Shown here piece after piece: positions 1-64,000 of a stretch of DNA of 64,000 bases; position 1 is the stretch's first letter, and each line of letters starts with the position of its first letter. The DNA lies in contig NZ_CP030028.1 in NCBI RefSeq assembly GCF_003586445.1, positions 4,964,826 to 5,028,825 on the forward strand. The letters run 5' to 3'. Made by a program: the position numbers and the translations under genes. The notes under the pieces were generated by a model. That model was given only the letters and a program-made list of their open reading frames with translations, searched no databases and had not been told where the DNA came from. Source of the stretch: Bacillus sp. Y1. GTDB taxonomy: Bacteria; Bacillota; Bacilli; Bacillales; Cytobacillaceae.

Positions 1-3000
1 AAGCAATGAACTTAATGGGTTATGACATGGCAACCCTTGGAAACCATGAGTTTAACTATGGTTTAGAATACCTTGATGAAGTATATGATGATGCGGACTT
101 CTCGTTCGTTAATGCGAACGTTTATGTGGATGATCATGATAGCGATCCAACCAACGATGTAAATAAATATACCCCTTATAAGATTATTGAGAAAAAAGTA
201 ACGGATGAAAACGGCAAAACAGCTGTTATTAAAATTGGTTATATCGGATTTGTTCCACCTCAAATCAACGAATGGGATAAAGCCAATCTTGATGGAAAAG
301 TTATTACAAAGAATGTCGTAGAATCTGCCGAACGTTTTGTTCCAATGATGAAGGAAGAAGGAGCCGACGTAATTGTTGCAATGGCTCACTCTGGCTTCAG
401 CGGCAATGAAACAAACACAGAAGATACGGTTTATGCATTAAGTAAGGTAGAAGGAATTGATGCCATTACCTTCTCACACACTCATAAAGTATTTCCTGCA
501 AAAGATGTTAGTTCACTAGATGCATTATTCAAAGGTGCTGATGGACAACCTCTACCTGGCGTAGACAATGCGAAGGGAACCATTAATGGCGTAGCTGCTG
601 TGCAAGCTGGTTACGGCGGTGGAGCTTTAGGTATTATCGACCTTACCCTACAAAAGGTAAAAGGAAAATGGTCTGTTGCAGACTCTCAATCCTCTACTAG
701 AGCCATTGATACCGTTCAACCAGACCAGGCAATCGTTGATGCTGTAAAAGATGTTCACGATGCTACGATTGACTATGTAAACACACCAATCGGTGAAACA
801 ACTGACGATATTTACAGCTATTTTGCCCTTGTACAAGATGACCCATCTATCCAAGTGGTTACAAACGCACAAAAATGGTATGTAGAAAAGTATATTGGTC
901 TAAATAAACCAGAATTAAAAGACCTTCCTATCCTTTCTGTTGGTGCGCCGTTTAAAGCAGGACGAAATGGAGTGGAAGAGTATACAGAAATTAAGCAAGG
1001 CGATTTAACGATTCGTAGCGCTGGTGACTTATACCTTTACGACAACACATTAAAAGCTGTGAAAGTAAAAGGTTCAGTTGTTAAGGAATGGATTGAGATG
1101 ACTGCAGGTAAATTTAATCAAATTGATCCTAGTAAAACAACTGCCCAAGAACTATTAAATCCAGCTTTCCCAGTTTATAACTTTGATGTCATTGATGGTG
1201 TTACTTATCAAATTGATGTTACACAACCTGCTAAGTATGCAACAAACGGTTCTCTATTAAACCCTGAATCTAGTCGTGTTGTAAACCTAGAGTACAACGG
1301 TGAACCAGTAGACCCTGAGCAAGACTTTATCGTTGTGACTAACAACTACCGTGCTGGTGGCGGCGGTAACTTCCCAGGACTAAAGGGGAGTGAATTAGTC
1401 GTTGATTCTGCGGATGAAAACCGTCAGATTTTAATGGATTATATTTCTGAAGAAAAAGTAATTACACCAACTGCCGATAACAACTGGTCAATCGCTCCTA
1501 TTTCAGGTGATATGAATGTAACATTTACAACTTCACCAAAGGCAGAACAGTACATTGGTGAAAATAGCCCATTCTCTTACACTGGTAACATTGATTCAAA
1601 AGGATTTGGTATCTTCAATATTGACCTAAATCGAGCTGTTAAGGTTCAGCTTTTAGGTGTAAATGATTTACACGGTCAGTTAGACACTGTGACAAAAGTT
1701 GGTACCTCTTTGGCTGGACAAATTGAATATACTGCTGGTGCGTTAAAGCAAGAAGAGGCTACTAACCCTAATACATTAATCATGCATGCTGGAGATATGA
1801 TTGGTGGGAGCCCTCTTATTTCGGCTCTTTTCCAAGATGAACCAACCATTGAAGTACTAGAAGCAATCGGCTTTGATGCTGGTACTCTAGGAAACCATGA
1901 GTTTGATGAAGGAATTGATGAATTAAAACGTATCATCAATGGTGGAGACCATCCAAACGGTAACCCTGGTTATGACGGGATCAACTTCCCTCTTGTGGCA
2001 GCAAATGCTTATGATACGAGAGACGGTAAGTTAATTACTGAACCGTATACTGTGCTTGAGACGGGTGGACAAAAGATTGGTGTTATCGGGGTTGTTACTC
2101 AAGAAACTCCTTCTATGATTGTTAGAAAAGGCAATGAGACTCTTCAAATTACGGATGAAGTAGAAGCTATTAACAAGTACACAGCTGAATTAAAGGCTCA
2201 AGATGTAGAAGCGATTGTTGTACTTGCACATAACCCAGCTACACAAACAGGCTATACAGATTCCTATGATGCTAGTAAAATCGCAGAACAAGTGAATGAT
2301 GAGGTAGACGTCATTTTTGCTGCTCACAACCATGTGAAAGTAAACCGTGTCGTTGATAATAAACTGATTGTACAAGCTTATTCTTACGGCTCTGCTTTCT
2401 CTGATGTGGAACTTGAAATTGATCCCTTCACAGGAGATATTTTCAAAAAATCAGCTGAAATTAAAACAGTTTACCAAGATAAATACACTCCGGATCCGGA
2501 AGTTGCTTCAATCATGAACAAGTATAAGGAAAAGGTAGAACCTATTAAAGCACAGGTGGTAGGACAATCTCTTACTACCCTTGAAAAAGGATACCCAACT
2601 GTTGCTAGTCAATATAGTGATCTGCCTTTAGGTAACTTAATCGCCGATGGCATGAAAGAGGCAATGGATTCTGACTTTGCGTTAATGAACGGTGGTGGAG
2701 TTCGCTCTCCTCTTGAAGCAGGTGAAGTGACATACGGTGATCTATTCGCTATTCAGCCTTTTGGTAATGTACTGAACAAAGTGAATCTAAGTGGTGAAGA
2801 TTTACGCGTCATCCTAGATGAGCAAATTACAGCAAGAGGTCTTGACTACCATATCTCTGGATTCAAGTATACGTACACATATGACGATGCTTCAAAAACA
2901 GGGAAAGTCGTGGATATCACTTTACCAGATGGAACTCCAATTGACCCAGCTAAAGAATATAGTGTGGTTGTAAACAACTATATGTACGGAAATATCAGCA

Positions 3001-3131
3001 CAAGCATTGGAAAGCTTTCTACCGATATGGAAGTGGGAGATGTGGATTTAGATGCGACTGTACAGTTTGTTAAATCATTAACTTCCCCTATTGACTACAA
3101 GTCTGAAGGAAGAATTCAAAGAGTAAACTAA
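1..3131 (+). CDS. YfkN-type bifunctional 2',3'-cyclic-nucleotide phosphodiesterase/5'-nucleotidase, 5' end cut by the window
   Basis: The frame is open to the window edge, so the true start lies upstream; at least 1042 residues are present, numbered here from the ATG at 6. Two complete-looking metallophosphatase/5'-nucleotidase units are fused in tandem. Unit one keeps GNHEF near residue 13 (its first metal motif is lost upstream) and a nucleotidase C-terminal domain to about residue 500. Unit two begins near residue 545 with a GVNDLHG metal motif, has HAGD, GNHEFDEG near 629 and AHNH, then a second C-terminal domain containing MNGGGVRS near 894. This tandem layout matches B. subtilis YfkN, an exported enzyme that dephosphorylates extracellular nucleotides. 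Unlike YfkN, I see no LPXTG-type sorting signal: the protein ends GRIQRVN. It may therefore be secreted or held in another way. A terminator follows directly. Confidence 0.9.
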   Translation, partial: AMNLMGYDMATLGNHEFNYGLEYLDEVYDDADFSFVNANVYVDDHDSDPTNDVNKYTPYKIIEKKVTDENGKTAVIKIGYIGFVPPQINEWDKANLDGKVITKNVVESAERFVPMMKEEGADVIVAMAHSGFSGNETNTEDTVYALSKVEGIDAITFSHTHKVFPAKDVSSLDALFKGADGQPLPGVDNAKGTINGVAAVQAGYGGGALGIIDLTLQKVKGKWSVADSQSSTRAIDTVQPDQAIVDAVKDVHDATIDYVNTPIGETTDDIYSYFALVQDDPSIQVVTNAQKWYVEKYIGLNKPELKDLPILSVGAPFKAGRNGVEEYTEIKQGDLTIRSAGDLYLYDNTLKAVKVKGSVVKEWIEMTAGKFNQIDPSKTTAQELLNPAFPVYNFDVIDGVTYQIDVTQPAKYATNGSLLNPESSRVVNLEYNGEPVDPEQDFIVVTNNYRAGGGGNFPGLKGSELVVDSADENRQILMDYISEEKVITPTADNNWSIAPISGDMNVTFTTSPKAEQYIGENSPFSYTGNIDSKGFGIFNIDLNRAVKVQLLGVNDLHGQLDTVTKVGTSLAGQIEYTAGALKQEEATNPNTLIMHAGDMIGGSPLISALFQDEPTIEVLEAIGFDAGTLGNHEFDEGIDELKRIINGGDHPNGNPGYDGINFPLVAANAYDTRDGKLITEPYTVLETGGQKIGVIGVVTQETPSMIVRKGNETLQITDEVEAINKYTAELKAQDVEAIVVLAHNPATQTGYTDSYDASKIAEQVNDEVDVIFAAHNHVKVNRVVDNKLIVQAYSYGSAFSDVELEIDPFTGDIFKKSAEIKTVYQDKYTPDPEVASIMNKYKEKVEPIKAQVVGQSLTTLEKGYPTVASQYSDLPLGNLIADGMKEAMDSDFALMNGGGVRSPLEAGEVTYGDLFAIQPFGNVLNKVNLSGEDLRVILDEQITARGLDYHISGFKYTYTYDDASKTGKVVDITLPDGTPIDPAKEYSVVVNNYMYGNISTSIGKLSTDMEVGDVDLDATVQFVKSLTSPIDYKSEGRIQRVN

Positions 3132-3138
3132 CACCCTT

Positions 3139-3173
3139 GCTCTCAGGAGATTACGTTCTCTTGAGAGCTTTTT
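3139..3173 (+). terminator. Rho-independent terminator of the nucleotidase gene
   Basis: Twelve-base arms (GCTCTCAGGAGA and TCTCTTGAGAGC, one G-T pair) enclose TTACGT and are followed by TTTTT. Confidence 0.9.
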
Positions 3174-3422
3174 CATGTTCGTTTATCCAGAAACACCCAC
3201 CCTTCTATATCAGAATAATCTTGATATTTACGACTGAGACGCTTTATATCATGCTGAGACGCTTTCTCGAGGCTACAACTTCCAATGGAAACGCTTACAC
3301 TAACTAATTGGAAGAAATGCTCCTAACATTTCTTGAACTCCTTGAATATGAAAATCATCGTGTTAGTATTAAATTCTGAGATACATTACGAACAAAAATA
3401 CGAACGCTATTGGAGAGATGAG
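3174..3422 (+). promoter_or_regulatory. Leader of the proCBA operon with a 12-bp direct repeat
   Basis: No gene is seen here. CTGAGACGCTTT occurs twice, at 3234-3245 and 3254-3265, 20 bp apart (two helical turns). No T-box sequence (the conserved TGG-ACCGCG motif) is visible, unlike the tRNA-Pro-controlled proBA leader of B. subtilis. The promoter could not be placed with confidence. Confidence 0.35.
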
Positions 3423-4280
3423 ATGATACACAATAAGACTCTTTGCTTTATAGGTGCAGGTTCAATGGCAGAAGCAATGATTGCTGGATTTGTTTTATCG
3501 GAAAGGATCCCAGCAGAAAATATTATTGCTACAAACCGCTCGAATGAACAAAGATTAGCTGCACTTGAAGTGAAGTATGGAATTAAAGGAATGAAGCTTG
3601 AACATTTACCGTTTGACCAAATAGATATTTTTATATTGGCAATGAAACCAAAAGATGTGGATCAAGCATTAAGCTATTTAAAACAACAAATTAAACCTAA
3701 CCAACTCATATTGTCAGTCCTAGCTGGAATTACAACAACATACCTAGAACAAAACCTTCATGATGACCAGCAAGTAGTTCGAGTGATGCCGAATACATCA
3801 AGTGCAATCGGTGAATCCGCTACTGCCCTATCCCCAGGTCATAAAACAGCAGAAAATCACGTACTTGAAACGAAAGAATTACTCAATTGCATTGGTTCCG
3901 TCTTTCAAATCGAAGAGAAAAATATGGATATTTTTACAGGGCTTGCGGGAAGTGGCCCGGCCTATTTCTATTATTTAATGGAGCATATGGAACAGCAAGG
4001 AGCAAAATCTGGCTTTGACTTAGAAACCACGAGACAAATTATCGCTCAAACGATTGTCGGAGCTGCAAAAATGGTTCAGGAACAAGATGAAACACCTGCT
4101 GTTTTGAGAGAAAAAGTGACCTCCCCTAACGGCACCACAGCTGCTGGCCTACAAGCACTAGATGTGAATGGCGGTGGAAGAGCAATAGCTAAAGCCGTCG
4201 AGTTTGCTGCCAAACGTTCAAAAGAAATTAGCGAGCAGATAAAAGAAAGTCTTTTAGTTAGATCCACCACAAATAAGTAG
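3423..4280 (+). CDS. proC: Pyrroline-5-carboxylate reductase
   Basis: It reduces 1-pyrroline-5-carboxylate to proline with NAD(P)H, the last step of proline synthesis, in the cytoplasm. The N-terminal Rossmann motif FIGAGSMA sits at residues 9-16. The C-terminal dimerisation domain carries GSGPAYFY near 175 and TSPNGTTAAGL near 235, both characteristic of the family. The length of 285 aa is normal (about 270-285). The frame opens at 3333, but ATG 3423 is preceded by GGAG at 7 nt and aligns with the family start, so it is preferred. It is the first gene of proC-proB-proA; proB follows after 31 nt. Confidence 0.95.
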   Translation: MIHNKTLCFIGAGSMAEAMIAGFVLSERIPAENIIATNRSNEQRLAALEVKYGIKGMKLEHLPFDQIDIFILAMKPKDVDQALSYLKQQIKPNQLILSVLAGITTTYLEQNLHDDQQVVRVMPNTSSAIGESATALSPGHKTAENHVLETKELLNCIGSVFQIEEKNMDIFTGLAGSGPAYFYYLMEHMEQQGAKSGFDLETTRQIIAQTIVGAAKMVQEQDETPAVLREKVTSPNGTTAAGLQALDVNGGGRAIAKAVEFAAKRSKEISEQIKESLLVRSTTNK

Positions 4281-4311
4281 AGATAGATAAATTGGTCTCA
4301 GGAGTGATAAA

Positions 4312-5442
4312 ATGACGACCCTTGATAACAGTAAGAAGCGGGTTGTAATAAAAGTAGGAAGCAGTTCCTTAACCAGTCGACATGGAGAAATTAGTCGGCG
4401 AAAACTTGAAAAACTAGCAGATGAAATTGCTCTATTAAAGGATGCTGGTCATGAAATTGTATTTGTATCCTCCGGAGCTGTCGCGGCTGGATATCGTAAA
4501 CTAGGCTGCATTAACCGCCCCACTTCTCTCCCAGAGAAGCAAGCGGCTGCCTCTATTGGCCAAGGATTATTAATTGAAGCCTATTCAGAGATTTTCCTAT
4601 CCCACGGCTATATTGCCTCACAGATATTAATTACACGTAGTGATTTTTCCGATGAAACCCGGTATCACAATGTTCGAAACACACTGAATGTATTATTAGA
4701 ACGAGGAATTATTCCAATTGTTAATGAAAACGACACCGTTACAGTCGACAGGTTGAAGTTTGGTGATAATGATACTTTATCTGCTAAAGTAGCTGGTTTA
4801 ATTGAAGCTGACCAATTGATCATTTTATCTGATATAGATGGCCTTTACGATTCAGATCCCCGCAAAAATGAACATGCCAAACTTCTAGAAAAAATATACG
4901 AAATTACACCTGAAATTGAACAAGGTGCAGGTGGTTCGGGAAGTCTTGTTGGAACAGGAGGAATGAAGTCTAAGATTGATGCTGTGAAGATTGCTATGGC
5001 TTCAGGTATTAGTACGTTTCTTGGCAAAGCAACCATTTCAAATATATTAAATGATGCCGTTCAAGGTACCGCCAAAGGGACTTATTTCGAAGTTTCTACC
5101 GAGACGGTCAACTTAGATCAAAAGAAACAATGGATTGCCTTTCACTCCGGTCCAAAGGGAGAAATTTTCATAAACGAACATGGAAAGCTCTCCATTGTTG
5201 AGTGTAAACAGAGCATCCTATCTTCCCATATTGAGAAGGTGAACGGACGGTTTGAAAATGGTTCTGTTATTCGAATCCTAGATCACCAGGGCGAAAGAGT
5301 TGGATTAGGTGTAGTGAATTATTCAACTGAAGAACTTGAGCTGATGATGAAATCTATAGGTAAAGAATTGAGGAATGATGAGGTTGTTCAATTCGAACAC
5401 TTTGTGTGTGAACTAGAACTATCACTGCCTGTTGTCATATAA
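4312..5442 (+). CDS. proB: Glutamate 5-kinase
   Basis: It phosphorylates glutamate to gamma-glutamyl phosphate, the committed step of proline synthesis. The amino-acid kinase domain covers about residues 10-255, with VIKVGSSSL at 12-20, SSGAVAAG near 50, NENDTV near 140 and the GTGGMKSK substrate loop near 215. A PUA domain follows at about 277-355, typical of proB. At 376 aa it is of normal length. GGAG lies upstream of the ATG. It sits between proC and proA; its stop is 13 nt before the proA start, so the two are probably translationally coupled. Gene order proC-proB-proA resembles the osmostress proHJA clusters of some bacilli. Confidence 0.95.
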   Translation: MTTLDNSKKRVVIKVGSSSLTSRHGEISRRKLEKLADEIALLKDAGHEIVFVSSGAVAAGYRKLGCINRPTSLPEKQAAASIGQGLLIEAYSEIFLSHGYIASQILITRSDFSDETRYHNVRNTLNVLLERGIIPIVNENDTVTVDRLKFGDNDTLSAKVAGLIEADQLIILSDIDGLYDSDPRKNEHAKLLEKIYEITPEIEQGAGGSGSLVGTGGMKSKIDAVKIAMASGISTFLGKATISNILNDAVQGTAKGTYFEVSTETVNLDQKKQWIAFHSGPKGEIFINEHGKLSIVECKQSILSSHIEKVNGRFENGSVIRILDHQGERVGLGVVNYSTEELELMMKSIGKELRNDEVVQFEHFVCELELSLPVVI

Positions 5443-5455
5443 AAGGAGGAATAAC

Positions 5456-6718
5456 ATGTCAGTAACAAAGGAACTCACAAATGTTGAAGCGCAAGCCATT
5501 GCTGCAAAAAAAGCAGCAAAAGTCCTTAGCCAATTATCAACTTCTGAAAAAAATACAGTTTTGCATGTTCTAGCCGACGCGTTAGTAACAAAGACCGAAG
5601 TGATTTTAGAGGCAAATAAGCTAGACTTAGATGCGGGCCGAGCAAAAGGCTATGACGCCGCCTACATGGATCGTCTGGCCCTTTCTAAAGAAAGAGTATT
5701 GGAATTTGCTGAAGGTCTACGACAAGTAGCTACTCTAGAGGATCCAACGGGGAGGATTCTATCAAGTTGGATATTAGACAATGGTTTATTGGTTGAAAAA
5801 GTAACCGTTCCATTAGGTGTTATAGGAATGATCTATGAGGCACGTCCAAATGTGACCGTTGATGCCACCGGTCTTGCCCTCAAATCGGGAAATGCTATTG
5901 TCTTAAAAGGCGGATCATCTGCTTTATCATCAAACCAAGCAATCGTTCAAGTCATGCATGAAGCACTAAAACACACCTTGGTTCCAAAAGAGGCTGTTCA
6001 ATTCATCGCAAGTACAAATCGCGAAGCTACTCAGCAGCTTTTCACTATGAAGCAACATATCGATGTACTCATTCCTAGAGGTGGAGCTTCTCTTATAAAC
6101 GCGGTGGTGAATCAAGCAACCGTTCCTGTACTCGAAACTGGCGTTGGAAACTGCCACTTATACATTGATGTTGAAGCAGATGTTGATAAAGCATTAAACA
6201 TACTCATTAATGCGAAAACGGACCGTCCTGCTGTATGTAATGCATTAGAGACAGCCATTATTCATAAAGATTGGCTTACCAAAAACAAAAGTCATCTTGT
6301 TGAGATTTTCAATAAACATGGAATTATCGTTCATGGCGATAAAACGGCTCAAACCTATATACCAAATGCCTTCCCAGCGACGGAGGAAGATTGGGCAAAC
6401 GAATATTTAAGCTTAGACTTAGCCGTCAAAACCGTTAACAACGTTGAAGAAGCAATTGACCATATTGAAGTATACGGAACCAAGCATTCCGAAGCAATTG
6501 TAACCGAGAATAAAGAAACAGCGAAAAAATTTATGAGTTTAGTAGATGCATCAGCTATATACCATAATGCATCCACACGGTTTACGGATGGCGGAGCACT
6601 TGGATTTGGAGCAGAGATTGGAATTTCTACTCAAAAGCTACATGCTCGCGGACCAATGGGCTTACCTGCCTTAACAACAGTGAAATTTATGATGTCTGGT
6701 AACGGACAAATACGATGA
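5456..6718 (+). CDS. proA: Gamma-glutamyl phosphate reductase
   Basis: It reduces gamma-glutamyl phosphate to glutamate 5-semialdehyde with NADPH, the second step of proline synthesis. It belongs to the aldehyde-dehydrogenase superfamily. YEARPNVTVDA near 127 and the catalytic cysteine in RPAVCNALE (about residue 260) are visible. The length is 420 aa, usual for ProA. ATG 5456 has an excellent AAAAGGAGG site; an upstream ATG at 5432 in the same frame overlaps proB and lacks one. Last gene of the operon. Confidence 0.95.
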   Translation: MSVTKELTNVEAQAIAAKKAAKVLSQLSTSEKNTVLHVLADALVTKTEVILEANKLDLDAGRAKGYDAAYMDRLALSKERVLEFAEGLRQVATLEDPTGRILSSWILDNGLLVEKVTVPLGVIGMIYEARPNVTVDATGLALKSGNAIVLKGGSSALSSNQAIVQVMHEALKHTLVPKEAVQFIASTNREATQQLFTMKQHIDVLIPRGGASLINAVVNQATVPVLETGVGNCHLYIDVEADVDKALNILINAKTDRPAVCNALETAIIHKDWLTKNKSHLVEIFNKHGIIVHGDKTAQTYIPNAFPATEEDWANEYLSLDLAVKTVNNVEEAIDHIEVYGTKHSEAIVTENKETAKKFMSLVDASAIYHNASTRFTDGGALGFGAEIGISTQKLHARGPMGLPALTTVKFMMSGNGQIR

Positions 6719-6725
6719 TATAACG

Positions 6726-6764
6726 AAAAAGACGATCATGATGAGGGATGTTCTCATGATCGTC
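6726..6764 (-). terminator. Convergent terminator between proA and natB
   Basis: Perfect arms GACGATCATGA / TCATGATCGTC lie at 6731-6764. On the - strand they are followed by TTTTTC, so the hairpin mainly ends natAB; it can also serve proA on the + strand, where the T-tract is poorer. Confidence 0.85.
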
Positions 6765-6773
6765 CTTCTAATT

Positions 6774-7931
6774 TTAATTCATTACCCATTTATCCTTAAG
6801 GAAGAGGATTCTACAAACAATAAAGACGATTGCTAAGAGGAGAAGATTGCTCCCTAGGGACACAAGAATATGTTCATAATCTACAATACCGAATAATAAT
6901 TCCTTCAGTAAGCTAAACAGATTAAGTACTGGGATAGCAAAATGATGAAACCCAAATTCATTTATACCTATTCCCGTCGTAATCATAACAGGAAATACGG
7001 CAATCATCATAATCGGGGAACTATAGCTTTGAGCTTCTTTTACTGTTTTTCCAATAATACTCGTTAACATTAGTAGAGAGGCGGAAAACATTGCATAGAC
7101 GATGATAACGAGTACACATACGCTAATAATTATCGGCATGTTATCACCAAAAGAAACTGCTTTCTTAAGATGTTCGGTTAGGAAAAATATCTCCAAACTC
7201 ACTACAATTAACGTAACAAAACCAATGATTGCTCCAATGGAAGAGATGGTTAACCATTTGGATAATAACAAGGTAGCCCGATTTACTGGTGTCATCAAAA
7301 GGGCTTCCATGGTCTTCTTTTCTTTTTCTCCAGCAAATAAATCAGCTGCAGCTGGAGCTGACCCTACCCCAATAGCAATCGATAATATTAGTGGAATTAG
7401 CATGGCAAGAAGGTCAATACTAGGGTCCTCTTCTGAAATTTCTCTTTGCTCAACATGAAATGGATGCACAAGATCTAAATTTGCTCCCTCTGCTTCAAGT
7501 CGGTTTGCTATAATCTGCTTTTCATAATGATCAAGGGCTTCTGTAACCATGCCCATTAAAATAGTTGAGTTTTGACTGAATGAATCCCCAATTAATGTGA
7601 GCTTTGCTTCTTCCCCATTTTCTATAGAGTTCAAAAACCCAGAGCTCACAATTAGAGCTCCCTGAGCTTCTCCACTCTCTACCGTCTTTTCTGGTTTATC
7701 AGATTTCAACAGACTAATATTTTCAAAAGGAACAAAGATACTTTCTACTTCAGGTGTAATACTATTCTCCACTGCAAGCTTATATTCTTCCCCTTCCCCA
7801 TCTGAAACCATATTCTCATAAAACAAGGTTAATCCTGTCATCATAATAATTGGTAGAAATACAGTTAACAATAATGTCCGTCTATCTCGAAAGCTATCTT
7901 TCATTTCTTTCAAATAGATATTAAGAAGCAT
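6774..7931 (-). CDS. natB: NatB-type ABC-2 transporter permease
   Basis: Membrane subunit of an ABC exporter. In B. subtilis NatAB is a Na+ exporter, and substrate here is inferred from that match. One N-terminal membrane segment (about residues 19-40) is followed by a large extracytoplasmic domain to about 170. Five or six further membrane segments follow to the C-terminus, with the GEKEKKTMEALLMTPV coupling motif of ABC-2 permeases after the second. It is 385 aa (B. subtilis NatB 386). It overlaps the natA stop by 11 nt. With natR/natK divergent next door, the arrangement reproduces the B. subtilis nat locus. Confidence 0.88.
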   Translation of the reverse strand: MLLNIYLKEMKDSFRDRRTLLLTVFLPIIMMTGLTLFYENMVSDGEGEEYKLAVENSITPEVESIFVPFENISLLKSDKPEKTVESGEAQGALIVSSGFLNSIENGEEAKLTLIGDSFSQNSTILMGMVTEALDHYEKQIIANRLEAEGANLDLVHPFHVEQREISEEDPSIDLLAMLIPLILSIAIGVGSAPAAADLFAGEKEKKTMEALLMTPVNRATLLLSKWLTISSIGAIIGFVTLIVVSLEIFFLTEHLKKAVSFGDNMPIIISVCVLVIIVYAMFSASLLMLTSIIGKTVKEAQSYSSPIMMIAVFPVMITTGIGINEFGFHHFAIPVLNLFSLLKELLFGIVDYEHILVSLGSNLLLLAIVFIVCRILFLKDKWVMN

Positions 7932-8673
7932 GGTGATTGTTCCCCCTTACTAACTTACTCATAAAAATATAATTCAAATCACGACTACCTTCTGATTTGT
8001 ATAAGTCTTCAATATTTCCATGATAAATAAGCTCACCCATATGCATCATCGCCACAGAGTCACATAGCATAGAAACTTCCTCCATAATATGACTTGAAAA
8101 GATAATCGTCTTCCCTTTATGCTTGAGCTGGTGAACAAGCTGGCGGAATACATTCGAAGATGTGATATCAAGCCCTGTCGTTGGCTCATCAAATAGGATA
8201 ATTTCAGGATCATGAAGTAACGTCCTAGAGATGGCTACCTTTTGACGCATTCCTTTTGAAAAACCTCCTACTTTTCTATCTAGGTAGTCTCTCATTCCAA
8301 ACATCCTGGCCAGTTCATCGATACGCACCTTTGTTTCGTGCCGACTTAACCCATACAGCATAGCAAAATACTCTAGATTTTCACGGGCCGTCAATCGTTC
8401 ATATAACCCGGTTTCACCTCCAAAAAGAACCCCAATCCTCTTCTTCACTTCATTGCCACTGCTTTTTGTATCGTATCCACACACACTTACTTTTCCTTCT
8501 GTAGGCTCAAGAAGTGTAGCAATCGTTCGTAATAGTGTTGTCTTTCCAGCTCCATTTTCTCCAAGAAGCCCTACCACTTGCCCTTCCTTAACTGACAGTG
8601 AAACATGCTTTAATGCTGTTACTGATGTTTTTTTTCCTTCAAACTTCCTTGTGACTTGTTGGATTTCGATCAT
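7921..8673 (-). CDS. natA: NatA-type ABC transporter ATP-binding protein
   Basis: ATPase subunit for NatB. Walker A GENGAGKTT near 40, signature SKGMRQKVA near 136 and Walker B IILFDEPTTGLD near 155 are all present; the H-loop follows in SSHIMEE. Length is 250 aa. The frame can start at GTG 8682, but ATG 8673 has GGAG at 8 nt and is preferred. First gene of natAB. Its promoter must lie in the 8683-8853 divergent region that also serves natR. Confidence 0.9.
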   Translation of the reverse strand: MIEIQQVTRKFEGKKTSVTALKHVSLSVKEGQVVGLLGENGAGKTTLLRTIATLLEPTEGKVSVCGYDTKSSGNEVKKRIGVLFGGETGLYERLTARENLEYFAMLYGLSRHETKVRIDELARMFGMRDYLDRKVGGFSKGMRQKVAISRTLLHDPEIILFDEPTTGLDITSSNVFRQLVHQLKHKGKTIIFSSHIMEEVSMLCDSVAMMHMGELIYHGNIEDLYKSEGSRDLNYIFMSKLVRGNNHHAS

Positions 8674-8742
8674 AATTTTCACTCCAATGTCTCGATTTCA
8701 TATGTTCATTCTACAAAGAAGCTTACATAAATTCTTTAACTA

Positions 8743-8771
8743 TGTCGTGAATATTCCTTTTTCTGTCGTGA
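8743..8771. promoter_or_regulatory. Candidate NatR operator: two direct repeats 21 bp apart
   Basis: TGTCGTGA occurs at 8743-8750 and again at 8764-8771, in direct orientation and two helical turns apart. That is the usual geometry of LytTR-domain operators, and the site lies between natA and natR, whose product is a LytTR regulator. Binding is inferred. Confidence 0.5.
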
Positions 8772-8853
8772 AAATGCCAAAATTACCCTTAGAGATGATA
8801 AAATAAACATCATACACGTACAATTTTGTGCAAGAAAACATGGAGAGATGAGT

Positions 8854-9552
8854 ATGAGAGTAGGTTTAGTGGATGATCGATTCATTGATCTTGAAAAGCT
8901 AAGTGGAATTGTTTCCGGCATCGAGGGAGTAGAAATTATCTTTTCTACTATATCTGCTAAGGTGGCCTATGAATCAATTAAAAAAGAGGAAATAGATTTG
9001 CTAATTGCTGATATTGAAATGCCTAATTTATCAGGCTACGAGCTTGCTGATATTATTCATTCTCATGCACTTAATATTTCCGTTATATTTGTTACCGGAA
9101 ACAGCGGGTATGCTGTTCATGCGTTTGAACTAAATGTACATGATTACATTATGAAGCCATATACACGTGAACGGCTTATTCAATCAATCGAACGGTTAAA
9201 AGAGAAAACGAAGTCTACTGAAATTATTGGAAGACTTTATATTAAACAGCAAAACGATATTCATATTATCCAGAAGAAAGATATTGTCTTTATCGAACGT
9301 TCTGGAAGATCAACAACGATTTACACGAAAACAGATGAAATAAAAACCTATCTCACTCTGAATGAACTAGAAGGAGAATTACGAGAAAGAGATTTCCTCA
9401 GGTCACACAGATCCTTTATTATTAACATCCATTATGTAAAAAATTTCTCTCTCTATGCGAAAAATTCATATATTGTAAGCTTTGAGGGGTTAGAAGCTCA
9501 AGCCATGATTACAAAGGAGAAGGTTAGTTATTTGCAGGAGCATTATTTTTAG
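8854..9552 (+). CDS. natR: LytTR-family response regulator NatR
   Basis: Cytoplasmic transcription regulator of a two-component pair. The receiver domain (about 1-120) shows the acidic pair DD at 7-8, the phospho-acceptor Asp in LLIADIEMPNLSG near 54 and the KPYTRE lysine near 105. A LytTR DNA-binding domain follows (about 130-230), with RSHRSFIIN typical of the family. Length 232 aa matches NatR. ATG 8854 is chosen because GGAG sits 8 nt before it; ATG 8848 is too close. natK follows after 8 nt. It is expected to activate natAB through the repeats upstream. Confidence 0.87.
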   Translation: MRVGLVDDRFIDLEKLSGIVSGIEGVEIIFSTISAKVAYESIKKEEIDLLIADIEMPNLSGYELADIIHSHALNISVIFVTGNSGYAVHAFELNVHDYIMKPYTRERLIQSIERLKEKTKSTEIIGRLYIKQQNDIHIIQKKDIVFIERSGRSTTIYTKTDEIKTYLTLNELEGELRERDFLRSHRSFIINIHYVKNFSLYAKNSYIVSFEGLEAQAMITKEKVSYLQEHYF

Positions 9553-9560
9553 GGGTGCAT

Positions 9561-10544
9561 ATGTTGAAATTGAATTTTATTTACTGGACGTTTATTGCCC
9601 TGCTGGCAGGCATACATACCTATTCATTGCTTTCGTTTTTAACGCTTAACATACCCGTTTACCTGCTTATTCTTATACTTGGTTTCCTAAGTTACCTTCT
9701 ATATAAAAAGGCATTTTTGAACTTCTCTCACTTAGGAAGCATCCTAAATATTTTTATCTTTGTACTTCAGCTAGTATTACTATTTTTATATTTTTCTCAG
9801 CAGTCATTTTTAGTCCATCTAGTTACTATCTTTCTGTTTATAGGTATTGAAGGGGTTCGTTTTATAGCTGGTAGAATAATAGAAAAGGGAAAGATTGACC
9901 TCCTCCAGTTCCATGAACAATATAACCAATTAAACGAAACATTCCGTGTCGTTAGAGAAGAACGCCATGACTTCTTAAAACACGTTTCCTCTGTGCATTT
10001 TATGGTTGAGAACAACCAAATAGAGGAAGCGAAGAACTATCTTGATGATATGGTTGGAAGCTATAAACAAACGAATCTTTCCATAAAGGGCGAACGAGGA
10101 GCAGTAGCTGGAGTTCTTCATTCCATGTATAAGAGGGCCCAGACAAATCATATTGAAATCATTTACGATTTTGATCTTCCTCTATCCACCCTGCCTATCG
10201 CTGATAAAGAAGTGGTAGCTCTGATTGGGAACCTTTTATCCAATAGCATTGATGCTAGTATAGCTTGGCAGCAGGAACATAACATGCCCACACAAGTTAC
10301 CATACAGTTTTATAAAAGAAGTGGCCTTTATATTCTAAATTGCAGAAACAATACCCTCCCCATTCCTAATCATATATTGGATGAACTTTATATAGCCTAC
10401 GGGAATACAACCAAGGGAAAAGGTCACGAAGGATTAGGAACTAAAATCATTCATGATATTGTAAAAGAACACTTAGGCCTCCTAGACTTTACGTGTAAAG
10501 AAGGAGAATTTCTTGTCAAAATAAAAATCCCTGCCATACGTTAA
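9561..10544 (+). CDS. natK: Sensor histidine kinase NatK
   Basis: Membrane sensor partner of NatR. About five or six hydrophobic segments fill residues 1-110. A cytoplasmic dimerisation region contains the histidine in EERHDFLKH (near 135), followed by the NNQIEEAKNYL motif seen in AgrC/CitA-like kinases. The C-terminal GHKL ATPase domain has LIGNLLSNSIDA near 218 and GLGTKI near 292. Length 327 aa. ATG 9561 with GGGG at 5 nt is preferred over GTG 9555. It is the second gene of natRK. Confidence 0.87.
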   Translation: MLKLNFIYWTFIALLAGIHTYSLLSFLTLNIPVYLLILILGFLSYLLYKKAFLNFSHLGSILNIFIFVLQLVLLFLYFSQQSFLVHLVTIFLFIGIEGVRFIAGRIIEKGKIDLLQFHEQYNQLNETFRVVREERHDFLKHVSSVHFMVENNQIEEAKNYLDDMVGSYKQTNLSIKGERGAVAGVLHSMYKRAQTNHIEIIYDFDLPLSTLPIADKEVVALIGNLLSNSIDASIAWQQEHNMPTQVTIQFYKRSGLYILNCRNNTLPIPNHILDELYIAYGNTTKGKGHEGLGTKIIHDIVKEHLGLLDFTCKEGEFLVKIKIPAIR

Positions 10545-10548
10545 GAGA

Positions 10549-10576
10549 CCCCTTTATAAGGGGCCTTTTGTTTTTA
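10549..10576 (+). terminator. Terminator of natRK
   Basis: CCCCTT-TAT-AAGGGG followed by CCTTTTGTTTTT, 4 nt after the natK stop. Confidence 0.85.
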
Positions 10577-10852
10577 GCTATTCCATAACATAAATACAGC
10601 AAAGGCAATGACCCATACCATCGGAATCAAATTAAGAATAACGGAAAGCTTCTTTCTTTTCCGATGGAATACCCAAGAAAGAATCGAGCTAACAATGACC
10701 GCCACCGGATATAAGGTAATAATAAGGACAAATAAAGAATTATAGAAACCAATGCCGGCATCAAAACTCATAAAAGACATACCCCAAATGACAAACCAAG
10801 GCAGTAAAGATAGGACATAAAGAATTTGAGTAATCATTAAAAATGGCTTCAC
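10574..10852 (-). CDS. Small membrane protein of unknown function
   Basis: A 92-aa protein I do not recognise. Three hydrophobic segments are visible (about 5-26, 36-60, 70-90), with a basic HRKRKK loop between the second and third that should face the cytoplasm. It starts with GTG at 10852, supported by an AGGAGGAG site 6-7 nt upstream. Its stop codon overlaps the T-tract of the natRK terminator, so the two units converge. Confidence 0.7.
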   Translation of the reverse strand: MKPFLMITQILYVLSLLPWFVIWGMSFMSFDAGIGFYNSLFVLIITLYPVAVIVSSILSWVFHRKRKKLSVILNLIPMVWVIAFAVFMLWNS

Positions 10853-10990
10853 TTGTATCTCCTCCTACATACAATGAACCTTACTAATTATCGAAATCTT
10901 AATACACAAAGTAAGTATATTACAAGATAAATATAATCATTCGAGTAGCATAAGGTTGTTAATACTTCCTGGGAAATTTTTTTAGGAAAA

Positions 10991-11026
10991 TAAATAATCC
11001 CTTCATCTCGAATTAGACAAAGGGAT
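10991..11026 (-). terminator. Terminator of the parM-parR operon
   Basis: On the - strand, ATCCCTTTGTCT and AGATGAAGGGAT pair with two wobbles around AATTCG, then TATTTATTTT. It lies 9 nt after the parR stop. Confidence 0.75.
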
Positions 11027-11034
11027 CAGATATT

Positions 11035-11619
11035 CTATTTATTCATTTTTGAAAGAAAATCACCTAAAAGGCTATCAAGGTCATTCTCGTGGTCTTGGTC
11101 CTCGTCTGTTGTTTCTGGTTCTTCCTGGCTGATACTTTCCCAACTAAAGGCATCCAGATCGTCTTCTGACGCCTCTAGCTCTTTTGAAACTGCTATTTCA
11201 GGGATAGGCTCAATGAAATGCTCATCAAGATTAGAATCCTCCTCCTGTAAATATAGTGCTTCAGAGATATCTAGAGCATTACTATTTAAGGATGCGAGCA
11301 ATGCAGTTGCTCGCACAGGATCTGTTAAAAGCTGGTACATGATACTTCCAAGCAAAGCCTCTGAATGCTCATGCTTTAACCAGTTTCGTTGGGATTTGCT
11401 TAATTTATGAGGAATGGGAATCGTGATTGTTTCCTGCTCCCTGGACGAAGACTGGCTAACTCCCTGCATGACAAATTCAGCTATTTTACTAGAAAAATTT
11501 CTTCTTTCGGTTTCCTTCAACTTTTGTAAATACTTTAATAAATGATCTGGCGTATCAGATGGAATTCGAAAGGAGATTGCTTGGCCTCTCTTCACTTCAT
11601 TAGAAGCTGATTTTTTCAT
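11035..11619 (-). CDS. ParR-like centromere-binding adaptor of the ParM system
   Basis: It probably binds the hexamer array upstream of parM and links it to ParM filaments. The N-terminal 70 residues are basic and contain AISFRIPSDTPDHLLKYLQ plus a Ser/Lys-rich helix, consistent with a ribbon-helix-helix-type binder. A middle helical part follows (about 75-120). Residues about 125-180 are strongly acidic and disordered-looking. The last 15 residues (DLDSLLGDFLSKMNK) form an amphipathic helix. Known ParR proteins have this layout: DNA-binding head, linker, C-terminal ParM-contacting helix. It starts 8 nt after the parM stop with an AGGTGAT site, so coupled translation is likely. Sequence identity to a named family was not established; the role rests on context and layout. 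Confidence 0.6.
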   Translation of the reverse strand: MKKSASNEVKRGQAISFRIPSDTPDHLLKYLQKLKETERRNFSSKIAEFVMQGVSQSSSREQETITIPIPHKLSKSQRNWLKHEHSEALLGSIMYQLLTDPVRATALLASLNSNALDISEALYLQEEDSNLDEHFIEPIPEIAVSKELEASEDDLDAFSWESISQEEPETTDEDQDHENDLDSLLGDFLSKMNK

Positions 11620-11627
11620 ATCATCAC

Positions 11628-12803
11628 CTATGAATTCTTAACTGGTTCTTGAGCTTTCTTTGGCTTTTCAACTTTCCTTACATAATCCGTAATTAGCTTG
11701 TAATAGGCATTGGCCATCATCCAAATACTCTCTTTTTCATCTTCAAAAAATTCAATATTGTAACCATCTAAATTATTATTTAGTGTTTTAATATAATCCT
11801 TTAATACATGTGCACCGCCACCAACAAAATAACAGATTTCCGTTTGAGAGTTCTTTTGCCAAATATTCCTCAACAAACGGTATTGTTTTTTAGCTAACTC
11901 CAGTAAGATACGATCCGTTATGTCATGAACACTCGTACGACTTCCTTTCACCATAATATGATTACGATCATTTTTTCTGGTGATAATTTCTACGACATCA
12001 CGACGGCTATCTAACTCCACCCCATGTTTTGTTCTTATTTCTTCTCTTATGGCTTCTAGAGATTCAGATACACCTAGATTGAACCCTTGTGCCTTATCAT
12101 CGTCGACATTACGATTTTTAATCACTGCAATATCTGTGGAAAGTCCTCCGATGTCCTGAATAAGAATTCTTTTATCTATTAAATCCTTATTAATAATCTT
12201 TAGCTGGGTATCCATCACAAGATTAATATAAGCCGCAAAACCCTCTGGATATATTTTCACTTCATTAAATTTAATATTTACTTTTAACCCTTGATACTTA
12301 GGTGTAACAAGAAATTCTACTTGGTGGACAGAACCGACTAATTTCGAACGGTACCCCGCATCCTTTCCTTCCTTTACCTCACGTAGTGGAAGACCTGTAC
12401 CAAGCGTGTAATTCGCATCAATCACTTGTTTTGATCTCGGAAAAATACCCGTATTCTCTTCTTTCACAGCATCCAATGCCAAGGTCGCAAACAGCATGAC
12501 CAATGTTTGATCTTCTTCTGATTTACTACTTCCCGGGTCCAATTCTGTGGCATTGCTGCTTTTCGTTGCAAGGTTTCCTACTCGATAAATGGCATTATTG
12601 TCTTTTAAGGCAGGAGAATGAACCTTAATATGAATGCCATCAAAGGGATTTTTACTATCCAGTTCCTCTATTCCAATGACCGGCCGATCTTCTGTATCCC
12701 TGGCAACAATATTAGGAATATTAATTTCATATTCCATCTCCCCAAAGATTGCTTTAATCGAGTCATTTCCAACATCTACTGCTGCAATTCTAGAGTTTGA
12801 CAT
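11628..12803 (-). CDS. Actin-like ATPase of the ParM/StbA (ALP) family
   Basis: A cytoskeletal ATPase that in plasmids polymerises to push sister DNA molecules apart. All five actin-fold signatures are visible in order: phosphate-1 AVDVGNDSIKAIFG (7-20), connect-1 IYPEGFAAYINL (about 190), phosphate-2 LIQDIGGLSTDIAV (about 215), adenosine CYFVGGGAHVL (about 325) and connect-2 SIWMMANAYYKL (about 362). The 391-aa length is a little above plasmid ParM. ATG 12803 has a modest AAGGGATG site. The gene is flanked by an iteron array upstream and a ParR-like gene downstream, the canonical parC-parM-parR order. No replication gene, integrase or transposase is nearby, so it sits in the chromosome as a free-standing unit. 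Confidence 0.85.
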   Translation of the reverse strand: MSNSRIAAVDVGNDSIKAIFGEMEYEINIPNIVARDTEDRPVIGIEELDSKNPFDGIHIKVHSPALKDNNAIYRVGNLATKSSNATELDPGSSKSEEDQTLVMLFATLALDAVKEENTGIFPRSKQVIDANYTLGTGLPLREVKEGKDAGYRSKLVGSVHQVEFLVTPKYQGLKVNIKFNEVKIYPEGFAAYINLVMDTQLKIINKDLIDKRILIQDIGGLSTDIAVIKNRNVDDDKAQGFNLGVSESLEAIREEIRTKHGVELDSRRDVVEIITRKNDRNHIMVKGSRTSVHDITDRILLELAKKQYRLLRNIWQKNSQTEICYFVGGGAHVLKDYIKTLNNNLDGYNIEFFEDEKESIWMMANAYYKLITDYVRKVEKPKKAQEPVKNS

Positions 12804-12933
12804 AATAGATCATCCCTTCTCATTTAATAGATTTATAGCTCCTAGTTGCTAATCATTTTTATGTATCTTTCTATTAAAGGGTATAGGAGATTACTAGATT
12901 ATTCAATGAACCTTACGAAAAAGAAATAAAATT

Positions 12934-13108
12934 GTAAACCTGTAAACACCTTGTAAACAAAGGGCTATTTGTAAACATAATTGTAAACAACCACTACAAA
13001 TCCGTATACACATGATTAAAACGGGATGTATACATATTTGTATACGTGTAAACACAAATGTATACAAGTTGTTTACATTAAGTAAACATGTATACGACTT
13101 TTGTAAAC
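12934..13108. repeat. Array of 14 GTAWAC hexamers: candidate parC centromere and parM operator
   Basis: GTAAAC (or its complement GTTTAC) occurs at 12934, 12942, 12953, 12971, 12983, 13048, 13071, 13082 and 13103. GTATAC occurs at 13004, 13028, 13040, 13060 and 13090. The context is usually TTGTAAACA or TGTATACA. Most start-to-start distances are 8, 11-13 or 18-24 bp, so many copies lie on one DNA face. The array sits immediately upstream of the ParM gene, where plasmid parC sites sit, and probably also covers its promoter. Binding by the ParR-like protein is inferred. Confidence 0.8.
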
Positions 13109-13142
13109 AAAGGAAATGAACTAATAAGCATCCCTTAAAATT

Positions 13143-13170
13143 TAAAAAGGTCCTACTTTAAGTAAGACCT
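13143..13170 (-). terminator. Terminator of the DUF3231-like gene
   Basis: On the - strand AGGTCTTAC-TTAAA-GTAGGACCT is followed by TTTTT. It insulates the hexamer array from the upstream gene. Confidence 0.85.
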
Positions 13171-13185
13171 AATCACATTTTGAAG

Positions 13186-13713
13186 TTATGATTTGTAATA
13201 GGGAGGAATGCGCAGCCATTCCTTTTGCTCTAGGTATTGTTTTACTTGTAGCCCTGAAAGTGTCTTTTTCATAATAATCTTTGAAAAAAGTAACCCAACG
13301 TCTGCCCGTATGGACTCCGTAAGGCCTCTTGCAGCGTATGCGACACCACTTGCTAAGTTATATGACATTAAGTTAGCTAACTCTTCATCATTTAATTTGG
13401 CACCCTCAGGTATATCACGAAAGTCCCCTACTGGTTTCTCAGGTGTACTTTTTGGGATTGGGACTCCTTCTTTAACTAAGAATTCTCTTATTTCATCTCT
13501 AATTGGAATATGTAAATTATCCTTTATATCTAAGATGATTCTTTTAAGTTCCTCATCCTGAGCAAGGTTGTACCCAATTTCCTGATTACGCAACGTAGTT
13601 TCCGTACCTAATAAGAAAAACCATAAATTCGTGACTTCCATTACATTTAAAGGCTTTTTTTCACCGTCTAAAAATGGTTCGAATGTGTCATGAATCATCT
13701 CAAAAAGATTCAT
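13186..13713 (-). CDS. Single-repeat DUF3231-like protein
   Basis: A 175-aa soluble protein resembling one repeat of the DUF3231 family, whose usual members have about 330 aa in two repeats. Mostly helical; features include an N-terminal NVMEVTNLWFFLLGTETTLRNQE helix region and the NDEELANLMSYNLASGVAYAARGLTESIR segment typical of the family, which is thought to have a ferritin-like four-helix fold. No biochemical function is known to me. The ATG has a GGAGGGG site at 7 nt. It is monocistronic, with its own terminator. Confidence 0.65.
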   Translation of the reverse strand: MNLFEMIHDTFEPFLDGEKKPLNVMEVTNLWFFLLGTETTLRNQEIGYNLAQDEELKRIILDIKDNLHIPIRDEIREFLVKEGVPIPKSTPEKPVGDFRDIPEGAKLNDEELANLMSYNLASGVAYAARGLTESIRADVGLLFSKIIMKKTLSGLQVKQYLEQKEWLRIPPYYKS

Positions 13714-13777
13714 CTGATAACCCCTCCAGGCATGTAATTCCTATAGTAGTATCATGACCATTCATATAGTAATCATA

Positions 13778-15478
13778 CTAATTGAAATATTTTTCAAATA
13801 GTTTTTCAGCTGTACGTGTTGCTAATGCCTGAGTGGTAAGAGTGGGGTTTACTCCACCCAAACCGTTATAATGAACACTATTATCAGCGATAAATAACTG
13901 TTTTACCTGGTAAGCTTCACAATTAGAATCAACTACAAACCCCATTCTCATTGTACTTTCCAAATGAATCATGATTCCTGCTGGCCAGTTAGATGAGATC
14001 ATTTGTTTCGCCCCAGCTTTATGCAAAATATGAATAGCCATTTTCATTAATTCTTTTCTATTTTTTATAGATTTTTTTGTAGGAATATAGCTTAGGATAG
14101 GTATAGGACCATGTTCATCACTAATCGTAGGATGGAGGTTCACTCCATTTCTATGATCAACCTCATCGTCTGTAATGATTAGTATATTCAACGTTTTTTT
14201 ATAATTTAACATTAAATCTTTTAATTTGCTTCCAACAATTTGATTATGAAATTCCCAGTTCGACTGTTCCTTTTGATAGATACTCCACCCAGATTGACTA
14301 ATTCCATAGGAAAGAGAAGCTGTTAGTCCTGGGCTCATACCGGCCGTTTGCATCGAACCTAAGCCAGGAAAATCGAGTCTTGCACCACATGTATGTCCAA
14401 TAAAAGGATTGATATCCGGCTCGCCTAAGATAGACATAAGGTCTTTTTCATTAAAGATTCCAGTTACCCAGTCCATATAATGGTTCGTTAACCCTTTTCC
14501 GACCCATGGATTTTGTGGGAGATTAGAATTTAACCAAAGTCGCGGGCTCTCTATGCTACCTCCAGCAAGAACAACCACCTTTGCTCTTAGTTCTTCCTCT
14601 TCTCCTGTCCATGTATCCCTAATACGGACTCCAGTCGCCTGTAACTCTCGTGAACAACTGGTATCTGTTAAGATTTTTATTGTAAATGAATTAGGTCTAA
14701 TCGTGACATTACCCGTACTCAAAGCCAAAGGGATGTAACTAACTGTTGTTGATCTCTTTGCAACCTTATCTACTGAAGGTCCATGTGGGCAGCCATTGAT
14801 ACAATGTCCACAAAGGGTACATCCTTCCATCCTCGATAATTGTTCAAGTGAAACATTTACATTGTTAAGATTTTTATTTATAGGTAAGATCGCATTGGGC
14901 TGTGGTCGATAGCCCGGACTTGTAACATTTAAGGTGGAATTAAGCTGCCAGCCCGCTCTTTTTGCTCCGAAATAAAATAATTCTTCCTTTGCGGTTGTTG
15001 GTGCAAAGGAAACCGGTAATGTGGCTTCTACCTTTTCATAATAAGGAATGAGTTCTCGATAGGAAAGAGGCCATACTTCGTCAATAGCTGATGGAAAAGC
15101 ACGAGGAGAATTAGCTGTATAATGCTGTGTGGACCCTCCCACACCCGCACTTTGCCAAATAATTTGCTTATGTGGTGATAAGCGAACCCATGGTGCCCGC
15201 TCTCTATTTGCTGGTCCCCATCGAAATCTACCTGTAACCAAATTATTCATGTTATCTTCATACTTGTTCATTTGTTGCCTATAAAGAGATATATCTAAAT
15301 CATTTTTATCGGAACTTTCTTTTGCACAAGAATAAAGATTTGGATTTGGCCACTTTTGATTTCCATACCATGGGCCTGCTTCTATAATTAACACCTTTAA
15401 ACCCTTTTCCCCAAGCTCTCTTGCTATAACTGCTCCACCACCTCCTGCACCAATGACAATTACATCTGGATTAGACAT
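13778..15478 (-). CDS. GMC-family FAD-dependent oxidoreductase with a four-cysteine cluster motif
   Basis: A flavoprotein oxidising an alcohol or sugar; the substrate is unknown. The N-terminal ADP-binding motif VIVIGAGGGGAVIA is at about 6-19. VGGSTQHYTANS near 124 fits the GMC FAD-binding signature, and the C-terminal HYNGLGGVNPTLTTQALA near 540 carries the catalytic-region residues. Near residue 210 lies EGCTLCGHCINGCPHG, a CxxCxxCxxxCP pattern typical of an Fe-S cluster and unusual for plain GMC enzymes. The 566-aa protein starts at ATG 15478 (GGGGGA at 7-8 nt), overlapping the end of the upstream partner gene. No signal peptide is seen. It probably forms a complex with that partner. Confidence 0.85.
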   Translation of the reverse strand: MSNPDVIVIGAGGGGAVIARELGEKGLKVLIIEAGPWYGNQKWPNPNLYSCAKESSDKNDLDISLYRQQMNKYEDNMNNLVTGRFRWGPANRERAPWVRLSPHKQIIWQSAGVGGSTQHYTANSPRAFPSAIDEVWPLSYRELIPYYEKVEATLPVSFAPTTAKEELFYFGAKRAGWQLNSTLNVTSPGYRPQPNAILPINKNLNNVNVSLEQLSRMEGCTLCGHCINGCPHGPSVDKVAKRSTTVSYIPLALSTGNVTIRPNSFTIKILTDTSCSRELQATGVRIRDTWTGEEEELRAKVVVLAGGSIESPRLWLNSNLPQNPWVGKGLTNHYMDWVTGIFNEKDLMSILGEPDINPFIGHTCGARLDFPGLGSMQTAGMSPGLTASLSYGISQSGWSIYQKEQSNWEFHNQIVGSKLKDLMLNYKKTLNILIITDDEVDHRNGVNLHPTISDEHGPIPILSYIPTKKSIKNRKELMKMAIHILHKAGAKQMISSNWPAGIMIHLESTMRMGFVVDSNCEAYQVKQLFIADNSVHYNGLGGVNPTLTTQALATRTAEKLFEKYFN

Positions 15479-16085
15479 GAAGATTTCCCCCTTTTTTCGG
15501 ATCACCTAATAAAAAACCACGAAGATTCCGATATCCAAAAGCTGGTCCTGGGTATTTTGTTTGAATCCACCCAACTGGAAAATACTCGATACGTTTATAC
15601 TCATGTCGGTTAAATCGAGTTGAGCCATATCCAGTCCATTCCGAATAATAGCCCAAAAACGTTAGCTGGGTTATAGTATTCTTCATACTTTGTGTTAAAC
15701 CTGGATTGTTGGTAAAAGGTTCTGGTAAGCTCTCCAAAGGTACTTCTAATCTTTCTAGCAAGTTGAGTGCCATTAGTCTCTCATTACGTGAAAGAGTAGA
15801 GAATACCCCTTTCCTAGGAAATGCCCATGTATGGTAAAAATACACTTTTCTTTCTATGTACAATAGTTGAATAGCAGCAATGTCTAATAAGTTAGCTGTC
15901 TGTTTTGACAATGGGATCGTTACTCCTTGATTTATAGAAGAGGGCAAAGTCTGATCCAAAACTGCTATAACATACCCATAAACCACTTCATCCATTGGAG
16001 AAGCCTGAAGAATGGCGTCCACCGCAGCTTGGATGGTTATCCTCGTATGAGCATCAAGTATTTCACTGGTTAAAAGTTTTATCAT
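15471..16085 (-). CDS. Gluconate 2-dehydrogenase subunit 3-like protein
   Basis: A 204-aa small-subunit partner of the GMC enzyme encoded just downstream. In three-subunit sugar dehydrogenases this gamma subunit supports folding and export of the FAD subunit. The usual features of the family are seen: an N-terminal AAVDAILQASPMDE stretch, central TLSRNERLMALNLLE and FTNNPG segments and a C-terminal FLGYYSEWTGYG motif. It lacks the twin-arginine signal often found in proteobacterial versions. ATG 16085 has AGGAGGG at 6 nt; the frame extends to TTG 16106 without support. It overlaps the GMC start by 8 nt. Confidence 0.75.
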   Translation of the reverse strand: MIKLLTSEILDAHTRITIQAAVDAILQASPMDEVVYGYVIAVLDQTLPSSINQGVTIPLSKQTANLLDIAAIQLLYIERKVYFYHTWAFPRKGVFSTLSRNERLMALNLLERLEVPLESLPEPFTNNPGLTQSMKNTITQLTFLGYYSEWTGYGSTRFNRHEYKRIEYFPVGWIQTKYPGPAFGYRNLRGFLLGDPKKGGNLHV

Positions 16086-16171
16086 GTCCTTCCCTCCTAC
16101 AAACAAAAATCCCCATCCTTTAATTGTATTTGGAAATTTGAAAGGATAGACTACTTAATTAGAGGAAGCAA

Positions 16172-16206
16172 AAAACCCGCGCCATCTTAGTAACGGATCG
16201 GGTTTT
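16172..16206. terminator. Bidirectional hairpin with A/T tails
   Basis: AAAACCCG at 16172-16179 pairs with CGGGTTTT at 16199-16206 around a 19-nt loop. It lies upstream of the GMC operon and could block readthrough from iadA. Confidence 0.55.
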
Positions 16207-16713
16207 CGAGTACAAAAACTATTGGGGATTGATGTGCTGAAAGTGGTAGGTAGGTGTTTGGATATTCAAGTGAGGAAGACAAGTTATCTGAAAGAAAAGA
16301 CACTGTTGTTATTCATTGTTGACTTTTTCGAGGAGGTATGGGAATTCGTAGGCGGAGAAATTCCGGTTAATCTGGATAGTAGGGCTCAAAAAGCAGATAT
16401 AAGCGGAAATATTCCGATTAACTTCTCTATATTTACCTAAATTTAAAGATTAAGTTCATATAAACGGAAAAACTCCGCTTATTTTGCGGGAAATGTTGGT
16501 ATTTCCCAAAATTAACGGAATTTCTCCGTTAATTTTTCAAACTTAGTGAAGACAATGTATAAAATGCTTGGAGACATAATGTTCCAAGCATTTTTGCTTA
16601 TCAAATTGCCTGTAATTTGCTGTGAATTACCGTTTGAATAGCAAGGTTAGTTCTAATTTTGTACTTCAAAATCGAATTACTTACCTTCTTAGGTACAAGT
16701 TTACTTGTGGAAT
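16207..16713. repeat. Intergenic region with four CGGA-N-TCCG palindromes
   Basis: No credible gene is seen; a 72-codon + frame at 16222 simply crosses the repeats. The palindromes are: GGCGGAGAAATTCCGGTTAA at 16351-16370; AGCGGAAATATTCCGATTA at 16402-16420; AACGGAAAAACTCCGCTT at 16463-16480; TAACGGAATTTCTCCGTTA at 16513-16531. Consensus is roughly AnCGGAnnnnnTCCGnTTA. A further hairpin, GGGAAAT/ATTTCCC, lies around 16488-16507. Confidence 0.7.
16561..16597. terminator. Terminator downstream of iadA
   Basis: AAAATGCTTGGA and TCCAAGCATTTTT form a perfect stem around about 10 nt; T-rich tails occur on both strands. It lies 117 nt beyond the iadA stop, with no other candidate closer. Confidence 0.7.
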
Positions 16714-17886
16714 TTACTCAAAGGTCCCTTTCACTAAAGGAGAACCTTGGGCCACCATTATTTGACCCTTTGCAATGACCGTTTGGATTGTTAATGTTTC
16801 TTTATCTAAAATAACAAGATCAGCATCCTTACCTTTTTGAATATTACCTTTTTGAGGTAGTTTGAGAACTTGTGCTGGATTTGATGTAATCACTTGAATT
16901 GCTTGCTCCAGAGGGACCTTTTCATTTAATACTGCATCCCTTACCTCCCGGAATAACGAAGCCGTTTTCCCCACTTTTAGCCCTTTAAATTCGCCCCTTT
17001 CATCAAAATAAGGAAGACTTGCCTGCCCATCTGATGAAAAAGTAATACTGCTAATGGGGATGTCTTTTTCGAGCATTAATCTTAATCCTGTCGAACACTT
17101 CACTTCTCCTTCTTCTAAAAATTGAGGAATGGTGCTAGTGGTCAAGTCGACATACCCACCCTTCTTTGCATACGTAATACCCGCATCAAATAACTCCTTA
17201 TTACGATTAATATGAGTAGGATGGAAATGTCTAGCAGGGATTTCTGTCTTCTCGATGATCTCTTCTAGCAATGATAATTTTTCCACTCCATCCCCTACAT
17301 GGATTTCTATAAGTCCAGCTTTTCCAGATAAGATCCCACCATTTCTAGCTGCTGTTGCAATTTTAACCATTTCTTCAAACGTAGGCTGAGAGGAACGGTG
17401 ATCAGAAATGGCCACTTCTCCAACACCAATAATTTTGTCGATTAGAATTAAATCGTCTTCAATTCTAGAGGTTAATGTTTTGACTGGTACTTGATAAGAA
17501 CCTGTATGGATATAACAGGTCACACCTTCTTCTTCTAGTGCTCGAGCCTTTGCTAGGAGGCTTTCCATTCTCCGGGTTGTTCCATCCGTTCCAAGTACAC
17601 CAACTAGGGTTGTTACACCAGACATCGTTATATCTGTTAACATAATTTCTGGGGTTCTTGTTTTGAATCCACCTTCTCCTCCACCACCAATAATATGAAC
17701 ATGAGAATCAATGAATCCAGGCACGATAAGTTGACCAGATGCGTCAATCACTTCGATAGGGACAAAAGAAGAAGGAGTGTTTATTTGCTCCTCTATAAAA
17801 GCAATTTTATCGTCTGCAATGAGGATATCTCTTACACCAAGATAGTTTGGTGCATAGACCTCTCCGTTTTTTAATAACTTTAACAA
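16714..17886 (-). CDS. iadA: Isoaspartyl dipeptidase
   Basis: It hydrolyses beta-aspartyl dipeptides left from turnover of damaged proteins. It belongs to the amidohydrolase superfamily with a binuclear metal site. The HVHIIGGGGEGG motif at 67-78 supplies the first metal histidines and the family signature. HVGDG, HFHPTHINR (near 225) and the active-site Asp in SSDGQ (near 285) are all visible. Length 390 aa is normal. TTG 17886 is the start, with AGGAG at 9 nt. It follows the YfcC-type permease by 33 nt, so peptide uptake and cleavage appear to be one operon under the sigma-54 promoter at 19450. Confidence 0.92.
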   Translation of the reverse strand: MLKLLKNGEVYAPNYLGVRDILIADDKIAFIEEQINTPSSFVPIEVIDASGQLIVPGFIDSHVHIIGGGGEGGFKTRTPEIMLTDITMSGVTTLVGVLGTDGTTRRMESLLAKARALEEEGVTCYIHTGSYQVPVKTLTSRIEDDLILIDKIIGVGEVAISDHRSSQPTFEEMVKIATAARNGGILSGKAGLIEIHVGDGVEKLSLLEEIIEKTEIPARHFHPTHINRNKELFDAGITYAKKGGYVDLTTSTIPQFLEEGEVKCSTGLRLMLEKDIPISSITFSSDGQASLPYFDERGEFKGLKVGKTASLFREVRDAVLNEKVPLEQAIQVITSNPAQVLKLPQKGNIQKGKDADLVILDKETLTIQTVIAKGQIMVAQGSPLVKGTFE

Positions 17887-17919
17887 AGTTCTTCACTCCT
17901 AACTGTCAGTCCATACGAG

Positions 17920-19350
17920 CTAAAATGGCCCATAACCAATAAAATAGGCAATTACAACAGCCACTAAACCAATCAAGTATTGAATAAATACTAATGGCAA
18001 TACCCATTTAGCCCATTTTGTCCACGGAATACCTGCGATAGCTAGACCAGCCATTAATGTACCTGCTGTTGGAAAAATAATATTTCCAATTCCATCTGCA
18101 AATGAAAAAGATAACACGGCGGTTTGTCTAGTGATGTCTAGTAAATCAGCAAGCGGTGTCATAATAGGCATAGTTAACATTGCATGGCCACTTCCAGATG
18201 CCAAAACGAAATGAATGATAGCTTGAAAATTATACATCCCAATTACACTTAAATAAGCCGGCACATCTTTAATGGCTTCAGATATTCCATACAACATTGG
18301 GTCAACAATAGAACCCTCATTTAAAACAACAAGCGTAGCACGAGATAAGCCAATAACAAGCGCTCCTCCAATTAATGCCGCTGAACCGCTTGTAAAGGAG
18401 CTTACTAGCTTATCAGCTGATAATCTCCCTATTAATCCAATAATAACCGTTAATGCTACGAATAATGCAGCAATCTCTGTGATATACCATTGATATTTAA
18501 TAACCCCAAATGCCAAAACCACATAGTTTAAAAGAAAGGCTGTTACAATTAATTTATGCTTCGCAGTAAACTTAACAGAAGTAGACACTAAATCTGATGC
18601 ACTTTCCTTTGAATAATTCCCATAGAATCCAATTTCAGGATTTTTCTTTACCTTCATTGCGTACCGATACACAAATACTACAGAAACAAGATAGACAATC
18701 ACAAACAGAATCAGTCGATATCCCATTCCGGAAAACATAGGTAACTCAGCAATTCCTTGAGCAATTCCTACTGTAAATGGATTCATCACTGCTGTTGTAA
18801 ACCCTGCTGAAGCCCCTAATATCACCATTGCTGTACCAGTAATGGTGTCAAAACCCAATGCTAAAGCTAAAGGGATGAGTAGCGGAATGTAAGCGAGCGT
18901 TTCTTCTGCCATACCCATTAATGACCCACCTATAGCAAAGAATAACATCATCACCGGGATCAGTAGCTTTTCACGTTTAGTCAGTTTATTGGCCATTGTT
19001 TGGATTAATACATCAACGGTTCCTGTTGCACTTAATACGCCAAAAAAACCTCCGATAATAAGAACAAAGAAAATAATATTAGCTGCTTCTACCATTCCAG
19101 TATGAATAGATTGAATCATATCAAACGGGCCAACAGGAGTTGCATCCTTCCACTGAAAGGTATCAGGGTCTACAACAGTACGTCCATCTACTTCCACGCG
19201 AGTATATTCCCCTGCTGGAACAATATAAGTTAGAATCGTAGAGATCAATAATATTCCTAATAATAAAGCAAAAACATTAATCTTTTTTTGTTTCTTATTG
19301 CTTTGCTTCTCCGGTGAAACTATTACAGAATTCTTTAACTGTTGACTCAT
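17920..19350 (-). CDS. YfcC/DcuC-family carboxylate or peptide permease
   Basis: A 476-aa membrane protein of the C4-dicarboxylate/YfcC family with about 12 hydrophobic segments. The first (about 28-46) ends at IVPAGEYTR, a family hallmark. Later GMAEETLAYIPLL and ASAGFTTAVMNPFTVGIAQG match the same family. Substrate is unknown; pairing with isoaspartyl dipeptidase suggests a beta-aspartyl peptide or acidic amino acid. ATG 19350 with AGGGGGA at about 8 nt is chosen over GTG 19440. First gene of the sigma-54-dependent operon, with a leader of about 90 nt. Confidence 0.85.
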   Translation of the reverse strand: MSQQLKNSVIVSPEKQSNKKQKKINVFALLLGILLISTILTYIVPAGEYTRVEVDGRTVVDPDTFQWKDATPVGPFDMIQSIHTGMVEAANIIFFVLIIGGFFGVLSATGTVDVLIQTMANKLTKREKLLIPVMMLFFAIGGSLMGMAEETLAYIPLLIPLALALGFDTITGTAMVILGASAGFTTAVMNPFTVGIAQGIAELPMFSGMGYRLILFVIVYLVSVVFVYRYAMKVKKNPEIGFYGNYSKESASDLVSTSVKFTAKHKLIVTAFLLNYVVLAFGVIKYQWYITEIAALFVALTVIIGLIGRLSADKLVSSFTSGSAALIGGALVIGLSRATLVVLNEGSIVDPMLYGISEAIKDVPAYLSVIGMYNFQAIIHFVLASGSGHAMLTMPIMTPLADLLDITRQTAVLSFSFADGIGNIIFPTAGTLMAGLAIAGIPWTKWAKWVLPLVFIQYLIGLVAVVIAYFIGYGPF

Positions 19351-19449
19351 CCATTTTTCCCCCTTTTTATTCAAACAATCACCATTCAATTCTAAAAAAA
19401 ACCATCCTTCAGTTTGAATATTCAGAATTGAGCTAGTCACATACTTTAA

Positions 19450-19465
19450 TGCAAGTAGCGTGCCA
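19450..19465 (-). promoter_or_regulatory. Sigma-54 (-24/-12) promoter of the permease-iadA operon
   Basis: On the - strand the sequence is TGGCACGCTACTTGCA, a full match to the TGGCAC-N5-TTGCA consensus. Transcription should start near 19438, about 88 nt before the permease ATG. Confidence 0.9.
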
Positions 19466-19512
19466 GAAATGGAAACCCTTTCTTACTGGCGTTTCTTTAT
19501 TTCTTTATTTTA

Positions 19513-19561
19513 TTAATTGGTTGTTTTTGACCTTAATTGGGTTTACTATTAAACCAATTAA
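19513..19561. promoter_or_regulatory. Candidate upstream activator sites for the sigma-54 regulator
   Basis: TTAATTGG occurs at 19513-19520 and 19533-19540, and its complement CCAATTAA at 19554-19561, so copies are 20-21 bp apart. They lie about 75-125 bp upstream of the predicted sigma-54 start and just before the activator gene, so autoregulation is also possible. Binding is inferred. Confidence 0.6.
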
Positions 19562-19580
19562 GTGTATAAGGAGTGTTTTT

Positions 19581-21611
19581 ATGAGAAAACCTTGTATTAC
19601 TTTAATCGCTGGAGGTTCAACAACAAAAAGAGTGTTGCATGGCCAACTTCAACAATTACTTGGTGATTATATTGATGTGAAAAGCTATGCAATGGATGAA
19701 GAAATACCCTCTTATTTAAGGGAGCCGTTACTACTATTTTCATCAGAAGTAGTGAAACAGGAGGCTTTTGAGAAGTTAGAAATACAATGTGAACATTTTT
19801 TTGTTGGTAAACGTATGATTCACCATGAATATATTGACCAGCTGTTGAAGATCCCTGAAAATAAAAAAGTTCTTTTAGTTAACGATAACTATTCAGAAAC
19901 CACAGAATTTATTGAGTCTTTATATCAGCTGGGTATCAACCATATTCAATTTGTCCCTTTTCATATAGGACAATTATATTATGAAGATATTGATACAGCC
20001 GTCACACCTGGAGAACCTCATCTTTGTCCACCATTTATTCCAAATATTATTGATGTTCACGTTCGACTTTTTGATATGACTACCATTCTAAAACTAGTAG
20101 ATTACTGTCACTTACATACAGATATTTCGTCTCGGATATCAGAAAGATATATCCGAAATATCGTAGAATTACATAAGAAATTATTGAGCGCTGATCAAAA
20201 AACAAAACTGTTGAACGATCATTTACAAAAGGTCGTTGATTCCGTTGATGACGGAGTATTGGCGGTGAATTCACAGCAGGAACTTACCGTTTTCAACCAC
20301 CATTTAGAAGCACTATTTCAACTCTCTTCACAAAATATTTTGCATAAACCAATCAGAACCCTACTTCCCGCTGAGATTGTTGACTTTATCCTACACGGAA
20401 ATGAAAATAGTAAATTTTTTACCGTTAAAGGGATAGAAATTGTTATCTTTCGCTCTCAAATGAGTATAGAAAATACCATTGTTGCTACCTTTAAAAGTGT
20501 AAATCAAGCATTTGAGATTGAAAAAGCAGCTCAACGACAGTTAAAAAAGAAGGGTTTATATGCAAAATATGATTTACAAGATATTATTGGACACAACCCG
20601 AAAATTTTACAGTGTAAAACCATTGCTAAAAAGCTAGCTAAGTCAGAACATCCCGTTTTTATTCAAGGAGAAACAGGAACTGGAAAAGAGCTGTTTGCCA
20701 ACGCGATACATCTCCACTCACCAAGAAAATCCGGACCATTTTTGGCTGTTAATTGTAGTGCATTAACGGAGAGCTTACTAGAAAGTGAATTATTTGGATA
20801 TGAGGATGGAGCATTCACAGGGGCAAAGAAAGGCGGAAAAAAAGGATTATTTGAGTTAGCGGATAATGGAACCCTCTTTTTAGACGAGATTGGAGATATT
20901 AGCCTTAACGTACAAGCCCATTTATTAAGAGTCCTACAAGAAAATGAGATTCGTAGAATTGGTGGAGATAAAATCATTCCCATTAATGTTCGAATTATCG
21001 CTGCTACTAATAAAAATTTACAAGATAAGATCAAAGCAGGTACGTTTCGTTCTGATTTATATTATCGTCTTAATGTTCTAACCTTTTCAATCCCTCCTTT
21101 AAGAGAGAGAAAAAGTGATATCCCCTTACTTGTTGATTCTTTTATCAAAAAACATCGGTTAGATATAAAAATCGAGAATCAGGTAATGAATTTCCTTTTA
21201 CAGCATGAGTGGCCAGGTAATATCCGAGAATTAAAGAGTGTGGTTGATTATATGCTTACCGTATGTGAAAATCATCTCATAACTGAAAATGACATTCCTA
21301 GTAATGGACTAACCCCTTCTATAACACAAGAACGTTCAAGCTTGATTCTAGTTGAAAGTAAACTAGAACAGGATGAGTATTTGTTTATTTTAAATGCAAT
21401 TAAAGCATGCAATGATTTTGGAAAAGCAGCTAGCAGAGAATGGATTTCCTCATATAGTAAAGAATCTAAATATTACTTATCTCCCCAACAGGTTAGGAAA
21501 CGACTTGATTTCTTAGAATCTCAAGACTTAATCATTAAAGGGAAAGGAAGAGCCGGAACAAAAATCACCTCAAAAGGGGTAAATTTCCTCTCTTCTTATA
21601 TCAACCAATAG
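19581..21611 (+). CDS. Sigma-54-dependent transcriptional activator with a winged-helix C-terminus
   Basis: An enhancer-binding protein of 676 aa. Residues 1-200 form a sensory region I cannot assign firmly (somewhat like PrpR-N). A PAS-like domain follows at about 220-320. The AAA+ domain (about 340-580) is complete: Walker A GETGTGKE, the sigma-54 contact loop GAFTGA, Walker B LFLDEIGD and the arginine-finger region FRSDLYYRLNVL. The C-terminus does not look like the usual Fis-type helix-turn-helix. Instead it has SPQQVRKRLDFLESQDLI followed by a basic wing, suggesting a winged helix. ATG 19581 has AAGGAG at 9 nt. It is divergent from the permease-iadA operon and is its likely activator. 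Confidence 0.88.
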   Translation: MRKPCITLIAGGSTTKRVLHGQLQQLLGDYIDVKSYAMDEEIPSYLREPLLLFSSEVVKQEAFEKLEIQCEHFFVGKRMIHHEYIDQLLKIPENKKVLLVNDNYSETTEFIESLYQLGINHIQFVPFHIGQLYYEDIDTAVTPGEPHLCPPFIPNIIDVHVRLFDMTTILKLVDYCHLHTDISSRISERYIRNIVELHKKLLSADQKTKLLNDHLQKVVDSVDDGVLAVNSQQELTVFNHHLEALFQLSSQNILHKPIRTLLPAEIVDFILHGNENSKFFTVKGIEIVIFRSQMSIENTIVATFKSVNQAFEIEKAAQRQLKKKGLYAKYDLQDIIGHNPKILQCKTIAKKLAKSEHPVFIQGETGTGKELFANAIHLHSPRKSGPFLAVNCSALTESLLESELFGYEDGAFTGAKKGGKKGLFELADNGTLFLDEIGDISLNVQAHLLRVLQENEIRRIGGDKIIPINVRIIAATNKNLQDKIKAGTFRSDLYYRLNVLTFSIPPLRERKSDIPLLVDSFIKKHRLDIKIENQVMNFLLQHEWPGNIRELKSVVDYMLTVCENHLITENDIPSNGLTPSITQERSSLILVESKLEQDEYLFILNAIKACNDFGKAASREWISSYSKESKYYLSPQQVRKRLDFLESQDLIIKGKGRAGTKITSKGVNFLSSYINQ

Positions 21612-21689
21612 TAATAACAATTCTTCAGTAGGTATGGTAAAATTCTTGGTAACTAAACAATAATTACAATACAAAGTAGGTGTTATAGC

Positions 21690-22316
21690 TTGTCCTCCGA
21701 AAAAGAAGTAAAGCTTTATTTTGTACGTCATGGTGAGACTCAATATAATATAGAAAAACGTATGCAAGGATTTTGTGATTCCCCGCTTACCGAACGCGGA
21801 ATTGCTCAAGCTAAGTCTGTAGGAATGGGCCTAGATGATATTGAATTTACTGCTGTATACACTAGTGAAAGCCAACGGGTCATAGATACGGCTAAGTATG
21901 CAGTTGGTCATCGAAATCTTCCAACTATGACAGACCCACGCCTGAAAGAAATGAACTTCGGTGCTTTAGAGTCACTTGTAGAATCAGAAATCACTGAGCG
22001 ATATGGAAATATACTTGAACAATTATTTACCCTTAACGACCTAAATATGGCTGCACCAGAAGGAGAAAGCTACTCCCAGCTTTATACACGTACAACCTCT
22101 GTCGTTAAAGAAATCATCGACAAACATAAAAATGAAGGCGGAAATATACTCGTTTTCTCACACGGAGTAACGATCGGCAACTACTTAATGCAATTAACAA
22201 AAATGAGCGATTATCCGCACCATGATAATTGCAGTGTTTCCGTAATTAAGTATGACAACGGTGAATTTAGTGTAGAAACAATTGCTGACACGTCCTTTAG
22301 GGACAGATATCAATAA
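21690..22316 (+). CDS. Histidine phosphatase (phosphoglycerate-mutase-like)
   Basis: A 208-aa cytoplasmic phosphatase of the histidine phosphatase family. The catalytic FVRHGET lies at about 11-17, the second histidine in FSHGVTIGNYL near 157. SPLTERGIAQAKSVG and YTSESQRVIDTA are further family motifs. Substrate is unknown. TTG 21690 is used: AGGTG precedes it at 7 nt and no earlier ATG precedes the catalytic motif. It appears monocistronic, followed by a strong hairpin. Confidence 0.85.
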   Translation: MSSEKEVKLYFVRHGETQYNIEKRMQGFCDSPLTERGIAQAKSVGMGLDDIEFTAVYTSESQRVIDTAKYAVGHRNLPTMTDPRLKEMNFGALESLVESEITERYGNILEQLFTLNDLNMAAPEGESYSQLYTRTTSVVKEIIDKHKNEGGNILVFSHGVTIGNYLMQLTKMSDYPHHDNCSVSVIKYDNGEFSVETIADTSFRDRYQ

Positions 22317-22321
22317 TATGA

Positions 22322-22354
22322 AAACACCTCTATACGAATGGTATAGAGGTGTTT
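22322..22354. terminator. Bidirectional terminator
   Basis: Perfect 14-bp arms (AAACACCTCTATAC / GTATAGAGGTGTTT) around GAATG separate the phosphatase from the convergent PLD-like gene. Confidence 0.85.
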
Positions 22355-22379
22355 AACTACTGATTTAATTTCCTTACTT

Positions 22380-22922
22380 CTACCACTCCTCCAAATCACC
22401 ACTATCCCACATTTCATTAAATGTTTCCTTCATAGATGAAGCTAAGTCCGAATCACTTACGGTTAAGAGGACTTCCTCGTTATCTTCTGCAGAGTCTTTT
22501 GTGTAGTTAAAGGAGCCTGTTACGACGGTTTGGTTATCCGATATGGTTAACTTTATGTGCATTTTTTCATCTTTATTTATTTTAATCGGTATATTTAGTG
22601 CCTCTAACTCATCGAATATTTCTTTACTATCTTTATTTTCTGTATTTTCCCCATCGGCTATGATTCTAATGGAAACGTCTCTTTCCGCTGCGGCTGAAAT
22701 AGCGTCTACGATGTTGTCATTATCTAGGTTATAGATAGCAATATTAAGTTCTTCCTTTGTGTTATTAATTACCTCTATTAATTCTTCCTCTGGGCTACCT
22801 TGATATCCACTAATTGCATAAGACAACTGTGTTTCACTTGAATCTATCATGATCTTACCTACTAATAAAAGGTTCACTATGAGTGATATGATCAAAAGAA
22901 TTCTTCCTAGTTTTCTATTCAA
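22380..22922 (-). CDS. Membrane-anchored phospholipase-D-like protein with one HKD motif
   Basis: A 180-aa protein with an N-terminal membrane segment (about 8-26) and an exported PLD-like domain. The HKD motif is seen as HIKLTISD near 122, followed by TGSFNYT, which is typical of the family. Only one HKD is present, so activity would need a dimer, as in Nuc-type endonucleases. Substrate (DNA or lipid) is unknown. The start is TTG 22922 with AGGAGG at 7-8 nt. Confidence 0.8.
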   Translation of the reverse strand: MNRKLGRILLIISLIVNLLLVGKIMIDSSETQLSYAISGYQGSPEEELIEVINNTKEELNIAIYNLDNDNIVDAISAAAERDVSIRIIADGENTENKDSKEIFDELEALNIPIKINKDEKMHIKLTISDNQTVVTGSFNYTKDSAEDNEEVLLTVSDSDLASSMKETFNEMWDSGDLEEW

Positions 22923-23012
22923 TGTTATACCTCCTTGTTTTTCTCACTAAAGCTATATCATTTATAGACCATTTATCTTAAATGAACCTTAAATGAACCT
23001 TTTTTAGAAAAA

Positions 23013-23045
23013 CAAAAAGGTGATACAGAAATTTGTATCACCTTT
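23013..23045 (-). terminator. Terminator of the serA-like gene
   Basis: AAAGGTGATACA / TGTATCACCTTT perfect arms around GAAATT, followed on the - strand by TTTTTGTTTTT. Confidence 0.9.
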
Positions 23046-23057
23046 GGTAAACTCTCA

Positions 23058-24257
23058 TTAAATTATACGTACAGTAACAATACCTTCAATCAAGCCGATT
23101 TTTTCCTCTAACTGAGGGATAATTTCACTCGTTACATTATTATCAATATCGATCATTGTATAGGCATATTCCCCTCTACTTCTGTTCACCATATCTGCGA
23201 TGTTTAAGTCATAGCCTGATAGAGCTGAGGTGATCTTCCCAACCATTCCAGGGATGTTTTTGTGGAAAGCTGCTACACGTTGTTTTCCTGAATATGGTAG
23301 AGTGGCATTTGGGAAATTCACTGAGTTTTTAATATTTCCTGTCTCAAGGAAATCCTTTATTTGACGCCCCGCCATAATCGCACAATTTTCCTCAGATTCT
23401 GCTGTTGATGCACCAAGGTGTGGAACACAAATGGTGTTTTCCATTTTCAATACATTTTCATTAGGAAAATCTGTGATGTATTGACCCACGATTCCTTCTT
23501 CTAGCGCAACCGCCAAATCTATTTCGTTCACTAGTTCTCCACGTGAGAAGTTCAGAATATGCACACCTGGTTTCATAATGCTAAATGTGGCTTGATTAAA
23601 CATTCCTTTTGTATCATCCGTTAATGGTGTGTGCACGGTAATGTAATCAGCGTTTGCAAACAATTCTTCAATTGTTAATGCACGTTGGACTGTACGTGAT
23701 AAATTCCATGCAGTATCAACAGAAATAAATGGGTCGAATCCAATTACATCCATGTCTAAAGCAATGGCATCGTTCGCTACAAGTGCTCCAATTGCACCTA
23801 GTCCAATAACACCTAGAGTTTTACCCTTAATCTCTTTTCCTACAAATTGCTTTTTCCCAGCTTCCACAAGCTTTGGAACTTGGTCCCCTTCACCTTCTAA
23901 GGTCTTTGTCCATGACACACCAGCAAAAAGGTTTCTTGATGAAGCCATTATTGTAGTTAAAACCATCTCTTTAACGGCATTTGCATTTGCTCCAGGTGTA
24001 TTAAAAACAACAATTCCTTGCTCTGTGCATTTGTCGACAGGAATATTATTAACACCTGCTCCAGCTCTTGCAATTGCTTTTAAATTACTACCGAAATCCA
24101 TTGAATGCATATTAAAACTACGAGCAATGATTGCATCCGGATTTTCACAGTCATTGTCGACTGCAAAGTTATCCTTGCGGAAGACTTTTAACCCGCTTTC
24201 TGCAATATTATTTAATGTTTTAATTTGGTTCACTTTTTTTAATGTAATTGGGCTCAT
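23058..24257 (-). CDS. serA: 3-phosphoglycerate dehydrogenase (short, ACT-domain type)
   Basis: It oxidises 3-phosphoglycerate with NAD+, the first step of serine synthesis. The D-2-hydroxyacid dehydrogenase core spans about 1-300 with the dinucleotide motif GVIGLGAIGALVA near 150, the substrate-region RAGAGVNN near 70, and the catalytic histidine in VPHLGAST near 278. A C-terminal ACT domain (about 325-399) suggests serine feedback. At 399 aa it lacks the extra ASB domain of longer SerA proteins. ATG 24257 has AAGGAG at 6-7 nt. Upstream lies a ZTP riboswitch with terminator, tying serine synthesis to purine and one-carbon supply. Confidence 0.85.
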   Translation of the reverse strand: MSPITLKKVNQIKTLNNIAESGLKVFRKDNFAVDNDCENPDAIIARSFNMHSMDFGSNLKAIARAGAGVNNIPVDKCTEQGIVVFNTPGANANAVKEMVLTTIMASSRNLFAGVSWTKTLEGEGDQVPKLVEAGKKQFVGKEIKGKTLGVIGLGAIGALVANDAIALDMDVIGFDPFISVDTAWNLSRTVQRALTIEELFANADYITVHTPLTDDTKGMFNQATFSIMKPGVHILNFSRGELVNEIDLAVALEEGIVGQYITDFPNENVLKMENTICVPHLGASTAESEENCAIMAGRQIKDFLETGNIKNSVNFPNATLPYSGKQRVAAFHKNIPGMVGKITSALSGYDLNIADMVNRSRGEYAYTMIDIDNNVTSEIIPQLEEKIGLIEGIVTVRII

Positions 24258-24287
24258 ATTGTTTCTCCTTTTTTATTATAAATTTGA

Positions 24288-24390
24288 ACAAAAAGAGGTA
24301 AGGGTTGATAACCCTTACCTCTGCCCAGGCGAACGGCTACGACACCATGTGCTCCCTCGCGGTTATCCGCGTTTCGCCAGTCACACAAAG
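24288..24390 (-). promoter_or_regulatory. ZTP (pfl) riboswitch with terminator, upstream of serA
   Basis: On the - strand the aptamer (24390 to 24322) shows GTGACTGGCGAA, a CGCGG-ATA-ACCGCG hairpin, AGGGAGCACA and the 3' signature GCCGTTCGCCTGGGCA, matching the ZTP/pfl consensus. The last aptamer bases run straight into a 13-bp terminator stem (24294-24322) with a TTTTTGTT tail. In known examples ZTP or ZMP binding, which signals folate shortage, prevents termination. Confidence 0.93.
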
Positions 24391-24406
24391 TCTTTTTATT
24401 TCTTAT

Positions 24407-24435
24407 ATTCTAACAATTTATTTACTAGCCTTCAA
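24407..24435 (-). promoter_or_regulatory. Sigma-A promoter of the riboswitch-serA transcript
   Basis: TTGAAG (24430-24435), a 17-bp spacer, TAGAAT (24407-24412) on the - strand. Predicted start is just before the aptamer. Confidence 0.6.
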
Positions 24436-24503
24436 GCATAAAAATTTTCTAATTTAGATTTTCTTACAAATCAAACTTTACTGGAGTAAAAACAAATATG
24501 AAA

Positions 24504-24535
24504 ACTTCACAATGGTGACAGGTACCATGTAAAGT
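24504..24535 (-). terminator. Terminator of the FusB-like gene
   Basis: On the - strand ACTTTACATGGT pairs with ACCATTGTGAAGT around ACCTGTC, followed by TTTTC. It begins 2 nt past the stop codon. Confidence 0.75.
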
Positions 24536-24537
24536 CT

Positions 24538-25188
24538 TCACATTCCTAGTGAGTCTTTTAGAAAAGTAGCTAAATATTCTACACTGGTTATTTTTTTATT
24601 GCATTCACTGCTATCGGCGCAAATAAGATTACCGATAGACTTATAATAATCCGAGTTTCGTGGATTTTTCGCTTTTGTTACGGTGGAAAAATAGGAAACT
24701 TCACAAAAGCTATTACAGAAGGAACAAAGATTTTTTTTACTAGTTGGTGCAAAATCACATTCAATACCGACCAGTTTTTCCTGAAGCTCATAAACTATAA
24801 ATTTTTTATTGGATCTTAAGTCGTTCCAGCTTAAATAGGTCAGCTGGCTATGGTCAATATCTGATAAATCAGGTAGCTTTAGTTTTTTTAGTTTTGGAAA
24901 CATTTTTTTTAATTGCTGCTCGGTGATTCTTGGAAAGGGCAGTAAATAGTCCGAAAGATGTTTGATATATTGCTCATACTCTTTATCTGTTTTCAATCTG
25001 GAAAGATCCAGCATTTCTTGTTGGTCCATTGATACATTGGGAAAGAGTTCCGAGATTTTGGCATTGGCTAGGTCGATCACAGCAGCCAAAACGTTTTGAG
25101 GTACGTTCTTTTTAGTGCTGTCCTTAATTAAGGCAATCTGTTTTTTTATAGAATTTAGTTGTTCATTTTTAATGAATTTTTCGGTCAT
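24538..25188 (-). CDS. FusB/FusC-family EF-G-binding protein
   Basis: A 216-aa protein of the family that binds elongation factor G and frees it from fusidic-acid-stalled ribosomes. The N-terminal helical half carries the family's FPNVS and LLPFPRITEQQLKKMFPK segments. The C-terminal treble-clef zinc-binding half is visible as CSFCNSFCEVSYF (near 155) and CADSSEC (near 191). ATG 25188 has GGAG at 9 nt; TTG 25203 is too close to that site. Many bacilli carry such a gene on the chromosome, so resistance is not implied. It lies about 0.7 kb from the rlmH-end duplication. Confidence 0.85.
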   Translation of the reverse strand: MTEKFIKNEQLNSIKKQIALIKDSTKKNVPQNVLAAVIDLANAKISELFPNVSMDQQEMLDLSRLKTDKEYEQYIKHLSDYLLPFPRITEQQLKKMFPKLKKLKLPDLSDIDHSQLTYLSWNDLRSNKKFIVYELQEKLVGIECDFAPTSKKNLCSFCNSFCEVSYFSTVTKAKNPRNSDYYKSIGNLICADSSECNKKITSVEYLATFLKDSLGM

Positions 25189-25293
25189 TACGTTTATCTC
25201 CAATCATTTTGCTGCCGTCTCTTTACACTTATTTTAAATAGTGCAGTAAACTTCTAAAATGGATAAAATGACTTAGAAACGTTTTTTACATAA

Positions 25294-25330
25294 GAACAGC
25301 ACTGATGAAGGATTTTCACCAGTGCTGTTC
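25294..25330 (-). terminator. Terminator of the small HTH gene
   Basis: GAACAGCACTG...CAGTGCTGTTC arms (16 bp with the inner part) around AATCC on the - strand; the T-tract is weak (TTATGT). Confidence 0.6.
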
Positions 25331-25332
25331 GC

Positions 25333-25602
25333 CTACTTTTTATATGAATAAACTATTTTCTTAATCGTTTCTGTTGAAAGGTAATATTCCTCAGCCAGTT
25401 GTTGAATACTGCTGCCACTAATAAAAGAATTTCTAATAGCTGCATTACGGTGGTCAAGCAGCCGTCTTCCTCCACTTGAAGTTCCCCACTTTTGATACTC
25501 CGTTTCCTGCTTAGGAATATAAAGGGTTTCCCCCTGGACATACTTTTGGATTTCTACGATTAGCTTTTCAGGTAAAACTTTGTTTGCATTAATATATTTC
25601 AA
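25333..25602 (-). CDS. Small helix-turn-helix protein (CD3324/Mor-like)
   Basis: An 89-aa protein. The C-terminal half (IQQLAEEYYLSTETIKKIVYSYKK) reads as a helix-turn-helix, and the whole resembles the Mor-activator-like CD3324 family. A central WGTSSGGRRLLDHRN loop is conserved in that family. Target is unknown. TTG 25602 is the start with AAGGAG about 9-10 nt upstream; no ATG is available. Followed by its own hairpin. Confidence 0.7.
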   Translation of the reverse strand: MKYINANKVLPEKLIVEIQKYVQGETLYIPKQETEYQKWGTSSGGRRLLDHRNAAIRNSFISGSSIQQLAEEYYLSTETIKKIVYSYKK

Positions 25603-25879
25603 TTTTGCCCGCTCCTTATTTTGATTTTGAAAAAAATAAGGTGCAAAGCCAAAATATTAGAAAAGCTTGTTCAGCGATAAAACTAAATGCTTCACCCCAT
25701 GCAAAGTATCGCCTTTCCAATAATAGGCTTTGCATGAGTGGAAGAAGTACCAGACAATCTTATGTGATTCTCCATTTGTAAGCACCCCCTTTATTTTCAT
25801 TATATCGAAATTCACCTTCTATTGAATTGTTTTAGCCTAGTTTTTCAAGGAAAATAATCGCGTTTTTACTATTTACTCA
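25603..25879. other. Intergenic segment with one inverted repeat
   Basis: No gene seen. ATGCAAAG (25699-25706) and CTTTGCAT (25728-25735) form an 8-bp inverted repeat; function unknown. Confidence 0.4.
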
Positions 25880-25911
25880 AAAAAAACCGCACCTATTTAT
25901 GATACGGTTCA
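25880..25911 (-). repeat. Duplicated rlmH 3' end (candidate att site, distal copy)
   Basis: On the - strand it reads TGAACCGTATCATAAATAG, then GTGCGGTTTTTTT. It matches the true end of rlmH at 27080-27111 in 28 of 32 positions and in the same orientation. Similarity stops abruptly upstream of the TGAACCG. The core resembles the SCC attachment site at the rlmH end in staphylococci. Confidence 0.7.
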
Positions 25912-26010
25912 CCGTGACCTTTCTAAATGAGGTTTTATACCCATCACCCTTTATTCTTTGTAAAGTTATCATCCACCCCAAAACAACTCTTATACCTTTC
26001 AGACTATTAA

Positions 26011-26880
26011 CTAACACTTACTTTTTTCCTTTATTGGCATCCAGACTTCACTATATACATTTTCATAAGTACCATCATGCTTTGTAAAAGAAATACTAGG
26101 TAAGTTGACTATTTCATAACCTGAAGATGGTAACCATTCTGAATAAATTTTTGCAGTCGTTTCTTGAAGGGTTGCGGGGAATGGTCCTTGATTAGGGAAA
26201 ATTGCCCATAAACTATCTTCAATAGAAAGTTGTTCTAAATCATCAAAAGAATTTTCTTTTGTCGTTGCAAAACCAATCATATGAGTTAAGAACCCTTTTT
26301 CCTCTAAGTAACTATCATCAAAATTATAAGATACATTCAAGACTTGATGAGGATATAAATCAGCTAATTGATGCATTTCATTTCTTTGTTGTTCGGTAAT
26401 GGACTGGGCTAGTTCTACAATTGCATTATTAACACCTTCAAATTGTATCGGCACCCTTTTCGATACACCTATAATGTTAAATTTCGCTTTCCTTTCAATT
26501 TTGAACTCCATGGAAATTCCTCCCCTTATATCTATAAAAAATAAAAATTTGGGAAATGATTTTTGAATTTTATTTTTCGTTACTTCTGAAGGTAAGAAGC
26601 CACACCATTCACGAAAAGCTCTTGAAAATCCTTCGATTGATTGATAGCCAAATTTATAGGCAACATCTGTAACCTTGGCACCGTTTATTAATTCAACATT
26701 CGCTACTGATAATCTCCTGTTTTTGATATACTCATTCAATGACATTCCTGCCATATACGAAAACATTCTTTTAAAATGATAATCAGATAAGCCGACTATT
26801 TTTGAAATTTCTTTTCCGGAAATTTCCTCCGTCAAATTTTTTTCGATGTAATCCATTAGTTGATTGAATTCCTGTAACAT
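26011..26880 (-). CDS. AraC-family regulator with GyrI-like effector domain
   Basis: A 289-aa transcription factor. Two AraC helix-turn-helix motifs fill residues 1-105 (ISGKEISKIVGLSDYHFKRMF and KVTDVAYKFGYQSIEGFSRAFREW). A GyrI-like/AraC-effector-binding domain follows (about 125-285), which in relatives such as Rob or BmrR binds small hydrophobic molecules. ATG 26880 has AAAGGAGGG at 7 nt. It is the only gene between the two rlmH-end copies and so is the cargo of that segment. Confidence 0.88.
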   Translation of the reverse strand: MLQEFNQLMDYIEKNLTEEISGKEISKIVGLSDYHFKRMFSYMAGMSLNEYIKNRRLSVANVELINGAKVTDVAYKFGYQSIEGFSRAFREWCGFLPSEVTKNKIQKSFPKFLFFIDIRGGISMEFKIERKAKFNIIGVSKRVPIQFEGVNNAIVELAQSITEQQRNEMHQLADLYPHQVLNVSYNFDDSYLEEKGFLTHMIGFATTKENSFDDLEQLSIEDSLWAIFPNQGPFPATLQETTAKIYSEWLPSSGYEIVNLPSISFTKHDGTYENVYSEVWMPIKEKSKC

Positions 26881-26967
26881 TCATTTCCCTCCTTTACAGT
26901 TACATCATATTATTATTATTGATTTTTCACTCGATATTTTTTATACGATTTTTATCGGATTAAGACT

Positions 26968-26995
26968 AAAAACAGCTTAGAAATAATCTAAGCTG
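26968..26995 (-). terminator. Terminator downstream of rlmH
   Basis: CAGCTTAG / CTAAGCTG arms followed on the - strand by TTTTTAG. Confidence 0.7.
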
Positions 26996-27079
26996 CCTTC
27001 ATGTTCATATCGATATTTTTTTATATAACCTGTGAATTTGATATAATATCTAACTTCTCAGCGATATATATATATTTTT

Positions 27080-27111
27080 AAAAAAACCACATTTACTTAT
27101 GATACGGTTCA
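27080..27111 (-). repeat. rlmH 3' end (candidate att site, proximal copy)
   Basis: TGAACCGTATCATAAGTAA followed by ATGTGGTTTTTTT on the - strand; it encodes the last residues EPYHK and stop of RlmH. Its partner lies exactly 1200 bp away at 25880-25911. Confidence 0.7.
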
Positions 27112-27572
27112 TTCCTATTAATGCGGTAAGCCCGATATACCTGTTCAAGGAGGATCAACCTCATTAATTGATGTGGGAATGTCATTTTAGAAAAGGACAA
27201 CTTTTCATCCGCACGGTTTAGTACATCCTTACTTAAGCCAAGTGAACCTCCAATGACAAAGGCAATTTTACTTTTTCCATATGTAGCTAACTTATCAATC
27301 ATTTCCGCCAGTTCTTCTGACGATCGTTGCTTTCCTTCAATGGCTAGGGCAATGACATATGTATCTGGAGAAATTTTTGCTAACAGCCGCTCTCCCTCTT
27401 TATTCTTTACCTGTTCCATTTCTATTTCACTTAATTGCTCTGGAGCTTTTTCATCTGGGAGCTCAACCACTTCGACCTTCGCATAAGCCGTTAGTCTTTT
27501 CAAATATTCATCGATACCTTGCTTTAAGTATTTTTCTTTAAGTTTGCCAATTGTTAATAATGAGATATTCAC
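27093..27572 (-). CDS. rlmH: 23S rRNA pseudouridine-1915 N3-methyltransferase
   Basis: It methylates pseudouridine 1915 in helix 69 of 23S rRNA using SAM. It has the SPOUT fold. The knot region [18 protein letters not shown] (near 103) and the C-terminal [18 protein letters not shown]...EPYHK are diagnostic. At 159 aa it is full length (B. subtilis YydA 159). GTG 27572 is the start with GGATG upstream. Its last codons form one copy of the direct repeat described here, and its promoter region holds a DnaA-box cluster. Confidence 0.95.
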
Positions 27573-27597
27573 ACTTCATCCTCACTTTACGAACAAG

Positions 27598-27942
27598 ATA
27601 TCCACAGAAGTTATCCACATGTCCACATTTTCCATCCACATATTGTATAGGATCATTTGTTCCCTACCATATATATAGCATCATTTCGACAATATTCACA
27701 GGTTGTTGATAACTCATTTCCCTCAACTTTTAATAAGGTTGGAAATGTCTCAAACTCATCTACAACCGTATCTATGGCAAGATCTACGTGTTCTTCACAG
27801 CAGTAAATCATGTTATTTCCCTCCTTCAAAATTCTCCAAACTTCAACAAAATCCTATGTGGATATCTTATATGTAGTTTGTCCAAAACTTATCCACATTC
27901 CTATCCCATCCTACCAAAACTATCGGTAAATTTCTATCCACA
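27598..27942. promoter_or_regulatory. DnaA-box cluster upstream of rlmH
   Basis: Perfect TTATCCACA boxes lie at 27611-27619 and 27889-27897. Near matches: ATATCCACA at 27598-27606 and (complement) 27857-27865, CCATCCACA at 27632-27640, CTATCCACA at 27934-27942. DnaA is known to bind near yydA (rlmH) in B. subtilis, as I recall it. Confidence 0.7.
27653..27811 (-). CDS. Small CxxH/CxxC protein
   Basis: A 52-aa protein found by reading the rlmH-htrC gap. C5-x2-H8 and C38-x2-C41 look like a zinc site. This matches the short CxxH/CxxC proteins found in this position in bacilli. ATG 27811 has GGAGGGA at 6-7 nt and the frame ends at TGA 27653. It lies inside the DnaA-box cluster. Function unknown. 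Confidence 0.82.
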   Translation of the reverse strand: MIYCCEEHVDLAIDTVVDEFETFPTLLKVEGNELSTTCEYCRNDAIYMVGNK

Positions 27943-27972
27943 AAAAAGAAATGCAGACATTACGTCTGCATT
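27942..27972 (-). terminator. Terminator of htrC
   Basis: AATGCAGAC-GTAAT-GTCTGCATT then TCTTTTTTG on the - strand. Confidence 0.85.
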
Positions 27973-27982
27973 CCTCACACAA

Positions 27983-29197
27983 CTATAATGTATTTCCACC
28001 CAGCTTCATCGTTGTTTCTTGTAGCTTTCCAGCACGATAGAATTTAATGTTCAGCTGATCTCCGACTTTCTTTTTATTATATAGATGCTTTCTTAAATCA
28101 ATTACATCTTTAATTAGATCGCCGTCCATTTCAACAATCACATCCAAATCTTCTAATCCTGCTTGTTCTGCAGGTGAGTTTGGATCTACTGTCATAATCA
28201 CCACTCCAGATGTTACATCTTCCGGAAGTTTCAGTGTTTCTTTCTGATGATAGGCTGATACTTCATTTACTGATTGAAGTTGGATTCCCATGTAAGGTCG
28301 TTTTACCTCACCAAACTCCTCTAAATCACTAATAATTGGCTCAGCGGACTTTATTGGAATAGAGAGTCCGATTCCCTCTACGGAGCTCTGGGCAATCTTC
28401 ATAGAGTTAATGCCAATCACTTGCCCACTGATATTAATTAATGCTCCTCCACTATTACCCGGGTTAATTGCGGCATCCGTTTGGAGGACTTCAGCCTGCC
28501 AATCAATCGCACCATCTTGGTTAATATCAACAGGAATCGCACGCTCTAAACCTGATACAATCCCTTGTGTAACAGAGCCAGAAAACGTTGCCCCAAGTGG
28601 ATTTCCAATGGCGATAACGGGCTCACCAATTTTTAAAGCATCAGAATCACCAAACTCAGCAACGGTTTCAATTTTGCTTCCATCAACCTCAAGAACAGCC
28701 AAATCAGTCCAAACATCACTGCCTCTTAGCTTCGCTTCAAGCTTTGTTCCATCAGACAATGTAACCTCAAGTGAGTTTGCCCCTTCGATTACGTGATGGT
28801 TTGTTACAACATATGCTTTTCCATCCGCTTTTTTATAAATGACACCTGATCCTGATCCTGCTTCCTGACTAGATGTTTCTGACCAAAAACTTGTCGTTTG
28901 AAGATTCGTAATTCCAACTACCGCATCTCCTGCTTTTTCTACTGCCTTTGTTATATCTGTTACTACGTTTAAGCTAACATTTTCTGTCCTAACAGCGTCG
29001 TTGTTTGTCGTTCCGTCTTCTACATCTGAATCGGTTTCTGTTGAATATGGAAGAACATCAAACCCAATTCGAGGCAAAGCTACCACAATAAGAAAAACAC
29101 CTAAAATAGCTCCCACTAGGCTTGCTAAAAAGTATCCTCCTCGATTTCCCTTTTGTTTTCTGTACCGTGTTTCGTAGTCTTGATCATAATAACCCAC
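27983..29197 (-). CDS. htrC: HtrA-family membrane serine protease
   Basis: A surface quality-control protease. A short cytoplasmic N-terminus is followed by one membrane segment (about 24-44). The trypsin-like domain has the catalytic His in VTNHHVIEG (near 134), Asp in WTDLAVLEV (near 164) and Ser in NPGNSGGAL (near 246). A PDZ domain occupies about 295-395. Length 404 aa matches B. subtilis HtrC (YyxA). GTG 29197 is the likely start. It lies downstream of walJ but behind a strong terminator, so it is probably transcribed separately or by readthrough. Confidence 0.92.
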   Translation of the reverse strand: MGYYDQDYETRYRKQKGNRGGYFLASLVGAILGVFLIVVALPRIGFDVLPYSTETDSDVEDGTTNNDAVRTENVSLNVVTDITKAVEKAGDAVVGITNLQTTSFWSETSSQEAGSGSGVIYKKADGKAYVVTNHHVIEGANSLEVTLSDGTKLEAKLRGSDVWTDLAVLEVDGSKIETVAEFGDSDALKIGEPVIAIGNPLGATFSGSVTQGIVSGLERAIPVDINQDGAIDWQAEVLQTDAAINPGNSGGALINISGQVIGINSMKIAQSSVEGIGLSIPIKSAEPIISDLEEFGEVKRPYMGIQLQSVNEVSAYHQKETLKLPEDVTSGVVIMTVDPNSPAEQAGLEDLDVIVEMDGDLIKDVIDLRKHLYNKKKVGDQLNIKFYRAGKLQETTMKLGGNTL

Positions 29198-29283
29198 GAT
29201 TCACCAATCCTTTCAAACAATCATTATCTATGTAGTTTTTATCCCTATATATAATATAATCCCTTCTTGCTTAAGAATAAACC

Positions 29284-29314
29284 AAAAAGGTGACCCGAAA
29301 GTCGGAATCACCTT
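29284..29314 (-). terminator. Terminator of the walRKHIJ operon
   Basis: AAGGTGATTCCGA and TCGGGTCACCTT pair around CTT on the - strand and are followed by TTTGG; two positions 3 nt after the walJ stop. Confidence 0.8.
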
Positions 29315-29316
29315 GT

Positions 29317-30111
29317 TTATACCGCAGTTAACACAGTTGGAACTTTAGGATCGGTATCGTATAAATCAAATTGCTCTCCAATGATGATGCCCTTGCTTTG
29401 AAGTGTTTGCTCGACAGCCATTTTAGCTAAATCTTTCATATTGTTGTCTTGACTTAAATGAGCTAAGTAAATACGTTTTGTGTTATCACCAGCTACTTCA
29501 CTCATCGCAATGGCTGCATCTTCATTCGATACATGTCCAACGTCACTCAAAATTCGGCGCTTAATGCTCCATGGATACTTTCCCATGCGAAGCATTTGAA
29601 CATCATGGTTGCTCTCAAAAACATACACATCTGCGTTCTGAATGATTCCCTTCATACGATCACTAACATAACCTGTATCTGTAATTAGAACGAGCTTCTT
29701 TCCATTATGGTGAAACACATAAAACATGGGCTCTGCCGCATCATGGGACACGCCAAATGATTCAATATCTACCCCACCAAAGCTTTTGACTGTTTCCATG
29801 TCAAACGTGAATTTCTGCTCTACAGGAATTTCCCCAACTAAATGATTCATTGCAGCCCAAGTTTTTGCGTTAGCATAAACAGGAAGCTTGTACTTTCTAG
29901 CTAATATTCCGACTCCTTTGATATGGTCACTATGCTCATGGGTTACAAAAAGTCCAGACAGCTTACTAATGTCCCGATCAATTTTTTGAAAAAGGGCTTC
30001 CATTTGCTTCCCACTATGTCCTGCGTCTACTAGAAAGGACTGACCTTCCGATTCTACATAAATCGCATTCCCTGTACTCCCACTCGCTAGGATACTAAAA
30101 TGCAATGACAT
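29317..30111 (-). CDS. walJ: Metallo-beta-lactamase-fold hydrolase WalJ
   Basis: Last gene of the wal operon; a 264-aa cytoplasmic protein with the metallo-beta-lactamase fold. The metal motif THEHSDH lies near 57-63; other metal ligands are in DAGHS and in DTGYVSD. Orthologues (YycJ) have been reported as 5'-to-3' DNA exonucleases linked to DNA repair and to coordination of division with replication. ATG 30111 has GGAG at 8 nt; GTG 30120 overlaps walI and is too close to that site. Confidence 0.92.
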
Positions 30112-30112
30112 A

Positions 30113-30922
30113 CTATTCACTCCAATTATTTTCTTCGTCCTTTAGTTGAATGACTTGTCCTTCAAAGGCATTCACAAATAAATTCTCCCCTCCGTATAAC
30201 ACAAAGCGCCACGCAGGTGTTAATACCTGTGATGAAGTTAAACGAACAAGTGTGTAATAGCCAAACTCGACTCTCTCTATCTTTGTTCCATATGGTAAAT
30301 AGCCATTTTCATAAAGTGTTTCTATCGCCTTGATGGGCTGAATAATTCTTTCATCTTCCGACAGCTCCTCGATTTTACCGAGGAATGTTTGTTTGTAGGA
30401 AACTACTTCATTATCGCTATTTACTTTGAACGTGATTTGACCGCTTGGATTTTTATAAAATAGCTTTTCTTGGTACTGCTGATAATAAGTAATACTATTT
30501 TCACTATCATCTCTACCCCAATAACGATACTGGTCACCATTTATGACTGATCCTTTTAAAAATGTATCTAATTCAGGTGGTTGACCTTTGCTGCTCACTT
30601 TTAACGGTATGTCCAGTTCTGATTCAATGGACTGGTTGCTTCTTATCGTAATGGTTTGACCGCTGAGCGTCGTATCTATAAGCATTTCAACCTCTTCCTC
30701 TGTAAACACTTTCGGTACCGTACTTAAGTACTTGTCCTTTTCAAGGTTTTTTGGAAGATCATTGTATGTGATTTCATCCGCCTTTAATCGGTTTTCTAAA
30801 GAAGGATTGGTCGCATATTCATATTTGGTTGCGGTACGAATCTTTAAGAACTCATTCATAAGATAGATATTTAAAACGAAAAAGGAAAGGATAAAGATGG
30901 TTTTAATTCTACTCCAATCCAT
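30113..30922 (-). CDS. walI: WalI, regulator of WalK
   Basis: A 269-aa membrane-anchored protein (YycI). One N-terminal membrane segment (about 8-25) precedes an extracytoplasmic YycH/YycI-type beta-rich domain. With WalH it contacts WalK in the membrane and modulates its kinase activity. ATG 30922 overlaps the walH stop by 14 nt. The site GGGGGGA lies just upstream. Confidence 0.93.
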
Positions 30923-32246
30923 GCTTTATCCCCCCATTCTCGCTGCTGGGTACCATTTTCCACTCATCGTTATACTTATAGTACCAAGCTGGTTCTAAAT
31001 AAATTAGTGAATTCTGGGTAATTTCGGTTTCGGTAACCTTAGACATGTGATAGCCAATCGTAAGATCCTGAAGAAAATCAAGGTCAACATCTTCTACTTT
31101 TTTCAACTCCTCTAGTACACTGATACCAGAGGGAAGCGTAATTTCAGTTGCTTCCAATCTTCTTCCTAACATGAAATTACTTCGAAAATACTTATTAATT
31201 CCACTAGCATTCCACATTTGTAAAATTTCCGATATTCCATTGTCGCCAAAGATGGGGTAACCATTTAAATCGTATAATCGGAATAATATGACCTGTTCTG
31301 ACTCATCCATTCCTACATATCGATAATTATCCGTCCAGCCACCATGACTATTAATAAAATCAATACTTTTTTCCAGGAGGTGACTCGATTTCGTTGTTGT
31401 CTCACTTTCAACATCTTCTGTTTTCACATAGGAAACGGTATTTGTTTCATTATTGATACTCAACAATGTAGTAGTATCCGTGTACTCTTCACCGAAAGAG
31501 CTATAATTCTTTGACACTACATTCGGATCGCTAAATAAGGCGCCACGAAGTTTTTCTGTTGATAAGTTCACCGTTAGGTGCTTATATAAGGCAATTTTTA
31601 CAGGCTCTTTTCTAAGCATCGCAAAACTTTCCCGATTAATTGGTTCGTAAAGAGCAAACTTTTCATTCCCACTTATGTCCACTAAATAACGTTCTTTAAA
31701 GTCATTTATATAAGAGGCTGAAACATATGCTCGAAGCACTTCATGTTCTTTTGAGGAGATAAAATAAACGACTCCTCCCTCTCTTGTTTCCGGCTCTAAA
31801 TCAATGACAATTCGGTCAAAGTTACTTTTAGGAATATCATTACTAGGTAATTGTAACGCGCTTCGATACTCCTTTAAAGGAACAATATCAGGAAAAATAA
31901 GTTCTAAAGCATTTTTATCATAAATAAAGGAAGGAATGTTTTTTACGAGTTCTGATATATCTTCAAACTCGCTGAATCCCCATAAGCTTAACTCCTTCAT
32001 GGTTTGATCAATTTCAAAGGAATCAAATGTACCATAGTGTTTCTCGCCTTGATGTAAAAACAATCGTTCAGGGCGAACAATTTTGCTCAATTCCTTCGTT
32101 TCACCAAGCGATACCTCTTCAACGGTATTACCACTTTCCTTCAAAGTGTCATAATTGGGCTGATATGTCCACAACATCCATGTAAGAAGAATGCTAAAAA
32201 CGACAAGAATTAATAGGACGATAGACTTTATCGTTTCATATTTCAT
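30909..32246 (-). CDS. walH: WalH, regulator of WalK
   Basis: A 445-aa YycH protein: one N-terminal membrane segment (about 9-27) and a long extracytoplasmic part (about 30-445). It acts with WalI on the sensor kinase WalK. Its ATG overlaps the walK stop by 4 nt (ATGA), a sign of translational coupling. Length is typical of the family. Confidence 0.93.
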   Translation of the reverse strand: MKYETIKSIVLLILVVFSILLTWMLWTYQPNYDTLKESGNTVEEVSLGETKELSKIVRPERLFLHQGEKHYGTFDSFEIDQTMKELSLWGFSEFEDISELVKNIPSFIYDKNALELIFPDIVPLKEYRSALQLPSNDIPKSNFDRIVIDLEPETREGGVVYFISSKEHEVLRAYVSASYINDFKERYLVDISGNEKFALYEPINRESFAMLRKEPVKIALYKHLTVNLSTEKLRGALFSDPNVVSKNYSSFGEEYTDTTTLLSINNETNTVSYVKTEDVESETTTKSSHLLEKSIDFINSHGGWTDNYRYVGMDESEQVILFRLYDLNGYPIFGDNGISEILQMWNASGINKYFRSNFMLGRRLEATEITLPSGISVLEELKKVEDVDLDFLQDLTIGYHMSKVTETEITQNSLIYLEPAWYYKYNDEWKMVPSSENGGIKHGLE

Positions 32247-34078
32247 GTCCAGTCATCCTCCTCATTTCGATCATAAGGGAGGGTGAATGAGACTGTTGTC
32301 CCCTTCCCTTCCACGCTCTCCGCCCAAATCTCTCCTCCATGGGCTTCTACCATTTCTTTTGCGATGGCTAGTCCTAGACCTGTTCCACCAAGCTTTCTTG
32401 TTCTTGCTTTATCCACTCGATAAAATCGTTCAAAAATTTGCTGAAGATTTTCTTTTGGAATGCCCATCCCCTGATCACTGACATTAACTACAATATGATC
32501 TTCCTTTTCCTCCACTTTAAACGTGATTTTTCCACCCTGTGGAGAATACTTCATAGCATTTGAAATGATATTATCAAGAACTTGAGTAAGCTTGTCTGCA
32601 TCTCCCTCAACAAAGGCAGCATGATCTAATAGGTTTCGTTCAAAAGCAGTATTTTCGTCCTTAATAATCTCAAAACGATCAATAATTCGATTGAAGAAAT
32701 CTATAAAATTAAACCATTCCTTCTTAAGGCGATAATCCTTGCTATCCATCTTGGAAAGCTGAAGCAAATCATTAACAAGACGTATCATACGCTCCGTTTC
32801 TGTTTGCGTAACACTTAAAAAGTTTGGAGCGATTTCCTCGTCCTTCCATGCACCATCTGATAAAGCTTCTAAGTAGCTTCTCATTGTGGTTAGAGGTGTC
32901 CGCAACTCGTGTGACACATTGGCAACAAATTCTCGTCTCTCTAAGTCAATTTTTTCTTGTTCTGTAATATCATGAAGAACCGTTATTAGTCCATTTACAA
33001 AACCTGTTTCCTTTTGAATGACTGAAAAATTCGCCCGTAGAATAAGAGGTTTTGTCGCTGTGCTATAGTCCAAAATAAGCGATTCTTTCTCTACAAGTAA
33101 GTCTTCAAACGAATAGTCTTCTTCTAAGCCTAATAAAGACACAATGGAGCTAGATAATATTGTTTCACGTGAAACACTTAAAAGCATTGCCGCAGGTTCA
33201 TTGATAAGGATTACTCGCCCTTTTCTATCGGTAGCAACTACACCATCTGTCATATAGGAGAGAACAGACGATAACTTTCGACGTTCTCCTTCAGTCGTTG
33301 CATGTGCCTCTTGCAACTTTTTTGTAAGGTTATTAAAAGTAATGGCCAACTGACCGATCTCATCATATCCGTATACTTTTACCTTTCGAGAGAAATTTCC
33401 TTTAGCCATTGCCTGTGCCTGCTTTCGCATATCAGAAATCGGCCTTGTAATCGTTTGTGCTAGTAAAATTCCAAGTACTGCTGTAATCAATAATGCAATA
33501 CCAGTCCCTGTCGCAAGAATATTATTAATGGTTTTCATTTGTGAATACACATTTTCTTTCTTCGCTACCAAGTAAATAACTCCGGTAATATCATCATCGG
33601 AACGAACAGGTTTTACTAATATCCAAATCCGTCCTTTCTGTCGATCTATTTGAGTGACATCCTCTCCTTCATCAGAGGATGTAGCAATGACACGCCTAAT
33701 TAATGTATCGGTAGATCTTTGACCTACAATTCCTTGATTATAAGGATCTGATGTGCCAATTATTTTTTGAGTACTAGCCTCTATTAAACGAACCTCTGTT
33801 ATATCTGTCGTATTTAAATCAGACAGTATGTTCTTAACAGCCTCTTCGATAGTTGGCCCTTCATCATCTGGATTACGTTCCTTGCCTAGCTCTTCCCCTA
33901 AGTAATAGGCTAAAAGATTAACTCTCTCTTCAATAGAGGTTTCAAAATTTCGTAATAAAGTATTTTCAAGCTGTCTAACAAAATAAACACCGATGATTTG
34001 CATCGCAATTAATATTAACAATACGTAAATCATTACAAATTTAAGATGAATAGATCGAAAGAAACCAACCTTTTTCAT
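32243..34078 (-). CDS. walK: Essential cell-wall sensor kinase WalK
   Basis: A 611-aa membrane histidine kinase controlling cell-wall homeostasis. Two membrane segments (about 12-32 and 184-206) flank an extracytoplasmic PAS-like domain. HAMP (about 206-258) and a cytoplasmic PAS (about 265-370) follow. The phospho-acceptor is His390 in VANVSHELRTP. The ATPase domain shows the N box NIISNAMKYSP, then DQGMGIP and GGTGLGLAI. Start is 7 nt after the walR stop. The coding sequence also contains a parS site at 33161. Confidence 0.97.
   Translation of the reverse strand: MKKVGFFRSIHLKFVMIYVLLILIAMQIIGVYFVRQLENTLLRNFETSIEERVNLLAYYLGEELGKERNPDDEGPTIEEAVKNILSDLNTTDITEVRLIEASTQKIIGTSDPYNQGIVGQRSTDTLIRRVIATSSDEGEDVTQIDRQKGRIWILVKPVRSDDDITGVIYLVAKKENVYSQMKTINNILATGTGIALLITAVLGILLAQTITRPISDMRKQAQAMAKGNFSRKVKVYGYDEIGQLAITFNNLTKKLQEAHATTEGERRKLSSVLSYMTDGVVATDRKGRVILINEPAAMLLSVSRETILSSSIVSLLGLEEDYSFEDLLVEKESLILDYSTATKPLILRANFSVIQKETGFVNGLITVLHDITEQEKIDLERREFVANVSHELRTPLTTMRSYLEALSDGAWKDEEIAPNFLSVTQTETERMIRLVNDLLQLSKMDSKDYRLKKEWFNFIDFFNRIIDRFEIIKDENTAFERNLLDHAAFVEGDADKLTQVLDNIISNAMKYSPQGGKITFKVEEKEDHIVVNVSDQGMGIPKENLQQIFERFYRVDKARTRKLGGTGLGLAIAKEMVEAHGGEIWAESVEGKGTTVSFTLPYDRNEEDDWT
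33161..33176. promoter_or_regulatory. parS site inside walK
   Basis: TGTTTCACGTGAAACA, a perfect 16-bp palindrome matching the Spo0J-binding consensus. Confidence 0.9.
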
Positions 34079-34085
34079 TTACTGA

Positions 34086-34793
34086 TTACTCCTGTTCAGG
34101 ATTTCGTAAATAATATCCAACCCCTCTTCTTGTCACAATCCATGTTGGGTGACTTGGGTTATCTTCGATTTTCTCACGAAGTCTTCTAACGGTCACATCG
34201 ACTGTACGAACATCGCCAAAATAATCGTAACCCCAAACGGTTTGTAATAGATGTTCTCTCGTCATCACTTGTCCAATATGCTGGGCTAAGTAATGAAGCA
34301 GTTCGAACTCTCTGTGAGTAAGCTCGATCATTTCCCCGCGCTTTGAAACAATATAAGCATCTGGATGAATCGTCAATGAGCCTAGTTCAATCTCATTTGT
34401 CTCATCTTCTTCCTGTTGACTTAAATTTGTTTGATGTCTTCTTAAATTTGCTTTCACGCGAGCAATTAATTCCCTTGTACTAAATGGTTTTGTTACATAG
34501 TCATCTGCGCCAAGCTCAAGACCAAGAACCTTATCAATTTCAGAATCCTTTGCTGTTAGCATGATAATAGGCATTTCATATTTTTTACGAACTTCACGAC
34601 ATACCTCCATCCCATCTCGTTGTGGAAGCATGATATCTAGTAAGATTAAGTCTGGCATAATTTCTTCAACCATCTTTAATGCTTCATTACCATCATATGC
34701 ACAATATACGTCGTACCCTTCCTTCTTAAGGTTAAATTGAAGGATATCTGCAATCGGTTTTTCATCGTCGACAACTAGTATACGTTTTTCCAT
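34086..34793 (-). CDS. walR: Essential response regulator WalR
   Basis: A 235-aa OmpR-family regulator. The receiver domain has acidic DD at 9-10, phospho-acceptor Asp53 in LILLDIMLP and Lys in VTKPFSTRE near 102. A winged-helix DNA-binding domain follows from about 133, with [13 protein letters not shown] as recognition-helix region. It controls wall hydrolases such as M23 peptidases. First gene of walRKHIJ. AAGGAG precedes the ATG. Confidence 0.97.
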
Positions 34794-34870
34794 TTCATAG
34801 CTCCTTTATTTGAACTGTCTATTTATTTTATCTTCCGCTATTTTTACTGTTCATAATCCTTACTTTATCA

Positions 34871-34909
34871 TGATATGCCTATGAATTCACGTTTTTAGAA
34901 GGCATATCA
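34871..34909. promoter_or_regulatory. 10-bp perfect inverted repeat upstream of walR
   Basis: TGATATGCCT (34871-34880) and AGGCATATCA (34900-34909) are separated by 19 bp, about 80-115 bp upstream of the walR start. Either an operator or an RNA hairpin; no T-tract follows, so not a terminator. Confidence 0.45.
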
Positions 34910-34925
34910 CTTCATTAAGAAATAG

Positions 34926-34949
34926 AAAACCTCTAGTTTTCACTAGAGG
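34926..34949 (-). terminator. Terminator of the M23 peptidase gene
   Basis: CCTCTAGT-GAAA-ACTAGAGG then TTTTC on the - strand. Confidence 0.85.
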
Positions 34950-34959
34950 TATGAATATA

Positions 34960-36435
34960 TTATCTATTTACATAATTTAGAGGGTTTTCTAAACTACCAT
35001 TCTTATAAACTTCAAAGTGAAGATGGACACCTGTTGAATCTCCAGTTGAACCCATCACACCAATAGCTGACCCCTTAACAACTGTTTGGCCAACACTTAC
35101 ACTAATCGAAGCTAAATGAGCATAAACGGTACGCATCCCGTTATTATGGTCAATGACAATCTTGTTTCCATACCCGCCATCATACCCAGCAGATACGACT
35201 GTTCCATTGTCAGCAGCTTTAATGGTTCCACTGCTAGGACGTGCAATATCTATACCTTTATGTTGTTTGCCCCATCTAAATCCCATTTGGCTGGAGACAT
35301 ACCCTCCATTTGCAGGCCATACAAGGGACCCGTCACCACGAGATGGTACAACCTTTGTTCCTTTTCTAACAATATAATTAACAGGTTCTTGAAGGATCTT
35401 TTCGCTCGTAACCTCTTGAGCTACACGGATTCCGTTTTGCTCGGAGACTTTATATGTTACTTCGCGAGCCCCATCTTTCCCCTCTTGTTCTACTTTTGTA
35501 TCACCTTTATACATGGTTTCATCTTCTATTACTTGATTAGCAAATGCGATTGTTTCCTTTTTTGCCTCTTCCTTCACTACTACTACTTGAAGAAGGGGTT
35601 GTAGGAAGGTTACATTCAATTCTTGCCCAATCTTTAACACACTATCTTCTGTCATCCCAGGGTTAATGGATAATAATTGTGCAATTTCCATTCCATGTGC
35701 TGAGGCGATTCCACCTAACACATCTCCCTCTTTCACAGAGTATTTCTTTTCTTCTAATGTACCCTTAGTTAAAAAGTTAACTGCTTCCTCAACAGTTAGT
35801 ATTTTATCTGGAGTAACTTTTTCTACATTTTGTGAAACTTCTTTTGTGAATGAAACGTCTAATAGACGAACTTCATTTTCCTTTAGAGAAGGTAATACCA
35901 CTTCAGGAGTTGCCTTACGAGTTTCCAACTCTGTTAGTTGCTCCTGTGTTACATACTTTAGCTTCAATGCATTTAACACCTGGCCCGCCTCTGCTTCACT
36001 ATTTAAGTAAGCCACAGCTTTTCCATCAAGGACTAATGCTGAAGCATTTGCTTGAACGGCCAGTTTACTTTGGATGATTTCTGCAACTTCTTCGTCATTT
36101 GTTTTAGCACTAGAACTAAATACTTGCTCTGAAACATATGTAAGTTGTGAATCAACTGCTAAATCGACATTTGTATATGATTGCTTAAACTCTTCTACTT
36201 TTTCATCTAAAATATCTTGAACCACTTCTTTGTCAGAAACAGTACCAACATATTCTTTATTCATATATACATAGTATACTGTGCTTAATTTAGAGCCACT
36301 AGCAGATGCAGTACTTACACCAAATGTAAGTGCTCCTAATGCCATTGCTGATATAGCTGCCAATTTTATTGTAGGTTTTAGACTATTAGATGTGTTGATC
36401 GTTAGTTCGGAAAGTCTCTTATTGAAAAAACCCAT
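34960..36435 (-). CDS. M23 cell-wall endopeptidase with LysM and G5 domains
   Basis: A 491-aa exported peptidoglycan hydrolase. A hydrophobic stretch ending STASASG (about 27-47) looks like a signal peptide. A LysM domain follows (about 228-277, YSVKEGDVLGGIASAHG), then a G5 domain (about 285-355). The C-terminal M23 (LytM) domain (about 368-488) has metal ligands in HKGIDIA and HLHFEV. It should cut peptide crosslinks. It lies directly upstream of walR. A WalR-box-like site lies upstream of the gene, in line with WalR control of such hydrolases. Confidence 0.9.
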   Translation of the reverse strand: MGFFNKRLSELTINTSNSLKPTIKLAAISAMALGALTFGVSTASASGSKLSTVYYVYMNKEYVGTVSDKEVVQDILDEKVEEFKQSYTNVDLAVDSQLTYVSEQVFSSSAKTNDEEVAEIIQSKLAVQANASALVLDGKAVAYLNSEAEAGQVLNALKLKYVTQEQLTELETRKATPEVVLPSLKENEVRLLDVSFTKEVSQNVEKVTPDKILTVEEAVNFLTKGTLEEKKYSVKEGDVLGGIASAHGMEIAQLLSINPGMTEDSVLKIGQELNVTFLQPLLQVVVVKEEAKKETIAFANQVIEDETMYKGDTKVEQEGKDGAREVTYKVSEQNGIRVAQEVTSEKILQEPVNYIVRKGTKVVPSRGDGSLVWPANGGYVSSQMGFRWGKQHKGIDIARPSSGTIKAADNGTVVSAGYDGGYGNKIVIDHNNGMRTVYAHLASISVSVGQTVVKGSAIGVMGSTGDSTGVHLHFEVYKNGSLENPLNYVNR

Positions 36436-36753
36436 TCTCTAATCCTCCTAGACTAGCGCAACAAAACACTTTTAGTGCTTTTAACTCTTTTATTTTTATA
36501 TTATTGCATAATAAGACTTCTTTACTTTACCATAAATAAGCCATTAAGAGTTTACTAGCACCTGATATGTAACACAAATGTATAATTAATGACATTATAT
36601 TACAAAAGCTAGTCGAATGAATAGAATGATATCCTGCGTTGGTTTCCCAGCAAAACATTGATATATCAGCTTTTCCAAAAGAAACGCTTTCATTTTCCAG
36701 AAAAATCACTGAGACTATTTTCGACAAATTTCTTGGAAGAAATTTACTTGAAT

Positions 36754-36770
36754 ATTACATCTCTGTAACA
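36754..36770 (-). promoter_or_regulatory. WalR-box-like site upstream of the M23 peptidase gene
   Basis: TGTTAC-AGAGA-TGTAAT on the - strand fits the TGTWAH-N5-TGTWAH WalR consensus fully. It lies about 320 bp before the start codon, which is far; an imperfect + strand copy (TGTAAC-ACAAA-TGTATA) occurs near 36569. The remaining 36436-36812 interval shows no gene. Confidence 0.45.
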
Positions 36771-36812
36771 AAAAAGAGGAATTTGTCATAGGACAAACTC
36801 CTCTTTCATAGA

Positions 36813-36885
36813 TGGCTCAGGACGGAATCGAACCGCCGACACAAGGATTTTCAGTCCTTTGCTCTACCGACTGAGCTACTGAGCC
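36813..36885 (-). tRNA. tRNA-Phe (GAA)
   Basis: A 73-nt cloverleaf. Acceptor GGCTCAG / CTGAGCC, D-arm with GCTCAGTCGGTAGAGC, anticodon loop CTGAAAA (GAA) and T-arm GGCGGTTCGATTCCGTC. The 3' CCA is not encoded. Confidence 0.97.
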
Positions 36886-36983
36886 GTATTTATTATTTAA
36901 CCCTAGATATGTATTACTCTGTCCTTCGTCCCGATTTTTCAAATCGGTACGCTGGATGTCTTTCCTTTGTAGCTTATTCATCG

Positions 36984-37009
36984 TGCTCTACCAACTGAGC
37001 TACTGAGCC
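36984..37009 (-). pseudogene. Truncated tRNA-Phe copy (5' half)
   Basis: GGCTCAGTAGCTCAGTTGGT and the rest of the D-arm to AGAGCA match the tRNA-Phe gene next door, as does the upstream flank AATAC. Similarity ends at the D-stem, with no anticodon or T arm after it. Confidence 0.85.
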
Positions 37010-37073
37010 GTATTTATGTATGTATTTATAAAAATTCCAACCTCTTGCTTTTGAAGAGATTGGAATAGTGTGA

Positions 37074-37145
37074 TGACCCCTACGGGATTCGAACCCGTGT
37101 TACCGCCGTGAAAGGGCGGTGTCTTAACCGCTTGACCAAGGGGCC
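37074..37145 (-). tRNA. tRNA-Glu (TTC)
   Basis: A 72-nt cloverleaf. Acceptor GGCCCCT / AGGGGTC, anticodon loop CTTTCAC (TTC), T-arm ACGGGTTCGAATCCCGT. CCA is not encoded. Confidence 0.97.
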
Positions 37146-37239
37146 ATATGCTTATTCGACATATTATGACGACGTTTTTTATATTAGCATAATAGCTTTA
37201 TAGTTTGCAATATGTTTTTATAAAAAAAATCATTTTACT

Positions 37240-37276
37240 TAAATAAAATATTCGCCACTACGATTAGTGGCGAATA
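37240..37276 (-). terminator. Terminator of purA
   Basis: ATTCGCCACTA-ATCG-TAGTGGCGAAT then ATTTTATTT on the - strand. Confidence 0.85.
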
Positions 37277-37291
37277 TTGAGATTAAATTGA

Positions 37292-38665
<1,374 letters not shown>

Positions 38666-38670
38666 TCAAT

Positions 38671-38716
38671 AAAACCCGAACGATTTTTGTAAGATTAATA
38701 TTTTTTGTTCGTAATT
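38671..38716 (-). promoter_or_regulatory. Pair of inverted PurR boxes upstream of purA
   Basis: AAAACCCGAACGATT (38671-38685) and the inverted TTTTTTGTTCGTAATT (38701-38716) share the CGAAC core of the B. subtilis PurBox and its usual inverted arrangement about 90-130 bp before the purA start. Confidence 0.75.
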
Positions 38717-38734
38717 AATTCTTTTTTCATAGAA

Positions 38735-38763
38735 AAAAGACTAGCCTGTTTAGCTAGTCTTTT
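38735..38763 (-). terminator. Terminator of the replicative helicase operon
   Basis: AAGACTAGC / GCTAGTCTT arms, followed on the - strand by TTTTTTC. Confidence 0.85.
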
Positions 38764-38777
38764 ATTATTCTAATCTA

Positions 38778-40142
38778 TTAAGCTCCAGGTGGAACTCCAT
38801 TATCATCAAAACGCCGCTCCAAGTTAACAAACTTATTATATTCTTTCACAAAAGCTAATGATACGGTTCCAGTCGGACCATTACGCTGTTTCGCAATAAT
38901 GATTTCAATAATATTTTTACTTTCTGATTCACGATCATAATAATCATCACGATATAAGAAAGCTATAACATCGGCATCCTGCTCAATACTTCCGGATTCA
39001 CGAATATCTGACATCATTGGACGCTTATCTTGACGCTGCTCTACCCCACGGGAGAGCTGTGATAAGGCTATTACAGGCACTTTAAGCTCACGAGCTAATG
39101 CCTTTAAGGAACGAGAGATTTCTGATACTTCTTGCTGACGGTTCTCGCCAGAGCGACCACTTCCTAATATTAGCTGCAAGTAATCAATCAGAATCATACC
39201 TAGGCCATGCTCCTGCTTTAATCGGCGGCACTTCGAACGAATATCTGTAATTCTTACCCCTGGGGTATCGTCGATAAAGATTCCTGCATTCGATAGGCTT
39301 CCCATTGCCATAGTAAGCTTGCCCCAGTCCTCATCTGTTAATGAACCCGTTCTAAGCCTTTGTGCATCAATATTTCCTTCTGCACAAAGCAAACGCATCA
39401 CAAGCTGTTCAGCACCCATCTCGAGACTAAAAATAGCAATATTTTCACCGGTTTTTGATGCGACGTTTTGCGCAATATTTAAGGCAAAGGCTGTTTTACC
39501 AACGGATGGACGTGCTCCTACAATGATCAAATCATTCCGTTGAAACCCTGCTGTCATACGGTCGAGCTCTGAGAAACCTGTTGCTAAACCCGTTACTTCA
39601 CCCACGCGGTTATTCATGACTTCAATATTGTCATATGTTCGGACAAGAACGTCCTTTATATTATGAAAAGCACCCGCATTTTTTCGTCCGGATACTTCTA
39701 AAATACTTTTCTCTGCTTCTCCTAACAAAACCTCAACTTCGTCTTCACGCGTATAACCATCTGTAGCAATGGTGGTTGCGGTACGGATCAATCGTCGAAG
39801 CAATGATTTTTCCTCAACTATCTTAGCATAGTATTCTATATTAGCAGCTGTCGGAACTGAACCAGCTAATTCACTTAAATAGCTTACACCACCAGTATCT
39901 TCAAGGAGCTTCGCAGCTGAAAGCTCTTCTGTTACTGTTATTAAATCAACAGCTTTTCCTTTGTCGCTCAGCTGTAACATCATTTGGAAAATTTTCTGAT
40001 GCGCCGCTCGATAAAAGTCATCAGGAATTAATATTTCTGAAGCCATTGTAAGAGAAGATGGTTCTAAAAATATCGCACCTAAAACCGCCTGCTCAGCCTC
40101 TATATTTTGAGGAGGGAGACGGTCAGCATATAAATCATTCAT
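38778..40142 (-). CDS. dnaB: Replicative DNA helicase
   Basis: Hexameric helicase unwinding DNA at the fork (called DnaC in B. subtilis). The N-terminal primase-interacting domain spans about 1-150 (PPQNIEAEQAVLGAIF at the start). The RecA-like motor has Walker A GARPSVGKTAF near 206, Walker B ILIDYLQL near 310 and the DIRESGSIEQDAD motif near 380. Length 454 aa matches. It lies downstream of rplI, in the usual bacilli order yybS-gdpP-rplI-dnaC. Confidence 0.96.
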   Translation of the reverse strand: MNDLYADRLPPQNIEAEQAVLGAIFLEPSSLTMASEILIPDDFYRAAHQKIFQMMLQLSDKGKAVDLITVTEELSAAKLLEDTGGVSYLSELAGSVPTAANIEYYAKIVEEKSLLRRLIRTATTIATDGYTREDEVEVLLGEAEKSILEVSGRKNAGAFHNIKDVLVRTYDNIEVMNNRVGEVTGLATGFSELDRMTAGFQRNDLIIVGARPSVGKTAFALNIAQNVASKTGENIAIFSLEMGAEQLVMRLLCAEGNIDAQRLRTGSLTDEDWGKLTMAMGSLSNAGIFIDDTPGVRITDIRSKCRRLKQEHGLGMILIDYLQLILGSGRSGENRQQEVSEISRSLKALARELKVPVIALSQLSRGVEQRQDKRPMMSDIRESGSIEQDADVIAFLYRDDYYDRESESKNIIEIIIAKQRNGPTGTVSLAFVKEYNKFVNLERRFDDNGVPPGA

Positions 40143-40271
40143 TTATAGTAACCTCCCTTTGCTTTCCTAGAGGATATGATGAAAACTAGAAAAAATGTGA
40201 CCAGAAAAACGGGCCACATTTTATTTGCTACTCTATTTTATCATGAATAAACCGAAATGGAACTTCCAAAT

Positions 40272-40721
40272 TTAGTTTACTTCTTTTACGTGTACATTTA
40301 ACGTAGCTTGAACTTCGGTATGAAGCTTTACTGGTACTTTTGTATAACCTAAAGCACGGATTGCATCTTCTAGTTCAATTTTACGCTTGTCAATTTTAAT
40401 ATTATGCTTTTTTTGCAGCTCTTCTGCAATTTGCTTACTAGTGATAGAACCAAAAAGTCGTCCGCCTTCACCAGCTTTTGCACTTAATTCTACTGTGATT
40501 TTTTCAATCGTTTCTTTTAGTTTTTTTGCTTCAGCAAGCTCTTCTGCAGCTAGCTTCTCTTGCTTTTTTTTCTGGCCCTCAAGGGTACTAACATTGGTTG
40601 AATTCGCTTCTACTGCAAGTCCTTGTTTAATCAAGAAGTTTTGTGCGTACCCATCGGCAACATTTTTTACTTCGCCTTTTTTTCCTTTTCCTTTAACATC
40701 CTTCAAAAAAATCACTTTCAT
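40272..40721 (-). CDS. rplI: Ribosomal protein L9
   Basis: A 149-aa 50S subunit protein. The N-terminal [20 protein letters not shown] signature, long connecting helix rich in Lys/Glu/Ala (about 40-75) and C-terminal domain are all present. Its ATG overlaps the gdpP stop by 4 nt. Confidence 0.97.
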
Positions 40722-42691
40722 TCTTTCTTTCTCCCTTCCGTATACTCGTGAATGGCCGTTTGCAGTCTTTCTTCCGCTTCCTCAATCGTTACATCAGTCA
40801 GCTGTGTTGCTGCATTTGTTAAATGGCCTCCACCACCTAGATTCTCCATAATAATTTGGACGTTCACGTCACCCAACGATCTAGCACTAATGCCAACTGT
40901 TTGATCTGATCGCTTCGAAATAACAAATGACGCTTGAATTCCATCCATCGTCAGCAGGGTATCTGCCGTTTGTGCAATTAAAATTTGGTCAATAATCTGC
41001 GTGTTATTACCTTTTGCAATGGCGACCCCTTTTTTGAAAAAATAAACCGTTTCGATTAATTTAGCACGCTTTAAGAACGAATCAACATCTTCTTTCAAAA
41101 ACTTTTGCACAAGAACCGTGTCGGCCCCTTGACCTCTTAAATACGAAGCAGCATCAAAGGTTCTAGCTCCTGTACGTAGTGTAAAGCTTTTTGTATCAAC
41201 AATAATACCAGCTAAAAGAGCTGTTGCTTCAAGCATATCAATCTTACCACGTTTTGGCTGATATTCTAATAACTCGGTAACGAGCTCTGCTGTTGAGGAC
41301 GCATATGGCTCCATATAAACGAGTAGTGGACTTTGAATGAACTCTTCTCCTCGTCTATGATGGTCAATAACCACAACATGGTCAATTTTTGATAATAAAC
41401 GCTCTTCAATAACTAATGAAGGTTTATGTGTATCAACAACCACTAACAGAGTGTCCTCCGTTGCAAGCTCTAGAGCCTGCTCTGGTGTAACGAATTTTTC
41501 AAACAATGATTCATGCTTTTTGATCTCTTCTAATAACCTTTGAACACCTGTATCAATATCGTTTGGATTTAAGACGATATACGCATCACGTTCATTCATT
41601 TGAGCAACCTTTTGGATACCTATTGAAGCTCCAATAGCGTCCATATCCGGACTTTTATGCCCCATAATGATAACCTTGTCGCTTTCTGTGACAAGTTCCT
41701 TAAGAGCATGCGAAATGACCCTAGCACGTACTCTTGTCCGTTTTTCAACTGGATTCGTCTTTCCACCAAAAAACTTAACCTTACCATTTGTTAACTTAAT
41801 CGCTACCTGGTCACCACCACGACCTAGCGCTAAATCAAGACTAGATTGTGCTAATGAGCCTAACTCTGGTAGGGACGATACACCAGAACCTACTCCAATA
41901 CTCAAGGTTAATGGGACATTTTGCTTTGAAGTCGTTTCTCTCACGTCATCAAGGACAGAAAACTTTCCTTTCTCGAGCAGCTGTAAGATATTTTCATTGA
42001 ATACAGCAATGAAGCGTTCAGAGGTAATTCTTTTTAGGAAGACTCCATTTTCCTGTGCCCACTTATTTAAAATGGATGTAACAAGATTATTCAAACTACT
42101 TCTTGTCTGATCTTCCATCCCTTGCGTTAATTCATCATAATTATCTAAGAAAATAATAGCAATGACGGTTCGTTCATCTTCATATAACTTTTCAATTTCT
42201 GTTTGTTCAGTTACATCAAAGAAGTACAGGAGCCTTTCCTCTGGACGGTGAATGACTCTAAATTTACGATCATGAATCGTGATGATTTCTGTTTCAACAT
42301 CTTGCTTGATTAAAGGAATAAGTGATTCGCCGACATCATAGAGTGACCTACCAACAAGTGTATCCTCTTCAAAGCATGAAGCTAAGAACGGGTTCGTCCA
42401 CTCAATATAGTAGTCATCATTAATTAACATAATACCAATTGGCATTTCCATGAGCGCTTCCTCGCCCACTTTTTTCACTCGATAGGATAATGTAGTTATG
42501 TATTCTTCCATTTCTTTTCTTTGCTTTCTTTCAAGCTGAAACATATAGAAAAAGGGAAGGAATGCTACTATTAATCCGATTAAGCCTAGTAACCAATTGT
42601 ACAAAGCAATTAATCCGAGAAGCACCACTGTTATGGCAATTAATGCGTAGATGGGGTAGCGAATCGATCGCTTTTCTAGATAAGAAGGCAT
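40718..42691 (-). CDS. gdpP: Cyclic-di-AMP phosphodiesterase GdpP
   Basis: It degrades the second messenger c-di-AMP. Two N-terminal membrane segments (about 10-50), a degenerate PAS domain (about 80-170) and a degenerate GGDEF domain (about 175-300) precede the catalytic DHH/DHHA1 part. Motifs [13 protein letters not shown] near 345, VVDTHK near 418 and VIDHHRRG near 442 supply the metal ligands; GGGGH near 620 belongs to DHHA1. Length 657 aa. ATG 42691 has GGGAG at 8 nt and is preferred over GTG 42706. Confidence 0.95.
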
Positions 42692-42719
42692 AATTTCAGC
42701 TCCCACACAGTAGTGTATT

Positions 42720-43658
42720 TTATTGATTCTTTATCCTCTTTCTTAAATCAAAGCCTAAATCAATTATACCTAATATCCGTACAATATAAAGTAGTTGTGG
42801 AAATAACAAGACACCAATTGTGAACATTATTGGCACTACCCTTGGAAACTTCTTTGCATTACTAAAGTAATAAATGAAAGCCAAACCTTGTAAAACCATT
42901 AACCATTGGAGCAAGAAGGCGATATTTACAATTGCCATAAAAGCAAAACTTCCCTCTTCAGGGTTAAATATCATCGAAGCAATAATGGAAAATAAGTAGA
43001 TCCATAAAATACTTTTTGGCAACTGAAGGTTACGAAAAGGCTTCCAATTCGTAATTTCAACTTGAAAACGTTTTGCTATAGGAAAACTTACTAGTTGAAT
43101 AAAGAACACTGCAAGAAAAGCAGCCATAACAAACAAGGTTGGTTTTAAAAACCTTCCCGCCTCTATTCCAGCAAGCAATTCTTCCATCTGCTTCTCATTG
43201 GGAGTTTGTCCTAATGATTCCATGATTGAAAGGGAAGATTCTAAGGAAGCTTTGGTTGCTGCTATCGTTTCATCAATAAAGTCGATTTGAAAAAAAGCGA
43301 CTGAAATAGCATAGGTCAACACAATAGTTAATAGAAAGGCTATGGAGCCACCAAAGTAAGTCGCTTCCCTACTTTTCTTCTCTCTTATAAAGTCCCCCAT
43401 CACTAAGCCTGTTAGACCAAAGGTAATGGCTACCGGGATGGCAAATACTGTTCCTACAATAAGTGATAGTAAAATGGAAGCAACAAAAAACACTAGCATA
43501 CTTTTGCGATCATTTTTATACGCAAAAAGAATAAAAGGTAATCCCAAGAACAAGTTGGTTACCATCCCTAATAGGGGCATATACGTTGTTAACAAAAGAA
43601 GAGCTGCATAAATAGCTAGTAACAAAGCTCCTGTTGTTAACTGTCGAACATTATTCAA
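42720..43658 (-). CDS. yybS: YybS-like DUF2232 membrane protein
   Basis: A 312-aa integral membrane protein with about eight hydrophobic segments, matching the DUF2232 family (YybS). It resembles S components of vitamin transporters in overall look, but no function is established. It starts at TTG 43658 with GAGGTGAG upstream. Position between rpsR and gdpP is conserved in bacilli. Confidence 0.88.
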   Translation of the reverse strand: MNNVRQLTTGALLLAIYAALLLLTTYMPLLGMVTNLFLGLPFILFAYKNDRKSMLVFFVASILLSLIVGTVFAIPVAITFGLTGLVMGDFIREKKSREATYFGGSIAFLLTIVLTYAISVAFFQIDFIDETIAATKASLESSLSIMESLGQTPNEKQMEELLAGIEAGRFLKPTLFVMAAFLAVFFIQLVSFPIAKRFQVEITNWKPFRNLQLPKSILWIYLFSIIASMIFNPEEGSFAFMAIVNIAFLLQWLMVLQGLAFIYYFSNAKKFPRVVPIMFTIGVLLFPQLLYIVRILGIIDLGFDLRKRIKNQ

Positions 43659-43745
43659 TCTCTCACCTCATTTAATTGCATCACTTCTATTTTATCTAGT
43701 TCTAGAGATGGATTCAACTCATACAGATTCGTTGCCAAAGTTAAG

Positions 43746-43776
43746 AATAAAAAAAGACACCACTATGGGTGTCTTT
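43746..43776 (-). terminator. Terminator of rpsF-ssb-rpsR
   Basis: AAAGACACC-CATA-GTGGTGTCTTT then TTTTATTC on the - strand. Confidence 0.88.
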
Positions 43777-43785
43777 CTCCGTCCA

Positions 43786-44031
43786 TTATTCACCAGTAAC
43801 GTATGGTAGTAATGCCATAGTACGTGAACGCTTGATAGCAACTGTTAATTTACGTTGGTATTTAGCGTTTGTACCTGTTACACGACGAGGTAAGATTTTA
43901 CCACGTTCTGAGATGAATTTTTTAAGAAGATCTACATCTTTGTAATCGATATGAGTGATTCCGTTTGCTGTAAAGAAGCAAACTTTACGACGCTTTGCGC
44001 GTCCACCTCTACGTCCTCCGCCCATTGCCAT
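43786..44031 (-). CDS. rpsR: Ribosomal protein S18
   Basis: An 81-aa 30S subunit protein that pairs with S6. [28 protein letters not shown] is the family core; the N-terminus is Gly/Arg rich. AGGAGGG lies 8 nt before ATG 44031. Last gene of rpsF-ssb-rpsR. Confidence 0.97.
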
Positions 44032-44075
44032 GAGTATTTCCCTCCTTTTATAATAGATATCATATTTTCAAGGAT

Positions 44076-44597
44076 TTAGAATGGTAGATCATCATCAGAA
44101 ATGTCGATTTGACCACCATCATTTGCAAATGGATCTTCATCCATTCTTGTAAAACCTTGATTATTATTATTGTTGTTTCTATATGGTTGATTCTGATTGT
44201 TATTCCCGTATGGTGAAGCTTCTCTTTGCCCTCCGAAGCCTCCTGCGTTTCCGCCAGGAGCAGAACCACCAGAAGCACCTCTTGGCTCCAAGAATTGAAC
44301 ACTTTCAGCTAATACTTCAGTGACATATACTCGCTTACCATCTTGTCCATCATAGCTGCGTGTTTGAACACGACCATCTACGCCAGCAAGACTGCCTTTT
44401 TTCAAGAAGTTTGCTACGTTTTCTGCAGGTTTACGCCAAATCACACAGTTGATGAAATCTGCTTCTCTTTCTCCTTGCTGATTCGTAAAAGCACGATTGA
44501 CTGCAAGTGTAAAAGTAGCCACAGGAACCCCATTTGGTGTATAGCGTAATTCAGGATCTTTCGTCAACCGACCGACTAGAACAACACGATTCATCAT
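44076..44597 (-). CDS. ssb: Single-stranded DNA-binding protein
   Basis: It coats single-stranded DNA in replication and repair. The OB-fold covers about 1-108 ([19 protein letters not shown] at the start). A Gly/Asn/Gln-rich linker (about 110-160) leads to the acidic partner-binding tip DISDDDLPF. Length is 173 aa. ATG 44597 with GGGGG at 9-10 nt is chosen; the frame runs on to TTG 44606 without support. Confidence 0.97.
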
Positions 44598-44627
44598 CAG
44601 AATCAACCCCCTTTCTTCTACGTCTAA

Positions 44628-44643
44628 TGTTTCACGTGAAACA
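44628..44643. promoter_or_regulatory. parS site between rpsF and ssb
   Basis: TGTTTCACGTGAAACA, perfect palindrome, in the 72-bp gap between rpsF and ssb and so inside the operon transcript. Confidence 0.92.
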
Positions 44644-44669
44644 TCAAAATTAGAAGTGCTTATCTATTC

Positions 44670-44957
44670 TTATTTTTCGTCTCTAGTAACCATGTGGCGG
44701 ATAATATCTTCGCTGATTTTAGCTAAGCGAGAGAATTCTTCCACTGCAGCTGCATCAGAGTTAACTTTTACAAGTTGGTAGTAGCCATCACGGAAATCAT
44801 TGATTTCGTATGCAAGACGACGCTTACCCCACTCTTTTGCTTCAGTAAGTTCCGCACCATTATCAGTTAAGATAGTGTTGAAACGCTCAACTAAGGCTTT
44901 TTTAGCCTCATCTTCAATGTTTGGGCGGATGATGTACATAATTTCGTACGCTCTCAT
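44670..44957 (-). CDS. rpsF: Ribosomal protein S6
   Basis: A 95-aa 30S protein that binds S18. [20 protein letters not shown] and the [11 protein letters not shown] core are typical. ATG 44957 has AAAGGAGGTG at 7 nt. The leader contains GCCCAATTGGGCCGTTT, which may belong to an S6:S18 autoregulatory hairpin with its CCG motif; this is tentative. Confidence 0.97.
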
Positions 44958-45027
44958 CACGTTCACCTCCTTTTGGTCTAAACGGCCCAATTGGGCAAGG
45001 AGCAATATTCATTACTCACAAGAAGAA

Positions 45028-45056
45028 ATTATATCATAGTAAGAAACGAAACACAA
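45028..45056 (-). promoter_or_regulatory. Sigma-A promoter of rpsF-ssb-rpsR
   Basis: TTGTGT (45051-45056), 17-bp spacer, perfect TATAAT (45028-45033) on the - strand. Confidence 0.8.
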
Positions 45057-45085
45057 GGTTAGATTGAAGGTCACATTGATTACCG

Positions 45086-46237
45086 TTAAGCATTCTTTTT
45101 TAAAGTTACTAACTTTTGCTTAATCGTTCGTTTACACTCATTGATTAAATCGTCGAAGATTCCTTCCCATGTTTGCTTTAGTGCATATTCTCTTGCATTT
45201 TTCCCCATGATGAGCCTACTAACTTTATTAGTGAGTACTTGTTCCGTCTGCTTAATAAAATCCTGGTAATCGCTAGCCTTACATATCTTTCCGGTTTTGT
45301 TATGCTCTACAATTCCACTTACTCCTCCACGATTAGAGACAATTGCAGGAGTTCCACTAGCAAGTGCCTCTAGTACAACGTTCCCAAATGTTTCTGTTTG
45401 AGATGGAAATACGAATAAATCACTAGCTGCATAACAAGAAGCCAGTTCATTCCCACTTAAATACCCCGTCATTGATATATTTGTGCTCTCGCTTGAAAGA
45501 CTAGATATCTCCTCAAAACAAGGACCATCCCCTACAATTAACCAATGGACGCTTTCTTTCCACTTTTTCGAGAAATGTTCAATGATTTTTTGTAATGTTG
45601 ATAGGTCTTTTTCTGGTGCAAGTCTTCCTACATAAAGAAGAATATAAGGAGCTTTTATATTATATTTCTCTCGAATGTTGACCGTTTGGTTAGAAGGACG
45701 AAAAAGTGAGCAGTCTACCCCTCTCGACCATATAGATAAATTAGTGAAGCCTTTTGTTTGGAGATGCGTAAACGTCTCCTTGGAGGGAACAAAAATTCGT
45801 TCTGAGGAAGAGTAAAACCATTTTAAATATCTCCACAGAATAGGAGAGATCCAACTCAGCTTGTAATAATCCAGATACTGATCAAAATGTGTGTGATAAG
45901 AGGAAATGATAGGTATATTCAATTTTTTAGCTGCATGGGAGCCTAGTACTCCCATCGTTAAAGGCGTAGCCACGTGGATAAAGTCTGGAGAAAATACTTG
46001 TACTCGCTCAAGGATGGTATTCGGCAGAGCCAATGCTGTTCGACATTCTGGGTAGATAAAAAAAGGAATACTCATAAATTGGTGAACATAGGGGTACGTA
46101 TTACTCCCCTCCAGCTCAGGTGCAAATATTTCTACGGTATGCCCTTTTTGTAGTAGGTAATCAGAGTATCTTTTCAATGACTTTGCTACACCGTTTACTT
46201 GCGGAAAAAATGTGTCAGTAAAAATAGCTATTCTCAA
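45086..46237 (-). CDS. GT4-family glycosyltransferase
   Basis: A 383-aa GT-B glycosyltransferase. The N-terminal half has TDTFFPQVNGVAKSL and SSYHTHFDQYLDYY; the C-terminal half has YVGRLAPEKDL, DLFVFPSQTETFGNVVLEALASGTP with the E-x7-E motif, and GVSGIVEHNKTG. It resembles mannosyl- or glucosyltransferases acting on diacylglycerol or phosphoinositide lipids (MgtA/DgdA-like), but the donor and acceptor are unknown. TTG 46237 has GGGGGG at 6 nt, 11 nt after the PAP2 stop; an earlier TTG at 46267 overlaps that gene. It forms a pair with the PAP2 lipid phosphatase. Confidence 0.85.
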   Translation of the reverse strand: MRIAIFTDTFFPQVNGVAKSLKRYSDYLLQKGHTVEIFAPELEGSNTYPYVHQFMSIPFFIYPECRTALALPNTILERVQVFSPDFIHVATPLTMGVLGSHAAKKLNIPIISSYHTHFDQYLDYYKLSWISPILWRYLKWFYSSSERIFVPSKETFTHLQTKGFTNLSIWSRGVDCSLFRPSNQTVNIREKYNIKAPYILLYVGRLAPEKDLSTLQKIIEHFSKKWKESVHWLIVGDGPCFEEISSLSSESTNISMTGYLSGNELASCYAASDLFVFPSQTETFGNVVLEALASGTPAIVSNRGGVSGIVEHNKTGKICKASDYQDFIKQTEQVLTNKVSRLIMGKNAREYALKQTWEGIFDDLINECKRTIKQKLVTLKKNA

Positions 46238-46248
46238 ACTGATCCCCC

Positions 46249-46770
46249 CTAGAAAAGTAAATGACAAAATCCCATTGCTGTGAAAGCACCTAGTAACGAA
46301 CCTGCTAACACATCGGTTGGATAATGGACGCCTAGTATTACACGAGAAAGTGCGACCATGATTGCAATAGGAAACAAAAAAGGAGCTAAAAATGGATCAA
46401 ATAAGATAAAAGGTGTAACAACTGAAAATATTGCTGTAGAATGGCCAGACGGAAAGGAAGGATCCTTTAGTGTTGGACCATGTATGGTAGCTTGTAAGGT
46501 AGATAAGTGAGGCCTAAGTCGTCGAAATTGTCTCTTAGCTAAAAAGACAAACAAATGGCTTAAGGTCAAAGAAAAGTAAACGACCATAACTACTTCTCTA
46601 AGCTCTAACGGACCAAACACCCAAACGAATAAAGGTATTCCTATAGAGCAAAGAGCACCACCTAAATGAGTAACCCATCTAAAGATTTGAATGAGGAATA
46701 ACGGCTGCTTGTTTAATAAGTAGAAAATGATTTCATCAGATTTTACAATCCAATCCATTGTTCGCTTCAC
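46249..46770 (-). CDS. PAP2-family membrane phosphatase
   Basis: A 173-aa membrane phosphatase with about five hydrophobic segments. All three PAP2 motifs are visible: KRQFRRLRP near 80, PSGHST near 106 and SRVILGVHYPTD near 143. Substrates of relatives are phosphatidic acid, phosphatidylglycerol phosphate or undecaprenyl pyrophosphate. GTG 46770 is the start, with GGTGGG upstream. With the glycosyltransferase it suggests a small glycolipid module. Confidence 0.87.
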   Translation of the reverse strand: MKRTMDWIVKSDEIIFYLLNKQPLFLIQIFRWVTHLGGALCSIGIPLFVWVFGPLELREVVMVVYFSLTLSHLFVFLAKRQFRRLRPHLSTLQATIHGPTLKDPSFPSGHSTAIFSVVTPFILFDPFLAPFLFPIAIMVALSRVILGVHYPTDVLAGSLLGAFTAMGFCHLLF

Positions 46771-46848
46771 TTATACACCCACCTTTCTAATGCTTTCAGT
46801 TTAAGTCGAAAACATTGAAACCAAGTTGATTTACTGTTAAGAAAACGT

Positions 46849-46879
46849 AAAAAACCACCTTGATTTTCTCAAGGTGGTT
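46849..46879 (-). terminator. Terminator of ychF
   Basis: AACCACCTTG / CAAGGTGGTT around AGAAAAT, then TTTTTACG on the - strand. Confidence 0.88.
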
Positions 46880-46926
46880 CTCATTTTAAAAGATAAGAAA
46901 GTATAAGGTTTTCAACTTTGAAAATG

Positions 46927-46956
46927 GTCTAGCTCCAGGGCGCTAGCGCTTTTCTT
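46927..46956. repeat. Short relic of a Bacillus intergenic repeat at the ychF end
   Basis: GTCTAGCTCC...GCTTTTCTT: both ends match the ends of the longer element at 60606-60722, but the middle is missing. It overlaps the ychF stop codon. Confidence 0.5.
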
Positions 46957-48055
46957 ATACATTAAAGCGGAAATGGATGATGTCTCCGTCTTTTACTTCG
47001 TATTCTTTTCCTTCTAATCGAACTTTACCAGCTTCCTTAGCAGCAGTCATTGTACCGCCAGCTAGTAAATCTTCATAAGCAACTGTTTCTGCACGAATGA
47101 ACCCACGCTCAAAGTCAGAGTGGATAACTCCTGCACATTGTGGAGCCTTCATCCCTTTACGGAATGTCCATGCACGAACTTCTTGAACACCTGCAGTAAA
47201 GTATGTTGCTAATCCTAGTAAATGATAAGCCGCACGAATCAGCTGATCAAGACCTGATTCTTCAATACCAAGCTCAGAAAGGAACATTTCCTTTTCTTCC
47301 CCTTCAAGCTCAGCAATTTCTTCTTCAATCTTTGCACAAACGACAATTACTTCTGCATTGTCCTTTTCAGCAAACTCTCTTACTTTTTGTACATATTCAT
47401 TTGAAGACGGGTCAGCGACATCCTCTTCTCCTACGTTAGCAACATAAAGGACCGGTTTAATCGTTAACAAGTGAAGTTGTTTTACTACCTTCATTTGCTC
47501 TTCAGTAAACTCAACTGTACGAGCAGGCTTGTCCGCTTCAAAAGCTTCCTTAAGCATTTCAAGAATTTCTGCTTCAAATACAGCATCCTTATCTTTTTGT
47601 TTCGCCATTTTTCCAACACGTGCAAGTCTTTTTTCTACTGATTCAAGATCAGCTAGAATTAACTCAAGATTAATCGTTTCAATATCGTCAATTGGATCTA
47701 CCTTACCAGAGACGTGAGTAATATTATCATCTGCAAAGCAGCGAACAACCTGACAAATTGCGTCCACTTCACGGATATGAGAAAGAAACTTGTTTCCTAA
47801 ACCTTCCCCTTTACTCGCACCCTTTACAATCCCAGCAATATCAGTAAACTCAAACGTTGTAGGTACCGTTTTTTTCGGTTGAACAAGCTCTGTTAATTTT
47901 TGTAGTCTTTCATCTGGAACTTCAACAATTCCTACGTTAGGATCGATTGTACAGAAAGGATAGTTTGCTGATTCTGCCCCTGCTTGTGTAATCGCATTAA
48001 ATAATGTAGATTTCCCTACGTTCGGCAAACCTACGATTCCTGCTGTTAGTGCCAT
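46955..48055 (-). CDS. ychF: Redox-regulated ATPase YchF (Obg-related)
   Basis: A 366-aa P-loop protein (YyaF), a member of the Obg family that prefers ATP. G1 is GLPNVGKST at 8-16, G3 DIAGIVKGASKGEGLG near 68 and the altered G4 NVGEED near 202. A C-terminal TGS-like domain ends near DIIHFRFNV. It binds ribosomes; role in stress is debated. ATG 48055 with AGGAG is used. Confidence 0.95.
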   Translation of the reverse strand: MALTAGIVGLPNVGKSTLFNAITQAGAESANYPFCTIDPNVGIVEVPDERLQKLTELVQPKKTVPTTFEFTDIAGIVKGASKGEGLGNKFLSHIREVDAICQVVRCFADDNITHVSGKVDPIDDIETINLELILADLESVEKRLARVGKMAKQKDKDAVFEAEILEMLKEAFEADKPARTVEFTEEQMKVVKQLHLLTIKPVLYVANVGEEDVADPSSNEYVQKVREFAEKDNAEVIVVCAKIEEEIAELEGEEKEMFLSELGIEESGLDQLIRAAYHLLGLATYFTAGVQEVRAWTFRKGMKAPQCAGVIHSDFERGFIRAETVAYEDLLAGGTMTAAKEAGKVRLEGKEYEVKDGDIIHFRFNV

Positions 48056-48180
48056 CCAAGTCACTCCTCATTTATATATTCGCACCAAAATTCGTCGATA
48101 CAACTATATCTATTTGTTACATTTTTTCTAGTTTATAAAAGCCTTTAGCCTTAAACAATTATAGAGATATGATGACAAAA

Positions 48181-48228
48181 AAACAAGAACAAGAAGAATC
48201 CGCCTAAATGGCAGTTTCATCTTGTTCT
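48181..48228 (-). terminator. Terminator overlapping the molybdopterin oxidoreductase stop
   Basis: A long imperfect stem (AGAACAAGA.../...TCTTGTTCT) spans the stop codon and is followed by TTGTTTTTTT on the - strand. Confidence 0.7.
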
Positions 48229-50228
48229 ACTTTTCTAATATTTACTAAGCAATCATATAACGTACTTCCCAGTCCATTATCCGATTCCTCACTTGGGGTA
48301 AGAAGGTTGACTGATCCTCCATACTTCTTCCAAATACCCTCATCTATATTAATGGTATTTGGATGTGCATTAGTAAGAATTTGAACATAGCCTTTTACCG
48401 CTCCACGATCATTCCATACCTCTACAAAATCATTTTCTGCTAAATTAAGATCCTCTGCAATATTTGCTGATAGTTCAACACGAAGCTTTGGTGGTTGAGC
48501 AAATAAATGATAGTGCTGAGAATGGTTTGAGCGCATGGGATGAATAGTTAAAAGCTGATAAGGATATTTCTGAGCTAACTCAGGAGTTGTGATGATTGAT
48601 TCATTAGGTAAGGATAAAGACAAACGTCCATCTCCCCCCTGTTGGATCGCTCGATTTGAAAGGAATTCATATTTGCCGCTTGGTGTTTTAAAATGGAAAT
48701 CACTCCATGGAACTTCATCTACTGGAAGTTCTACATGATAATTCTCTTTAAATGTTTGGAGCGTAATTTCTTTATCCTCTAAATGTTGAATGGCCATTGT
48801 CATCCACTCATCTCTAGAGTAGTTAAAATCCTCACCAAACCCAAGTCGATTCGCTAATTCTGTCCATATCCATAAATCTGATTTCGCTTCCCCTGGTGCC
48901 TTAACAAGCTTTGGACCATAGTTAGCATAATGATGATACATGGAAGAATAATAAATGTCTTCCTCTTCAAATGCCGTTGTCGTCGGAAGAATATAATCAG
49001 CCATTTCTGCTGTATCTGTCATGAATGAATCAATCACAACTACCGTATCAACAGAAGAAAATGCCTTAATCATCTCATTTGTATTAGGAACTTGTGTAAT
49101 TGGATTTCCACAAGTAACAATAATCATTTCAATTGTCGGGTTCACTGCTTCTAATATCCCTTTTGCCTGCTTCATCATGGTAAAATTGCGAGCTTCTTTC
49201 CGTCGCTCCGGTAATGTTAATTCACCAAACTGAAAACTCTGTCCTACTTGCTTATTCGCATAATTTGCTCCACCTCCGCGAATCCCAATGTTTCCGCTTA
49301 TAGCAACTAGTGCATCAATGAGACGAATGGTATTTCCACCATTCCCATAACGCTGCATTCCTAAGCCAAAATACGTGGATGTTGGACGATCTCCATATAA
49401 ATAAGCAAGTTCCGTTATAACATCTATCGCTACTTCCGTTATTCTACTAATCTCTTCAAGTGAAACGGTATGAATTAATTCCTTAACATGGGTAAATCCA
49501 ACCGTATATTTTTCGATAAAGTCTATGTCAGCCAGTTCTAAACGTAAGAGCTCTTTCATTATACCTACTGCTAGAATTCCATCTGTACCTGGCTTAACTG
49601 TAATATGTTTATGTGCTAGTTTCGCAGTAGCATTATATAACGGATCTATTACATAAAGTTTGGATCCGTTACGTTTTGCTTCTTGTAGAGCAGAGTAGAA
49701 ATGCATATTCGTCCTTGCTACATTTCTACCCCATATCACGATATTTTTACTATTCAGCACATCCCCTGGAGCATGACTGTATGCATCGCCAAAATCCCAG
49801 TTTTGCGCTTCAATTCCAGAACCCCAGCATAGTGAGCCCGTTAATTCTGTTACACCACCATAACAATTAAAGAAACGCTGATCGAGATTTTTTAACAAAC
49901 CTCCATTTGCATAATCATGGCTATGCAAAATAGAAGTGGTTCCCTTATTTTCTCTTAACCAGGACATCTTTTCAGCCATTTCATCTAGTGCCTGGGCCCA
50001 TGAAATTCTATGAAACTCACCATTTATCTTTTTTAAAGGATAGAGAATTCGTTCAGAAGAATTGGTTCGTGCTTCAAGCATCCGACCTCTTCCACAAATT
50101 TTCCCCTTTGTAATCGGGTGGGTTTCATCTCCTTCCACCCGAGTTACCCTTCCATCCTCGACTGTTACTTTAAATCCACAGCTATCCCAACAATTTAACG
50201 GACATGCAGAAGTATACGTACTTGCCAT
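48204..50228 (-). CDS. yyaE: Molybdopterin oxidoreductase (YyaE-like)
   Basis: A 674-aa enzyme of the DMSO-reductase superfamily, with bis-MGD cofactor. N-terminal cysteines CPLNCWDSC at about 9-17 and CGRG near 45 should ligate a 4Fe-4S cluster. Mo-cofactor motifs LCWGSGIEAQ, WGRNVART, GLGMQRYGNGG and the C-terminal LLTIHPMRSNHSQ are present. Substrate is unknown; no partner subunit gene is adjacent. No Tat signal is seen, so it is cytoplasmic. ATG 50228 is used because ATG 50234 sits too close to GGGGG. B. subtilis has this gene at the same place. Confidence 0.9.
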   Translation of the reverse strand: MASTYTSACPLNCWDSCGFKVTVEDGRVTRVEGDETHPITKGKICGRGRMLEARTNSSERILYPLKKINGEFHRISWAQALDEMAEKMSWLRENKGTTSILHSHDYANGGLLKNLDQRFFNCYGGVTELTGSLCWGSGIEAQNWDFGDAYSHAPGDVLNSKNIVIWGRNVARTNMHFYSALQEAKRNGSKLYVIDPLYNATAKLAHKHITVKPGTDGILAVGIMKELLRLELADIDFIEKYTVGFTHVKELIHTVSLEEISRITEVAIDVITELAYLYGDRPTSTYFGLGMQRYGNGGNTIRLIDALVAISGNIGIRGGGANYANKQVGQSFQFGELTLPERRKEARNFTMMKQAKGILEAVNPTIEMIIVTCGNPITQVPNTNEMIKAFSSVDTVVVIDSFMTDTAEMADYILPTTTAFEEEDIYYSSMYHHYANYGPKLVKAPGEAKSDLWIWTELANRLGFGEDFNYSRDEWMTMAIQHLEDKEITLQTFKENYHVELPVDEVPWSDFHFKTPSGKYEFLSNRAIQQGGDGRLSLSLPNESIITTPELAQKYPYQLLTIHPMRSNHSQHYHLFAQPPKLRVELSANIAEDLNLAENDFVEVWNDRGAVKGYVQILTNAHPNTINIDEGIWKKYGGSVNLLTPSEESDNGLGSTLYDCLVNIRKVEQDETAI

Positions 50229-50246
50229 ACTCATCCCCCTACTTCT

Positions 50247-50444
50247 CTAGCTCTCCGCTCTTTCTAATACTTTTTTCATCTTACGTGAAAATTCCTTTCT
50301 AGGAATTAACACACTATGGTCACAGCCGACACATTTGATACGGATATCCATCCCTAAACGAATGATCTTCCAACGATTGGCTCCACATGGGTGGGGCTTT
50401 TTCATTTCAACAACGTCATTCAAGTTAAATTCCTTTTGCTCCAA
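50247..50444 (-). CDS. yyzM: DUF951 protein YyzM
   Basis: A 65-aa protein with a likely zinc knuckle: C in HPCGANRW and CVGCDH. VVEMKKPHPCG is the family core. TTG 50444 has AGGAG at 8 nt and gives a start like that of B. subtilis YyzM. Function unknown. It lies 11 nt after the mscS-like stop and 18 nt before the oxidoreductase, within one operon. Confidence 0.85.
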   Translation of the reverse strand: MEQKEFNLNDVVEMKKPHPCGANRWKIIRLGMDIRIKCVGCDHSVLIPRKEFSRKMKKVLERAES

Positions 50445-50455
50445 TGCTCTCACTC

Positions 50456-51349
50456 CTATTCATTTCCCAATGCCTTCTTAGGGGTAACCTCATCTTGACG
50501 AGAGTACATGACCATACGAGGATAAGGGATTTCTATTCCATTGCGATCCAAACATTCTTTTAGTTCTTTGCGTAACAAGCGTGCTACAACAAAGTGTTTC
50601 ATCGGTAATGTTTCCGCAGCAATACGCAAGACAACATCGGAGGCAGCTAAATTTTGCACTCCTAAAATCTCTGGTGTTTTAACAATATCCTCATATTTAG
50701 CAGGCATTTCATGTAAGAGTTCCGAAATCACGGTTTCTGCCTTTTTAATATCACTCTCATACGAAATGCTTAAATCAACAACTGCCATACTATTATACAG
50801 GGAGAAGTTTGTTACTTCCGTAATATTACCATTTGGTAAAATATGAAGTTCCCCTGTCCATGTCTTAATTTTTGTTGTTCTTAATCCAATCTCTTCAACT
50901 GTTCCCTCAAATTGTCCAATTCGAACAAAGTCACCCACAGAAAATTGATCTTCAAAAATAATAAAGAATCCTGTGATAATATCACGAACAAGGTTTTGAG
51001 CTCCAAAACCAACGGCAAGTCCAACGATTCCAGCCCCTGCTAGCATCGCACTTACATCTATGGTTAATGTTGATAATATCATCATAAAGGCTATAAAGTA
51101 CACTACATATGTTAGGACGTTTTGAAGCAACTTTAATAATGTTGCTTCTCTTCGCTCCGATACACGTAATGGTGAACGAGTTCGGACTTTAAAGACATTT
51201 TCAATCATCACTTTTCCAACTTTTATGAAGATGCCTGAAAGGATAAAGATTGCTATGATTTTTAGTGCTCCTTCTCCTAAAGAAAGCCATAAATCTTCGT
51301 TCATTGCTTTTTCTTTTAAATCATTTATTATTTTCTCCCAGTATTTCAT
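50456..51349 (-). CDS. MscS-family mechanosensitive channel
   Basis: A 297-aa small-conductance channel that opens on hypo-osmotic shock. Three membrane segments lie at about 28-45, 75-95 and 100-125. The last is the Gly/Ala-rich pore helix AGIVGLAVGFGAQNLVRDIITG. The cytoplasmic beta domain (about 130-195) and C-terminal alpha/beta domain (about 195-280) follow. Closest in look to B. subtilis YkuT/YhdY types. Confidence 0.93.
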   Translation of the reverse strand: MKYWEKIINDLKEKAMNEDLWLSLGEGALKIIAIFILSGIFIKVGKVMIENVFKVRTRSPLRVSERREATLLKLLQNVLTYVVYFIAFMMILSTLTIDVSAMLAGAGIVGLAVGFGAQNLVRDIITGFFIIFEDQFSVGDFVRIGQFEGTVEEIGLRTTKIKTWTGELHILPNGNITEVTNFSLYNSMAVVDLSISYESDIKKAETVISELLHEMPAKYEDIVKTPEILGVQNLAASDVVLRIAAETLPMKHFVVARLLRKELKECLDRNGIEIPYPRMVMYSRQDEVTPKKALGNE

Positions 51350-51596
51350 CGAACCACCTCATCATATATTGTTGGAGATTTTACTTATTTTATCAATTTC
51401 TATACTCCCTTTGTAGTATAAAGGGTTTCCTCCTTCAAATTGCCTATATTTCTACTACTAAAGAGTTCCCAAGACCTGTCTAGTAAAATGGAATTTCTCC
51501 TTCCAACTACCCCTTTTCCAAATTACATAAACAGTACGTATACAATTCGCTTTTCTTCCGTATACTGTTACTACAATTTACGAAGGAGTGGACCCA

Positions 51597-52235
51597 GTGA
51601 ACTTGAAATCTAGCTTTTTTGATAAGAAGGAAGACAATGGTGCAAGGATTTCCTACGAGGATCCACGTGCTTCTCACAAACTAGCAATTGAATTAGTATC
51701 AATTCTACCAGTAGCTACCATTGAACGTCCGATTGTATTTGTTTGTATTGGAACTGATCGGTCTACAGGTGATTCATTGGGACCACTCGTCGGTACACTT
51801 CTTGAAGAAAAAAGAATGAACTCCTTTTACGTTTACGGAACACTCGAGGACCCTATTCATGCAGTGAACTTAGTTGAAAAGCTTGAGGAAATAAAAGCGA
51901 AACATTTTAACCCTATCATTATTGCGATTGATGCTTGCTTAGGTCGTCTCAAAAGTGTCGGTTTCATACAACTGGCAGATGGTCCTGTTAAGCCAGGAGC
52001 TGGAGTAAATAAAGAACTTCCATCTGTAGGTGATTATCATATAACTGGAATCGTTAATGTGAGTGGATTTATGGAGTACTTCGTCCTACAAAACACAAGA
52101 TTAAACTTAGTTTTAAAAATGGCTAAAGTCATTGCAAATGGAATTTACCAAGCAAGTATTACTTATCAACCAATTACCAAATGGAAAAATATTGGAAACC
52201 ACGTAACAAAAGACGCAATTAGTGGCAGAGAATAA
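51597..52235 (+). CDS. yyaC: Spore protease-related protein YyaC
   Basis: A 212-aa protein related to the germination protease fold. VFVCIGTDRSTGDSLGPLVG near 48 and IAIDACLGR near 107 are the family signatures. B. subtilis yyaC is expressed in sporulation; its substrate is unknown. GTG 51597 has AAGGAG at 8 nt; GTG 51588 overlaps that site. It is one of the few + genes in this arm, which fits a separate, sporulation-type promoter. Confidence 0.9.
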   Translation: MNLKSSFFDKKEDNGARISYEDPRASHKLAIELVSILPVATIERPIVFVCIGTDRSTGDSLGPLVGTLLEEKRMNSFYVYGTLEDPIHAVNLVEKLEEIKAKHFNPIIIAIDACLGRLKSVGFIQLADGPVKPGAGVNKELPSVGDYHITGIVNVSGFMEYFVLQNTRLNLVLKMAKVIANGIYQASITYQPITKWKNIGNHVTKDAISGRE

Positions 52236-52270
52236 AAAGAAGAGGCCTTTATTACTAGCAGGCCTCTTTT
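52236..52270. terminator. Bidirectional terminator between yyaC and the DUF554 gene
   Basis: AAGAGGCC / GGCCTCTT arms (52240-52268) with TTTT on the + side and TTCTTTTT on the - side. Confidence 0.88.
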
Positions 52271-52271
52271 G

Positions 52272-52988
52272 TTATCCTAGTATAGTTTCCGCAAATGACA
52301 TGATGGTCACAATCAAGGCAACTACTAAAATACCTGGAAGCATATTGGCCACCCGTATTTTCGTAATTCCAGTAATATTTAATCCGATTGCAAGGATCAT
52401 AATTCCACCTGTAGCGGTCATTTCAGCTATAAAGCTAGTCATAAGCGCATCTGGTACCAAACGATCAATTTGGGTAGCAAAAGCTGCAATAGCCCCTTGA
52501 TAGAGCACGACCGGAATAGCAGAAAAAATAACACCGATTCCAAGAGTGGTCGTCAAAATTAGTGCGGTAAATCCATCGATAATGGATTTTGTATATAACA
52601 CATCATGGTCACCCCTAATGCCGCTATCAAGTGCACCAATAATAGCCATAGCACCTATTACAAAGATAAGCGTTGACGTTACAAATCCTTCTGCAATACT
52701 TCCTTGCTGGGAGCCCCCTACCTTCTTCTCCAACCATCCACCTAGAGCATTCAACTTCCCGTCTAAATCTAGCAATTCTCCAAGCACGGAGCCAAATACA
52801 AGACTAATAATTACAATGAGGAAATTTTCACTTTTGAAACCCATTTGAAGTCCTAGTACAACCACAGCAAGACCAATACTAAACATAACAGTTGTTTTCA
52901 TCGCTTCCGGAATTCTATGAAGAAGCTTCCCCAACAACGCTCCCACCACGATCAATAAACCATTTACAAGAGTACCTAATAAAAACAT
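52272..52988 (-). CDS. DUF554 membrane protein
   Basis: A 238-aa protein with about seven hydrophobic segments, matching the DUF554 family (YdfK/YqgA types). GTLVNGLLIVVGALLG at the start and LDGKLNALGGWLEKK near 75 are typical. Proposed to be a transporter, unproven. ATG 52988 with AGGTG at 7 nt is chosen over GTG 52997. Confidence 0.87.
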   Translation of the reverse strand: MFLLGTLVNGLLIVVGALLGKLLHRIPEAMKTTVMFSIGLAVVVLGLQMGFKSENFLIVIISLVFGSVLGELLDLDGKLNALGGWLEKKVGGSQQGSIAEGFVTSTLIFVIGAMAIIGALDSGIRGDHDVLYTKSIIDGFTALILTTTLGIGVIFSAIPVVLYQGAIAAFATQIDRLVPDALMTSFIAEMTATGGIMILAIGLNITGITKIRVANMLPGILVVALIVTIMSFAETILG

Positions 52989-53055
52989 ACTATTCACCTA
53001 TTATGATTATTTCGTTTCTCGAAAAAGCATGCTATCAATATAGCATGAAACTCAC

Positions 53056-53083
53056 AAAAAAAACCATCCCATTTGATGGTTTT
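53056..53083. terminator. Terminator of soj-spo0J
   Basis: AAACCATC / GATGGTTT arms with TTTTTTTTG on the - strand and TTTT on the + strand. Confidence 0.85.
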
Positions 53084-53100
53084 TAAACTTTCTATTCCAA

Positions 53101-53958
53101 TTAGGATTCCTGGTTATTATTTAATAACTCGAGAATTCTTTCTAAATCATCTTTTGAGAAAAATTCTATTTCAATTTTCCCTTTATTTTTAGACTCTTTA
53201 ATATTTACAGTTGTGCCAAATCTCTCACGCAAAAAGCCTTCGCGTTCTTTAATGAAAACATTTTTCTCTGGCTTTGGCTTCTTTGTTTCACGTGGAACAT
53301 TTTCATTCAACTGTTGAATAAGTTGTTCTAACTGGCGAACATTCAAGCCTTCTTTCATCGTTTTCTCAGCAATAAGAGGTAACTTTTCTTTTTTTCTAAG
53401 GCCAAGCAAGGCACGACCATGCCCCATCGAAATCTTTCCATCTGAGATAAGCTGTTGGATTTTTGGTGGTAGAGTTAACAAACGAACGAGATTTGCAATA
53501 TGTGGCCGACTCTTCCCTAGTCTTTTAGCCAATTGCTCCTGTGTTAATGAGAGCTTTTCCATTAGGAGCTGATAGGCTGCCGCTTCTTCTATCGGTGTCA
53601 AATCTTCCCTTTGTAAGTTCTCAAGGACGGCAAGTTCCATCATTTGTTGTTCGGATAACTCACGAATGACAACAGGAACTTTTTCGAGCCCCGCTTCTTT
53701 CGCTGCTCGAAAGCGTCTTTCACCAACAACAATATCATAGCCCTTTATACTTTTTCTAACGATTATAGGCTGTAAAATTCCATGCTCAATAATTGATTGC
53801 TTTAGCTCTTCAATTGCCTCTTGGGTAAAGATCTTTCTCGGCTGATAAGGATTAGGTCGTATTTCTTTCAAACTAACATCTGTAATTGATTCCTGTTTGT
53901 TTGGCTCATCTATGTTTGCAAAGAACGCATTTAATCCTTTTCCGAGTCCTTTAGCCAT
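53101..53958 (-). CDS. spo0J: Chromosome-partitioning protein ParB/Spo0J
   Basis: A 285-aa CTPase clamp that loads at parS and spreads, helping load SMC and segregate origins. N-terminal KGLGKGLNAFF contacts Soj. The CTP-binding ParB domain has ENLQREDLTPIEEA; the parS-reading helix-turn-helix is LTQEQLAKRLGKSRPHIANLVRLL (near 145). A C-terminal dimer domain follows. The gene itself contains a parS-type site at 53284. ATG 53958 overlaps the soj end by 8 nt. Confidence 0.96.
   Translation of the reverse strand: MAKGLGKGLNAFFANIDEPNKQESITDVSLKEIRPNPYQPRKIFTQEAIEELKQSIIEHGILQPIIVRKSIKGYDIVVGERRFRAAKEAGLEKVPVVIRELSEQQMMELAVLENLQREDLTPIEEAAAYQLLMEKLSLTQEQLAKRLGKSRPHIANLVRLLTLPPKIQQLISDGKISMGHGRALLGLRKKEKLPLIAEKTMKEGLNVRQLEQLIQQLNENVPRETKKPKPEKNVFIKEREGFLRERFGTTVNIKESKNKGKIEIEFFSKDDLERILELLNNNQES
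53284..53299. promoter_or_regulatory. parS site inside spo0J
   Basis: TGTTTCACGTGGAACA, one base from a perfect palindrome and in the position of the known spo0J parS of B. subtilis. Confidence 0.9.
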
Positions 53959-54712
53959 GCGAAACCACTTCCTTTGCCAAATCTAAATAGACTTCTGCAC
54001 CTCTAGATTTTGGATCGTAAATGATAATCGGCTCCCCATGACTCGGTGCTTCACTTAAGCGGATATTTCGGGGAATAATGGTTTTGTATACTTTATCTTG
54101 AAAATACTTCTTTACTTCTTCAATAACCTGAAGTCCAAGATTTGTTCTGGCATCTAGCATCGTGAGAAGGACACCTTCGATTTTTAGATCTTGGTTTAAA
54201 TGCTTCTGGACGAGTCGGACCGTATTTAAAAGTTGACTTAACCCCTCAAGTGCATAAAATTCGCACTGAACAGGAATAAGAACAGCATCTGAGGCAGTTA
54301 ACGCATTTAAGGTTAATAAACCTAAGGATGGTGGACAGTCGATAATGACATAATCGTAGGATCCTTTTACTTCCTCAAGTGCCCTTTTTAATCTCACTTC
54401 TCTTGATATGGTTGGAACAAGTTCAATTTCTGCACCTGCTAACTGAATTGTAGCGGGGATAGCATATAGGTTTTCAACGGATGTAGGCATGATAACTTCC
54501 TTTGCCTCAACGTCATCAACTAATACATCATATATACATTGCTCCACGTCAGCTTTTTCAATACCAACACCACTTGTGGCATTTCCTTGTGGATCAACAT
54601 CGACTAGCAATACTTTTTTCCCTATATATGCTAAGCAGGCACCTAGGTTTACAGAAGTTGTTGTTTTACCAACTCCTCCTTTTTGATTCGCAATGGCAAT
54701 AACTTTCCCCAA
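53951..54712 (-). CDS. soj: Chromosome-partitioning ATPase ParA/Soj
   Basis: A 253-aa Walker-type ATPase controlling DnaA activity and acting with Spo0J. The deviant Walker A KGGVGKTT is at about 11-18, Walker A' VDVDPQGNATSG near 40 and Walker B VIIDCPPSLG near 120. TTG 54712 (AGGTG at 6 nt) gives MGKVIAIANQ, matching Soj start and length; GTG 54721 is an alternative. Confidence 0.96.
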   Translation of the reverse strand: MGKVIAIANQKGGVGKTTTSVNLGACLAYIGKKVLLVDVDPQGNATSGVGIEKADVEQCIYDVLVDDVEAKEVIMPTSVENLYAIPATIQLAGAEIELVPTISREVRLKRALEEVKGSYDYVIIDCPPSLGLLTLNALTASDAVLIPVQCEFYALEGLSQLLNTVRLVQKHLNQDLKIEGVLLTMLDARTNLGLQVIEEVKKYFQDKVYKTIIPRNIRLSEAPSHGEPIIIYDPKSRGAEVYLDLAKEVVSHG

Positions 54713-55271
54713 TGGTGTCACCTACCTTTATCTTCATAAATAACATTTGAATTCAAAACTTTCAAAAAGACAATCACGTATTCTATTCTATCATGAAAAA
54801 GATACGAGAATCATTTTTTTTATTTCCCTAGGGCTTTAATTGAAAAAATAACAAAAAAGAGGTACTTGGTAAAGTTCGATTTCAGTTCCGGGTGGACGCT
54901 TTCCGCGGGCGGGGCCGAGCCGCTTCCCTCGCTACGCTCAGTCCAGGGTCTCGACTATCCCGCTTTTCCCGCAGGAGTCGCCACCCTCCACTCCAATCTA
55001 ATAAAGTATATGCTTACTTTTGCTGCCATGAATTTAAAGAAACTAGAAATTTGGACTTGGCTAGGTGCTTGATGATAACTCTAAAAGGGGGTTAAAACAT
55101 AGTTATAAGAGTATACCTGCTGAGTGGAGCGGAGGGTGCTTGACTCCTGGGGGAATCAGCGGGACAGGTGAGACCCCGCAAGAGCGGTAGCGATGAGGAG
55201 GCTCACCGCCCACCCCCCGGAAAGCAAGCACCCGGAGCGGAAATCAGCCTTTTCTCTACCATCCAAACAAA
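54713..55271. repeat. soj-noc gap with two GC-rich inverted copies of a Bacillus repeat
   Basis: Copy 1 is at 54879-54994 (+), copy 2 at 55126-55244 (-). Read in one direction both follow the order TTCCGGGTG, GCTTTCCG, GAGCC, GCTAC, GGGTCTC, TCCCGC, CAGGAGTC, CACCCTCC, CTCC. They are clearly more GC-rich than the flanks and can fold back on each other. Short + frames across them are not genes. Confidence 0.8.
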
Positions 55272-55307
55272 AAAATGACAAAAGGCAGCGAGAAGCTACC
55301 TTTTGTC
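55272..55307 (-). terminator. Terminator of noc
   Basis: GACAAAAGGTAGC / GCTGCCTTTTGTC around TTCTC, then ATTTTTTTG on the - strand. A second stem (AGAGAAGCT/AGCTTCTCT) lies nearer the gene. Confidence 0.88.
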
Positions 55308-55347
55308 GACAATCTGAGAGAAGCTCATCAAAGCTTCTCTTAATCTA

Positions 55348-56217
55348 TTATTTCTTTTTAGGTATTTTAATTGTTATTTGGTAGAAGTCATCAAACTCTT
55401 CCTCTTCAGAGTTTAAGTTGATGCCACTATCTGAAACCATTGACAGAGATTGACGAATGGTATTAACAGCAATTCTTACATCTTTACTAAAAGCCTTCCG
55501 CTTCGGTTTTGGCTTTTCAGATATTTCTGCTAGAAGTTTGGCCACTCGATCTTCTGTTTGTTTCACATTTAAGTTTTTCTCAATAATTTCTTCTAATAAT
55601 TTTATTTGCTTCTCTGCATCTTTCAAAGGAATGAGAGATCTCGCATGTCTTTCGGTAATGGATTTATTTAATAGTGCTTCTTGTACCTCTTGCGGCAGCT
55701 TTAATAGGCGGAGCTTATTAGCTACGGTCGATTGCCCCTTCCCTAACCTTTGCGCAAGAGCTTCTTGAGTTAAATTGTGTAGTTCCAATAATTTCCCGTA
55801 GGCTATTGCCTCTTCAATTGGTGACAGTTCTTCTCTTTGAAGGTTTTCTATTAATGCGACAGAAGCCGTTTCTGTATCATTCATATTTTTCACTATGGCA
55901 GGGACTTCATCCCAACCAAGCTTTTTCATCGCTCTCCATCTTCGCTCACCAGCGATAATTTCAAACGTACCTTCTTCAAATTCTCTTACAACAATTGGCT
56001 GGATGATCCCGTGTATGTGAATCGTCCGTGAGAGTTCTTCAATTTTGTCCTCATCAAATACCGTCCTTGGTTGGAAGCGATTCGGTACAATTGAATCAAT
56101 TGGTATTTTTTTTATCTCTTCATGATCTGCTTCGGTTACTACTTCAACCTGTTCTTCCGTCTCAGCTTGTCCCTCTTTTTCGCCTAGGCCAAAAAAGCGT
56201 GTGAAAGTCTGCTTCAT
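55348..56217 (-). CDS. noc: Nucleoid occlusion protein Noc
   Basis: A 289-aa ParB paralogue that blocks division over the nucleoid. It begins [14 protein letters not shown], the amphipathic membrane-binding helix of Noc. The ParB domain has RFQPRTVF and GERRWRAM; the helix-turn-helix [26 protein letters not shown] (near 155) reads Noc-binding sites. ATG 56217 matches B. subtilis Noc; a GTG one codon upstream is also possible. Confidence 0.95.
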
Positions 56218-56357
56218 CACCCTGCACCACCTTTACGAAACTCCCTATTAATGTATTCTATAAAAAAAATCAAGTTCCTGCCCAAACATGCAATGATTGA
56301 TTATTTTATCCTACATACCTACTAAAATTATGCCATAAAATGAGCTAAAATGTAACT

Positions 56358-57074
56358 CTATTCGATTGGTGCTTTATTCGGAGTCCCAGGTTTTCTAGGA
56401 TATTTTTTTGGTGTCGCTTTTACCTTTTCTACAATAATAATATTTCTCTCACTTTCCTCGACAGGAAGTAAGAATGAATGAGTTTCTTTCAAGGATCCTC
56501 CGAGTGTGGTAATTGCTTTTTTCCCAATTTCTAACTCATCTTTTGCATGAGCAGCCTTCATGGCTACAAAGGTTCCACCTACCCTTACAAGCGGCAAGCA
56601 AAGCTCACTTAATACAGATAATCGTGCTACCGCTCGAGCTGTAACCAGATCATATTGTTCTCTGTATTCCTTCTTTTGACCAAATGTCTCTGCTCGGTCA
56701 TGAATAAAAGTTACTCCATCAAGTTGTAATTCCTTTGCTAAATTCTCTAAAAATGTAATTCGTTTGTTTAAAGAATCCACAATGGTTACTTGTAGTTGAG
56801 GGAATGCAATTTTAATTGGGATGCTAGGGAATCCTGCTCCTGCTCCCACATCACAAAGGCTTAACGGTCTTGAAAAGTCATAATAAAACGCAGCAGACAC
56901 ACTATCATAAAAATGTTTTAAATAGACGTCGTCTTTCTCCGTAATAGCCGTCAGATTCATCTTTTCATTCCACTCAACTAATAAGTTAAAATATTGTTCA
57001 TATTGGTTAATCTGTTGAGGAGAAAGTTCAATCCCCTTCTCCTCTAACATTTTAATAAATAACTCTGTATTCAT
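56358..57074 (-). CDS. rsmG: 16S rRNA G527 N7-methyltransferase
   Basis: It methylates G527 of 16S rRNA with SAM; its loss gives low-level streptomycin resistance. The SAM motif [15 protein letters not shown] lies near 74-88, and [14 protein letters not shown] near 150 is typical. Length 238 aa. ATG 57074 has AAGG upstream and matches the family; the frame extends to 57092. It follows mnmG by 35 nt. Confidence 0.96.
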
Positions 57075-57109
57075 GGGTACCTTCTTCCTCACACCGGAAA
57101 AATTTTTCT

Positions 57110-59005
57110 TTATGCATCATTTGAAACACGTGCTATTTTCCCTTGTTCCAAATAAACAAGTAAGATGGAGATATCTGCAGGGTTTACTCCTGAAATTCTT
57201 GATGCTTGAGCGATTGATAATGGGCGCACCTGCTTCATTTTTTGCCTTGCTTCTGTCGCCAGCCCAGATATGGCATCATAATCAATATTATCAGGAATCT
57301 TTTTATTCTCCATTTTCTTCAGACGATCCACTTGTTGTAAAGATTTTTCAATATACCCTTCGTATTTCACTTGGATTTCTACTTGTTCTTTAATATCAAA
57401 ATCTAAGTCAATCTCAGATGGGACAATGGCTTCAATATGTTGATACGTCATCTCTGGTCGTTTTAGTAGGTCCGCGGCCCGAATACCATCCTTTAACTCA
57501 CTTCCACCCTGAGCTTTAATGAGTTCTTGGACTTCAGGCTTAGGTTTAATGATGATTCCTTCTAAACGTTCCTTCTCCGCTTCTATAGCTGCTTTTTTTG
57601 TTAAAAAGCGTGCATAGCGCTCTTCAGAGATAAGTCCCACTTTACGACCAATTTCTGTTAAACGTAAATCGGCATTATCGTGACGTAACAACAAGCGATA
57701 TTCCGCACGGGAGGTAAGTAATCGGTAAGGCTCATTCGTTCCTTTGGTCACAAGGTCGTCGATCAGTACACCAATATAAGCTTCCGAACGGCTAAGAATG
57801 ACTTCTTCTTCACCTAATGCTTTTCGGCCCGCGTTCATACCGGCCATTAAACCTTGACCTGCGGCTTCCTCGTAACCAGAAGTACCATTAATTTGACCTG
57901 CTGTGTAAAGGTTCTGAATCACTTTCGTTTCAAGTGTTGGCCATAACTGTGTCGGAACGATGGCATCATACTCTATTGCATATCCCGGTCTCATCATTTG
58001 AACATTTTCAAGACCTGGAATCGTTTTTAAAATTTGATGTTGAACTTCTTCAGGCAAGCTCGTTGATAATCCTTGAACGTATACCTCTTGTGTATTTCGT
58101 CCCTCTGGCTCTAAGAAAATTTGGTGTCTTGGCTTATCGTTGAAACGAACAATCTTATCTTCTATGGAAGGACAGTATCTTGGACCTGTTCCTTTGATCA
58201 TTCCTGAATACATAGGTGAACGGTGCAAATTATTATCAATTAATTGGTGAGTCTGTTCGCTAGTGTAAGTTAGCCAGCACGGCAGTTGGTCTGTAATAAA
58301 CTTGGTTGTTTCATAAGAAAATGCTCTAGGCTCATCATCACCAGGTTGAATTTCCGTTTTGCTGTAATCAATGGTATGACTATTCACACGTGGAGGAGTT
58401 CCTGTTTTAAACCGAACAAGATCAAACCCTAGCTCTTCGAGGTGTTCGGAAAGCTTGATGGATGGCTGCTGATTATTCGGACCACTTGAGTACTTTAACT
58501 CTCCAAGAATGATTTCACCACGAAGGAAGGTACCAGTAGTAATAACAACCGTTTTTGCTTCATATGTAGCACCGGTCTTCGTAATTACTCCCTTACATAC
58601 TCCGTCCTCAACAATTAATTGCTCTACCATCCCTTGAACTAATGTAAGATTTTTTTCGTTTTCTAGTGTTTTTTTCATTTCATGCTGATAACTAAATTTA
58701 TCCGCTTGTGCACGTAATGCACGTACAGCTGGTCCCTTACCTGTGTTCAGCATTCTCATTTGAATATGCGTTTTATCGATGTTTTTCCCCATTTCCCCAC
58801 CGAGAGCATCAATTTCGCGCACAACGATTCCTTTTGCTGGTCCCCCAACAGAAGGATTACATGGCATAAAAGCCACCATATCTAAATTAATGGTAATCAT
58901 TAATGTTTTTGCACCTTGACGTGCAGCAGCCAAACCCGCTTCACAGCCGGCATGTCCCGCTCCAATGACAATCACGTCATAATTTCCAGCACTATATTGC
59001 ATCAT
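57110..59005 (-). CDS. mnmG: tRNA uridine-5-carboxymethylaminomethyl synthesis enzyme MnmG
   Basis: FAD enzyme that with MnmE modifies the wobble uridine (U34) of certain tRNAs. The FAD motif [14 protein letters not shown] is at about 11-24. [26 protein letters not shown] and [10 protein letters not shown] are family signatures. Length 631 aa. ATG 59005 is followed by a second ATG; the AAGGAGG site favours the second slightly. Confidence 0.96.
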
Positions 59006-59032
59006 GCTGCCTCCTTGTATCTATAAAAAAAT

Positions 59033-60418
59033 TTATTTACCTAAACAGAACTGCGAGAATAACTGGTCAATTAAGCTTTCGTGAATGGACTCTCCAATAA
59101 TCTCCCCTAATAGCTCCCAGGTTCTTGTAAAATCAATCTGTACAATATCAATTGGCACTCCACTTTCCACACCTGAAATCGCTTCTTCTATAGTGTGTAA
59201 CGCCTGGTGAAGAAGAGCGATATGACGACTATTGGATACATACGTTATATCACCTGACTCAATTGATCCAGAGAAGAAAAGAGCAGCAATCGCCTCTTCT
59301 AAATCATCGACTCCTCGGTCTTCAAGCAATGAGGTCGTTACAAGTGGACTTTTCCCTGTTAGTTCTTTAACCTTTTCCATATCAATCTTTTGAGGAAGAT
59401 CTGTTTTATTAATAATGGTGATAACATCCATTCCTTCAACAGCCTTAAACAGGTTTTCATCTTCCTTTGTTAAATCATCCGAATAGTTCAGAACTAGTAA
59501 AATGAGATCTGCTTCTTTTAACACTTGTCGTGATTTTTCCACGCCAATTCTTTCTACGATATCCTCTGTCTCACGAATACCTGCTGTATCTAGTAAGCGA
59601 AGCGGCACTCCTCGAACATTGACATACTCTTCAATGACGTCACGAGTCGTTCCAGGAATATCTGTAACAATTGCTTTATTTTCCTGAACTAAACTATTTA
59701 GTAAGGAGGATTTTCCAACGTTAGGTCTTCCGACAATCACCGTTGATAAGCCCTCGCGTAAGATCTTTCCTTGTTGAGATGTTTCGAGTAACTTTTTCAT
59801 TTCTACTCTAACCAGATTTGCTTTTTCTAAAAGCATATTATGGGTCATTTCTTCCACATCATCATACTCTGGATAGTCGATATTCACTTCAACATGAGCC
59901 AAAGTTTCAAGAATCTCTTGTCTCAATCTTTGAATAAGCTTGGATAATCGTCCTTCCATTTGTCCTAGCGCTACGTTCATGGCACGATCCGTTTTGGCAC
60001 GAATCAAATCCATTACTGCTTCTGCTTGTGATAAATCAATTCTGCCGTTTAAAAAGGCACGCTTTGTGAATTCACCTGGTTCTGCCAACCTTGCTCCTGA
60101 CCGTAATACCAGTTGAAGGACACGATTCACAGACACAATTCCACCGTGGCAATTGATTTCTACTACATCTTCTTTCGTAAATGTATGTGGTCCTTTCATA
60201 ACAGACACCATTACCTCTTCAGCAACCTCACCTGTTTTTGGATCAAGTAAGTGGCCGTAATGAATGGTATGTGTTTGTACATCTATCAAACGTTTATTTC
60301 TTTTTCCTTTAAATAGCTTATCGGCAATTTGGATTGCTTCGTCTCCACTCAGACGAACAATCGCAATCGCTCCTTCACCAAGCGGAGTCGATATCGCCGC
60401 AATTGTATCAAATTCCAT
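59033..60418 (-). CDS. mnmE: tRNA modification GTPase MnmE
   Basis: Partner of MnmG in U34 modification. The N-terminal folate-binding domain (about 1-118) begins [17 protein letters not shown] helical domain follows, with an inserted G domain (about 220-380): G1 [12 protein letters not shown]3 DTAG, G4 NKTD. It ends in the catalytic CLGK motif. Length 461 aa. ATG 60418 has AGAGGTG at 6 nt; GTG 60427 is unsupported. Confidence 0.96.
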
Positions 60419-60546
60419 TGCCTTCACCTCTTCCCGTTAAGGGACATGTATATTCCTTATCTTCATCTATGTCACGAAACTTTACTCATTAAAAGCATCT
60501 TTTCCCAAATTATTAGAATAGCACAGTCATTTCTAATAAAAAAGAA

Positions 60547-60604
60547 TTATCCACAAATAAAAAAGTGCATTATGCTCTATCATAACTTATCCACATGTGA
60601 ATAA
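60547..60604. promoter_or_regulatory. DnaA-box cluster upstream of mnmE
   Basis: Perfect TTATCCACA at 60547-60555 and 60587-60595, and TTATTCACA (complement strand) at 60596-60604, directly abutting the second. A DnaA-bound site near trmE is known in B. subtilis. Confidence 0.75.
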
Positions 60605-60605
60605 C

Positions 60606-60722
60606 AAGAAAAGCGGAGCCGACTGTTCTGACCCGACAAGCATAAGACAAGCCCAGTAGGAAAGCCTGCTTTCCGGAAGGGTTTGACTTATGACCTCGAG
60701 GGTCAAGGAGGCGGAGCTAGAC
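60606..60722. repeat. Bacillus-type intergenic palindromic repeat, about 117 bp
   Basis: GC-richer stretch with imperfect dyad: CATAAG (60641-60646) against CTTATG (60687-60692), extended by CAAgCCC / GGGtTTG. The ends AGAAAAGCGG and GAGCTAGAC are those of a repeat widespread in Bacillus intergenic regions. No protein is coded. Confidence 0.65.
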
Positions 60723-60782
60723 AAAAGAAAAGCGAAGGAAGCTTCCCTAATATCCAATCCCAGCAGCACCACAAAAAAACAA

Positions 60783-60812
60783 CAAAAAAACGACCCCACC
60801 AACGCGGGATCG
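60783..60812 (-). terminator. Terminator of the spoIIIJ-jag operon
   Basis: CGATCCC-GCGTTGGT-GGGGTCG then TTTTTTT on the - strand. Confidence 0.88.
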
Positions 60813-60823
60813 CTATCTAACTC

Positions 60824-61444
60824 TTATCTATTCGGTGTAATCACGATGTAACGATTTGGCTCGACTCCATCAGAGTATGTTTTCACTCGCTTATTATCCA
60901 TTAAAGCTGTATGAATCACTTTTCTTTCATACGATGGCATTGGTTCAAGTGATACTCTTTGGCCTGTGCGAACGGCCTTAAAAGCAAGTCTTTCAGCCAG
61001 TTGCATGAGTGTATCATTTCTTCTTTTTCGATAATCTTCTGCATCAAGCAATACATTTACATATTGGTCGGCATATCGATTAATGACTAGCTGCGTTAAA
61101 TATTGAAGTGAGTTTAAAGTTTGTCCTCTTTTTCCGATTAGGAGAGCAATCTTTTCCCCTGAAAGAATAAATTGAACTTGTTTGCCTTCTTTTATCACTT
61201 CAATATCAACTGGTGAACCCATTTTGTTTGCTACATCAGTTAAAAAGTTTTTTGCTTCTTCAATCGCATCGATTTTTTTAGATACTTTAACAATAGCCGG
61301 GCGGGTCCCAAATATACCAAATAGCCCCTTCTTCCCTTCGTCAACTATCGCTATTTCTGCACGATCTCTTGTTGTTTCTAGTTGAGCTAAAGCTGACGCT
61401 ACTGCTTCCTCAACGGAATTACCCGTAGCAGTTACCTCTCTCAC
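60824..61444 (-). CDS. jag: RNA-binding protein Jag (KhpB/EloR)
   Basis: A 206-aa RNA-binding protein. Jag-N domain (about 1-50, [19 protein letters not shown]), a type-II KH domain (about 75-150, with [15 protein letters not shown] in place of GXXG) and an R3H domain (about 150-206, [14 protein letters not shown]). It influences wall elongation in relatives. GTG 61444 overlaps the yidC stop by 4 nt with AGGAGG upstream. Confidence 0.95.
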
Positions 61445-62217
61445 TTTTTCGCTCCTCCTGATTTACCAGTTTCAGCAAGCTTTTTTAAATCTGGGCCTTT
61501 AATAAAATAGGTTTGAACAATCATAAAGATATTCCCTACTACCCAATATAGAGATAAAGCAGCTGGGAAGTTAAACGCGAACACAATAATCATAACCGGC
61601 ATAATGTAAAGCATCATTTGCATTTGAGGATTATTCTCTACACCCGCCATCATGATTTTCTGTTGGATGAATGTTGTGATTCCCGCTACAACCGGTAAAA
61701 TATAAAACGGATCCGGAGACCCAAGGTCAAACCATAAAAAGTTATGCTCTGCAATCTCTCTCGTACGAGAAATAGCATGATAAAATCCAATTAAAATTGG
61801 CATTTGAATGATTAATGGAAAACAACCTGCAAGTGGATTTACTCCATGCTGCTGAAATAGCGCCATTGTTTCCTGTTGAAGCTTTTGTTGCGTTTTTTGA
61901 TCTTTTGAGCTATATTTTTCTCTTAATTTTTGCATTTCAGGCTGAATCGCTTGCATGGCCTTTGAGCTCTTTGTTTGCTTGATCATTAATGGTAAGATCA
62001 CCAAACGAATCAAAAGTGTAACTAAAATAATACCTAAACCAAAGTTTCCGCCAGCAAACTCCGCTGTTTTGACAATTAATAACGATAATGGGTATACAAT
62101 ATACTCGTTCCAAAAACCTTCGCTTTCTGCTGTAATCGGCTTATTATACTCTGTACAGCCCGTAAGTAGTGCCATCAGAAATATGAGGCCGATTAAAAGA
62201 AGAAGTTTCTTTTTCAA
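61441..62217 (-). CDS. spoIIIJ: Membrane protein insertase YidC/SpoIIIJ
   Basis: A 258-aa lipoprotein insertase. The signal peptide ends in LLTGC (lipobox, Cys about 21). Five membrane segments follow, with the positively charged first loop and conserved Arg in the [17 protein letters not shown] helix near 70. [23 protein letters not shown] is a family motif. In B. subtilis SpoIIIJ is needed for forespore sigma-G activation. TTG 62217 with AAGGAGG at about 9 nt is the start. Confidence 0.95.
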
Positions 62218-62376
62218 CCGTTTTTTCCTCCTTAATATCTAATATCCTCCAAGTATGTCCACTTCAATCTTTAGATGAAAAAAGAAACACACTACTTGTT
62301 CGTCTATAAATAATCCAAGTGTATTGTATCATTTTTTATAAGTACATTGCCTTAAAAAAATGTAATCACTTAGATT

Positions 62377-62736
62377 TTATTTCCTTCTTTCTACTCTACC
62401 ATTTAAAACCTTCGCAAGTTTTAAAACATGAGTTAAACTTCCCTTCACTTCATGAAACGTCATGTCGGAAGCTGGTTTTCTCGCAATAATAATCAAATCA
62501 TAGTCATTTTTCATATGTTCTTGAAGCTCTAGTAAGGATTGTCTAATATACCTTTTCACTTGATTACGAGTCACAGCATTTCCAATCTTCTTGCTAACAG
62601 ACAAACCAACACGAAAATGAGTTTGTTCAGGAACATTTCGCAAATAAACCACAAATTGACGATTCGCTACAGAGTTCCCCTTTTTATATATCTCTTGAAA
62701 TTCTTTATTCTTTTTTACTCGAAATTCCTTTTTCAT
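62377..62736 (-). CDS. rnpA: Ribonuclease P protein component
   Basis: A 119-aa basic protein that assists RNase P RNA in tRNA 5' maturation. The RNR-type motif [24 protein letters not shown] near 44-67 is the family hallmark. GTAGGTG precedes ATG 62736. It is downstream of rpmH, with a hairpin between them. Confidence 0.96.
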
Positions 62737-62861
62737 TCATTACACCTACGATCTAGATTAAAGCAAGTGCTCTAGCTTCTGGAGGCGCACACTGCCCTTC
62801 CCATTATTTTCTTCTGTGTGAACATCTATACATAACCTGAATTCTTCTTCCACCTGAATGA

Positions 62862-62888
62862 GAAAAAAGACCACTGACGTTTCAGTGG
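62862..62888 (-). terminator. Intrinsic terminator or attenuator between rpmH and rnpA
   Basis: CCACTGA-AACG-TCAGTGG then TCTTTTTTC on the - strand, 2 nt after the rpmH stop. Partial readthrough would set lower rnpA than rpmH levels. Confidence 0.8.
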
Positions 62889-62889
62889 C

Positions 62890-63024
62890 CTAAGCAGATA
62901 ATACTTTTCTTCCTTTACGACGACGACGTGCTAATACTTTACGTCCGTTTGCAGAGCTCATACGACTACGGAAACCGTGAACTTTGCTGTGTTTACGCTT
63001 ATTTGGTTGGTACGTTCTTTTCAT
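62890..63024 (-). CDS. rpmH: Ribosomal protein L34
   Basis: A 44-aa, very basic 50S protein found by direct reading; it begins [18 protein letters not shown] and contains [28 protein letters not shown] lies about 7 nt before ATG 63024. It marks the - strand border of oriC. Confidence 0.97.
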
Positions 63025-63069
63025 TATATGACACCTCCCTGAGGAATAACTTTAAAGACAGTCCTTCTA

Positions 63070-63099
63070 ATTATAGAGGCGACCTATAAAAAAAGTCAA
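63070..63099 (-). promoter_or_regulatory. Sigma-A promoter of rpmH
   Basis: TTGACT (63094-63099), 18-bp spacer, TATAAT (63070-63075) on the - strand. Confidence 0.85.
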
Positions 63100-63231
63100 T
63101 AGCCTATCTTCGACTCCTTTTGACAGAAAGAATAACAGATAAGATCTTCTTTATTTTATAACTGTTTTGGCAAAGTTTCCTCCAAAACATATTTTTCAGC
63201 GACTGTTAATAACTTTCGACACGTTTCTCCA

Positions 63232-63521
63232 TTATCCACAACGCTTATTGACAGCTTTTTCACAGATTCTCTCATTGTGGACAATTAATACTCACAGCTT
63301 GTACTTGTTGTGGATAAACTTAAAAAACCATTGCGTCTACTTAATTTATTTGATATTATTATTGTGTTTTCACTCTGGATAAAAACATGTGGATAAATAA
63401 CCTATCCACAGATTGTGGATATCTTGTGGATAGGTTATTCAGACCCTATGTAGAACGTTGTCCACAAGTCGTGGATATTGTCGAAATTCCTCATTACTTC
63501 TTATATATATACTTACCCACA
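63232..63521. other. Replication origin region oriC: DnaA-box array upstream of dnaA
   Basis: TTATCCACA-type boxes: 63232 (+, perfect), 63309 (-, perfect) and 63388 (-, perfect). One-mismatch forms: TTTTTCACA 63256, TTGTCCACA 63276 (-) and 63458, CTATCCACA 63402 and 63425 (-), ATATCCACA 63414 (-), ATATCCACG 63470 (-), TTACCCACA 63513. This is the rpmH-dnaA half of the usual bipartite Bacillus origin; the unwinding region after dnaA lies outside the window. Confidence 0.93.
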
Positions 63522-63548
63522 TTAACAGATTTGTATATTTATAAATTT

Positions 63549-63583
63549 ATAGGTTGTACAGCTTGTATAACCTATGTTTTTTT
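63549..63583 (+). promoter_or_regulatory. Dyad with T-tract in the dnaA leader
   Basis: ATAGGTTGTACA (63549-63560) and TGTATAACCTAT (63564-63575) pair with one mismatch around GCT, followed by GTTTTTTTG. It looks like an AU-rich intrinsic terminator or operator about 90 bp before the dnaA start. Confidence 0.5.
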
Positions 63584-63670
63584 GTGATCCTTACGGGAAA
63601 CATAGAAAAATTAGTAGACTGTTTAGCCGCTTCAAAGATGGCATTTATATTCCTAAAAGGAGGGATCAGT

Positions 63671-64000
63671 GTGGAAAATATTTCGGATCTTTGGAATAAC
63701 GCGTTAGCCAATATAGAGAAAAAAATTAGCAAACCCAGCTTTGAAACGTGGCTAAAATCTACTAAAGCCCATTCTTTGCAAGGTGATACGTTAACCGTAA
63801 CGGCTCCAAATGAATTTGCTCGTGACTGGCTAGAAGAACGTTATTCGCAATTAATCGCTGGAATTCTCTACGATATAACTGGAGAAGAACTAGGGGTAAA
63901 ATTCATCATTCCTCAAAATCAAAATGAAGTCGAAGATGAGATTCCTATTCCACAAAAACGCAATATAAAAGATGACGACCATCAAGAGCTACCGTTAAAT
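63671..64000 (+). CDS. dnaA: Replication initiator DnaA, 3' end cut by the window
   Basis: The first 110 residues of the AAA+ initiator that binds DnaA boxes and opens oriC. Domain I (about 1-85) is clear: [52 protein letters not shown]. The start of the flexible domain II follows. GTG 63671 has AAAGGAGGGA at about 6-7 nt and matches the B. subtilis start. Transcription points away from the left arm. Confidence 0.97.

Follow-up and report, generated by a model that had tools for sequence, protein, structure and literature searches.

A putative chromosomal ParCMR cassette to the left of oriC in Bacillus sp. Y1 and related genera

We analysed the final 64 kb (the window) of the single 5,028,825-bp contig of Bacillus sp. 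Y1, in which dnaA is cut by the contig start. Roughly 52 kb from dnaA, in agreement with the initial annotation's estimate of about 50 kb from oriC, lies a compact cassette with the following parts, shown together with the ordinary partition genes nearer the origin:

11628–12803, minus strand: parM, encoding a 391-aa actin-like ATPase of Alp7A/ParM type, assigned by Pfam and homology
11035–11619, minus strand: parR, encoding a 194-aa putative array-binding adaptor
12934–13108, no strand assigned: parC-like array of 14 hexamers (GTAAAC, GTATAC or GTTTAC) upstream of parM
12815–12930, minus strand: leader from array to parM, with a TTGA(A/C) element found by eye at 12906–12901
10995–11028, minus strand: terminator-like hairpin just 3' of parR, with 14 pairs and a T-rich tail
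13148–13170, minus strand: terminator-like hairpin in the interval separating the DUF3231 gene from the array; it bounds the cassette on this side
53101–56220, minus strand: ordinary ParABS/Noc genes, namely spo0J (53101–53958), soj (53951–54721) and noc (55348–56220)

Downstream of parM, parR follows after a gap of 8 bp. Terminator-like hairpins occur at three sites in the stretch compared with 0.9 expected from shuffles. The TTGA(A/C) element, which was noticed by eye in many of 33 leaders, is a possible promoter −35 element; a promoter consensus scan of the leader found none on the minus strand here. No rep, integrase or transposase gene was detected among the main ORFs scanned between window positions 6 and 27572 (a set that does not include every small ORF), as had been proposed. 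Adjoining the cassette at 13186–16106 are genes for a DUF3231 protein, a GMC-type oxidoreductase and a 211-aa protein without a Pfam match.

The ParM sequence matches Pfam families Alp7A_like_C (1e-39) and ALP_N (3.5e-11), with the C-terminal domain at 28.9 bits against a cut-off of 27.4, as well as a PHROG partition protein (3.5e-42), while R1 ParM matches it at E = 8e-4. Five stretches (DVGNDSxK, PEG, DIGGLSTDIAV, GGG and WMMxNAYYKL), which we take to be the actin motifs, are invariant in 35 sequences that are each at least 87% identical to the window ParM. Together with the Pfam scores above cut-off, this bears out the earlier call of an actin-like ParM with five motif stretches; judged by its sequence, the protein is an actin-fold ATPase of the ParM/Alp class that type II partition employs. 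An AlphaFold2 model (pLDDT 46) was too weak to judge a closed beta-barrel subdomain. Among the best 80 of 446 encoding stretches, the nearest named records by ParM come from Robertmurraya korlensis, and the genera represented include Robertmurraya, Neobacillus, Ureibacillus, Lysinibacillus, Cytobacillus, Mesobacillus and Lederbergia.

The 194-aa ParR matched no Pfam family and no solved-structure relative was found, but it is homologous to the parM-adjacent gene in 10 of 10 related plasmids with an annotated gene there (25–41% identity over 63–98 residues). Its N-terminal part is conserved, its acidic linker is variable and its tail, LLGDFLxKMNK, is conserved, an architecture consistent with the ParR-like gene first described. 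A low-confidence AlphaFold2 model (pLDDT 54) places helices at residues 25–37 and 44–55 after a strand-like stretch, which would fit a ribbon-helix-helix fold. ParR may join a ribbon-helix-helix-like N-terminus, through the acidic linker, to a C-terminal helix. A tyrosine-recombinase identity was dropped, given a match of E = 2.7e-4 and 20.6 bits against a cut-off of 220. At one of the 110 loci introduced below (L013), the scripted parR start codon was placed late in the gene.

Start-to-start spacings of the array hexamers are 8, 11–13, 18, 21 and 24 bp. The 14 hexamers fall within 175 bp, compared with 51 across the remaining 64 kb (nominal Poisson P ~1e-23), and the array seen in the first reading is therefore real. 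A three-unit pattern applied to the entire 5.03-Mb genome gave 15 matches, all of them within this single array, compared with one for the reversed control.

We then examined the cassette across 101 genomes, comprising its own and 100 relatives. ParM matches were found in 65, of which 59 contained a match at 79–100% identity, with all other matches at 45% or below. The 42 genomes without a close ortholog indicate that the cassette is dispensable at the order level. A class-level draw of 398 genomes yielded 33 matches at 1e-50 (24 at 77–100% identity and 9 at 37–44%), and neither sample (101 or 398 genomes) contained any match between 45% and 77%. The orthologous family covers 32 genera of the relatives sample, and Alp7A_like_C matched none of 14 control genomes, B. 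subtilis included. At all 110 loci of a first compilation (L001–L030 and L031–L110, two sets that overlap in genomes), a parR match lies downstream beside parM and 6–18 strict hexamers lie no more than 600 bp upstream. Likewise, parR is present at all 119 loci of a second compilation (the loci of L031–L110 and L119–L158 longer than 7 kb, with the shorter L072 dropped and some genomes represented twice), and 12 further loci carry parR and 6–12 units by a looser pattern. It is almost certain that these loci form an intact chromosomal ParMR family, which is widespread and orthologous and not a lone or decayed plasmid relic. In a few genomes, additional actin-like genes were observed: a ParM relative of 41–45% identity on a contig other than the cassette's (G032:C4, G048:C2, G010:C100 and G049:C7; 4 of the 59) and, in several cassette genomes, a second actin-like gene of ~400 aa and ~27–31% identity (for example, G031:C1:2497175, G009:C1:2078777 and G033:C16:2558747). 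Weaker ALP matches (27–30%) in G031, G009, G033 and G048 lie far from dnaA.

Across the 119 loci, the array unit has a consensus close to TGTNNACA, with commonest spacings of 8, 11 and 12 bp. Strict units number 2–18 (median 11) in the 420 bp upstream of parM, the best 200 bp holds at least five units by the looser pattern, and the densest 200-bp cluster of the locus lies within 500 bp upstream of parM in 118 of 119 cases. At the median, arrays end ~124 bp upstream of parM, with units coming within 29–65 bp of it in some loci. The operon is thus accompanied by centromere-like iterated repeats, as in type II systems. A similar pattern, run genome-wide in 17 genomes, matched in 13, adjoining parM save for strays at one place each in G041, G054, G001, G269 and G349; the remaining four (G028, G066, G069 and G474) gave zero matches. 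The reversed control gave 0–16 matches per genome and exceeded the pattern in G048, G050 and the four zero-match genomes, so that clustering is what counts and not the number of matches. By the looser pattern, G474 has seven units upstream of parM. One species shows a natural duplication of the array: at L057 it is displaced and present in two copies ~3.2 kb apart (~3783–3653 and 559–399 bp upstream of parM), separated by ORFs that look like transposase fragments.

The position of the cassette relative to oriC is strongly conserved. We located dnaA in all 59 cassette genomes and formed a position rule on the 36 in which parM and dnaA share a contig: 35 have the cassette to the left, all 36 have it on the opposite strand and 33 have it within 150 kb (median, 68 kb). 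This rule was then tried on 17 genomes from the 398-genome draw, of which 12 share a contig; all 12 are left and on the opposite strand at 31–281 kb, 10 of them within 150 kb. Taken together, 47 of the 48 genomes with both genes on one contig have the cassette left of oriC; its strand is opposite to that of dnaA in all 48, and the distance is within 150 kb in 43. Among 15 genomes taken as one large contig, 14 have it on the left, no more than 302 kb away. In the remaining one, G023 (+765 kb), the scaffold is gapped 24–34 kb left of dnaA (G023:C1:5125042-5135672) and spoIIE is 2.9 Mb away from dnaA, compared with ~70–82 kb, by eye, in other single-contig genomes. In G018, which is outside the 48, the cassette is off the 3.05-Mb dnaA scaffold, which is interrupted by a gap 43 kb to the left of that gene (G018:C1:2990469). 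In our judgement, both exceptions reflect assembly order. As contig sharing favours short distances, the unplaced genomes (23 of 59 and 5 of 17) matter; if left and opposite in them too, the cassette would be at least ~358 kb away in G197, 286 kb in G456 and 227 kb in G465.

This placement is maintained in the absence of local synteny. At 115 loci with more than 9 kb, considering up to 6 kb on each side, the parM and parR families are present in all 115 and the next family in only 21. The window's own neighbours DUF3231, GMC and iadA each occur at 3 of 119 loci, which belong to the window's own genus; the DUF3231, GMC and 211-aa group stands beside the cassette only in these loci. A natRK-parMR-DUF3231 synteny, suggested at the outset, thus did not hold up, as natRK is found in none of the three loci with DUF3231 near parM. 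We also followed two control neighbours, counting only genomes of other genera in which the control and dnaA are on one contig, although these are two controls only and the counts are small. The proB neighbour (at least 60% identity) was within 300 kb left of the origin in none of 8 genomes, with one 179 kb to the right, while the PGDH-like neighbour (at least 55%) was within 300 kb left in 3 of 7, which indicates that some of the zone holds its position.

Within the window, Soj, Spo0J and Noc lie 8–11 kb from the oriC end. Noc scores above its family cut-off, whereas Spo0J and Soj match the ParB and ParA families and are named by operon order. There are parS-like 16-mers at 33161, 44628 and 53284; two are perfect and one, with a single mismatch, is inside the spo0J gene. 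These results agree with the initial placement of Soj/Spo0J/parS about 10 kb from oriC, and the central description given there was right: a type II cassette on the chromosome, close to an origin already equipped with this system.

Substitution patterns indicate purifying selection, with dN/dS of 0.014–0.052 for parM and 0.034–0.222 for parR across nine congeneric pairs (a tenth was saturated). Over 53 genomes, the mean distance is 0.152 for ParM compared with 0.226 for DnaN, 0.235 for RecF and 0.083 for the part of DnaA used. Distances of parM correlate with those of origin genes at a Mantel r of 0.56, compared with 0.77–0.93 for core genes among themselves, and of 23 well-supported parM splits, the core tree contains 12, whereas 10 clash with one that it supports. 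AU tests, which were picked after the trees were seen, gave P values of 0.042 and 0.024 when run on parM; run on the core set, they gave 5e-49 and 0.036. Most of these are borderline. The partial disagreement between trees is a hint of transfer between lineages, and we read the history of parM as mainly vertical descent with some transfer.

A search of 72,556 plasmid records revealed 74 ParM matches, all below 60% identity, with a best of 42.8% among the 40 of 74 matches listed. Among the closest known systems are ParM plasmids of the Alp7A type from Bacillus, Peribacillus and Paenibacillus (for example, pBM69 of B. methanolicus), which share the parM-parR order, an upstream array and a homologous ParR N-terminus. 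However, plasmid ParR proteins are 133–153 aa and 9 of 10 have short acidic tails (for example, FDDDDD), whereas the chromosomal proteins are 191–221 aa and end in LLGDFLxKMNK. Plasmid arrays are also short, with GCATAC, GGATAC or GTATAC units and 0–5 loose-core matches in 11 loci (none in L220), and mostly sit on the promoter, in contrast to the longer arrays of the chromosomal family (median, 11 units). From these sequence differences, we read the chromosomal family as a derived, specialized form. Type II systems are borne by plasmids or other replicons with their own replication genes, whereas this cassette is on a 5.03-Mb contig with dnaA; given also that no rep gene was found among the ORFs scanned and no plasmid match reached 60%, it is a chromosomal variant and not a plasmid system. 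Two points raised initially, comparison with chromosomal and plasmid sets and the possibility of an integrated plasmid, are thereby addressed, with orthologs in 59 of 101 genomes and no sign of a second replicon in the ORFs scanned. A phage origin was rejected, since just 3 of 50,697 phage records matched, and these partially, as was an anti-phage or anti-plasmid defence system, with no PADLOC match.

Chromosome-encoded ParMs have already been published: sections of PMC12270681, which also summarize the plasmid ParCMR mechanism, describe cParMR in Desulfitobacterium hafniense, Clostridium botulinum, Moorella and Bacillus tropicus, with two chromosomal ParMs that polymerize and a function left open. 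The present family resembles these in having a ParM-type gene and an adjacent ParR-like gene on the chromosome, conserved within a lineage; C. botulinum additionally has parC, and several of the published cases are conserved within a genus (PMC12270681). It differs, as far as those sections go, in being one orthologous family across 32 genera with an origin-left position, since none of their cases is linked to oriC, a word found a single time in the main text, among the references (PMC12270681). This comparison, B. tropicus included, is by description only. We found no report of an origin-linked ParCMR in Bacilli in the open-licence literature.

Considering these results together, the best reading is a domesticated, intact chromosomal ParCMR system (type II, actin-like), kin to an Alp7A-like plasmid branch, that probably acts in cis on the origin region. 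We give this a probability of about 0.6 on the sequence data, with action on the origin as our best inference. In plasmid ParCMR systems, ParR bound to the array captures ParM filaments. By analogy, ParR dimers would bind the TGTNNACA array left of oriC, and the array-ParR complex could then capture ParM-ATP filaments through the conserved ParR C-terminal helix. Filaments growing between two sister arrays, or between an array and the pole, would separate or anchor newly copied origin regions beside Soj/Spo0J/SMC. Of the three roles proposed initially, an aid to the origin fits best, because 47 of 48 genomes retain the position while the close neighbours vary. Against action on the origin, the cassette is dispensable at the order level, the parM and origin-gene trees agree only in part, ParABS is also present, and proximity could instead serve gene dosage or be inherited inertia.

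Inertia would apply if the cassette were a plasmid-derived module without a chromosomal job, sitting in an accessory zone outside the conserved origin block (beyond rlmH/htrA) after one ancient insertion and slow rearrangement. Neighbour turnover in this zone is indeed high, the PGDH-like neighbour likewise lies close to the origin in 3 of 7 testable genomes, and no close ortholog exists in 42 of 101 genomes; but a jobless module would hardly show a parM dN/dS of 0.014–0.052, a ParM changing more slowly than DnaN and RecF (0.152 versus 0.226 and 0.235) or retention of parM, parR and array at every examined locus, and the proB neighbour has not stayed near-left of the origin in any of 8 genomes. 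We therefore consider this explanation unlikely. The same low dN/dS and the retention of parR and array lead us to reject the word 'remnant' in the initial proposal of a domesticated plasmid remnant, while its other half, origin from a plasmid system, fits.

Gene dosage would be the reason for proximity if ParMR had a job other than DNA segregation, such as cell shape or another cargo, with the place near oriC giving early or high expression and the array being an autoregulatory operator only. The short plasmid arrays are operator-like in mostly overlapping the promoter, units come close to parM in some chromosomal loci, and the function of cParMs is left open in the sections of PMC12270681 that treat them. 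Yet the chromosomal arrays are longer and typically end well upstream of parM (median, ~124 bp), and dosage should be indifferent to the side of oriC, making this reading quite improbable. The last of the initial proposals, an anti-plasmid incompatibility decoy in which the chromosomal array and ParR would titrate incoming plasmids with a similar ParCMR or cause them to be mispartitioned, has in its favour that the plasmid units GCATAC, GGATAC and GTATAC resemble the chromosomal ones. Only 4 of 59 genomes hold both the cassette and a 41–45% relative, however, no defence-library match was obtained with PADLOC, and the origin-left position is left unexplained, as a decoy would not need an origin-proximal place; we regard it as very improbable.

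More broadly, a large part of the Bacilli may have a second, actin-driven machine for segregation or origin anchoring beside ParABS, with its own centromere ~30–300 kb left of oriC, a claim to which we assign somewhat less than an even chance. That centromere zone corresponds to the chromosomal segment pulled poleward by B. subtilis during sporulation: passages of PMC4949633 place B. subtilis RacA sites mainly within 250 kb left of oriC, and centre the DNA first trapped in the prespore slightly left of oriC. A plasmid-type actin machine left of the origin in many spore formers suggests the moving or anchoring of a chromosome, not of a plasmid, and could explain how origins are positioned in spore formers apart from B. 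subtilis. A chromosomal role would be the first demonstrated for any type II system, and the family would be a case of a plasmid motor turned host motor. An intact array kept by the origin while close neighbours change makes that role directly testable.

Both Soj/Spo0J/parS and RacA act on the origin region, as proposed here for the cassette, and neither is actin-like; RacA-like genes and ParABS can coexist with it. Using what is presumably the RacA profile (header PRK13182), we found RacA-like matches in 50 of 59 genomes with the cassette and in 25 of the 42 others. All of these score below the curated cut-off, as does the match in B. subtilis, and six unlisted negatives were taken by elimination. 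Given this co-occurrence, replacement of RacA by the cassette is unsupported. SpoIIE is present in all 101 genomes, with and without the cassette alike.
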